Of a DNA stretch of 39,388 nt, positions 1 to 39,388 are shown piece by piece. The notes under the pieces are model-generated. The model searched no databases and was not told the DNA's origin. It saw only the letters and a program-made list of their open reading frames with translations. The position numbers were made by a program, and so were the translations under genes. Every line of letters starts with the position of its first letter. Positions within the stretch are counted from its first letter, which is position 1. The stretch is from Geobacteraceae bacterium (GTDB lineage Bacteria > Desulfobacterota > Desulfuromonadia > Geobacterales > Geobacteraceae): the NCBI GenBank assembly GCA_025356035.1, contig JANXYN010000178.1, forward strand, positions 1-39,388. The letters run 5' to 3'.

Positions 1-2
1 TT

Positions 3-131
3 CGGGAGATTACAGGCGAAGCAATTGCAGAGGCTGTTGAACGGCTGAACCACAGACCTCGTAAATGTCTCAGTTACCAGACTCCACATGAGGTTTTCAC
101 CCAAGCTCTACATGGTGCACTTGCAATTTGA
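3..131 (+). mobile_element. IS30-family transposase, C-terminal end (partial)
   Basis: The reading frame is open from the window edge to a TGA at 129-131 and encodes about 42 residues. It contains the stretch LNHRPRKCLSYQTPHEVF, which resembles the end of IS30-family DDE transposases (N-R-P-R-K-x-L-x-Y-x-T-P-x-E-V-F). The catalytic core would lie to the left of the window. The same family begins at the right edge in the same orientation. The element lies downstream of the minus-strand polysaccharide operon and points toward its 3' end. Confidence 0.8.
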
Positions 132-134
132 ATT
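115..134. repeat. Probable right terminal inverted repeat of the IS30-family element
   Basis: The segment overlaps the transposase stop codon. Its reverse complement (GAATTCAAATTGCAAGTGCAC) resembles GAATCTAGTTCAAAGTGCAC at 39255-39274, upstream of the transposase start at the right edge. The two share GAAT at one end and AAGTGCAC at the other. Overlap of the terminal repeat with the transposase end is common in IS30 elements. The exact outer border cannot be set without a full copy. Confidence 0.5.
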
Positions 135-223
135 CACCCACCCCTGATAGCACTCACTTCAAGGGCAATAAAAAACGGAGGTTTTCCTTCAAATCTGTGC
201 TTATGTCATTGTGGCAACGGGCT

Positions 224-2002
224 TCACTTCGGCACTTCCCCCTCTTCCACCAACTCGATCAGCATCTCCCTCGCCAACTCTTCCCGCTCCAGATGCGGCG
301 ACATGTCCTCAAGGGGACGGTTGACCACCAGCTTTGGATTGACGCAGGTTGTCTGTTCCAGCTTCACATCTACGAAGGCTGGGCCTTCCAGCTGCAACGC
401 CTGGGCAATTATCTCCGCAGCGCCATCCAGAGTGGTAATGGTAAAGGCGGGGACCCCGTAGGCTTCGGCGATTTTCACCAGGTCGGGACAGCCGTAGCCT
501 ATGACCGTCGACTGCTGGCGGCCGCCGAAATACATGTCCTGGAACTGGCGGACCATGCCAAGGCAGCCGTTGTTCAGAATGAACATCTTCACCGGCAGAC
601 GATGGTTGACGATGGTGTCCAGGTCCTGGATGTTGACCTGAATGCCGCCGTCCCCGCAAATCACCACGGCATTGTGGCCGGGCGCTGCCTTGGCCGCCCC
701 CAGTGCCGCCGGGAGGGCAAAGCCCATGGCCCCCATGCCGCCGGAGATCAGCATCCGCTGCCCCTCTTTGAGCCGGAATGACTGGCCGGCCCACATCTGG
801 TTCTGCCCCACGTCGAGACAGACCATGTCACCGGGAGCACAATGGGCGGACAAAAGCTCCATGAAGCCATTCGGCTCGATGCCCGGGAATTCGGTTTCAC
901 TAGAGCGGGTCGGATAGCGCTCCCGGTAGCCGCTGATGACCCGGTACCAGCCGGCCAGGTCCGGTTTGGCCGAATCGGCCAGGACACCGTTCAGGGCAGC
1001 AAGGAATGAGCCGACATCGCAGTTGAGCGCCAGGTCCACTGCTACCTTGGCATTCAGTTCGAACGGGTCGATATCGACGTGGACTTTGCGGGCGGCACGG
1101 CCGAAAGTATCGGGCCGAGTGCCGGTCTGCCGGGAGTCGAGCCGGGCGCCGAGGATCAGCAAAAAATCGCTGTTCGCCAGGGCCATGTTGCTAAAGCGGT
1201 TGCCGTAAGCGCCGATCATCCCGAAAAAGGCAGGGTTGTCGTGGGGCAGTGCATCGAGCCCCATGAGGGAAGTCACAACCGGAATCCCTGTTTCTGCCAC
1301 CAGCTTGGCCAGTTCAGCGGTCGCACCGGCCGTCCGCACTCCCCCGCCGGCAAGGATGATGGGGCGTCTGGCGGCGGCCAAGAGCCGCACCACCTCGGCA
1401 ATCCGCTCCCGGTCACAGCCGGGGGAAGCCTGCAGCGACCGATGCTCGGCGGAACCGAGAAAACCCATCAACTTGTCCGGTTCGATCTGGGCCCGTTGAA
1501 CGTTCATGGGAATGTCCAAGAGAACCGGCCCCGGTCGGCCGCTTTGAGCCAGATATACGGCCTTTTCCAGATGATAGCGGATCGTTTCTGCATCCACCAC
1601 CAGTTCCGCGTATTTGGTCAGCGGCTTCACCACACTGACGATGTCGGTCTCCTGGAAGCCGATCTGTCGCACCGGCCGATCGAACTTGTACTCATAGGTA
1701 TTCACCTGGCCAGTGATGAACAGGCAGGGGACCGAGTCGAACCAGCAGCTGCCGATGCCGGTAACCATGTTCAGTGCGCCGGGGCCGCTGGTTGCCATCG
1801 CCACCCCCAGCCGGCCGTTTATCCGGGCATACGCTTCGGCGGCAAAGGCACCGGACTGCTCATGGTGCACAGAAACGCAATCAATATCCTTCCGGTCATA
1901 GGTGGAATCCAGCAGGTGGGTGATCGCCCCGCCGATGAATTCGAAGATATGGGAGACTTTCTGCTTGACTATAAAGTCGATGACGTAATCAGAGAGTTTC
2001 AT
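224..2002 (-). CDS. yerE: ThDP-dependent acetolactate-synthase-like enzyme, probable YerE-type CDP-sugar acetyl transferase
   Basis: 592 aa with the three-domain layout of the acetohydroxyacid synthase superfamily. The catalytic Glu is at about residue 48 (HHEQSGAFAAEAYAR), the central domain starts near residue 200, and the ThDP motif runs from GDGG at 450 to NN at 477-478. A housekeeping AHAS would sit with ilvN/ilvC. This gene instead ends a run of rfbF, rfbG, rfbH and an SDR reductase. In Yersinia, YerE (a ThDP flavoenzyme) transfers a two-carbon unit from pyruvate to C4 of CDP-4-keto-3,6-dideoxyglucose, and YerF then reduces it. Context and domain type fit that role; substrate assignment is inference. 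The start ATG at 2002 lies 20 nt after the SDR stop and has only a weak purine-rich upstream stretch. Other ThDP carboligases or decarboxylases of sugar clusters remain possible. Confidence 0.7.
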   Translation of the reverse strand: MKLSDYVIDFIVKQKVSHIFEFIGGAITHLLDSTYDRKDIDCVSVHHEQSGAFAAEAYARINGRLGVAMATSGPGALNMVTGIGSCWFDSVPCLFITGQVNTYEYKFDRPVRQIGFQETDIVSVVKPLTKYAELVVDAETIRYHLEKAVYLAQSGRPGPVLLDIPMNVQRAQIEPDKLMGFLGSAEHRSLQASPGCDRERIAEVVRLLAAARRPIILAGGGVRTAGATAELAKLVAETGIPVVTSLMGLDALPHDNPAFFGMIGAYGNRFSNMALANSDFLLILGARLDSRQTGTRPDTFGRAARKVHVDIDPFELNAKVAVDLALNCDVGSFLAALNGVLADSAKPDLAGWYRVISGYRERYPTRSSETEFPGIEPNGFMELLSAHCAPGDMVCLDVGQNQMWAGQSFRLKEGQRMLISGGMGAMGFALPAALGAAKAAPGHNAVVICGDGGIQVNIQDLDTIVNHRLPVKMFILNNGCLGMVRQFQDMYFGGRQQSTVIGYGCPDLVKIAEAYGVPAFTITTLDGAAEIIAQALQLEGPAFVDVKLEQTTCVNPKLVVNRPLEDMSPHLEREELAREMLIELVEEGEVPK

Positions 2003-2022
2003 GTTGATTTTCCGTTTCCAAA

Positions 2023-2952
2023 TTAGTTGTAATGACCGACATTATCTCTCATCCAGTCGATTGTCTTTGCCAATCCATCGGCAAGCCGCGTTTCCGGCCG
2101 CCAGTCAGTGGCTGAGGTTATTTTTGCGACATCCGCAACCCAGGTTTTCGGCTCAGGCCGTTGCAACTGGGCAGTCCCCCATTGGGGATCAACACCAGGA
2201 AGAATATCGCAGATGAGCCGTACTACCTCACCGATGGTCGACTGACGACCACTGCCGATATTGTAGATCTCACCCGGTTGCACCTGCGTCTTCAATATCC
2301 CTGCATAGGCATCGACAACATCGTCGATATAGATATAATCCCGGACAGAATCGGGCTTTGCAAGGGCAGGCGGTTTGTTGAGCAGTATGGAGGAAATAAC
2401 GTACGGTATCATGCGCTTCGGATCGTCCCATGGCCCATAGGGAGAAAAAACGCGGAACGTCACCAGGGGAAGCCCTTTCAGCACTGCCTCAGAACGGCAG
2501 AACAGCGTCGCAGCTGCTTTGGTAACACCATAATCGCCAACGGGCTCGAGAAGGTCGTCTTCCCGCATCGGGCGTTCTTTAATCCCATATTCCGAAGAGC
2601 TCCCCGTATTTACGAAGCAGCAGAAATCGATATTTTCGCAAGCCTTCACAAGATTCATGGTTCCAATGCAATTGGCGTGAAATATTTCGACGCCGTCTTG
2701 CTGGGATGCGAACCCCCCATAGGTGGCAAGGTGAAAAATGGCCTCGGGCTTTATCCGCAAAACGGCGGCATCAATCGCTGAAGCATCACGAAGATCCGCT
2801 CGATGGTCACGGATATCGGTCATCAGATCAGCAATACGCCATGTATACGAATGTTCCCTCGAAAATATATGGACTTCATGGCCATCATGCACCATTCGGC
2901 GTGCTAGACAAGCACCAATGAATCCGGTTGCTCCTGTGACCAGGATTCTCAT
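2023..2952 (-). CDS. Extended SDR NAD(P)-dependent reductase/epimerase, nucleotide-sugar pathway
   Basis: 309 aa. The N-terminal Rossmann motif is TGATGFIG (residues 6-13), the SSSEYG segment is near 118-123, and the active-site pair is Y141-x3-K145 (DYGVTK). All catalytic SDR residues are present. The start overlaps the rfbH stop by 4 nt (ATGA), so translation is coupled. Lying between rfbH and the YerE-like gene, it is the natural candidate for the last reductive step on the 3,6-dideoxyhexose: either a YerF-like reduction of the acetyl branch, or direct C4 reduction as in abequose/paratose synthases. The sequence does not decide between them. Confidence 0.8.
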
Positions 2953-4334
2953 CTCTTGCAGAATCCCCGGATAGTCTCGAACATAAATGCAATCATCTCA
3001 TCGGTCATTCCCGGGTATACGCCGATCCAGAAGGTGTCCCGCATGATGGCTTCCGTGACCGGAAGCGGAGTTGACGCGCTGAAATATTGAGCGGTTAAGT
3101 TGGGGACAACCCGGAAACCTTCCCCTGTCATCCGCATCTTGTCGAAACAGGGGTGCTTGATGAGATTGCCGGCAAACAGCATTCTCGTCTGGATCCCTTT
3201 TGACTCCAGATGATTGACTATTTGTTCCCTGGTGAAGCCTGCTTTCTCCCGAACCGTTAGCAGGAACCCGAACCAGGAAGGGTCGGAATTCTCCGTCGGC
3301 TCGGGGAGCACAAACTTCTCAGCCAGATCATGTAGCCCCTCGCGAAGCAGCTGCCAGTTCCTCTTCCGCGCCTCGATGAAGGAGGGAAGCTTTTCCAGCT
3401 GGGCACAGCCGATCGCTGCCTGCATATCGGTGACTTTGAGGTTGTAGCCGAAATGGGAATAGACATATTTATGGTCGTAACCATAGGGGAGTTCGCCAAA
3501 CTGTTGCGTGAACCTGTTTCCGCAGGTATTGTCGCGGCCCGAAGGGCACCAGCAATCCCGTCCCCAGTCCCGAAACGACTCGACAAGACGCTTGAGTGTG
3601 GTATCGCTGGTATAAACGGCGCCCCCCTCCCCCATGGTCATATGATGGGGTGGATAGAAGCTTGAGGTGCCGATATGGCCGATGGAGCCGGTATAACGCC
3701 ATTCCCCCCGGTACAGATATCTGGAGCCAAGCGCGTCACAGTTGTCCTCGATGAGCCAGAGGTTATGCCTGTCGCAGAATTCCTTGACCGCCCTGAGGTC
3801 GAATGGGTTGCCTAGGGTATGCGCCACCATCACCGCCTTCGTTTTATCGGAAAGGGCAAATTCCAAAAGGCTGCAATCGATGTTGTAGGTCGGCAGAGTA
3901 ACATCGACAAACACCGGTACTGCGCCATACTGGATGATCGGGGCAACGGTGGTGGGAAACCCCGCCGCCACGGTGATCACCTCGTCCCCCTTCCTGATGC
4001 GCCGCTCTCCAAGTTTCTGCGAAGTGAGTGCCATAAATGCCAGCAGGTTCGCCGATGAACCGGAATTGGTAAGCGAGCAGTGCTGCACCCCTATGAACTC
4101 GGCAAACTCCTTCTCGAACCTCTCTGCGTACCTCCCTGTGGTAAGCCAGAAATCCAGGGAGGCATCCACCAGGTTTGCCATCTCCTTCTCGTCGAAAACC
4201 CGCCCGGCATAGGAAATACGGTCGCCCGGCAAAAACGCCTTCTGCGGCTTGTGCCGGAATGCGTAATATTTGATCGCCGCCTGGATCGCGTGTTCCCGCA
4301 GCTGTTTTTCCTGTTCTTTATCGTTCACCGGCAT
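2949..4334 (-). CDS. rfbH: CDP-4-keto-6-deoxyglucose-3-dehydratase (E1, RfbH/DdhC)
   Basis: 461 aa, PMP-dependent, [2Fe-2S] member of the DegT/DnrJ/EryC1 fold. Two hallmarks separate it from ordinary aminotransferases. First, the PLP lysine is replaced by His ([15 protein letters not shown]230). Second, the cluster-ligand pattern is present: C199, C261-x-C263 and C271, matching the Cys-x-Cys-x7-Cys spacing of E1. It removes the 3-hydroxyl of CDP-4-keto-6-deoxyglucose. No dedicated E3 iron-sulfur flavoreductase is in the window, so electrons would come from elsewhere. It starts 6 nt after the rfbG stop and its own stop overlaps the next start, so it lies within a tightly packed operon. Confidence 0.93.
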
Positions 4335-4340
4335 CCCCCA

Positions 4341-5417
4341 CTATTGCACTAAACGCGTATATTCCGTTATCTGGCGCAGGCAGACCTTGCGTACATCATC
4401 CTTTTGCCGGTATGCCAGCGTCCACTCGACAATGCTCTCCAGCGCCTTCTCCAGGCTCCACTGTGGCTGCCAATCAAGCTCCGCCTTTGCTTTGGAGCAG
4501 TCGAGCTTAAGGTAGTGCGCCTCATGGGGGTGTTCCCCCTGGTCGATTTCAAAGGAGGCCTTCTCTCCCCATTTTTCGCACATCTTCTGCACCAGCCATT
4601 CTACCGGCTTGGTATCCTCATCGTTGGGGCCGAAATTCCACCCTGCGGCAAAAACCGATCCTTCCTCATAGAGCTTTTGCGCCAGGGTGAGATAGCCGCT
4701 CAGGGGCTCAAGCACATGCTGCCAAGGCCTTATTGCATGAGGATTTCTGATTGCTATCCGCTCTCCCTCAAGCAAAGCCCTGACGCAGTCGGGAATCAAG
4801 CGATCGGTGGCCCAGTCACCACCGCCGATGACGTTGCCGGCTCTCGCCGTTGCAACTGCAATGCCGTGCTCGGCATACTGCTTTGGGTTGAAATAGGAAT
4901 TGCGGTAGGCTGCAGTCACCAGCTCCGAACACCCCTTACTGTTGGAATAGGGATCATGCCCTCCCATCGGCTCATTTTCGCGATAGCCCCAGACCCATTC
5001 CCGGTTCTCGTAGCACTTGTCCGTAGTGACATTGACCACCGCCCGGACCGTTTTGCATGCGCGGACAGCTTCCAGAAGATGCACCGTCCCCATGACGTTG
5101 ATCGCGTAGGTCTCCACCGGGGTCTTGTAGGAATCCCGCACCAGCGGTTGGGCTGCCATATGGATGACAATGTCGGGAGAGGCCTTGCCCATCTCCGACT
5201 TCAGCCGCTCCAGATCCCGCACATCGGCAGTGATTGAGGTAACCAGTTCGCCAACCCGCGCGAGCTCGAACAGGCTCGGGTCCGTCGGCGGCTCCAGGGC
5301 GTAACCGGTAACGTCAGCACCCAGACTGCTCAACCAAAGACTCAACCATGACCCTTTAAATCCAGAGTGGCCCGTCAAGAAGACCTGCTTACCTTGCCAG
5401 AAAGAATTATGGTTCAC
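4341..5417 (-). CDS. rfbG: CDP-glucose 4,6-dehydratase
   Basis: 358 aa, the usual length for RfbG. Rossmann motif GHSGFKG at 16-22, TTDKCYEN at 131-138, and catalytic Y157-x3-K161 (YSNSK) with the Thr-Asp-Lys triad. It converts CDP-glucose to CDP-4-keto-6-deoxyglucose, the substrate for the adjacent RfbH. The start is a GTG at 5417, preceded at 6 nt by AGGAG. The 27-nt gap to rfbF contains short degenerate copies of a TCACGCCTCA-like string also seen in the purD-purE gap. Confidence 0.95.
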   Translation of the reverse strand: MNHNSFWQGKQVFLTGHSGFKGSWLSLWLSSLGADVTGYALEPPTDPSLFELARVGELVTSITADVRDLERLKSEMGKASPDIVIHMAAQPLVRDSYKTPVETYAINVMGTVHLLEAVRACKTVRAVVNVTTDKCYENREWVWGYRENEPMGGHDPYSNSKGCSELVTAAYRNSYFNPKQYAEHGIAVATARAGNVIGGGDWATDRLIPDCVRALLEGERIAIRNPHAIRPWQHVLEPLSGYLTLAQKLYEEGSVFAAGWNFGPNDEDTKPVEWLVQKMCEKWGEKASFEIDQGEHPHEAHYLKLDCSKAKAELDWQPQWSLEKALESIVEWTLAYRQKDDVRKVCLRQITEYTRLVQ

Positions 5418-5444
5418 GCCTCACTCCTAATGCCTCACGGCGCA

Positions 5445-6218
5445 TTACCAAATTTTCCACGGCGCCTTGCCGCTGTTCCACAACTCCTCCAACTGCATCT
5501 TGTCCCTCACCGTATCCATGGGTTGCCAGAAGTTATGGTGCTTAAAGGCCATCAGTTCCCCACGCTTCGCCAACGCTTCCAACGGTTCCTTTTCCAGGAC
5601 TGTGCTGTCGTCAGTGATAAGATCAAGCACTTCCGGCTGCATGACAAAGAATCCGGCGTTGATCCAGCTCCCATCGCCCCGCGGTTTTTCGTGAAAGCTG
5701 TTAACCCGGTCCCCTGCTGCGAGGTCAAGGGCCCCGAACTTGCCGCTCGGCTGGGTGGTGGTCAACGTGGCCAGTTTGCCGTGGGACTTGTGAAACTCCA
5801 CAAGTTCAGTGATATTAACATTACCGACACCATCACCGTAGGTGAGCATGAACGGTTCATTCTCCAGGTATGGCCGCACCCTTTTCACCCGTCCGCCGGT
5901 CATCGATTCAATCCCGGTATCCACCAGGGTGACCCGCCACGGCTCGGCCGTATGATGATGGATGATACGCTGGCTTTCATTCAGAAAATCGAAAGTGACA
6001 TCGGACTCATGCAGAAAATAATGCGCAAAGTACTCCTTGATGAAATACCCCTTGTAGCCGAGACAGATAACGAAATCGTTGAACCCGTAGTGGGAATAAA
6101 TCTTCATGATGTGCCAGAGAATCGGCTTGCCACCGATCTCCACCATCGGCTTCGGCCGAATCACCGTCTCTTCGCTGAGCCGGGTCCCGAGACCGCCAGC
6201 AAGTATTACCACTTTCAT
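5445..6218 (-). CDS. rfbF: Glucose-1-phosphate cytidylyltransferase
   Basis: 257 aa, typical RfbF length. The N-terminal nucleotidyltransferase signature [13 protein letters not shown] is at 6-18, followed by RPKPM at 21-25 and the metal-binding YGDGVGN segment in the centre. It makes CDP-glucose from CTP and glucose-1-phosphate, the first step of the CDP-dideoxyhexose route carried on by rfbG and rfbH. A good AAAGGGG ribosome site precedes the ATG at 6218. Confidence 0.95.
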
Positions 6219-6231
6219 GATAAGCCCCTTT

Positions 6232-6849
6232 CTAACCCTCTAGCCCTCTAACCCCTGCCATATAAATGGTTTGTGGATCAACCCCCAGCTGCACAAGCCG
6301 CTCCCGCAGCGCCGCCCCCTTCTTCAGCGAGGTGATGACGACCCGGTGTTTGCCGGACAGAAGCCCAATGGCAATGGGTACGATCGTCTTGTCAAAAAAC
6401 TTCTCGCCGCGCTTTTCGTCATCCATCACCACAGAGAGCTCAATGGCTGTTTCCCGCAGGGAGAGGTAGGCGATCTCGGTTACTTCATCCACGCCGCAGA
6501 AGGCCACCTTCTTCACCCCGTCCCGCTGCAATGTCTGGAACAGGGAGACATAGTCGTCCCTGGTGATTTTATAGAGATTAGTGAAATAGGAGAGGTGCTG
6601 GTAGGCAAGCCGGCTCTTTTCGGCAACCCCCTGAGGGGTAAGGAGGTAGGCGTAGCGGTTGCTGGGAAAATTTTTGACCCGCACATACCCCTTGGCAACC
6701 AGGTTCTTCATGTAGGAATTGACCAGCCCCAGGGCAATGCCGAGACGGCGCGCCAGTTCCCGCTGGGAAACCGGCTCTTCATTGGCGATCTCGGCCATGA
6801 GCTGGAAGGCGCGGTAGGTGTCAAGCACCTTTTCATCGTTGTCGTTCAT
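6232..6849 (-). CDS. Winged-helix (MarR-like) transcriptional regulator of the polysaccharide cluster
   Basis: 205 aa. Residues about 25-75 form a winged helix ([20 protein letters not shown] as recognition region, then [13 protein letters not shown] as wing). The C-terminal half (from [13 protein letters not shown] to [10 protein letters not shown]) looks like a Rossmann-type ligand or nucleotide-sensing domain. It lies 13 nt upstream of rfbF, so it probably controls the sugar genes or itself. No clear Shine-Dalgarno precedes the ATG, and a sigma-70-like promoter ends 6 nt before it, so a leaderless transcript is possible. The ligand is unknown. Confidence 0.75.
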
Positions 6850-6855
6850 GCTATG

Positions 6856-6884
6856 AACATACTAAAAAGCCGAATTAATGGCAA
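6856..6884 (-). promoter_or_regulatory. Possible sigma-70 promoter for the regulator gene
   Basis: On the minus strand, TTGCCA (6884-6879), a 17-nt spacer and TATGTT (6861-6856). Transcription would start about at the ATG, which also lacks a ribosome site. The -10 match is moderate. Confidence 0.4.
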
Positions 6885-6906
6885 CAAAAAAAGACTATCG
6901 TTGGTT

Positions 6907-8148
6907 TCAAGGAGATGTTTCCAGACAGCGGCGATAGATCTCGAGCAGCTCCTCTCCCCTTACCTGCCAGGAATGCTCCTGTTCGGCCTGTTGCCTTGCC
7001 AACTTGGCCAGCTCGGCACGCCTGCCGTGATCCTGCATGAGCCCATCGAGATTGTCGGCAAGGTCGTTGGCGTCGCCATATGCTGCAAAGACCGCTGCCT
7101 CGCCGAGAATTTCACGGTTGACCGGGGTATCGAACACCACGGTGGGGAGTCCGCAGGCAAGGTAGTTGAAGAGCTTGCCGTTGGCCTCAGTCAGTGAGAT
7201 CTTCGGCGAGACCGCGAGGTCGCCGGCGGAAAGATAGAGTGGCGCCTTGCCGTAATCGATCCGGCCGGTAAAGGTTATAAATTTGGCAACGCCCAGTTCC
7301 ACGGCCTTTTTGCGATACGTCTCGTCAGGAAAGCCCATAATCAGAAAATGTAACGGCTTTCCCCGCTCCTGCAAGATCCTGACGCTCTCCAGCAGGAGGT
7401 CAACCCCCTGGTAGGCGTTGAGAACACCGAGGTAGACGACCAATGGCACGTTGGGGGTAATACCGAGAGCCCTGCGCGCCTTATCTTGTGGGTAGGGCCT
7501 GAATATTTCCGTATCAACTGCGTCGATCAGCGCCCGGACCTTTCCCTCAGGCATTTGCCAATCATTGCGCAGTTGCTTTGCGGACGCAGTTGAACTGGTA
7601 ATGATTAAATCGACGCGGCGATTGATGAACCCCTCCATGAGGCGAAATCCCCGGTGAAGGAGCGACCCTTTCCTGAAAAAGCCGTGATCGATCAGTTCGG
7701 CAGTGAGGCTCCCCTGGCAGTCGAACAGCAGCGGCACCTTGAGGAAAAATTTCAGAAAAATGCCGATAAACGCCCCTTCATGGAGATGGGCATGGATCAG
7801 GTCGGGCTTGAACCGACGGGCCACCTTGAGTGCCGTGAAAAACAGGAGGATATCGAGATAGGGCTTATGCCAGGACGGTCCAGCGGCGAGTTTCCGGTAC
7901 CAGGGAATGGCGGCAATGCGCCAGGTTGGAATGCCATGCATGTCCCTGCCGAGATGGTAGGTGACGATCTGCACCTCCTGGCCAAGCTCCACCAGGGCAC
8001 GTGCCTCCTCGTAAATCCTGACGTGGCAACCGCGGTCAGCGAAGTAGGGGGTTGGAGCGAGCATGAGGATTTTAATGGGACCGGGGACCGGGGACTGGGA
8101 ACCAGGATTTGAAGACCGGCGATCGGCGACCATGGAAAAGCTAGTCAT
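6907..8148 (-). CDS. Glycosyltransferase family 4-type
   Basis: 413 aa, GT-B fold. The N-terminal acceptor domain begins at ILMLAPTPYFADRGCHVRI. The C-terminal donor domain has the VVYLGVLNAYQGVDLLLES segment and the NYLACGLPTVVFDTPVNREIL nucleotide-sugar site. It likely adds a sugar to a lipid-linked surface glycan in the cytosol. The first residues (around SNPGSQSPVPGP) are encoded by a run of GACCGGG-like heptamers at about 8077-8103, the same unit as the intergenic repeat at 8528-8555, so the true start may be the ATG just before LAPTPYF. I kept 8148 because it lies 7 nt after the preceding stop. Confidence 0.82.
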   Translation of the reverse strand: MTSFSMVADRRSSNPGSQSPVPGPIKILMLAPTPYFADRGCHVRIYEEARALVELGQEVQIVTYHLGRDMHGIPTWRIAAIPWYRKLAAGPSWHKPYLDILLFFTALKVARRFKPDLIHAHLHEGAFIGIFLKFFLKVPLLFDCQGSLTAELIDHGFFRKGSLLHRGFRLMEGFINRRVDLIITSSTASAKQLRNDWQMPEGKVRALIDAVDTEIFRPYPQDKARRALGITPNVPLVVYLGVLNAYQGVDLLLESVRILQERGKPLHFLIMGFPDETYRKKAVELGVAKFITFTGRIDYGKAPLYLSAGDLAVSPKISLTEANGKLFNYLACGLPTVVFDTPVNREILGEAAVFAAYGDANDLADNLDGLMQDHGRRAELAKLARQQAEQEHSWQVRGEELLEIYRRCLETSP

Positions 8149-8155
8149 TGGTGGC

Positions 8156-8506
8156 TCACTTGGTTCGGTAATGACGGATCAGGCCATGGAGCATTTTTCG
8201 CACGGAGGCCACCTTGACGAGCAGGGTTTCGGCTCCGTCGAGATAGCGCAAATTCTCTGCGATAATAAGCTGTGTCTCGATTTCGGCCGCCGACCCTAAG
8301 GCTATGTATAGAAATTGCACGAACTCCTTACTGGTTTGCCGAGCCGCCCCTTCAGAAATATTCGAGGGTATGGAAACCGCTGCCCTTCGTAATTGGTTCG
8401 TCAGCCCATATATCTCTTCTTTCGGGAACAGACGTGTGATTGCGTAGATCTCTGTCACCAGTCCAACGCTTCCTCTCCAAACTTCCAGTTCCTTATGATC
8501 CCGCAT
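8156..8506 (-). CDS. Four-helix bundle protein (S23/IVP family)
   Basis: 116 aa. It matches the family first described from 23S rRNA intervening sequences: LEVWRGSVGLVTEIY at the start, LRRAAVSIPSNISEGAAR in the middle, and a helical C-terminus. In this family the conserved SIPSNIAEG-type motif is the main recognition mark. The gene lies between two glycosyltransferases, with degenerate heptamer repeats on both sides. No molecular function is known; a small helical adaptor or oligomer is all the sequence suggests. Confidence 0.85.
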   Translation of the reverse strand: MRDHKELEVWRGSVGLVTEIYAITRLFPKEEIYGLTNQLRRAAVSIPSNISEGAARQTSKEFVQFLYIALGSAAEIETQLIIAENLRYLDGAETLLVKVASVRKMLHGLIRHYRTK

Positions 8507-8527
8507 CGAGCCATCCCCTATACGCGA

Positions 8528-8555
8528 CTGGTCCCTGGTCCCTGGTCCCTGGTCC
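8528..8555. repeat. Tandem repeat, four copies of CTGGTCC
   Basis: Four perfect 7-bp units fill the 53-bp gap between the S23 gene and the glycosyltransferase above it. Related strings occur at 8077-8103 (inside the start of the next gene) and at about 34208-34223 (thiD-thiC gap). Confidence 0.9.
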
Positions 8556-8559
8556 CTGA

Positions 8560-9516
8560 CTACCGGTCCCCAAAGTTGATCCGCTCGCGCACCACATAAA
8601 TAGGCTTCCCCTGGGTCTCATAATAGGTGCGGGCATTCACTTCGCCCAGGAGCCCGAGCACGATAAACTGCACCCCCATGAACATGAGAAAAGCCGTAAG
8701 AATCAGCAGGGGATTCCGATTCATGCTCACATGCTCGAACAGTTTCATATACAGGGTAGTCCCGCCAGTGAGGAATCCAGCGGCCAGGGTATAAATTCCC
8801 CATTTGCCGAATAGCTGGATCGGCTTGGTAGAGTAAGAGAGGAGGAATTTCACCGTCATCAGATCCAGTACTACCCGCATGGTGCGGGAGATGCCGTATT
8901 TACTCGTGCCGTGCAGCCGTGGATGGTGCTTCACCGGGATCTCAGCGACTTTGGCCCCGATCTGGGAGGCGAGGGCTGGAACAAAGCGGTGCATCTCCCC
9001 GTAGAGATTGATTCCATCCAGCACCTCCCGCCGGTATGCCTTGAGCGTGCAGCCGTAATCATGGAGATGGACGCCGGTCAGCCGGGAGATGAGGGCGTTG
9101 GCCAGGATCGACGGGAGCTTCCGGTTGATGAAGGTATCGCGGCGCTCTTTACGCCAGCCGGAGACCACATCGTACCCTTCGTTGACCTTTGCCAGCAGGT
9201 GCAGGATATCCGACGGGTCGTTCTGCAGATCGCCGTCCATGGGGACCACCACCTTGCCGCTGGCGGCATCGAAGCCGGCGGCCATGGCCGCGGTCTGGCC
9301 GAAGTTGCGGCGAAAGCGGATCACCTTGACCCGCTGGTCCCTGGCCGCAAGCTCGCTCAAAAGCCGGAACGAGCCGTCACTCGATCCGTCGTCGACCAGG
9401 ATCAGCTCATAGTCGACCCCGTTTCCGGCCATGGCCCGGCTGACGCTTTCATGAAGCGCCGGGATATTCTCTTCCTCGTTATAAATGGGTACGACGATAC
9501 TTAAATCCACGCTCAA
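8560..9516 (-). CDS. Polyisoprenyl-phosphate glycosyltransferase, GT2 with two C-terminal TM helices
   Basis: 318 aa. A GT2 domain (LSIVVPIYNEEENIP at 5-19, VDDGSSDGS near 41-49, DGD near 94) is followed by two hydrophobic helices at about 230-305. This is the layout of ArnC/DPM1-like enzymes that charge undecaprenyl phosphate with a sugar. The start TTG at 9516 overlaps the stop of the upstream TMTC-like gene (TTGA), suggesting translational coupling. The product could be the lipid-linked donor used by that membrane glycosyltransferase. Confidence 0.88.
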   Translation of the reverse strand: MSVDLSIVVPIYNEEENIPALHESVSRAMAGNGVDYELILVDDGSSDGSFRLLSELAARDQRVKVIRFRRNFGQTAAMAAGFDAASGKVVVPMDGDLQNDPSDILHLLAKVNEGYDVVSGWRKERRDTFINRKLPSILANALISRLTGVHLHDYGCTLKAYRREVLDGINLYGEMHRFVPALASQIGAKVAEIPVKHHPRLHGTSKYGISRTMRVVLDLMTVKFLLSYSTKPIQLFGKWGIYTLAAGFLTGGTTLYMKLFEHVSMNRNPLLILTAFLMFMGVQFIVLGLLGEVNARTYYETQGKPIYVVRERINFGDR

Positions 9517-11015
9517 CCCCTCTTCCCCTTCAGTGTCTGTTGCAGTTGTTCGCGCAGGTAGGGGAGGCGACCCATGACTGCCGCCACCTCGGTCGGGTAC
9601 TCGGCTCCCCCGACCTCGATAAACATCTCATAATTCTGCAGTGCTTCTGCCAGTTCTCCCCGCTTTTCCTCTATCTTGGCCAGGGTCAGATAGGCCCGGG
9701 TATTGAACCGGTTCAGGGCCAGCGCCTGTTGCCCATGACGCAAAGCTTCGTCGAGTTCGCCGGTGAGGTAGTAGCTCAGGGCGGCCGATTCCTGGGCCCA
9801 GGTGGAATTGTCATTCACCCGCGCCGCATGCCGCCAGAGGCTATGCTCGTCGTGCCAATAGCTGTTCTGGACGATGGTCAAAATCGCCAGCAGCACCAGT
9901 AGCGCGCCAGCCACAGACATGACTCTCCGCCCCGCGTATTTCTGTAGCAGCGCTGCGCTAACCATGGCCACTCCGGGGAGGCAGAGGTACATATAGCGGT
10001 CAGCCACAATATAACCGGCCGGAACGAGATTGGCCACCGGCAGATACATGACCAGAAACCAGCCAATGCCGAACGTCACGGCCGGCAGCCGCTTCCTGAG
10101 CAGAACTGCTGCAGCAACGACTCCGCCCAGCAGCGCCAGTGACAGCCAGGCCAACGCCTGGAACGGCGTCTCGGCAAACTGGATCACGTACTCCGGCGCC
10201 AGCTTCACCGGCAGGATGATCTTATACAGATAAAAGCCAAAGGCCTTGAGGTCCGCCAGATAGAGTGGCAGGTAGCTATCCGCGGCAATAAAGCCGTTCT
10301 TCGAATAGATCGCCAGCAATGCCTGCCTGTTGAACATGGAGCTGTACCGGACAAACATCACCACAACCGCGGCCAGCAGCAAGGTGGCCAACAGCCAGGG
10401 GCGCCTGAGGACGAGCCGCTCTGTCCCTTTGAGCCAGAGCAGCTCGTAAAGTATAATGATCAGCGGGAAAGTGATGGCGGTCTGGTTTGCGAGGAGCGCC
10501 GCGTAGAAGAATAGCGCACTAAGGACCAGCCGCCATAGCCGGGGCAAGCCGCTCGCTGCAAGCCCCTTCAGGTACGCCAGCAGTGCCGCCAGACAGAAGA
10601 AACCGGCGAGCAACTCCTTGCGATGGGAGATATTGGCGACCGATTCAGCCTGGAGCGGATGGAGCAGGAACAGCAGGACGCCGACCAGGGCAAACGGCGC
10701 CTCGATGCCGAGCCCGGACAGCACCAGGAAGAGCAGGAGACCGTTGGCGGCGTGCCAGAGCAGCTGCTGGATATGATAGCCGGCAGGATCGCTACCGAAC
10801 AAATGATATTCAGGGATGTAGGTCAGTTCCCGCAGGGGCCGGCCAGGCCGGTGGTTTTCCAGAAAGCCGCTGATGCTGTGCGCGTCCGGGTTCTGCACCA
10901 CCACCGGCATGTCGTCGTAGGTCCACTGGTTGCGGAAGGTATTGCCGTAGACGGCAGCCGTAATCATGAAAATAAAGAGAAAAATATATGGTTTTGTCAG
11001 CGACAGTTTGTGCAT
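9513..11015 (-). CDS. TMTC-like polytopic membrane protein with C-terminal TPRs
   Basis: 500 aa with about ten hydrophobic segments and a short soluble C-terminal region carrying TPR-like helices (residues about 405-480). The first periplasmic loop has the acidic pair WTYDDMPVVVQNP, corresponding to the catalytic acidic loop of PMT-type GT-C transferases. A HRKELLAG motif follows, as in TMTC relatives. It probably transfers a sugar from a polyprenyl phosphate on the periplasmic side. The overlap with the polyisoprenyl-phosphate GT2 gene supports a donor-transferase pair. A GTG lies directly before the ATG at 11015; either could be used. Acceptor unknown. Confidence 0.78.
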   Translation of the reverse strand: MHKLSLTKPYIFLFIFMITAAVYGNTFRNQWTYDDMPVVVQNPDAHSISGFLENHRPGRPLRELTYIPEYHLFGSDPAGYHIQQLLWHAANGLLLFLVLSGLGIEAPFALVGVLLFLLHPLQAESVANISHRKELLAGFFCLAALLAYLKGLAASGLPRLWRLVLSALFFYAALLANQTAITFPLIIILYELLWLKGTERLVLRRPWLLATLLLAAVVVMFVRYSSMFNRQALLAIYSKNGFIAADSYLPLYLADLKAFGFYLYKIILPVKLAPEYVIQFAETPFQALAWLSLALLGGVVAAAVLLRKRLPAVTFGIGWFLVMYLPVANLVPAGYIVADRYMYLCLPGVAMVSAALLQKYAGRRVMSVAGALLVLLAILTIVQNSYWHDEHSLWRHAARVNDNSTWAQESAALSYYLTGELDEALRHGQQALALNRFNTRAYLTLAKIEEKRGELAEALQNYEMFIEVGGAEYPTEVAAVMGRLPYLREQLQQTLKGKRG

Positions 11016-11033
11016 CACGTTTATCCTGTCCGG

Positions 11034-12011
11034 TTAGTGGCCTTGACCTCGGTCCAACCAGGCGCCCCCCGGCTCTTTTACCCTGATTAGCGTTACTTCG
11101 CCTGGGTTCGGCGCTTTATTCCTGAAGCGCGGTGCCACCAGTCCGAGCAGCATGCCGGCGCCGTAGGTAAGATGAAGCGCCGGGAACACCAGCAGCAGCC
11201 GGGGCAGTGCCCAGAGCCGGCCGGAGCTGGCTGCCGCCATGGAGGCGAAGATGAGAGCTAGTATTGCATAGCACAAAAGCGGCAGAGAGTAAACAGGGTT
11301 ATGGATCAGCGGGAGCGTACAGAGATAGAGGAGAAACAGCGATGGCACGAAGGTTGTGAGGCCACCCCCCCCATAGAGAAGGGTCTGCTCGGCGCGCCCC
11401 CTCCCGTAGGTAAAAAACTGCCGGACAAAAGCCCGCCAGGTCTGCCGCTGGCTCCGCTTGACCGCCAACGCCGGGTCATGGATCATGCGCCAGCCACTCT
11501 GCTGCAGCCGGGACATCAGAGCGTTCTCTTCATTGGGATAGAGCCGCTCGTCAAAGCCGGCCAGGTCGAGGAAAACCTGCCGGCGGAAGCTGAGATTGCA
11601 AAGGATCAGTTCGTTGTCCCCGGCGTCCCTTACGGAGCCGCTCTGCCGATAGCGATTGCGAACAGCACCGCCACCAAACGGCGAGGCAAGCGCCAGGCCA
11701 AAGGCCTGTTGCAGTGGAGTATCGGTTGCCGGGGTCAGCGACGGTCCGCCGACTGCGGCAATGGCAGGATCTCCATAGTGGCTGACCGCCGTCTGCAGGA
11801 ATTCCGGTACCACCTGGGAATCGTCATCAAGGAAATAGAGAATCTCCCCGCTGGCGCACTTGGCCGCGTGGTTACGCTGCCGGCTCGGACAGCTCCCTTC
11901 CGCGATGAGAACTTCAAAGGAACCGGCCGGCCAGCTGATCTCGCGTAGATTTTCCAGCGCCTTTACCGCGCCACCCGGCTTTACCGGTATGATGATCGAA
12001 ACATTCGGCAT
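11034..12011 (-). CDS. Glycosyltransferase family 2 with C-terminal membrane segments
   Basis: 325 aa. The GT2 domain starts at VSIIIPVKPGG, with the metal-binding LDDDSQ at 61-66, and a cluster of hydrophobic segments at about 205-300 anchors it in the inner membrane. First gene of the sugar cluster. A terminator hairpin at 12034-12061 separates it from the beta-barrel gene. An in-frame TTG at 12035 falls within that terminator, so the ATG at 12011 is preferred although its AGGAG is 14 nt upstream. Confidence 0.82.
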   Translation of the reverse strand: MPNVSIIIPVKPGGAVKALENLREISWPAGSFEVLIAEGSCPSRQRNHAAKCASGEILYFLDDDSQVVPEFLQTAVSHYGDPAIAAVGGPSLTPATDTPLQQAFGLALASPFGGGAVRNRYRQSGSVRDAGDNELILCNLSFRRQVFLDLAGFDERLYPNEENALMSRLQQSGWRMIHDPALAVKRSQRQTWRAFVRQFFTYGRGRAEQTLLYGGGGLTTFVPSLFLLYLCTLPLIHNPVYSLPLLCYAILALIFASMAAASSGRLWALPRLLLVFPALHLTYGAGMLLGLVAPRFRNKAPNPGEVTLIRVKEPGGAWLDRGQGH

Positions 12012-12033
12012 AGTTTCTGGCTCTGCTCCTGGC

Positions 12034-12061
12034 AAAAGAAAAACCGGGCCACACCCGGTTT
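12034..12061 (-). terminator. Rho-independent terminator of the beta-barrel gene
   Basis: Minus strand: stem AAACCGGG/CCCGGTTT with a 5-nt loop (TGTGG), followed by a T-rich run (TTCTTTT). It lies 29 nt after the beta-barrel stop codon. Confidence 0.85.
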
Positions 12062-12089
12062 CTCTGTGATTAAGCTGTCGAACTTGCGT

Positions 12090-14315
12090 TTAGAATTGTT
12101 TCTTCAGATTAGCGGCAAACCGGTTTTCCACCCGATTGTCGCCACCATAACGCTTTCCGTAGCTGTAGTCAAGGCTCGCCTGCAGCTTGCTGAAACTCAT
12201 CCCGAGCGAAGAGGTGGAGATCAGTTCCTTGATGTCACCAGGGGCAACCAGCGAATATTTTGCCGTCGACGCCACAAACAGCTGGCGTAGCGGATAATAT
12301 CTACAGCCGAGGGTGAAGGCAGTCCTGGTTTCGGACTGGCCGTTGGTCGTGTAGTCGAGTTGGGTGTGCTCGATCCCCTGATTCACCTCAAGCAGCCGGC
12401 GGCTCACCCCGTTTGAGGTGTAAAGATAGTAGTTGAATCCCTCGCTGATTTCCAGCCGGCTCAACTCCGCTCCGCCGCTCTTTTCCTTGCCATAAATGCT
12501 CCGGAGTGTCGCCGCAACGGTGCGATTCGGCGTGTAACTCCCTTTCCCCTCGACACTCACAGAATAGTCGTGGAGATCCCCCTGCACCCGCTGGGTCGCC
12601 GAGTTGGTCAAGTTCAGGACTAGATCGGCCCTAGTGTAATCCACTGTATTCCGGACTGTCGTGTAATAGTCCCCTGGCTGGCCCTGCGTCCAGAGGATGT
12701 CCTCTGAACCGCTCAGGCCGATCCGTAACCGTGCCGCGGGTTGCCAGTCGGTGGCAAGGGTGGTTATCGAGCGGGTATAACCGGTGGTGGGATCTGCGCG
12801 AAACAGGGAGCTGTTTGTGCTGCTGGAAAAGAGGGAATTGGCCGCTATGGTTGGGCTTGCTGACGCACTCCGTTGGCCGATGGCGTTTGCCACGGTCTGG
12901 TCCAGGGTGAACCGCAGGCTACGCGAAGGAGTGTAGTTGCCACGGCCGGTGAACGTCTGGGTCAGATAATTATCGGTGGTCAAGTCTGTCTCGGTCTCGG
13001 TATTTTTGATGTTATAGCTGGCCGCCAGCGCATATATATCGGAGAATCTCCTGGTACTGGCGGTTTCGGTGGTCGAGTCGAGCACCAGGCTCTTTTGCCC
13101 AGTAAATTCGTAGCGCTCAACGGAAAAGGCCTGGGCGAGGGTAAACGGCGACAGCTTGAAAGTGTCTACCCGGAACGAGGCGAGATTATCCCGCTTGCTC
13201 GACCGATCAAACAGGAGCTTTTTCTGATCCTCCTCCGAGGCGATGGTGACACGCCAATCGGTGTCCGCCCCCCAGATGCCGTTCAAATAGACGGGAATCC
13301 GCCGCGAATACTCGACACCTGTGTTACCGCTGAAATGCATGGTCCGGGTGAAATTGTTGAAGGTGCGCCCTTCCCAAGTACTACGCGTGGCAATTGCAAA
13401 TAAATTCACGTCATACTGCTCGGAGTCCTTTATCGACGCAACATTGTGGGTGGTAAACTGCAGATCAGTGGAAATCTTGATCCAGTTGGTGAAATCGATC
13501 CAGCGGCGGGACTGGGTCTCATCCACGGTTCCCAGCTGAAATTCGTTATCCAGATAATCATTGGTTTTATCGATGTAGTCCCGGTACTGGATGCGCCGGT
13601 AGTGGAACCAGTTGTCCTTTTTGTTGAGACTGACAAAGGCCAGTTTGCTCAGCCGCGTATCAGTCGGGGTCTGGCTCTTCAGATCACGGACAATCTCGTC
13701 CTTGTAGTCAAGGAGCAGCATCGGCAGCTCCCGGTAGATGGAGGAATAGCCGTTGGTCATGCCGTTCTTTACTCCAAGCACCAGGGTCGCCCCGCTCGAG
13801 ATATGCGTGCCGTCCAGCAGGCTGGTGGTCAAGCCGGGCGCCAGGAGACGGTCAGTGGTGTCGGCGAGAGTGGTAACCGTGTCGGCAATGAAGGTCGTCC
13901 GGCTCAGATCGCGGCTGTATGCCTTGAAGCGGAGGGGAATCTCCTTCGGATCGACCACCACCTCCCCCAGAAACAGCACATGGCCAGCGCTGATGGCGGG
14001 GTTTGAATCGTCGGCGGGGGATTTGATCCTGGTATCGAACGAGGCCCATTCGTAGCCAAGCCCGAGCTTGTAGCGGCCGAAGCGCGCATCGCCAATGGTG
14101 CCGGCAGTGTCGTAGAGAAGTGAATAGCGCTGCTGAAATGTGCTTGCATCGATGTTCTTCGTGCCATTAATCTCGCTATCGTACTTCACGTAACCAAGTT
14201 CGGCAACCCCGCTAAGCCCTGCAGCGGCAATACCAGGGAATAACACAACAGCCAGCAGGGAGCAAACCGCCCGGCCGGTGAGCGATGCTATTCGATTAAG
14301 GGGTTTAATGGTCAT
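12090..14315 (-). CDS. Predicted outer-membrane beta-barrel protein of the omcE locus
   Basis: 741 aa. A signal peptide (residues about 1-32, ending GIAAAG) is followed by many alternating-polarity segments of about 10-12 residues rich in Tyr, Thr, Arg and Asp. The last residue is Phe (NLKKQF), the usual outer-membrane sorting signal. There is no CXXCH motif. I do not recognise a named family; size and composition resemble the large porins of porin-cytochrome conduits, and it lies next to cytochrome genes. It has its own sigma-54-like promoter and a terminator, so it is a single-gene unit. Function as an electron-conduit porin or nanowire secretion or anchoring pore is inference. Confidence 0.75.
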   Translation of the reverse strand: MTIKPLNRIASLTGRAVCSLLAVVLFPGIAAAGLSGVAELGYVKYDSEINGTKNIDASTFQQRYSLLYDTAGTIGDARFGRYKLGLGYEWASFDTRIKSPADDSNPAISAGHVLFLGEVVVDPKEIPLRFKAYSRDLSRTTFIADTVTTLADTTDRLLAPGLTTSLLDGTHISSGATLVLGVKNGMTNGYSSIYRELPMLLLDYKDEIVRDLKSQTPTDTRLSKLAFVSLNKKDNWFHYRRIQYRDYIDKTNDYLDNEFQLGTVDETQSRRWIDFTNWIKISTDLQFTTHNVASIKDSEQYDVNLFAIATRSTWEGRTFNNFTRTMHFSGNTGVEYSRRIPVYLNGIWGADTDWRVTIASEEDQKKLLFDRSSKRDNLASFRVDTFKLSPFTLAQAFSVERYEFTGQKSLVLDSTTETASTRRFSDIYALAASYNIKNTETETDLTTDNYLTQTFTGRGNYTPSRSLRFTLDQTVANAIGQRSASASPTIAANSLFSSSTNSSLFRADPTTGYTRSITTLATDWQPAARLRIGLSGSEDILWTQGQPGDYYTTVRNTVDYTRADLVLNLTNSATQRVQGDLHDYSVSVEGKGSYTPNRTVAATLRSIYGKEKSGGAELSRLEISEGFNYYLYTSNGVSRRLLEVNQGIEHTQLDYTTNGQSETRTAFTLGCRYYPLRQLFVASTAKYSLVAPGDIKELISTSSLGMSFSKLQASLDYSYGKRYGGDNRVENRFAANLKKQF

Positions 14316-14401
14316 GTCTCTATCGCAGGGCGGTTCTGGTTGGGCTTTGACTGTTCAGGCATGGGCATCGCAGGTCCGGCGTATTCATTAAACAGTCAGG
14401 A

Positions 14402-14418
14402 TTGCAAAGATCATGCCT
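14402..14418 (-). promoter_or_regulatory. Possible sigma-54 promoter for the beta-barrel gene
   Basis: Minus strand AGGCATGATCTTTGCAA: GG and GC are exactly 10 nt apart, as required for -24/-12 elements (consensus TGGCAC-N5-TTGCW). The -24 box has two mismatches. It would give a leader of about 75 nt. Confidence 0.5.
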
Positions 14419-14699
14419 CGCTAGTCAACAAAATGGCCCAATCTGCGACCGTAACAAGCTGATTTTACAGGTGTTTTATATTTGCCATTACTAATCTTTG
14501 GCCGACGGGTTATCTCTGGTCATTTGGCTTGCCCGTTACGGTTAAATAACGCGTTGCTCAGCACCGGCATTATCGTTGGCACTGCCACCAATTGCAAGTT
14601 TGTCATCCTTGGAAACGCTGATGAAGCGCTGATTATCGTACTTAGCGCCCCACGCCGCTTTGTCGACGATTTGACGGGAGGTAACTAATAGAATAAGCG

Positions 14700-14745
14700 C
14701 TTCGACTCCGCTCAGCGCACGCACGTTCCCTGAGCGGAGTCGAAG
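14700..14745. terminator. Perfect 16-bp inverted repeat after the NHL gene
   Basis: CTTCGACTCCGCTCAG and CTGAGCGGAGTCGAAG are separated by 14 nt, starting 4 nt after the NHL stop codon. It can fold into a strong hairpin. No T-run follows on the minus strand, so it is a 3'-end stabiliser or a mobile hairpin repeat rather than a classical terminator. Confidence 0.6.
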
Positions 14746-14749
14746 GGAA

Positions 14750-15835
14750 CTACTTAGAAGACACAGCCGGGAGCGGATGCTGCTGCAGATAGCCGGCGGA
14801 CAGATACTGAAACACCTGGAAACGCCGGTTCAACTGATCAACCACATAGATGGTGTCGTTCTTGTCGATATCGATCCCCTGGGGGAGGACAAACCCCCCC
14901 TGGCCGGTCTTGCCGGAAGCTGATACATCGTACTTCCCCCCCAGCGGCATCAGAAATTCGCCACTGCGGCTAAAGATCTTGATCTGGTGCTGGCGACCAT
15001 CGGTAACATATATGTTGTCGTCCGAATCAACCGCCACCCCCTTGATCAGCTCAAAATCTGCATCTCCAGACCCGCGCTGGCCGAAGGTGCGGAGAAACCG
15101 CCCCTCACCATCGAAGACCTGGATCCTGGCATTCATGGCGTCGGCGACGATGATCTCCCCCATGGTATTGACGGTAACGGCCACCGGAAAGTTAAACTCC
15201 CCGTCCCCCCCACCAGGCTTGCCAAAGGCAAACAGAAACGGACCGGCACAGGAAAACACCCCCACCCGCTGCCCCTTGGTATCGGTGACCAGCAGCCGAC
15301 CTCGCTTTGCATCGATCGAAACGGCCGAGATCCGCTCGATCTGCTTGCTGGTGTCGATCTGCCGGAGGTAATCACCATTCCGGTCCAGAACCACCACCCC
15401 GTTCAGGCGACCATCCGCCACATAAACGTTGCCGTCACCATCGAGAGCAACCGTCAGGGGTGCAAGCAGCTGCACATCGCTGCCTCGCTTCGGCAGGGAG
15501 GAGAGCTCCCGTTCGTTGAAGTCATAGAGGACCAGCGCCGGAATCGCCGGATCGGTCAGATAGACCCTGCCGGCACCGTCTGATCTGATGTCGATCGGTC
15601 GTTTAAAGGTAATGGGCACGTCCGCGCCAAACAACTGCTCTTTAAATTGACGCCAGCTGGTTGTTGGAAGGTCGAGCTGACTGCTGTAAGCCCCTAGCCA
15701 TTCGATGCGCGGCCGATCCGGCAATGGCGGCCAGAAAAACCTTTCCTTTGGCAGATTCTGCTGCTCGCCGGCACAGCCGGCGAACAACAGCAACAAGTAA
15801 ATATAGAGGAGGAAGGGAAACGCGCGCTTGATCAT
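14750..15835 (-). CDS. NHL-repeat lipoprotein, downstream of omcE
   Basis: 361 aa. The lipobox LFAGC gives a lipidated Cys21. A shared N-terminal motif follows (FWPPLPDRPRIEWLGAY), then about six NHL blades (repeats such as PVAVTVNTMGEIIVADAMNARIQVFD), a beta-propeller. It is a clear paralogue of the NHL lipoprotein upstream of omcE, with the same N-terminal motif and the same C-terminal ending near VDQLNRRFQVFQYL. Flanking the nanowire gene on both sides suggests roles in secretion, maturation or anchoring; NHL proteins usually bind partners, so enzymatic activity is not implied. GGAG 6 nt before the ATG supports the start. Confidence 0.88.
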   Translation of the reverse strand: MIKRAFPFLLYIYLLLLFAGCAGEQQNLPKERFFWPPLPDRPRIEWLGAYSSQLDLPTTSWRQFKEQLFGADVPITFKRPIDIRSDGAGRVYLTDPAIPALVLYDFNERELSSLPKRGSDVQLLAPLTVALDGDGNVYVADGRLNGVVVLDRNGDYLRQIDTSKQIERISAVSIDAKRGRLLVTDTKGQRVGVFSCAGPFLFAFGKPGGGDGEFNFPVAVTVNTMGEIIVADAMNARIQVFDGEGRFLRTFGQRGSGDADFELIKGVAVDSDDNIYVTDGRQHQIKIFSRSGEFLMPLGGKYDVSASGKTGQGGFVLPQGIDIDKNDTIYVVDQLNRRFQVFQYLSAGYLQQHPLPAVSSK

Positions 15836-16027
15836 TCAATCTCCATTGAGCCAACAGTGCGGCAAACGGCAGTTTGGACACCTTTTCGAGGGTGTTAACC
15901 TAGCATAAAAACAGGGATAGTTACAAGCGGGAAAAGCTTCGCGGGGTGCCGGCATAAAGACTGAGCCTATTGTAAAGCTCTTTAGTTTGCAGTCATCTTA
16001 TTCAGTTGCCTTAATCTTTGAAAACCC

Positions 16028-16058
16028 AAAAAAAAGGGCGGGAATAAATCCCGCCCTT
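16028..16058 (-). terminator. Rho-independent terminator of omcE
   Basis: Minus strand: stem AAGGGCGGGA/TCCCGCCCTT, 5-nt loop, then eight Ts. It ends about 20 nt after the omcE stop. Confidence 0.93.
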
Positions 16059-16078
16059 GAAGCTACATAGCAACAATA

Positions 16079-16759
16079 TTACTTGATATGGCAAGCAAGG
16101 CAGAGGGCGCTGCCAGACATGGTAGTGCGGAGGAACGGCTGCACGGTGTTGTCATGGACCTTGTGGCAGGAAGCGCACTCCAGCTGGCTGGTCTTGGTGG
16201 CGGTGTTGAAAAGCTGGATGTTGGAGTTGGCGGGCAATACCTTCAGTCCAGCACTATCCTGAGTCTGAGCGGTCACATAGCTGAAGCCGACCGGATGGTC
16301 ATTGGTCAGATCGGTGCCAAGGTTTGCGGTGCTAGTGGCGTTCAGCATATCACTCGTCGAATTGGTACTGTTAGCAATCGCCAAAACTTGCCCGGACTGG
16401 TTCCTGACAACCGACCCGCCGATGGCAGTATTGCCATCATGGCAGCTCAGGCAGAAGAGCGAGATGCTGTTGGCATCAAAGGAGGCCCCTTTGGCCGCTG
16501 CAGTCAGGGTCGCGCTGGAGGTGTAGAACTTGAACAGAGCGAGATTCGCCGGATTGTTACGGTTCCAGAGCGGGATGTTCCGCACCGCGTTATGCGGGGT
16601 GTGGCAGAAGATACAGATCTGGTCCGAAGCGCCGGACTTGACGAGGTTGCCGCTCCCTACTGAGAGGTTGTGCTTAGTCCCGCTGATCAGCGAGCTCCCC
16701 GCGTAGGCCATGGAGGCGGTCATGATGAGTGTTGCGGTCAACAATACAATTTTTTTCAT
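16079..16759 (-). CDS. omcE: OmcE-like extracellular tetraheme cytochrome (nanowire subunit)
   Basis: 226 aa. The signal peptide (1-20, ending MAYA) is not a lipobox. Four CXXCH motifs lie at C49-H53, C103-H107, C195-H199 and C220-H224. Their wide spacing and low sequence complexity (many Ser/Thr/Asn) match OmcE of Geobacter, which polymerises into extracellular cytochrome filaments. The length is also right. The gene is flanked by NHL lipoproteins, beside multiheme cytochromes, ResB/CcsA and PpcA, which fits my recollection of the G. sulfurreducens omcE neighbourhood. It is monocistronic, with a sigma-54 promoter and a strong terminator. The ATG at 16759 is preferred over an upstream GTG because an AAAGGA ribosome site precedes it. 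Confidence 0.85.
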   Translation of the reverse strand: MKKIVLLTATLIMTASMAYAGSSLISGTKHNLSVGSGNLVKSGASDQICIFCHTPHNAVRNIPLWNRNNPANLALFKFYTSSATLTAAAKGASFDANSISLFCLSCHDGNTAIGGSVVRNQSGQVLAIANSTNSTSDMLNATSTANLGTDLTNDHPVGFSYVTAQTQDSAGLKVLPANSNIQLFNTATKTSQLECASCHKVHDNTVQPFLRTTMSGSALCLACHIK

Positions 16760-16882
16760 TTTTTTTCCTTTCTCTGGGTTTAGTGTTACCAAATAAAGCG
16801 AGGATCAGTCGGAATTTCGGTTTGCTGTTGCCATCACCCCTTTCCCTCAGTTTATTCGTGTAACTTATTTAACTGGGTATTT

Positions 16883-16898
16883 TGCAACAGACATGCCA
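16883..16898 (-). promoter_or_regulatory. Sigma-54 (RpoN) promoter of omcE
   Basis: Minus strand TGGCATGTCTGTTGCA matches TGGCACG-N4-TTGCW at all but one core position, with GG-N10-GC spacing. Transcription would start near 16871, giving a leader of about 112 nt. This predicts activation by an RpoN-dependent enhancer-binding protein. Confidence 0.75.
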
Positions 16899-16996
16899 CC
16901 GTCGGCTAGCCGTTAGAATGCCCTGATTTCGCCCCCTTAGCCCGAGATGCCAATGTTCATTAGAAACTAACAACAGTCTTTTTACGGAGAACCCCG

Positions 16997-18103
16997 TTAT
17001 TTCACCGGCAGGCTTGCCCCCGGTTTAGCGGGGGGTTGATAGCCGGCAATGGGGTGCTCCCGCAGGTAGCGTTCGGTCAGGTACTGGAACTTCTGGAAGC
17101 GGTGGTTGAGCTGGTCCACCACAAAGATGGTATCGTTTTTGTCGATATAGATCCCCTGGGGGACCAGAAAGCCGCCAGGGGTGACCTTGGAGCCCGCCTC
17201 GATGGCAAAGGTTGCGCCAAGGGTGGTGAGAAACTCCCCCTTGTCGGAGAAGATGATAATGGTGTTCGCCTTGCCGTCGGTGACATAGACGTGGTTTTCG
17301 GAATCCAGTGCCACCCCCTTAATCAGGGCGAAATTGCCCGGAGAGTCGCCCCGCTCGCCGAATTTCAAGAGGAACTTGCCGTCGGGGGTGAAGCGCTGGA
17401 TGCGGGCATTCATCACATCGCAGACGAAGATCTCTCCCCCCTTCCCCAGGGCAACTGCCACCGGAAAATTGAACTCGCCGTCTTCAGTCCCGCGCTTGCC
17501 GAAGCTGAAGAGGAGCTTGCCGGCCAGGTCAAACACCGCCACCTTGTGGTCCTGGGCGTCGGGGACGATGATTCGCCGCCGCTCCCGGTCGATGGCAAAG
17601 GCGCCGATCGACTTCACCGTGCCGGCCAGGTCGAGGGCCCCTTTGGCTTTTTCGTCCCCGCCGAAGACGAAAATTTTCTTCTTCTTATTGTCTGCGGTAT
17701 AGACGTTCCCGGCGGCATCCAGGTCCACCCCGGTTGGGTGTTCGAACAGGCCGATCCCCTCCTTGCCACCGAGCAGATGGACATCCTTCCCCAGGAAGTC
17801 GAATACCATGAACGCCGGCCGTAGGACATCACTCACATAAATCTTGCCGGCAGCATCGGAGGCAATATAGAGCGGCCGATCCAAGGCATTCGGCTCTTCC
17901 TCGCCGGTAATCGACGCATACCAGGAAGGCAGTCGGATGTCGAGCTGGCTCTGGTAAGCGCCCAGCCATTCGATGCGAGGCGTATCCGGTTGGGGAGGCC
18001 AGAAATAGCGCCGGGCAACCTGCTTTTGGCCGGCGCAGCCGGCCAGCAGGCCGATAATGATCAACATTCCAAGGAATTTTGTTACTAGGCTTGTGCTTTT
18101 CAT
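16997..18103 (-). CDS. NHL-repeat lipoprotein, upstream of omcE
   Basis: 368 aa. Lipobox LLAGC (Cys23), motif FWPPQPDTPRIEWLGAY, then about six NHL blades, for example FPVAVALGKGGEIFVCD. It is a paralogue of the NHL lipoprotein at 14750-15835. It is the last gene of the resB-ccsA-cytochrome operon, 41 nt after the octaheme gene, with GAGGAG before the ATG. Probably on the periplasmic face of the inner or outer membrane. The ending KPGASLPVK is an unstructured tail. Confidence 0.88.
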   Translation of the reverse strand: MKSTSLVTKFLGMLIIIGLLAGCAGQKQVARRYFWPPQPDTPRIEWLGAYQSQLDIRLPSWYASITGEEEPNALDRPLYIASDAAGKIYVSDVLRPAFMVFDFLGKDVHLLGGKEGIGLFEHPTGVDLDAAGNVYTADNKKKKIFVFGGDEKAKGALDLAGTVKSIGAFAIDRERRRIIVPDAQDHKVAVFDLAGKLLFSFGKRGTEDGEFNFPVAVALGKGGEIFVCDVMNARIQRFTPDGKFLLKFGERGDSPGNFALIKGVALDSENHVYVTDGKANTIIIFSDKGEFLTTLGATFAIEAGSKVTPGGFLVPQGIYIDKNDTIFVVDQLNHRFQKFQYLTERYLREHPIAGYQPPAKPGASLPVK

Positions 18104-18144
18104 AGGTTACTCCTCACTGGCAGCGGCGGAACGCCGTGGCGCCG

Positions 18145-19134
18145 TTACTTTTTGTGGCAGGCCTGGCAGAGCTGCATCTTATCAGGCGAATTATTCTGGA
18201 AGAAATAGCGTACATCGCCGGCATGGGGGTTGTGACAGGAAACACAGGAGAGCTGCCGCCCCTTTCCCCACTCTGAGGGGTCGGGCCGGCCGGTGAGGGG
18301 GTGCCCTTCGCCAGTGGTGGTGCGGACCACATGGGGTTCTTGCTTGACCACCTCATGACAGGAGAGGCAGATTTCATTGATCGGCATCCGCAACTGGAAG
18401 TCATAGGGAGAGCCGTGGGGGTCGTGGCAGACCTCGCACATGCCGGCGGCAACCGGACCATGGACATATTTGCGTTTCTTGAAGTCGGCGGTCTTGTCGG
18501 CATGGCAGTCGTTGCAGAGCGCTGCATCGCGGCGGGGCATGGCGTACTTGGGGTTCCCTTTCACATCATGGCAATAGCTGCAGGAAAAAGTGCCGGCGGG
18601 GCCGTGCACGAATTTGCTGTTGAGCATCCGCTTGTGACAACCGTAACAGGGGTTGTCATTGCCGAGTTTATTCAGCTGTGCCGTCGTCGGGCTCATATTG
18701 TGGCAGGGGGTACAGAGCTTCTCCAGCTCCGGGGTATGTAGCGCAATCGCCTTGTATTCAGGCGGGACCGCTGCAGAGTCCTTTTTCACAGAAAAATAGA
18801 TGGAGGTGGCCGTGGATTCGAGCCGCTCCTGCCCCTTGAACCCCTCGACGACGACCTCGTTCTTCCCTGGGTCCCAGATCGGCTGGACAATCAGGAAATC
18901 CTGGAAGGCCTTTCGGTATTCCGGGGAACCAATCTGCAGAGGATCGCTGGCAAGGCCGTTCACCGTGATTTTCACCGCCGTGAACTGTGGGTTGTTGAGC
19001 TTCAGGATCAGGTAATCGGAGCGCCCCACCCAGCTCTTGGCGGCAGGATAAATAAAACTGACCGCGGGCCAGGTCATTGCCGGGGTGCATAGCACGCAAA
19101 TCATCGCAATTGTCGTCAAGCCCCGTCTGGTCAT
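18145..19134 (-). CDS. Octaheme c-type cytochrome with N-terminal beta domain
   Basis: 329 aa. A signal peptide (about 1-24) is followed by about 115 residues of beta-rich, heme-free sequence (from YPAAKSWVGRSDYLILKL to TSIYFSVKKD). Eight CXXCH motifs follow: CTPCH, CYGCH, CSYCH, CNDCH, CEVCH, CLSCH, CVSCH and CQACH, several of them in doubled CXXCH units with DPH or NPH. The protein is likely periplasmic or outer-membrane associated and carries electrons between PpcA and the surface. It lies 21 nt after the adjacent multiheme gene. Confidence 0.9.
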   Translation of the reverse strand: MTRRGLTTIAMICVLCTPAMTWPAVSFIYPAAKSWVGRSDYLILKLNNPQFTAVKITVNGLASDPLQIGSPEYRKAFQDFLIVQPIWDPGKNEVVVEGFKGQERLESTATSIYFSVKKDSAAVPPEYKAIALHTPELEKLCTPCHNMSPTTAQLNKLGNDNPCYGCHKRMLNSKFVHGPAGTFSCSYCHDVKGNPKYAMPRRDAALCNDCHADKTADFKKRKYVHGPVAAGMCEVCHDPHGSPYDFQLRMPINEICLSCHEVVKQEPHVVRTTTGEGHPLTGRPDPSEWGKGRQLSCVSCHNPHAGDVRYFFQNNSPDKMQLCQACHKK

Positions 19135-19155
19135 AGTGCCCCCACGCTTCTGCTA

Positions 19156-20154
19156 CTAATATTGGACCGGTTTGTTTCGGTCATAGGACTGGGGCTTGTG
19201 ACACCCCACCATACAGGTCCCGCCGGTGTTCGTCTTGGTGAAGTTGATCGGAATCTCCCACTTGCCGAAGCCGGCAACTTTTTCATTGATCAGTTTCGCC
19301 TGGCTGTTAACGTGGGGCTGGTGACATACCCGACAGGAACGTCCCTTGACCGGGTTGTTGACGTGGGTGTAATGGAGATTGCGGTCGCCGTTTCTGAAGT
19401 TGGTCAGGGTGTCGGTGCGTCGATCCTTGGCCAGATCGGCGCCGTGACAATCGAAGCAGAGGGCGTAATTCTCAGGCCGGTAGGGGAGATAGAGCTCATC
19501 CGGGTAATTTTTTACCAGCAGATGCGGAAAGTCCGAACCGTGAGGCTTGTGGCAGGAGGTGCAGGCACCGGTTCGGACCGGTTCGTGAATCGATTTGCCG
19601 CTGAATTTGGCACTGTCGTGACAGGAAAAGCAGAGCTTGCCGTCCGCCAGCTTCAGCTGGTTCTTGTTGTCGCCCTGATGAGGATCGTGGCACGCGGTGC
19701 ACTCCCCCATCTCCACCGGCCCGTGGCCATATTTGGGCGACCGCTTTTCATGGCACATATAGCAGAGTGCGGCCCCCGTCTCTTTCAGCTGCATCTTGTT
19801 GGGAGACTGGTGGGGGTCGTGGCAGTCGGTGCAACTACCTGATGCGACAGCGCTGTGGACATGCTTCTTGTTGCTTTTGCTTTCATGACAGGTTATGCAG
19901 AGCTTGGCCACGGTATCGGCCAGCTTGAACGCCCCCTTTTCCGCTGGGTGCGCCTTACCGGTCGGTTGGTGGCAGGTGGTGCAATCCCCGGAAGCTACCG
20001 GCCCATGCACGTGCTTTTCCTTCCCCATCCGGGCATGGCATTGGGCAGTCACGCAGTTCGGCGGCGCCGCTCCCGCATAATCTGCGGCAGCAAAGCAGGT
20101 CAGTAAACTAACCGCAACAACGGTGGAAGCTGCTGCGCTTGCGCTTCTCTTCAT
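19156..20154 (-). CDS. Multiheme c-type cytochrome, 9 CXXCH plus two variant motifs
   Basis: 332 aa with a signal peptide (about 1-29). Nine standard CXXCH motifs occur, plus CVTAQCH at 34-40 (CX4CH) and CMVGCH at 314-319 (CX3CH), giving up to 11 hemes. Repeating units of the type HVHGPV-x-G-x-CTxCHxPH mark it as a doubled-CXXCH cytochrome. It sits between ccsA and the octaheme gene in one operon, so the dedicated cytochrome maturation pair upstream may serve it. AAAGGGG precedes the ATG. Whether the first and last motifs bind heme is unknown. Confidence 0.9.
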   Translation of the reverse strand: MKRSASAAASTVVAVSLLTCFAAADYAGAAPPNCVTAQCHARMGKEKHVHGPVASGDCTTCHQPTGKAHPAEKGAFKLADTVAKLCITCHESKSNKKHVHSAVASGSCTDCHDPHQSPNKMQLKETGAALCYMCHEKRSPKYGHGPVEMGECTACHDPHQGDNKNQLKLADGKLCFSCHDSAKFSGKSIHEPVRTGACTSCHKPHGSDFPHLLVKNYPDELYLPYRPENYALCFDCHGADLAKDRRTDTLTNFRNGDRNLHYTHVNNPVKGRSCRVCHQPHVNSQAKLINEKVAGFGKWEIPINFTKTNTGGTCMVGCHKPQSYDRNKPVQY

Positions 20155-20183
20155 AGTGACCCCTTTGCCGGAGCAATGCCGGG

Positions 20184-21062
20184 TTAACCGCCGTAGCTGT
20201 GCAACCCGGACAGCAGGAGATTAACCCCCAGATAACAGAAAATGGTAAAAATAAAGCCGGTTATGGAGAGGATTGCCGCTGGTCTGCCGACCCACCCCCG
20301 GGTAAACCGTGCGTGGAGAAACGCTGCATAGACGAACCAGACAATCAGCGACCAGGTCTCCTTGGGGTCCCAGCTCCAGTAAGTCCCCCATGCGTAGTTT
20401 GCCCAAGCCGCGCCGGTTATGATGCCGATCGTCAGCAGCGGGAAACCGACCATGATTGCTTTGTAATTCAGATCGTCGAGGACCCGGGTAGAAGGAAACA
20501 TGGCCACCACCCCACCGGCCGAGGCGTTACCGGCAGCCTCCTCCTGTTTGGCCTTGATCAGATACATGATCGAAACGCCGCAGGCCACGGCAAATGCCGC
20601 ATACCCGAGAAAGCAGGTGATCACGTGGTAGAGCAGCCAATTGCTCTGCAGAGCGGGCACCAGCGGTTCGATCGCGCCGGTATCTAACTTGAGCTGGGCC
20701 CAGACCATGCCAAGGAGGGCGAAGGGGACGACAAAGGCGCCGACCACCCGGTACTTCAATTTAAGATCGACGATGGCAAACATCAGGATGATCGACCAAG
20801 AGAAAAACACTACCGATTCATAGAGGTTGGACAGGGGGGCATGGCCGACCCCGAGCTGGTAGGATTCCTGCCAACGAAGGCCAATGGCCACAGTCTGGAC
20901 AACGAATCCGGCGTAGGCGGTAATGCTGGCGGCCAGGCCGACACCCCTGTTTCTGTTGGCCAGGTAAATGAAGAAGATGACCATGGCAGCGAAATAACAG
21001 ATGGTCGTAATATTGAACAGCTTGGAACTGAATAAAGGATTGATCAAGTTGTGCGTCTCCAT
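20184..21062 (-). CDS. ccsA: Cytochrome c biogenesis protein CcsA/ResC
   Basis: 292 aa with about eight membrane helices. The tryptophan-rich heme-binding WWD motif (WANYAWGTYWSWDPKETW) is present, together with His residues in flanking loops. With ResB it forms the system II synthetase that exports heme and attaches it to CXXCH apoproteins in the periplasm. It is placed after resB (21-nt gap) and before the cytochrome genes. Confidence 0.93.
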   Translation of the reverse strand: METHNLINPLFSSKLFNITTICYFAAMVIFFIYLANRNRGVGLAASITAYAGFVVQTVAIGLRWQESYQLGVGHAPLSNLYESVVFFSWSIILMFAIVDLKLKYRVVGAFVVPFALLGMVWAQLKLDTGAIEPLVPALQSNWLLYHVITCFLGYAAFAVACGVSIMYLIKAKQEEAAGNASAGGVVAMFPSTRVLDDLNYKAIMVGFPLLTIGIITGAAWANYAWGTYWSWDPKETWSLIVWFVYAAFLHARFTRGWVGRPAAILSITGFIFTIFCYLGVNLLLSGLHSYGG

Positions 21063-21083
21063 CGCGAATATACCCCCAGAAAG

Positions 21084-22427
21084 TTACAGTTTTTTCAGCT
21101 TGTCCGCCAGTTCATCAAAATGGAGTTGAAAGCCGGGCTGGTTCTTGCTGGCTGTACCGCCAAGGACCACCTGCCCCTTGGAGATCCTGGCCCAGACGCG
21201 CCGGTGTGACATGAAAAAGGCCATGCAGATTCCGATTACCATCAGGGCACAGCCAAGCCACACCACCCAGACGCCTGGGTCCTTGGCCACCTGCAGACCG
21301 GTGAAGTATTTGGTCTTGCCATCGTAGGTAAAGATCTGCGCTCCACCCCGCTGAAGGTCAAACTGTGGATTGTTCTGCAACAGGATCAGCGACTGCTGCG
21401 TGCCGTTACGCTCTTCGAGCACAACCTTGACGGCTGGCCCTGTGAAACCAGGCATGTAGGGACTCACATCCGGTACCGATTCGGCGATCACAGCAAAGCC
21501 TCCGCCAGGGAGTGAGACCGGCTCTTTGTCAGCAGCCTCGATCTTGTACGGGGCTCCCCCTTTCCGGTCACGCATGGTCAGCTGATGAATGGTGCCGTAA
21601 CTCGACTGATAAAAGGTGATCCCCTTGTAGGTGAGGGGGTCGTTGACGATGATCTTTCGGTCAATGAGGCCAGGCACCGGCTGGCCGTTTTCCAGAACCG
21701 TCAGAAAGCTGCGGTACTCCTTGGGAGCACCGGAAGGGTAGTATTCGACCTCAAACTGCCGCAACGCCAGGGTATAGCCAAGGTCCACGGTTTTTCCGGT
21801 ATAGCGGTCGACAAACGAGCCGACGCTCTGCCCTTCCGTTATCTGGACAAAGCCCTTGGCACCGAAGGTGGAGCCGATAATGGCTCCGATAAAGATGATG
21901 ATAATACTCAGGTGCACCACGTACACACCGAGCCGGCACCAGCGGGCTTTCTGGGCGAACAAGTGATACTCGCCATCCACTTCGGTGATGACCGGGGGAG
22001 CGAACTCCTGGCTTAAAAATGCAGTCAGCTTGTCCCGCAGCGTTGCTGCGTCGCCGGCCAGCTTGAACTCGTGGGTCAGGGAGAGGGATTTTTCCAGCCC
22101 CTCATCCATGACCAGGGTCGGCTCGGCAATCATCTTCCAGACGCGCGGCAGCCGCTTGATCGAGCAGGCAACCAGGTTCACCGTCAGCAGATAGAGGAGG
22201 AGGATAAACCACCAGGAATGGTACATATCGAAAAATCCGAGGGAGTTGAAGATCCGGATGGTACTGTCGCTGTAATAGTGCTGATACTCATCCATCGAGG
22301 CGTTCTGCTTGATGATGGTACCAATGATGGAGGTAAGGGCAAGGCCAATCAACAGAGAGATGGAAAGCTTCAGGGAGCAGAAAAAATCCCACAGCGCGGT
22401 AGTAAAACTGCGTTTATGAGTGGTCAA
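21084..22427 (-). CDS. resB: Cytochrome c biogenesis protein ResB
   Basis: 447 aa from a TTG at 22427, preceded at 7 nt by AGGAG. Three N-terminal helices (LKLSISLLIGLALTSIIG; WWFILLLYLLTVNLVAC; VYVVHLSIIIIFIGAIIG), a large periplasmic domain, and a last helix near the C-terminus (VVWLGCALMVIGICMAFFM). This is the ResB/Ccs1 layout. The open frame extends upstream to 22580, but that part runs through the ppcA terminator, so the TTG is the better start. It is the partner of CcsA for heme ligation. Confidence 0.92.
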   Translation of the reverse strand: MTTHKRSFTTALWDFFCSLKLSISLLIGLALTSIIGTIIKQNASMDEYQHYYSDSTIRIFNSLGFFDMYHSWWFILLLYLLTVNLVACSIKRLPRVWKMIAEPTLVMDEGLEKSLSLTHEFKLAGDAATLRDKLTAFLSQEFAPPVITEVDGEYHLFAQKARWCRLGVYVVHLSIIIIFIGAIIGSTFGAKGFVQITEGQSVGSFVDRYTGKTVDLGYTLALRQFEVEYYPSGAPKEYRSFLTVLENGQPVPGLIDRKIIVNDPLTYKGITFYQSSYGTIHQLTMRDRKGGAPYKIEAADKEPVSLPGGGFAVIAESVPDVSPYMPGFTGPAVKVVLEERNGTQQSLILLQNNPQFDLQRGGAQIFTYDGKTKYFTGLQVAKDPGVWVVWLGCALMVIGICMAFFMSHRRVWARISKGQVVLGGTASKNQPGFQLHFDELADKLKKL

Positions 22428-22542
22428 GAGCGTTCTCCTGGTTAAAAGTAACGGCGGATTTTGCCAGCAAGCCTTGGGCAGAAAGTGATTATAAATCAAA
22501 TTTCCGGTAAAATGAACGTTTTTGTTGCGGTTGCCCATTAAG

Positions 22543-22576
22543 AAAAAGGGATAACAAACCTTTGTTATCCCTTTTT
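22543..22576 (-). terminator. Rho-independent terminator of ppcA
   Basis: AAAAAGGGATAACAAA pairs with TTTGTTATCCCTTTTT around a 2-nt loop, with T-runs on both strands. It lies 25 nt after the ppcA stop and separates ppcA from resB. Confidence 0.93.
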
Positions 22577-22600
22577 CCATTCCACTGGGGTGTCAACCGA

Positions 22601-22873
22601 TTACTTCTTGTGGCAGTCACCACATTTGGTCGGACCGGCTTTCTTTTCCTCATGGCAACCTTTGCAGGTCTTGTGAGCAAAGTCCTTGCCGAAGCCTTCG
22701 ATTTTGCCCGGGCCTTTCACGTGGCACAGTTTGCAGTCCTTCAGGGCTTCCTGGTGCTTTTTGTGATTGAAAGTTACCTTGCCCATCGAAGCCGGGAACT
22801 CGATCACGTCAGCAGCAAAAGCGACGCCGGCGAAGGCGATCACTGCAACCATTGCGATAGCGATTTTTTTCAT
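22601..22873 (-). CDS. ppcA: Periplasmic triheme cytochrome c7, PpcA family
   Basis: 90 aa; the signal peptide ends at AFA20 and the mature protein has 70 residues. Three CXXCH motifs (C47, C70, C84), axial-ligand histidines at H37 and H40 and around H67, and the segment GPGKIEGFGK make it a close relative of Geobacter PpcA. PpcA carries electrons across the periplasm from inner-membrane quinol oxidases to outer-membrane conduits. Excellent ribosome site AAGGAGGTGA and a clear sigma-70 promoter. Which of the PpcA-E paralogues it is rests on neighbourhood (resB, omcE). Confidence 0.92.
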   Translation of the reverse strand: MKKIAIAMVAVIAFAGVAFAADVIEFPASMGKVTFNHKKHQEALKDCKLCHVKGPGKIEGFGKDFAHKTCKGCHEEKKAGPTKCGDCHKK

Positions 22874-22917
22874 CTGTATTTCACCTCCTTCATCATAGGA
22901 TAGAATAAGCGTAGCAG

Positions 22918-22946
22918 AAATTAATACAGCAACCAGCCATTGTCAA
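22918..22946 (-). promoter_or_regulatory. Sigma-70 promoter of ppcA
   Basis: Minus strand: TTGACA (22946-22941), 17-nt spacer, TAATTT (22923-22918). The predicted start near 22911 gives a leader of about 38 nt. Confidence 0.75.
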
Positions 22947-23023
22947 GAAAAAACGTTTTTAACCTGGGGTCAATGAGTAACCCAGAATGATTCATAGATT
23001 CAGATATAGTCATTATCTGCTCT

Positions 23024-23191
23024 TTAACAGGCTTTTGTAAAACGTAGCGAGGAAGGCCAGCTGCAAGGCGCCCGGAGCGCAACGACTGAGACATATCAAA
23101 TAGATAGGCGAGGGAGTGAGTACCCTAAAGGGCATAAACACCGCGCAACGCAGCAGATGGCCTCCGCAGTAGTTTTTCAACAGCCTGTTAA
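23024..23191. repeat. Dispersed palindromic repeat, copy A
   Basis: Outer arms TTAACAGGC and GCCTGTTAA, and inner arms around GGCCAGCTGCAAGGCGC and GCGCAACGCAGCAGATGGCC, form a long imperfect hairpin of about 168 bp. It shares the CAAGGCG...GCAACGC pattern with copies B, C and D. The right arm provides the last residues and stop codon of purE. Confidence 0.85.
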
Positions 23192-23686
23192 TTGACTCTG
23201 CAGGGCATTGTCCTTAGCCTCCACCTCACGCAGGAGCGCAGCCTTGTATTCATGCAGCTTTGTCGTCAATTCACCATTACCCAGCGCCAGAATCTGCACC
23301 GCCAGCAGGCCGGCATTCTTTGCGCCCGCCTTGCCGATGGCCATGGTTGCCACAGGAATGCCACCCGGCATCTGCACCGTCGCATAGAGGGCATCGACAC
23401 CGTTGAGCGCGCCGCCACCTATCGGCACGCCGATCACCGGCAGCACCGTTTCGGCGGCAACTACTCCGGCAAGATGGGCTGCTATCCCGGCACCGGCAAT
23501 GATGACCCGGATGCCACGCTCAGCGGCACCGGCGGCCAGAGCAGCGGTCCGGTGCGGCGAGCGGTGCGCCGAGGAAATACGCAACTCGTAGGGGATGCCA
23601 AACTCCGCCAGCACCCGCGCTGCCTCCTCCATCACCGGCAGATCCGAATCACTCCCCATGACAATGAGGACCTGTGGGTTATTCAT
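23177..23686 (-). CDS. purE: N5-carboxyaminoimidazole ribonucleotide mutase
   Basis: 169 aa. The class I PurE signature GSDSDLP is at 10-16, [10 protein letters not shown] in the middle and [20 protein letters not shown] later. It converts N5-CAIR to CAIR in purine synthesis. The ATG at 23686 has a good AAAGGAAA ribosome site. The last codons (LTGC-stop) are encoded by the outer arm of repeat A, so the C-terminus has probably been replaced or extended by repeat insertion. Last gene of the purH-TMTC-purD-purE run. Confidence 0.95.
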
Positions 23687-23704
23687 AGGTTTCCTTTCGT
23701 GCGT

Positions 23705-23770
23705 CAAGTTCTAGGTTCAAAGTTCAAGGTTCGAGGTTGTTTTTGTACGTCTCACGTCTTACGCCTCACG
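23705..23770. repeat. Degenerate short repeats in the purD-purE gap
   Basis: Several copies of GTTCAAG/GGTTCGAG-like units are followed by ACGTCTCACG, TCTTACGCC and CTCACGG. A related CACGCCTCAC string lies in the rfbG-rfbF gap at about 5415-5440. Confidence 0.6.
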
Positions 23771-23771
23771 G

Positions 23772-25040
23772 TCACTTAAGCGCCTTGCTGCCGATATCAC
23801 GACGAAAATGCACACCCTTCCAGGAAATAGCGGCTACTCCCCGGTAGGCACGCTCAATTGCCTCCCGCACAGTCTTACCGCGCGCGGTGACGCCAAGCAC
23901 ACGACCGCCACTGGTAACGATCTTCCCACCCTGCATAGCGGTGCCAGCGTGGAAAACCACCAGCTCCTCCAGCTTTGCCGCTGCTTCCAGCCCATCAATC
24001 ACGTCACCCTTGGGGTAATCGCCCGGGTACCCCTGACTAGCCATCACCACACAGACAGCGGCCTGGTCATACCATTCGAGCTCGACCCGGCTGATGTCGC
24101 CATTGGCCACCGCCAACAGGACCGGTACCAGATCCGATTTGAGCCTCATCAACAGCGGCTGGCATTCCGGGTCGCCAAAGCGGGCGTTAAACTCCAGGGT
24201 CTTGACGCTGTCGCCGTCGATCATCAGCCCGGCGTAGAGAACCCCGCGATAGGGACGCCCTTCCGCAGCCATGCCGTCGACAGTGCGCCGCATTACCTCT
24301 GCCATAGCCTTGGCGTGGATAGCCGGTGTCACCACCGGCGCCGGGGAATAGGCCCCCATCCCGCCGGTGTTCGGCCCTTGATCACCATCGAATACCGCCT
24401 TGTGGTCCTGGGCACTGGCCAGCGGGACAATATTCTTGCCGTCGGTAAAAGCGAGGAACGAGGCTTCCTCACCACGGAGAAACTCTTCAATTACAACCCT
24501 GGCGCCGGCAGCGCCAAAGGCATTGCCAGAAAGCATATCTTTGACGGCGGCCACCGCCTCTGTTCGGCTCTGGGCGATGATCACCCCTTTCCCCGCCGCC
24601 AGGCCATCCGCCTTGATGACCACGGGGATGCCAAGCTTGTCGAGGAAGGCAATGGCCGGCGTCACCTCGGTGAATACCTCATAGGCAGCGGTCGGCACCT
24701 GGTACTTTTTCATCAGATCTTTGGAAAAGGCCTTGCTCGCCTCGATAATGGCCGCATTCTGCCGCGCACCGAAAACCTTCAGCTCGTGCTCCTCAAACAG
24801 GTCGACGATCCCGAGGGAAAGCGGCAGCTCCGGACCGACCACCGTCAGGTCGATCGCCTCCTTCCTGGCAAAGGCAAGGAGACCGACGAGGTCGTCCACC
24901 TGGAGTGCGACGTTTTCCGCGATAGTGGCAGTACCGGGGTTCCCCGGTGCACAGTAGATCTTTTCAACTAGCGGTGATTGGCCGATTTTCCAGACCAGGG
25001 CATGCTCCCTGCCGCCGCTGCCTATAACCAGAACTTTCAT
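23772..25040 (-). CDS. purD: Phosphoribosylamine-glycine ligase
   Basis: 422 aa, full-length ATP-grasp enzyme: MKVLVIGSGGREHAL at the N-terminus, KADGLAAGKGV (ATP lid region) near 147-157, GPNTGGMGAYSP at about 225-236, and LEFNARFGDPECQ with metal ligands. It makes GAR in purine synthesis. Its ATG overlaps the stop of the TMTC-like gene by 4 nt, so it depends on translation of that membrane protein. Confidence 0.96.
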   Translation of the reverse strand: MKVLVIGSGGREHALVWKIGQSPLVEKIYCAPGNPGTATIAENVALQVDDLVGLLAFARKEAIDLTVVGPELPLSLGIVDLFEEHELKVFGARQNAAIIEASKAFSKDLMKKYQVPTAAYEVFTEVTPAIAFLDKLGIPVVIKADGLAAGKGVIIAQSRTEAVAAVKDMLSGNAFGAAGARVVIEEFLRGEEASFLAFTDGKNIVPLASAQDHKAVFDGDQGPNTGGMGAYSPAPVVTPAIHAKAMAEVMRRTVDGMAAEGRPYRGVLYAGLMIDGDSVKTLEFNARFGDPECQPLLMRLKSDLVPVLLAVANGDISRVELEWYDQAAVCVVMASQGYPGDYPKGDVIDGLEAAAKLEELVVFHAGTAMQGGKIVTSGGRVLGVTARGKTVREAIERAYRGVAAISWKGVHFRRDIGSKALK

Positions 25041-26911
25041 TTGTGGGTCCTTTCGCTGCTATAGAGCCTAACGAGTTGCTTAAATTCGGCAGTAGCGCGC
25101 AGCTGATCGAGGTCGTGGTCGTTGCGCAGCTGGTCGAAATCATTGAAGCCGAGCTGAAGCGCGGTTTCCAGGTAGTGCAGGGCTGCCGGCTGCCGACCGT
25201 CAAGCGCCACAACAGCGGCAGCAACGTACGCCACGGCTGGATCGGTCACCCCGCCGCTGACTCCCTTTTGATAATAGATCCGGGCCATTGCCGGATCACC
25301 CAGCCGCAGATGGAGCCTGGCTAGGGAGACAAGGGCCAGTGGACTGGTCGGCTGCTTCTGCAACGCCAGCTGGTAGGCCTGTTGCGCTTCCTTAAACTCT
25401 CCCGTCAGGTAATAATTGTTGCCAAGGGTGACAAAACCGGCAGCATAGTTAGGCCAGCTCTCCACCAGCTTGAACAAAAAGGGGCGCGCCTTCAGTGGCT
25501 CCCCTCTCCCCATGAAGATCAAGGCAATATTCTCAAGCGGTTCCCGGTAATCCGGGTCGATGGCAAGCGCGTTCAAATAGGCCTGAAATGCCGCATCCCG
25601 GTTACCGACCTGCTGATAGGCCTCTCCGAGATTGGACCAGGCAACGTGGCAGTCAGGCACTTTCCTGGCCGTCTCGCTCCAGAGGGTCAGGGGATCTTGC
25701 CAGACAGCCACCCGTTCCATGGTTATATACGGAAGCGGCAAAAGAAGCAAACAAACAACAAAAGCAAAAATGATTTTTGCCTTTCCCTGCAGCTGGTCAC
25801 TGACCAGGGCCGCCCACCCACCGACCAGACCAGCGACACCAAGCATGGGGAAGTAGAGGTAACGGTCGTTCATCAAAGTGACCATGGGTACTATCTGCGC
25901 CACGGGCAGCAGGCCGATGAAAAACAGGGCCAGCCAGAACAGAAGGGCGCGTTGCCGATGCCAGAGATATACCGCCAGACAACCGAGCAGCAGCAACACC
26001 AGCGCGGCGCTCACCACGGCAAGGTCAACAGCGGTTTTCACCTCCGGCATATACAGCGCGCTTAAATCGGCCGGCCAGACGAGCAGGGACAGATAGCGGA
26101 GCAGTACCGGCAGCATCGTCAGGAAGGTGGCAAAGGGGCTACCACCGTGGTAACCGGTCCTCCCTCCGGCGAGCTCCGGTGACTGGCTGATGATTGTCAG
26201 CAGGGCAACTGCTGCGGCTACAGCCAGATAGGGGAGTTTGTCCAGCAACCAGCGCCGCCGCGACTCCTGCTGGACGAAGCAGAGATCATGGGTCAACAGC
26301 ACAACTGGCAGAATGACAACCACCGATTTGGACAGGAGGGCGAGAACAAAGGCAACAAGCGACGCGATGTAGAAGGCCCGTCCATCGGCCCACCCTCGCG
26401 CCCGGTAGAGGAGATAGCCAATCAAGGCGAGCAAGAAAAATGTCATGGCCAGCAGGTTCTTCCGCTGGGCTATCCAGACCACCGATTCCACCTGCACCGG
26501 GTGGAGGAGAAAAATGGACGCGGCCAGCAACGCCCACCACCTGCGGCTGCCGAGCATGATCAAAATATGATAAAAAAGGAGCCCGTTGCAGGTGTGGAGC
26601 AGGATATTTGTCAGGATAAAGCCGGCTGGGCGCACCCCCCAGATGCTATAGTCGATCAGATAGGAAAGCATCTGGATCGGCGCATAGTTCCCGCCATAGA
26701 AGCTCGTGAATATGGTCCGCAGATGGTCCCAGCCAAAACCGCGGATCGCCGGGTTCTCGGTTACATAGAGATTATCATCCCAGTTGAAGAGAAACTCGTG
26801 GCCAAGGGCGCGGGCGAAGACCAGGAAGGTGACGGCGACCAGCACCAACAACGGCACCCGATGGCGCTCACACCATTCCTTGGTCAGACCACCTTTCAGC
26901 AGATTTTTCAT
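25037..26911 (-). CDS. TMTC-like membrane glycosyltransferase with C-terminal TPR domain
   Basis: 624 aa. About ten hydrophobic segments span residues 20-420. The first loop carries FNWDDNLYVTENP, with the acidic pair expected of GT-C/PMT-type transferases, and AQRKNLLAM matches TMTC relatives. The last 190 residues contain about five TPRs (for example AWSNLGEAYQQVGNRDAAFQ). Likely periplasmic sugar transfer from a polyprenyl phosphate, with TPRs binding the acceptor; acceptor unknown. It sits inside a purine operon, 16 nt after purH and overlapping purD. GTG-ATG doublet start as in its paralogue at 9513-11015. Confidence 0.8.
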   Translation of the reverse strand: MKNLLKGGLTKEWCERHRVPLLVLVAVTFLVFARALGHEFLFNWDDNLYVTENPAIRGFGWDHLRTIFTSFYGGNYAPIQMLSYLIDYSIWGVRPAGFILTNILLHTCNGLLFYHILIMLGSRRWWALLAASIFLLHPVQVESVVWIAQRKNLLAMTFFLLALIGYLLYRARGWADGRAFYIASLVAFVLALLSKSVVVILPVVLLTHDLCFVQQESRRRWLLDKLPYLAVAAAVALLTIISQSPELAGGRTGYHGGSPFATFLTMLPVLLRYLSLLVWPADLSALYMPEVKTAVDLAVVSAALVLLLLGCLAVYLWHRQRALLFWLALFFIGLLPVAQIVPMVTLMNDRYLYFPMLGVAGLVGGWAALVSDQLQGKAKIIFAFVVCLLLLPLPYITMERVAVWQDPLTLWSETARKVPDCHVAWSNLGEAYQQVGNRDAAFQAYLNALAIDPDYREPLENIALIFMGRGEPLKARPFLFKLVESWPNYAAGFVTLGNNYYLTGEFKEAQQAYQLALQKQPTSPLALVSLARLHLRLGDPAMARIYYQKGVSGGVTDPAVAYVAAAVVALDGRQPAALHYLETALQLGFNDFDQLRNDHDLDQLRATAEFKQLVRLYSSERTHK

Positions 26912-26927
26912 CACGGCTCGTTTACAG

Positions 26928-28493
26928 TTAATGCCTGAAATGGCGCATGCCGGTGAACAGCATCGCGATGCCGTGCTCGTTGGCCGCCTGGATCACCTCT
27001 TCGTCCCTGACACTGCCGCCTGGCTGGATCACGGCCGTTACCCCAACCGCTGCCGCGTTGTCGAGACCATCGCGGAACGGAAAAAAAGCATCGGAAGCCA
27101 TGACTGCCCCCTTCACCTCCAGGCCGGCATGCTCTGCCTTGATGGCAGCGATCCGGGCGGAATTGACCCGGCTCATCTGGCCTGCGCCAACGCCGATGGT
27201 CATCCGGTCCCTACCGTAGACGATGGCGTTCGACTTGACGAACTTGGCGACCCGCCAGGTGAAAAGGAGGTCTTCCATCTCCTTCGCCGTCGGCTCACGC
27301 TTGGTTACTACCTTCAGGGTGTCATAGAGCGAAAGGTCCGCGTCCTGGACCAGAATGCCGCCATTGACCCTTTTCATATCGAGTCGCTGCAGCGGCGTTT
27401 CCGACCATTGGCCACATTCAAGCAGACGCACGTTCTTCTTGGCCGCCACCACCGCCACTGCGCCAATGGAGACCTTCGGCGCGATAATGACCTCCACGAA
27501 CTGACGATCGACGATAGCCTTGGCGGTTGCCTCGTCCAGTTCGGCATTAAAGGCGACAATGCCGCCGAAAGCCGACTCGGTGTCGGTCCGGTAGGCCCTG
27601 TCATAGGCATCCAGCAGCGATGACCCGAGCGCCACACCGCAGGGGTTGGCATGCTTGACGATGACGCAGGCCGGACCCTCGTTGAACTGCTTGACACACT
27701 CCAGGGCGGCATCGGTGTCGGCGATGTTGTTGTAGGAAAGCTCCTTACCCTGCAGCTGGCGGGCAGTGGCAATCGATGCCTCCTTCGACTCCCGCTCCAC
27801 GTAAAAAACCCCCGACTGGTGCGGATTCTCGCCATAGCGCATCTCCTGAGCCTTTTTGAACTGCATGGTCAGGGTGTCGGGATAGGTGGCAACCCCCTCC
27901 CCAGTCCGTGCCCCGAGCCAGTTGGAAATGGCGCCGTCGTAAGCGGCGGTGTGCTGATAGACCTTCACCGCCAGCCGGAAATTGGTCTCCTTCGACACGA
28001 CGCCGGCGGAAGCCCGCATCTCGTCCAAGACCAGCGCAAGATCGCCATTGTCCACAACGACCGTCACATCGGCGTTGTTCTTGGCCGCCGAACGGAGCAT
28101 GGTCGGGCCGCCGATGTCGATATTCTCGATCGCCTCCTCCAGAGTGCATCCCGCCTTGGCCACCGTCGCCTCGAAGGGGTAGAGGTTGACCACCACCATG
28201 TCGATCGGCTCGATGCCGTGCTCCTTCATTTTCGCAACGTGGGCAGGGTTTTCCCGCATGCCGAGGATGCCGCCATGGACCTTGGGATGGAGTGTCTTCA
28301 CCCGGCCATCGAGCATCTCGGGAAAGCCGGTGAACTCGGAGACGTCCTTCACCTTTAACCCCGCCTCCCGCAGGAGTTTAGCCGTGCCGCCGGTGGAGAG
28401 GATCTCCACCCCGTAATTCGCCAGCTCCTTGGAAAACTCGACGATGCCACTCTTGTCGGAAACGCTGATCAGCGCCCTGGTTATCTTTGCCAT
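26928..28493 (-). CDS. purH: Bifunctional AICAR formyltransferase/IMP cyclohydrolase
   Basis: 521 aa. The N-terminal MGS-like cyclohydrolase domain ([37 protein letters not shown]) is followed by the AICAR transformylase domain ([18 protein letters not shown], and SDAFFPFRD near the C-terminus). It performs the last two steps of IMP synthesis. The ATG at 28493 follows AAAGGAG; the frame is open further upstream but into repeat sequence. Confidence 0.96.
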
Positions 28494-28517
28494 TTTTATT
28501 ACTCCTTTAAAACTGAT

Positions 28518-28724
28518 AATCTGCCACGGAGACACAGAGGCACTGAGAATAGCCAAAGACATCGAACCGCTAAGGCGGAAAGTAAAATCAACAAAAGTAA
28601 AAACGTTTTGGTTTAAACCCGATATTTTTTTGGTTCAAGCCTAATCTTGGAAGTCTTTGCGACTTAGCGGTGAAGATGTTTGAACTGGCCTTTCCCCCGT
28701 GTCTCCGTGTCTCTGTGGCAGATT
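28518..28724. repeat. Imperfect inverted repeat of about 70-bp arms
   Basis: The left arm, starting AATCTGCCACGGAGACACAG, and the reverse complement of the right arm, AATCTGCCACAGAGACACGG, run parallel through CCGCTAAGxCGxAAAG. It fills most of the 238-bp gap between purH and the ASKHA gene. No gene is seen in it. Confidence 0.8.
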
Positions 28725-28731
28725 TTGAAGA

Positions 28732-30009
28732 TCAAAGCTTCGGAAAATCCAGCTGGGCCAGAAAGAGCTTCTCGAAGGCGGGGGTGCCGGAGAGGGGGAT
28801 AACCTGCAGCGACTGCGCCAGCTGCTCCACCGCCGCCATCCCCTTCGGTGCGCAGAGTGCTTTTTCCACCCCGGTCAAGGCCCCCTCCCGGATAAAGCGT
28901 GCTATTTTTACCATCTTTTCCGCAAAAATTCCAACGTTTTTTAGGCTGTGGGGGGCGAGTTCGGCGCCAAACGATCCGGTCAGCAGCACCTCCTGCAGAT
29001 CGACATGGCGAAGGCCAGCGCGTCCGAGAAGAATCTCGATGCCGGCTACAATGGCCCCCTTGGCCAATTGCACCTGGCGGATATCGTGCTGGGAGAGGTA
29101 TACCAGCCGCTCGGCATCGCGATACAGGACGAAAGCCGGCTCTCCAGCCACGGTCGTCAAGCGGTTCGCCAGATTGGAAGGGATTTCCGCTGGGGAAAGG
29201 AGCCGGCCGGTCTGGTCGATAACCCTGGCAACCAGCAGTTCGGCAACAGTATCAATCACGGCTGAGCCGCAGATCCCTGCCGGCGCAGCCCCGGCAATGG
29301 TAGTAAGAGTAACTTTCTCACCCTCAATCACCACCCTGCTGATCGCGCCGGGAAGGGCAGCCATTCCGCAGGCGAGGTTCCCCCCTTCCAGTGCCGGGCC
29401 GGCAGCAACCGAGGTGGCATAGAGTTTCCCCCCAGCTGCCAGGGCGATCTCACCGTTGGTGCCGATATCGAGAAAAAGCCGTGCGACGTGCGACGGGCGA
29501 CGGTCGGAAGCTGGTTCAGCCGAACTGCCATACAGAAACGCCACCAGGTCGCCGCCGACGAAACCGCCGGGGAGCGGGAAGATATAGAGCGGAATGTCGT
29601 CAGCCCAGCCGAGCTCGCGGGTGGTGATGCTCCTGCCGGTCTTGAACAGTGGCCGATAAGGCGGAAAGGCAAGGGATGTTACCGGCATCCCGAGCAGCAG
29701 ATGCTCCATGGCCGGATTGCCGGCCATGGCGAGCTGTGCCAGGTCGGCCATGGAAGCACCGGCATCGTGGAGGAGACCGGCAACCAGCCGCTGCAACTCG
29801 ACATTAATAAGCCGTTGCATGGACCGGAGGTTTTCCTCTGAGGCGGTTGCGGCCTGCAGCCGGGCTATCACATCGGCGCCGAACTGGCGCTGGGGATTCA
29901 GCCCGCCGGCAACGGACAACCTACGGCCTGTCGCCAGATCCACCAGCGAGGCTGCCACGGTGGTAGTGCCGATATCGACCGCAATCGCCAGCTTACGGGA
30001 CAATTTCAA
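28732..30009 (-). CDS. ASKHA-fold corrinoid-activation-type protein (RACo/RamA C-terminal-like)
   Basis: 425 aa from a TTG at 30009 (AGGAG 7 nt upstream); an ATG at 30063 is also in frame. ATPase motifs are [15 protein letters not shown] at the N-terminus and [13 protein letters not shown] in the middle, with a late TGSFGAEL. This is the reductive-activator module that uses ATP to reduce inactive Co(II) corrinoid proteins. The [2Fe-2S] ferredoxin-like domain usually fused in front is absent, so an external electron donor would be needed. It overlaps the 3' end of selD by 17 bp, suggesting coupled expression. The partner corrinoid protein (MetH or a methyltransferase) is not in the window. Confidence 0.75.
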
Positions 30010-31036
30010 TGGGGCGCTCCTGCTGTGGGAGGACCGTGCCGATAATGACTGCAAAACAGCCACGTTCAGCGGCAGCTAGCAAAAAACTGTCCGCAGCGGC
30101 TGGCGCCAGGGCTATCAGCAGCCCTCCGGAGGTCTGTGGATCGAAAAGCGGGAGGAGCTCATCGGCGGCATGATCAATCCCGGCTATCCCTGGCCCATAA
30201 AAGTCGCGGTTCCGGTAGCAGCCGGCAGGCACAAGCCCATCCCGAATCAGCCCGGCCAAGCCGGCCATCAGCGGCACCGCTGCCAAGTCAAGCCGGATGG
30301 TGACCCCCGCCCCCCGCGCCATCTCAGTGGCGTGGCCCACCAAGCCGAAGCCGGTCACGTCGGTACAGGCGCTGGCATGGTACTCCACCATCAGCTCGGC
30401 GGCAACGACATTCAACAAGGTCATCCAGCCGATCGCCTCGGCCACACTCGCAGCTGTCGCCATCTCCGCCTTGATGGCGGTGGAGATGATCCCGGTGCCG
30501 AGCGGCTTGGTAAGGATCAACCGATCGCCCGGGCGGGCCGTGGAGTTCCTGATGATCCGGTCCGGATCGATGGTGCCGGTAACCGCCAGGCCGTATTTCA
30601 GCTCGTCATCCTCGACGGTATGCCCCCCCACCAGACAGGCCCCCGCTTCCGTGATCTTGGCAAGTCCGCCGGCCAGAATCGCGCCCAGGGCCTCCAGCGG
30701 GAGCACGCAGACCGGGAAAAACACCAGGTTCATGGCGGTCAGCGGCTTTCCCCCCATGGCATAGACGTCGGAGAGGGCGTTAGCTGCAGCGATCTGGCCA
30801 AAGGTGAACGGGTCATCCACCAGCGGGGTGATGATGTCGGTAGTCTCCACCAGGGCGAGCCGCTCCCCGAGCCTATAGACCCCTGCATCATCCGCAGTTC
30901 CCGGCCCTACCAACAGTGCCGGGTCGGATGCCGGTGCAAGACCGGCCAAAGCTGATTCCAGGCCCGCCGGGCCCAGTTTTGCCGCTCAGCCGGCCGCCTT
31001 CACCATCGATGTCAGTTTGATCTTCTTGTTGGTCAT
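29993..31036 (-). CDS. selD: Selenide, water dikinase, selenocysteine-containing
   Basis: 347 aa when the in-frame TGA at 30986-30988 is read as selenocysteine (residue 17, context VKAAG-Sec-AAKLGP). This is the position of the catalytic Cys/Sec of SelD. Downstream are GTADDAG, the ATP-binding [30 protein letters not shown] region and [10 protein letters not shown]. The ATG at 31036 gives the usual N-terminus [17 protein letters not shown] conventional caller would start only at about 30949 and lose the active site. The enzyme makes selenophosphate for Sec-tRNA and tRNA modification. The ribosome site is weak. The 5' side is repeat B and alr. Confidence 0.95.
30959..30988 (-). promoter_or_regulatory. 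UGA selenocysteine codon and bacterial SECIS-like hairpin
   Basis: The TGA is followed after 12 nt by the stem GGCCC/GGGCC closing a GGC loop, about 17 nt from the UGA. A GG at the loop start and this distance fit bacterial SECIS elements read by SelB. Confidence 0.75.
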
Positions 31037-31064
31037 GGTTTACGGTTTTTCCCTTTTAGTCCAC

Positions 31065-31193
31065 CTTCACAGTTCGCGCTCAAAAATGCCCAGGTGCAAG
31101 GCGCCGAGGAGCGAGCAGCGGAGCATACGAATAGTATGTGAGCAGCGCGAGCTGTGAAGGCAACGCCGCAGATGGGCGTTTTTCAGCGCGAAC
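31065..31193. repeat. Dispersed palindromic repeat, copy B
   Basis: Arms 31072-31092 (GTTCGCGCTCAAAAATGCCC) and 31173-31193 are nearly complementary; the centre is CATACGAATAGTATG. Part of the left arm (31065-31080) can instead pair with 31144-31159 (15 of 16 positions). The right arm contains the alr stop codon (31183-31185). Confidence 0.85.
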
Positions 31194-32319
31194 CCACGTA
31201 TATTCTCGGTACCCGCTTGCTAATCCCGCAGAATATCTCGTACGGAATGGTGTCGGCCTTTTCCGCCAACTCCTCCGCATGGATGCAGTGCCCCTCCCGG
31301 TCACAGCCGAGCAGGGTCACCTCGTCACCCACGGCAACGCCGGGAATGCCGGTCACATCGAGCATGATCCAGTCCATGCAGACCGTACCGGAAACCTTGG
31401 CACGCTTTCCCCTAACGATCGCCTCCCCTTTGTTGGTGAGGGCACGGCTGTAGCCGTCGGCGTATCCCACCGGCACACTGGCCACCAGGGTCCGCTCCGC
31501 AGCGGTAAAGCGCCTGGCATAGCTGATGGTGGTCCCCGCCTCTACCCACTTCAGCATGGCGACCCGGCTCTTCAGCCGCATCACCGGGCGAAGATCGAGC
31601 TTCCCCTGGAAATCGGCGGAAGGAAGCGCCCCATAGAGGACGATGCCGGGGCGGACCATGTTGCAGAAAGGGAGTTCGCGGCTGAAGAGTGCCGCGCTGT
31701 TGGCCAGATGGATGTAACGCGGCTTGAAACCATGGCAGTGTGCCGCTGCCACTACCCCGGCAAAGTGCTCCGCTTGCCGGTCGGTAAAGCGGCGCCCCCC
31801 CTCGTCAAGCTCGTCGGCGGAAGCAAAATGGGAGATGATCCCCTCCAGCTCCAGGTTTTTGAACCCCTGCAACTCCTGAAAGAATGCGGCTGCCGACTCG
31901 TGGGGAATACCGAGCCGCCCCATGCCGGTATCGACCTTCAGATGGACCTTGGCCTTGCGGTAGAGACTGGCGGCAGACGCATCCAAGGCCCGTGCCTGTT
32001 CCAGGCTGAAAACCACCGTGGAAAGGTTGAAGCCGATACATTTACGCTCCTGGCCGGGATAGACGCCGCCGAGAATCAGCACTGGTCGGTCGATGCCACT
32101 TTTTCTCAGCTGTATTCCCTCCGCCAGGAAAGCCACGCCAAAGGCGGTCACGTCAAAGCTCTCCAGCTCCCGGGCAATATCCATAAAACCGTGCCCATAG
32201 GCATCGGCCTTGACCACCGCCAGGATGCCGGTCCCCTGGGGGATTGCCCTTTCCACCTCCTGGAAATTATGCCGCAGTGCCGCCAGGTCGATCTCTGCTA
32301 TGGTTGGACGACTGTCCAT
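31183..32319 (-). CDS. alr: Alanine racemase
   Basis: 378 aa. The PLP-binding lysine is in [11 protein letters not shown] (about residue 39), the substrate-channel Tyr region ISYARRF is near 265, and the C-terminal beta domain contains [12 protein letters not shown]. It interconverts L- and D-alanine for peptidoglycan. The last codons, up to the stop, lie in the outer arm of repeat B. GGAG lies 10 nt before the ATG. Divergent from the thi genes. Confidence 0.95.
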
Positions 32320-32390
32320 AATCTAAATTCTCCGTATCGATTTTTCTACCACTTCTCCGCATGGCTGTAAAGTCAAATCCCCAAAATCCA

Positions 32391-32419
32391 TTGACTTTTC
32401 CGCGGTTTTCGATTACGTT
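32391..32419 (+). promoter_or_regulatory. Possible sigma-70 promoter of the thi operon
   Basis: TTGACT, 17-nt spacer, TACGTT. The -10 is weak, but the start near 32426 is just upstream of the riboswitch. Confidence 0.5.
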
Positions 32420-32436
32420 TACATCAATAATTCAGC

Positions 32437-32656
32437 CAGCTAGGGGAGTTCGCAAGAACTGAGATCCGCTGCCAGTGCTGGAAACGTCAATTTTTCGCCA
32501 AGCCCAAGGCGCGCAAGGGGATGCGAGGGGGCGTACTAAACGTACGCCGCACAAGCAGCCCCGCAGTGCAACGCCGGGATTGGCAAAAAAGTGGCGTTTC
32601 CCCGGCGAGGAAACCCTTTGTACCTGATCCGGTTCATCCCGGCGTAGGAAAGCGGC
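32437..32656 (+). promoter_or_regulatory. TPP riboswitch with an enlarged P3a arm
   Basis: Conserved thi-box parts are in order. P1 5' side GCT is at 32439-32441, P2 GGGG at 32443-32446, P3 is GTTC-GCAA-GAAC (32448-32459), and CTGAGA is at 32459-32464. After about 145 nt come CCCTTTGTACCTGAT (32614-32628), the P4/P5 hairpin CCGG...CCGG and GCGTAGGAAAGC (32642-32653). The consensus end is GCGTAGGGAAGC. The long insert between CTGAGA and CCC is the variable P3a region and holds repeat copy D. A terminator at 32686-32714 serves as expression platform for thiE-thiD and probably thiC. Confidence 0.92.
32480..32601. repeat. Dispersed palindromic repeat, copy D, inside the TPP riboswitch
   Basis: Arms GGAAACGTCAATTTTTCGCC and the complementary end near GGCAAAAAAGTGGCGTTTCC enclose CAAGGCGCG..., the palindromic centre GGCGTACTAAACGTACGCC and GCAACGCCG. 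This is the same pattern as copies A-C. Confidence 0.85.
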
Positions 32657-32685
32657 ACCGCGTCCATTGCAGAATATCTCCAAGG

Positions 32686-32714
32686 AAGCCGTGACCTTTT
32701 GTCACGGCTTTTTT
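32686..32714 (+). terminator. Rho-independent terminator (riboswitch expression platform)
   Basis: Stem AAGCCGTGAC/GTCACGGCTT with a CTTTT loop, followed by six Ts, 20 nt before the thiE-thiD start codon. Expected to form when TPP is bound. Confidence 0.92.
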
Positions 32715-32733
32715 CGTCAGGCACGGCGAGGAT

Positions 32734-34209
32734 ATGACCAACAAGGCACCATACATGCGGCTGGTGGTAAACCGCGAGGTTTCGCCTCCCCAGCTCAAGG
32801 GTCTCTATCTGATTACCGATCAGGGGGAGAGACTCGTCGAAAGGGTGAGTGCGGCCTTGACTGCGGGCGTTCCCTTTCTCCAGTACCGAAACAAGGAACG
32901 CGACCCGGCAAAGCGCCTGGCTGAGGGGCTGGAGCTTAAACAGCTCTGCGCCAGTTTTGGCACCACCTTTATCGTCAACGACGACCTGGCGCTGGCAAAG
33001 GCGCTCGATGCCGATGGCCTGCACCTAGGCCAGGACGACGGCAGTCTCGTCGAGGCCCGGCGCACCCTTGGGCCAGGGAAACTCATCGGCGTTTCCACCC
33101 ACACTTTGGCGGAAGCGCAGCAGGCAGAGGCTGACGGCGCCGATTACATCGGCTTCGGTGCCATGTACCAGACCAACAGCAAGACGATCGAGTATCTCCC
33201 TGGGGCAGAGGGGCTGGCAGCCATCCGTGCCAGAATCCGCCTACCGATTGTCGCCATCGGTGGCATCAGCCGGGACAACGCCTGCCGGGTCATTGACGCC
33301 GGAGCCGATGCTGTTGCGGTTATATCCGCAGTCCTTGGCAGCCCCGATCCAGCCATGGCCGCCGCCGAGCTGCAGTTGCTCTTCAATCGGACCCGCCCCT
33401 ACCCTCGCGGCTCAGTACTGACCATTGCCGGCAGCGATTCGGGAGGAGGCGCCGGTATCCAGGGCGATCTGAAGACCATTGCCCTGCTCGGCAGCTACGG
33501 CGCATCGGTCATCACCGCCCTGACCGCCCAGAACACCCGGGGCGTCGCCGCTATTTACGGCATTCCCTCCTCGTTCGTGGCGGAACAGCTGGAGGCTGTG
33601 CTGGCGGATCTCCCGGTCGACGTAATCAAAACGGGCATGCTCTTCTCCGCCGACACCATCGCCGCTATCGTGGAAAAACTTGCGGAGCACGGCAGGCGGC
33701 TGCTGGTAGTGGACCCGGTGATGGTAGCCAAGGGTGGGGCTCACCTCATGGAGTTGGACGCGGTCAGCACCTTCCGTGAACAGCTCATCCCCCTCAGCTA
33801 TCTGCTGACGCCGAATATCCCCGAGGCCGAGCAGCTGACCGGCCTCGCCATCGTCAACGAGGAAGGGATGGAACAGGCGGCGCGCGCCCTCAAGGATATG
33901 GGCGCGAAACACGTACTGGTCAAGGGGGGTCATCTCCCTGCCGGGGAAGCGGTCGACATCCTCTTCGACGGTGCGGCCTTCCGCCGTTACCCCGCCCCGC
34001 GGATCTTCACCACCGCAACCCACGGCACCGGCTGCAGCTTTGCTTCAGCGGTGGCAACCTTCCTGGCCCAGGGAGAGCCGCTGCCCCTGGCGGTGGCCAA
34101 GGCCAAGGAGTTCATCACCGCCGCCATCAGACGTGCCACCCCCATGGGGAAGGGGCACGGGCCGGTGAATCATTTTCTTGCTGCGCAAGAAACGGTGATT
34201 AGGGACTAG
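32734..34209 (+). CDS. thiED: ThiE-ThiD fusion: thiamine-phosphate synthase/HMP(-P) kinase
   Basis: 491 aa. Residues about 20-215 are ThiE (LKGLYLITD, FLQYRNKE, FIVNDDLALA, DGLHLGQDD, GVSTHT, IVAIGGIS). Residues about 225-491 are ThiD (LTIAGSDSGGGAGIQGDLKT, VDPVMVAKGGAHL, TPNIPEAEQLTG, HGTGCSFASAVA). ThiD makes HMP-PP and ThiE joins it to HET-P, so the fusion carries out two adjacent steps on one substrate. GAGG precedes the ATG; M8 is an alternative. First gene after the riboswitch. Confidence 0.96.
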   Translation: MTNKAPYMRLVVNREVSPPQLKGLYLITDQGERLVERVSAALTAGVPFLQYRNKERDPAKRLAEGLELKQLCASFGTTFIVNDDLALAKALDADGLHLGQDDGSLVEARRTLGPGKLIGVSTHTLAEAQQAEADGADYIGFGAMYQTNSKTIEYLPGAEGLAAIRARIRLPIVAIGGISRDNACRVIDAGADAVAVISAVLGSPDPAMAAAELQLLFNRTRPYPRGSVLTIAGSDSGGGAGIQGDLKTIALLGSYGASVITALTAQNTRGVAAIYGIPSSFVAEQLEAVLADLPVDVIKTGMLFSADTIAAIVEKLAEHGRRLLVVDPVMVAKGGAHLMELDAVSTFREQLIPLSYLLTPNIPEAEQLTGLAIVNEEGMEQAARALKDMGAKHVLVKGGHLPAGEAVDILFDGAAFRRYPAPRIFTTATHGTGCSFASAVATFLAQGEPLPLAVAKAKEFITAAIRRATPMGKGHGPVNHFLAAQETVIRD

Positions 34210-34281
34210 AGACCGGGGACCGGTTTTATACGCACCCTATGACTTTAACTTTCCAGAATATTGAATAAATAAGGAGTTTTT

Positions 34282-35589
34282 ATGCCGAAAAGCCTGCTTG
34301 AATCAGCCCGCGAGGGCATTATCACCGACAAGATGAAGGAAGCGGCCCTCATCGAGGGAGTAGCTCCCGAGTTTATCCGCGAAGGCATCGCCGCCGGCAC
34401 CATCGTTATCTGCCACAACAACAAGCGCAAAAACGGCCGGCCATTGGCCGTCGGCAAAGGTCTGCGCACCAAGGTAAATGCCAATATCGGCTCATCGGCC
34501 GACGACCTCGACATCGCCAAGGAACTGGAGAAGGCGCGGGTAGCAGTGAAACACGGTGCTGACGCCATCATGGACCTCTCCACTGGCGGCCCGGTCGACG
34601 AAATCCGCCGCGCCATCATCGCCGAGACCGACGCCTGCATCGGCACAGTCCCCCTCTACCAGGCGGCCCTCGACGCTGTCCGGACGAAGAAGAAGGCGAT
34701 TGTCGACATGACCGTCGACGACATCTTTGCCGGAATCATCAAGCACGCCGAGGACGGCGTCGACTTCATCACCGTCCATTGCGGTGTCACCCGCAGCACG
34801 GTGGAACGGATGCGCAACGAAGGGCGCATCATGGACGTGGTCTCCCGGGGCGGCGCCTTCACCATCGAGTGGATGGCCCACAACAACCAGGAAAATCCGT
34901 TGTTCGAGCATTTCGACCGGCTGCTGGAGATCACCAAAAAGTACGACATGGTCCTCTCCCTCGGTGACGGCTTCCGTCCCGGCTGTCTGGCCGACGCCAC
35001 CGACCGGGCCCAGATCCACGAGCTGATCCTCCTTGGCGAGCTCACCCAGCGCGCCCAGGCCGCCGGGGTGCAGGTGATGATCGAGGGGCCGGGACACGTG
35101 CCGATCCACCAAATCGAGACCAACATCATCCTGCAGAAAAGGCTCTGTCATGGGGCACCTTTTTATGTGCTCGGGCCGCTGGTTACGGACATCGCCCCCG
35201 GCTACGACCATATCACCTGCGCCATCGGCGGCGCCATTGCCGCCGCAGCCGGTGCCGACTTCCTCTGCTATGTGACCCCCTCCGAACACCTGCGCCTACC
35301 GACCGTGGAAGACGTCAGGGAAGGGGTAATCGCATCCCGCATTGCCGCCCATGCCGGCGACATCGCCAAAGGGGTAAAGGGGGCGATGGAACAGGACATC
35401 CGGATGGCCAAGTGTCGCAAAAAGCTCGACTGGGAGGGGCAGTTTGCCGAGTCACTCGACCCGGAGAAAGCCAGACGGCTCCGAGCTGAATCTGGTGTAG
35501 CCGACCACGGCGCCTGCACCATGTGTGGCGAGTTCTGCGCCTACAAGGTCATGGATGACGCCATGGAAAGGCAAGCAGCTAAGGGCTAG
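34282..35589 (+). CDS. thiC: Phosphomethylpyrimidine synthase ThiC
   Basis: 435 aa, the short form without the N-terminal extension of plant and enterobacterial enzymes. Conserved stretches include [44 protein letters not shown] and the radical-SAM cluster motif CTMCGEFC near the C-terminus. It makes HMP-P from AIR. Geobacter also has a ThiC paralogue, BzaF, for 5-hydroxybenzimidazole. Position behind the TPP riboswitch and thiE-thiD favours ThiC here. AAGGAG precedes the ATG. Confidence 0.94.
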
Positions 35590-35603
35590 CGAACAGTTGT
35601 GGC

Positions 35604-35632
35604 TTGACTTGAAACCAAATTTGGTTTATGAC
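35604..35632 (+). promoter_or_regulatory. tRNA promoter containing a 16-bp perfect palindrome
   Basis: TTGACT (35604-35609), 17-nt spacer, TATGAC (35627-35632). The spacer and first base of the -10 are AAACCAAATTTGGTTT (35612-35627), a perfect dyad that could be an operator. Confidence 0.55.
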
Positions 35633-35666
35633 TTTACAGGCACAGTAAAAAGCTCGAAGTGCACAC

Positions 35667-35742
<76 letters not shown>

Positions 35743-35815
35743 TTTTATATCCCCACCCATCGCCTATTTAGCCGGGATGGTTGACCGAAAAATGCAGTCT
35801 ATGGTAAGCTATAAA

Positions 35816-35842
35816 GGGGTCAGCAATACTGACTCCTTTTTT
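35816..35842 (+). terminator. Rho-independent terminator after the tRNA
   Basis: GGGGTCAG pairs with CTGACTCC (one G-T pair) around CAATA, followed by six Ts. It lies between the tRNA and ackA. Confidence 0.85.
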
Positions 35843-35888
35843 ACGTCCGGATTTTTTACCCCTTGCAGAGAACGCAGGAGCCGCAGCC

Positions 35889-37154
35889 ATGATTATCTTA
35901 ACCCTCAACTGTTGGAGTTATTCGGTCAGATACCAGCTGTTCGACTGGCGCAACCAATCGGTCCTTGCCGGTGGCACCGTGGAACGCGTCCTGATCGGCG
36001 ATACCTATCTCGAGCACGAAGTGCCGGGGCGAGACAAATACCGGCTTGAGCGGGAATGCCCCGACCATCGGACCGCCATAGAACTAATTTTACAGACGCT
36101 CACCCATCCTGACCATGGGGTGCTGCGGAGCACCGCCGACATTGCGGCGGTGGGGCACCGGGTGGTGCATGGCGGGGAAAAATTTACCAGCTCGGTGCGG
36201 ATCGATACGGCGGTGATGGACGCGGTGCGGGATGTGGAACACCTGGCACCGCAGCACAACACCAACAACATCGCCGGGATCGATGCCGCCCAGGCCCTCC
36301 TGCCTGCCCTGCCGCATGTGGCGATCTTCGACACCGCCTTTCATCAGACCATGCCTGAATACGCCTATATCTACCCCCTCCCCTACGAATGGTACGAAAA
36401 ATACGGGGTCCGCCGCTACGGTTTCCACGGCGCCTCCCACCTCTACGTGTCCAAGCGGGCAGCAGTCAACCTTGGCAAGCCTGCAGCCGACTGCAACCTT
36501 ATTACCATGCATATCGGCAAGGGCACCTCGCTCTGCGCCATCAAGAACGGCATTTCCGTGGACACCAGCATGGGACTGACCCCCATCGAAGGGACCATGA
36601 TGGGAACCCGCTGCGGCGACATCGATCCCGGCATCCCCCCCTTCATCATGCATCACCAGGACATTTCCCCACGGGAAATGGATACCATCCTCAACCAGAA
36701 AAGCGGCGTGTTGGGAGTTACCGGCCGCTTCAAGGACCGCCGTGACATCATCGACCAGATTGCCGCGGGGAATGAGCGCTGTCGGCTGTCGCTGGAGATG
36801 GAGACCTATCGGCTGAAGAAATACATCGGTGCCTATTTGGCGGTGGTGGGGCGGCTCGATGCGCTGGTCTTTACCGCTGGGGTCGGGGTGATGGGGTGGC
36901 AACTCCGGGAAAAAGCCCTAGCCGGACTGGAAGAGATGGGGATCGTGCTCGATCTGGACAAAAACCGGGAAGCTGTCTCTCCGGAGCGTGAGGCGGAGAT
37001 CTCCGCGCCCACATCACGGGTCAAGATATTCATCATCCCCACCGCCGAAGAGCTGGTGTTTGCCGAAGACACCGCCTCCATCCTCGATGGGAGCTACACC
37101 GACCACATGCACCACGCTTACAGCTTTACCCGCCCCGATTTCCGCCGCAGCTAG
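35889..37154 (+). CDS. ackA: Acetate kinase family protein, divergent
   Basis: 421 aa. Alignment by position to the Methanosarcina numbering keeps N7, S10, S12, R91, H123, D148, H180 and R241, plus the C-terminal PTAEEL glutamate. Changes are N211 to Lys (HIGKGTS instead of HLGNGAS), K14 to Arg, and the GIGEN adenosine loop to GVGVM (331-335). It probably phosphorylates acetate or a related acyl substrate, but altered kinetics or specificity is possible. No pta gene is adjacent. AGGAG precedes the ATG. The gene converges with the SDR gene across repeat C. Confidence 0.85.
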   Translation: MIILTLNCWSYSVRYQLFDWRNQSVLAGGTVERVLIGDTYLEHEVPGRDKYRLERECPDHRTAIELILQTLTHPDHGVLRSTADIAAVGHRVVHGGEKFTSSVRIDTAVMDAVRDVEHLAPQHNTNNIAGIDAAQALLPALPHVAIFDTAFHQTMPEYAYIYPLPYEWYEKYGVRRYGFHGASHLYVSKRAAVNLGKPAADCNLITMHIGKGTSLCAIKNGISVDTSMGLTPIEGTMMGTRCGDIDPGIPPFIMHHQDISPREMDTILNQKSGVLGVTGRFKDRRDIIDQIAAGNERCRLSLEMETYRLKKYIGAYLAVVGRLDALVFTAGVGVMGWQLREKALAGLEEMGIVLDLDKNREAVSPEREAEISAPTSRVKIFIIPTAEELVFAEDTASILDGSYTDHMHHAYSFTRPDFRRS

Positions 37155-37165
37155 TGTTCTTAAAA

Positions 37166-37288
37166 AAACAACGTCAGATTTGAGATGATACCAAGGCGGC
37201 AAGGACGAGGCTCCGGAGGCGTACGGATAGTACGTCGAGGAAGCCGAGGACGCGCCAACGCAGGTAGCGCTCAAATAAGGCGTTGTTT
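37166..37288. repeat. Dispersed palindromic repeat, copy C
   Basis: Arms AAACAACGTCAGATTTGAG and CTCAAATAAGGCGTTGTTT enclose CCAAGGCGGCAAGGACGAGG, the centre GCGTACGGATAGTACGTC and CGCCAACGCAGG. It fills the gap between the convergent ackA and SDR genes, so it may terminate both. Confidence 0.85.
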
Positions 37289-37294
37289 ATCCAC

Positions 37295-38011
37295 TCAGAC
37301 CAGCCGGCTGCCACCATCCACATCGATCACCGCGCCGGTCGTATAGCCGTTCTGCATCAGGTATAAGACGGTGCGGGCCACATCCTCGGGCCGGCCGATT
37401 CTCTTCACCGGCAGTTTTGCCGCTACCGCATCGAAAAACGCCCGCCGTTCCTTCACTGGCATCCCTTCATAGGCTGGCGTCTCCACAATCCCCGGCGACA
37501 CTGCATTCACCCGGAGCGGGGCCAGCTCCACCGCCAGCGCCCGGCAGAGGGCGTTGATCCCACCGTTCACCGCGGCAAACGAGGAAAAACCTGGAATCGG
37601 CTTCTGGCTCGCCACACCTGAAAACATCGTGATCGAGCCACCCACCGTGATTCGGGAAGCGCCATACTTGGCCGCCAGGTACTGCCCCCAAAATTTGCTA
37701 GCAAACAGCGCCTGCACCGCGGCCGTCTCCAACTGCAGGAAAGGGCCGGTCAATTCCCCCGCCGCCGTAGTCACCAGATGGTCCAGCTCTTCCACCTCGG
37801 CAAAGAACCGCTTCACCTGCTCTTCGTCGGTCACGTCGAGCACGTAGCTTTTCACTTCGCCCTCGATCTCGTCAACCGCGGCGCGCAGCTTCTCCGCCGA
37901 GCGGCTGGCGATGACCAGCAGCGCCCCCTCCGCCACAGCGGCCTTGGCCGTGGCCAGCCCCATCCCCGAACTCCCGCCGATGATCACCACTTTCTTATCC
38001 TTGAGCGACAT
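37295..38011 (-). CDS. SDR-family protein lacking the catalytic Tyr and Lys
   Basis: 238 aa from an ATG at 38011 with AAGGAGAG upstream (the longer open frame lacks this site). The cofactor motif GGSSGMG is at 12-18, and the SPGIVETPA segment and C-terminal GAVIDVDGG are classical SDR. Around the active site, Ser131 is present (TMFSGVAS), but the Y-x3-K pair reads F145-AAV-N149. Such variants are known as a subgroup, often of unknown activity. It may bind NAD(P) without standard dehydrogenase chemistry. Confidence 0.85.
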   Translation of the reverse strand: MSLKDKKVVIIGGSSGMGLATAKAAVAEGALLVIASRSAEKLRAAVDEIEGEVKSYVLDVTDEEQVKRFFAEVEELDHLVTTAAGELTGPFLQLETAAVQALFASKFWGQYLAAKYGASRITVGGSITMFSGVASQKPIPGFSSFAAVNGGINALCRALAVELAPLRVNAVSPGIVETPAYEGMPVKERRAFFDAVAAKLPVKRIGRPEDVARTVLYLMQNGYTTGAVIDVDGGSRLV

Positions 38012-38071
38012 GGATCTCTCCTTAGTTGTTCTGCCTGAACCAAAATTTATAAAACCGCAAAAAGTCCAAAT

Positions 38072-38149
38072 CCACACAAAGGCACAAACGACACAAGGTT
38101 AACTGCCTAAGATATAATTGTTTTCTTCGTGTACTTCGTGCCTTCGTGG
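38072..38149. repeat. Imperfect inverted repeat upstream of the SDR gene
   Basis: CCACACAAAGGCACAAACGA and the reverse complement of CTTCGTGTACTTCGTGCCTT run parallel over about 25 bp, separated by a 26-nt A/T-rich centre. Confidence 0.65.
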
Positions 38150-38335
38150 TAAAGAAAGGGTTTTGTGGGGCCTTCATAATTGTTATCACAAAAACGACAA
38201 AGGACAACCGAAAGGGGGGGCCGACAGTGGCCTTAAAAAGGGGAGCGGGCGAGCCGCAGGGATCGGCGCTACAGATAAAGTTGGAAGACGGTGCCAGTGA
38301 CCGGCGATGTCCGGCCAAGTGGCGTGGTAGGCAAT
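38150..38335. other. Intergenic segment, no gene recognised
   Basis: 186 bp between the inverted repeat and higA. A plus-strand frame (38146-38445) runs through it, but it has no recognisable motif and its end overlaps higA. Base composition shifts from A-rich to G-rich, as in a decayed remnant. Confidence 0.5.
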
Positions 38336-38641
38336 TTAAGCCACAAGCCGCGTATGAACTTCGCGCTCGATTTTTGTCCCCATTTCCCGCTCAACGATTT
38401 TTAGATCATAACTTGTCTGCAAGTTCAGCCAGAACTGCGGTGTAGTGCCCAAGTAACGAGCCAGCCGCAGTGCCGTATCGGGTGTAATGGAGCGGCGCTC
38501 ACGCACGATATCATTGATACGCGGGGCCGGTACTTTGAGTTCCATCGCCAGTGCGTGCGCGCTCATTCCCAATGGAACCAGGAACTCTTCACGTAAAATT
38601 TCACCGGGATGAATAGGACGCATTTTATTTGTCGGATTCAT
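38336..38641 (-). CDS. higA: HigA-family antitoxin
   Basis: 101 aa. RPIHPGEILREEFLVPLGMSAHALA begins the HigA HTH family. The helix-turn-helix is at about 27-50 (ALAMELKVPAPRINDIVRERR), followed by RLARYLGTTPQFWLNLQ. It binds and neutralises HigB and represses the operon. It starts 13 nt after higB; the toxin-first order is typical of HigBA. Confidence 0.93.
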   Translation of the reverse strand: MNPTNKMRPIHPGEILREEFLVPLGMSAHALAMELKVPAPRINDIVRERRSITPDTALRLARYLGTTPQFWLNLQTSYDLKIVEREMGTKIEREVHTRLVA

Positions 38642-38654
38642 ATTGTTTATCTCC

Positions 38655-38933
38655 TCAATGGTAATCTAAGATCTCGACATCCAAGGCGTTACCGTCCTCG
38701 AACCGAAAGCAGACGCGCCACTGATCGTTAATGCGAATGCTCCACTGACCTTTGCGGTCACCGCGCAAGGCCTCCAATCGGTTGCCTGGAGGGACACGGA
38801 GATCTTCGAGCGAGTATGCGTCGTCAAGCATTTGCAGCTTGCGCTCGGCAACACTGGCAAATGCTTTGAATTTACGCGGGCATCTGCCCTCGAACAAGGC
38901 CTGTGTATCCTTGCTATGGAAGGTCTTGATCAT
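38655..38933 (-). CDS. higB: HigB-family toxin (RelE/ParE fold)
   Basis: 92 aa. IKTFHSKDTQALFEG at the N-terminus, then KLQMLDDAYSLEDLRVPPGNRLEAL, RGDRKGQWSIRINDQWRVCFRF and a final DVEILDYH match plasmid-maintenance HigB toxins, ribosome-dependent mRNA interferases. The Arg residues near 58, 68 and 73 and the terminal His are in place. The gene appears intact. No Shine-Dalgarno precedes the ATG. Confidence 0.93.
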   Translation of the reverse strand: MIKTFHSKDTQALFEGRCPRKFKAFASVAERKLQMLDDAYSLEDLRVPPGNRLEALRGDRKGQWSIRINDQWRVCFRFEDGNALDVEILDYH

Positions 38934-38939
38934 GGAGAA

Positions 38940-38968
38940 ATAATATAACGGGGGGCGTTAAACGTCAA
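38940..38968 (-). promoter_or_regulatory. higBA promoter with a small dyad in its spacer
   Basis: Minus strand TTGACG (38968-38963), 17-nt spacer, TATTAT (38945-38940). The spacer contains TAACG-CCCCC-CGTTA (38946-38960), a likely HigA operator. The -10 ends 6 nt before the higB ATG. Confidence 0.7.
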
Positions 38969-39010
38969 GTGATTAGTTATTTTGCGATTCATTGTCGGCT
39001 ATGGGCAAAT

Positions 39011-39163
39011 TTAAGGGAACTGGGGAAGTCTAATGGTGATGCGCGATTTGCCGCCAGCTTCCGCCTGAAGCCTTGCAAGATGAGGTGTTTCGGCAACCGG
39101 CTTTGCGTCGGAAAAATCATACTCCTTGAATTTCTCGTACATTTTATCAGAACTGGCTTTCAT
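39011..39163 (-). pseudogene. BrnA-like antitoxin, truncated
   Basis: 50 aa. MYEKFKEYDFSDAKPV and GGKSRITIRL match the N-terminal half of BrnA antitoxins (normally about 80-90 aa). After RITIRL the frame reads PQFP and stops, so the C-terminal part of the DNA-binding ribbon-helix-helix and its last helix are missing. GGAGG precedes the ATG. No BrnT toxin is recognisable between it and the IS30 end at 39255. Likely a relic of a toxin-antitoxin pair cut by rearrangement. Confidence 0.7.
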
Positions 39164-39254
39164 AGCGCCTCCGTTGCGGCTGTGGCTTGAATATGGCTCA
39201 GCAAAGCATTGGTTAGTAACCTTGACCCTTGAAAAATTTATTGTGGGCTTGGTA

Positions 39255-39274
39255 GAATCTAGTTCAAAGTGCAC
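39255..39274. repeat. Probable left terminal inverted repeat of an IS30-family element
   Basis: GAATCTAGTTCAAAGTGCAC resembles the inverted copy at 115-134. It lies about 95 bp upstream of the transposase start at the right edge. Confidence 0.5.
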
Positions 39275-39366
39275 CACCCTGAGAGGTGGGTAAAAAACAA
39301 GTAGACACGGTGGGTTTCTGGTAATGTTGGAAGCGCGACCAACCATCACACCAGAAGGAGTCCACC

Positions 39367-39388
39367 GTGCCTTACCATCATCTTACAT
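39367..39388 (+). mobile_element. IS30-family transposase, N-terminal start (partial)
   Basis: GTG start preceded by AGAAGGAG; the first residues are (M)PYHHLT, the typical opening of IS30 transposases (M-x-Y-x-H-L-T). It runs off the window. Same strand as the fragment at the left edge. Confidence 0.65.

Follow-up and report, generated by a model that had tools for sequence, protein, structure and literature searches.

The selD gene of a Geobacteraceae bacterium (GenBank assembly GCA_025356035.1, contig JANXYN010000178.1) carries a TGA triplet within its reading frame, which raises the question of whether this codon is read as selenocysteine (Sec), or whether it reflects a damaged gene, a later start of translation or readthrough of another kind. 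We analyzed the stretch of 39,388 nucleotides that contains the gene (hereafter, the window), together with the genome from which it comes and a broad set of relatives. A UGA at the catalytic column, a conserved hairpin and a full Sec gene set are present by sequence, and the window selD almost certainly encodes a selenophosphate synthetase of the standard Sec-containing type found in the Geobacter group. The coordinates of the features are collected in Table 1.

Table 1 Features of the selD locus, in positions of the window
Feature	Position	Strand	Remarks
selD, selenide water dikinase	29993..31036	(-)	347 codons + TAA, one UGA read through
In-frame UGA, codon 17	30986..30988	(-)	Predicted selenocysteine, catalytic position
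Codon 20, Lys of the G-U/C-x-x-K motif	30977..30979	(-)	Aligned with Lys of GCxxK in 3u0o and 2yye; Lys in 80/80 related loci
Bacterial SECIS hairpin (predicted)	30958..30976	(-)	8-bp stem, GGC triloop 30966-30968
RACo/AcsV-like ASKHA gene, no matched ferredoxin domain	28732..30009	(-)	Probable TTG start 30009 inside selD
alr, alanine racemase, upstream neighbour	31183..32319	(-)	TIGR00492, 366 bits

The in-frame UGA and the catalytic column of SelD

The selD frame, which runs from the ATG at 31036 to the TAA at 29993 on the minus strand, is open apart from a single UGA, and this codon lies exactly where the preliminary description of this DNA had placed it. The product matched the selD model TIGR00476 with 376.3 bits (cut-off 125) and contained both AIR-synthase domains, AIRS and AIRS_C, as expected of a member of the SelD family. 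In a genome-wide search, this gene was the sole selD match above the cut-off and was recorded with one TGA inside; no second selD above the cut-off was found in this genome, which is 99.77% complete and comprises 227 contigs.

To place codon 17 within the enzyme, we aligned the product with SelD chains of known structure. With phmmer, residue 17 fell on Cys17 of PDB entry 3u0o (a 254-bit match), which we take to be E. coli SelD, the database entry naming selenide, water dikinase only, as well as on the Cys within the GCAAK motif in 2yye, presumably the SelD of Aquifex aeolicus. Residues 16-20, GUAAK, aligned with the loop of the catalytic Cys/Sec and Lys in both chains, and the assignment of the UGA to the catalytic Cys/Sec site, likewise made beforehand, is borne out by the correspondence with Cys17 of the E. 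coli enzyme. According to the accessible text of PMC3956282, Cys17 of SelD binds selenide and the C17S mutant is catalytically inactive.

Conservation of the codon was assessed in the best 80 of 382 named-genome candidates encoding a relative. The codon-17 column was TGA in 79 of these loci and TGT in one (Lacrimispora), and both the LT motif and the G-U/C-x-x-K motif were found in all 80. The in-frame UGA is conserved across relatives and aligned with Cys in homologues. In a class-wide search, 181 of 195 genomes had a selD match above the cut-off. Among the matches listed, most contained one TGA and at least 24 had none (23 without any stop, one with a TAG), and every one of the 24 fetched sequences that lacked TGA at the catalytic position had TGC or TGT there. 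The TAG, found in one relative (L117, G182:C142), was considered as a recoded Sec codon and rejected, given that it lies 47 codons past the catalytic position, itself TGC; it is probably a nonsense change or an assembly error in a Cys-SelD gene.

Translation might instead begin past the UGA, at the TTG of codon 30 or 42, in which case the Cys/Sec loop would be absent from the protein and the UGA would stay untranslated. In-frame starts beyond the UGA are available at codons 30 and 42 (TTG) and 63 and 73 (GTG), with the first ATG at codon 94, and a plain, mechanical ORF finder does yield a 318-aa form of selD from the TTG at 30949 (codon 30). However, the residues flanking the UGA are conserved as protein, as the motifs shared by all 80 loci attest, and a downstream start would forfeit both the catalytic Cys/Sec and the Lys, which makes this reading highly improbable.

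The same start codons bear on the earlier claim that automatic annotation would begin some 40 codons late and miss the UGA. A start at codon 30 would be 29 codons late and one at codon 42 would be 41 codons late, and the claim holds for naive callers, as exemplified by the ORF finder that starts at codon 30. It does not hold in general: among 167 RefSeq plasmid records with a match, of which three Sec forms and a Cys form from Vescimonas were examined, the Sec-SelD of Pusillibacter, Peptoclostridium and Terrisporobacter was annotated through the UGA in three of three cases. In gene models that do take the UGA as a stop, the catalytic residue is lost.

The hairpin after codon 17

The 24-nt stretch AAACTGGGCCCGGCGGGCCTGGAA downstream of the UGA was predicted to fold, at -12.9 kcal/mol, into a hairpin with stem arms at 30976-30969 and 30965-30958 and a GGC loop at 30968-30966. 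The outermost pair starts 9 nt past the UGA and the G-C core 12 nt past it; the previously reported distance of 12 nt for a SECIS-like hairpin is therefore a fair one. A bacterial SECIS (bSECIS) prediction had been proposed as a check. As given in the Fig. 2 legend of PMC13188914, the bSECIS model comprises an apical loop of 3-9 nt on an upper stem of 4-16 bp, a G at loop position one or two, 16-37 nt from the UGA to the apical loop, and a minimum free energy of at most -7.5 kcal/mol. The hairpin agrees with all four constraints, since its 3-nt loop and 8-bp stem are within the size limits, the GGC loop supplies the G, the UGA-to-loop spacing is 17 nt and the folding energy is below the limit.

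Taken alone, the window hairpin was unremarkable against dinucleotide shuffles of this single GC-rich sequence (z -0.33 and -0.75) and showed a modest excess against synonymous shuffles (P = 0.024 for the number of pairs and 0.034 for the energy). Neither an Rfam scan of the whole window nor a permissive one restricted to 30850-31080 returned a SECIS family, the matches there being at chance level only. Given that the dinucleotide-shuffle fold of one sequence is uninformative, the weight is carried by comparative tests.

We quantified synonymous diversity in 54 Geobacter-group loci and the window (55 sequences). The mean fourfold-site entropy of codons 21-26 was 0.60 bits compared with 1.39 elsewhere, the lowest among 161 such intervals in the gene, with a Mann-Whitney P of 1.5e-4 that is indicative only, the sequences being related. 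Furthermore, synonymous shuffling, with codons redrawn from each gene's own usage, was applied to 85 distinct Sec genes and 25 Cys genes. The Sec genes formed 7.09 of the 8 pairs where 5.36 were expected, with a hairpin energy of -10.0 versus an expected -6.6 kcal/mol, whereas no hairpin excess was detected in the Cys genes (3.64 pairs versus 3.82 expected; -3.1 versus -3.5 kcal/mol). The excess was individually significant at P < 0.05 in 32 of the 85 Sec genes and in 1 of the 25 Cys genes, a contrast that does not lie at the RNA level alone, because the amino acids near the site also differ in the Cys-SelD controls.

Covariation within the 85 Sec genes pinpointed one position in the stem. Pair 17:25, a central pair, was formed in 82 of them, variously as CG, TA, GC, AT or TG, compared with a maximum of 66 in 500 column shuffles. 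For pair 12:30 the excess over the shuffles was only marginal (66 versus a maximum of 65), and the remaining six stem pairs gave no covariation signal in this test. Three loci (L074, L086 and L093) keep the UGA, yet their stem is broken in this register. In L074 and L086, a shifted stem that pairs CCGCC with GGCGG was seen by eye.

These results also weigh on the possibility that selD is a pseudogene or that its TGA is an error, a TGC or TGT having been mutated or misread. Only a single UGA codon is involved, at a site that is Cys in other lineages, and the class-wide matches without TGA, with their TGC or TGT, lend this idea some substance. Against it, independent assemblies agree on the TGA in 79 of 80 related loci, a constrained hairpin follows the UGA and the remaining frame is intact over 347 codons, leaving the pseudogene or error a very slight chance.

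Selenocysteine genes of the genome and Cys-SelD in relatives

A search of the same assembly for Sec genes recovered the tRNA-Sec gene selC (76.6 bits, gathering score 47; anticodon TCA by ARAGORN), selB (376 bits, cut-off 242), selA (610 bits, cut-off 268) and mnmH (346 bits, cut-off 220). With selA, selB and selC all present, the lack of Sec machinery that the preliminary description had named as the ground for abandoning its proposal is not what we observed. In addition, a gene for a formate dehydrogenase alpha chain on another contig (L133, G000:C11), which scored below its family cut-off, has one in-frame TGA in the context ...DNQARVUHGPTVASLAPTFGRG..., and the UGA within ARVUHGPTVASL presumably corresponds to the Sec site classically found in FdnG-type enzymes. 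This alpha chain is a second likely selenoprotein of the genome; the HesB-like selenoprotein model TIGR01911 gave no match in it.

UGA readthrough occurs in general, and near-cognate suppression could insert Trp or another amino acid in place of Sec, but the non-UGA forms in the sequences examined were always Cys and never Trp, and the genome has the complete Sec machinery, so that suppression is left with next to no chance. UGA very probably stands for selenocysteine in this genome. Collectively, the conservation of the UGA, the hairpin with its covarying pair and the presence of selA, selB and selC support the idea that SelD is a selenoprotein. SelB carrying Sec-tRNA(Sec) would bind the hairpin just past codon 17, and the ribosome would read the selD UGA as selenocysteine. 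Sec17 and Lys20 would then belong to the active-site loop, which would capture selenide as ATP is split to form selenophosphate; this product would be passed on to SelA for Sec synthesis and to MnmH for 2-selenouridine in tRNA. We infer the actual insertion of Sec into SelD, and likewise the chemistry of the loop, from these sequence features. The selenium-activating enzyme would thereby depend on its own product, a circularity of SelD that is already in print in the accessible part of PMC1794560.

Relatives with Cys-SelD were placed in a quick tree of 110 rows, which carried long-branch warnings. Twenty Cys-SelD genes (L098-L117) from family f2, 19 of them in genus g11 and one in g21 (genomes G168, G146 and others), formed one clade with a support of 98, apart from the Geobacter-group Sec-SelD clade (support 100), which includes Sec-SelD genes of g11 itself. 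A tRNA-Sec above the gathering score was detected in 13 of the 20 Cys-SelD genomes and in each of the five g11 genomes with Sec-SelD that we searched. In g11 and g21, it looks as though the gene was replaced by transfer rather than changed at the codon in place, as far as a quick tree can suggest. One genome (G150) had two tRNA-Sec matches above the gathering score, on C28 and C50.

Neighbouring genes and comparison with known SelD proteins

The gene downstream of selD, which resembles corrinoid activators of the RACo/AcsV type, matched the Pfam families Raco_middle and RACo_C_ter, that is, the middle and C-terminal domains only. Its longest ORF starts with a GTG at 30063 (28732-30063, minus strand); its DIGTTT motif lies directly after the selD stop, and a start at TTG 30009 gives a 17-nt overlap with selD. 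The RACo-like gene probably starts at this TTG, inside the 3' end of selD. Counted by hand from the locus table, 36 of 54 Geobacter-group loci have a RACo-like homologue no more than 100 nt from the end of selD and 3 have one farther off; none was found in the other 15, several of which sit on contigs that stop shortly past selD, and none was found beside selD in 26 more distant loci. The RACo-like gene is a neighbour and not part of the UGA recoding. It is conceivable, although we consider it unlikely, that the UGA in selD also serves as a selenium-gated switch for this ASKHA activator, with its translation coupled to Sec insertion. If so, when selenium is scarce, ribosomes would halt at codon 17 and fail to reach the RACo-like gene.

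On the other side of selD, an imperfect palindrome, about 120 nt long (31064-31195), lies between alr and selD and has 10 more matches in the genome, several of them more than 90% identical. Further upstream, a TPP riboswitch match precedes thiE/thiD (32430-32680, plus strand; 37.5 bits, gathering cut-off 54.3); its central part looks expanded by a further palindromic repeat, and, judged by eye, the actual 5' half may begin around 32440.

Compared with SelD proteins of known structure, the window enzyme shares its catalytic column with E. coli SelD (3u0o), where Cys17 stands in for Sec and recoding is not needed. The Aquifex aeolicus SelD (2yye, 2zod and 2zau) belongs to the same family by sequence, with GCAAK at the Sec column; the 2yye chain has Cys at the position where the window gene has its UGA, whereas the native A. 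aeolicus gene, we presume, encodes Sec. Among bacterial selenoproteins, SelD is one of the two that occur most widely.

In the portions of the literature consulted, SelD is described as a selenoprotein in many organisms (PMC12013277), and Sec is encoded by 19% of the SelD genes detected in a reference set, always at the same position (PMC4561486). The accessible text of the latter study also gives a Sec-containing NifS-SelD fusion in Geobacter sp. FRC-32 as the single exception of its kind; that fusion is a Sec-SelD of the same lineage, whereas the window gene is unfused. Three related genomes of one family (G035, G172 and G125) also appear to carry Sec-SelD fused to a NifS-like cysteine desulfurase (L127, L128 and L129), the NifS identity being judged by eye, and each of them has a separate Sec-SelD listed besides the fusion.

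Table 3 of a 2006 paper (PMC1794560) includes SelD among the selenoproteins of G. sulfurreducens, G. metallireducens and G. uraniireducens/G. uraniumreducens. Because SelD is so widespread a selenoprotein and is listed for these three Geobacter species, its identification as a selenoprotein here is supported but not new, and by itself raises no new question. The Sec-SelD of the window is an ordinary, already known instance of an enzyme long described in close relatives: the SelD of the three Geobacter species is of the same enzyme family and the same lineage and is likewise given as a selenoprotein, and at the level of that listing no substantive difference was found.
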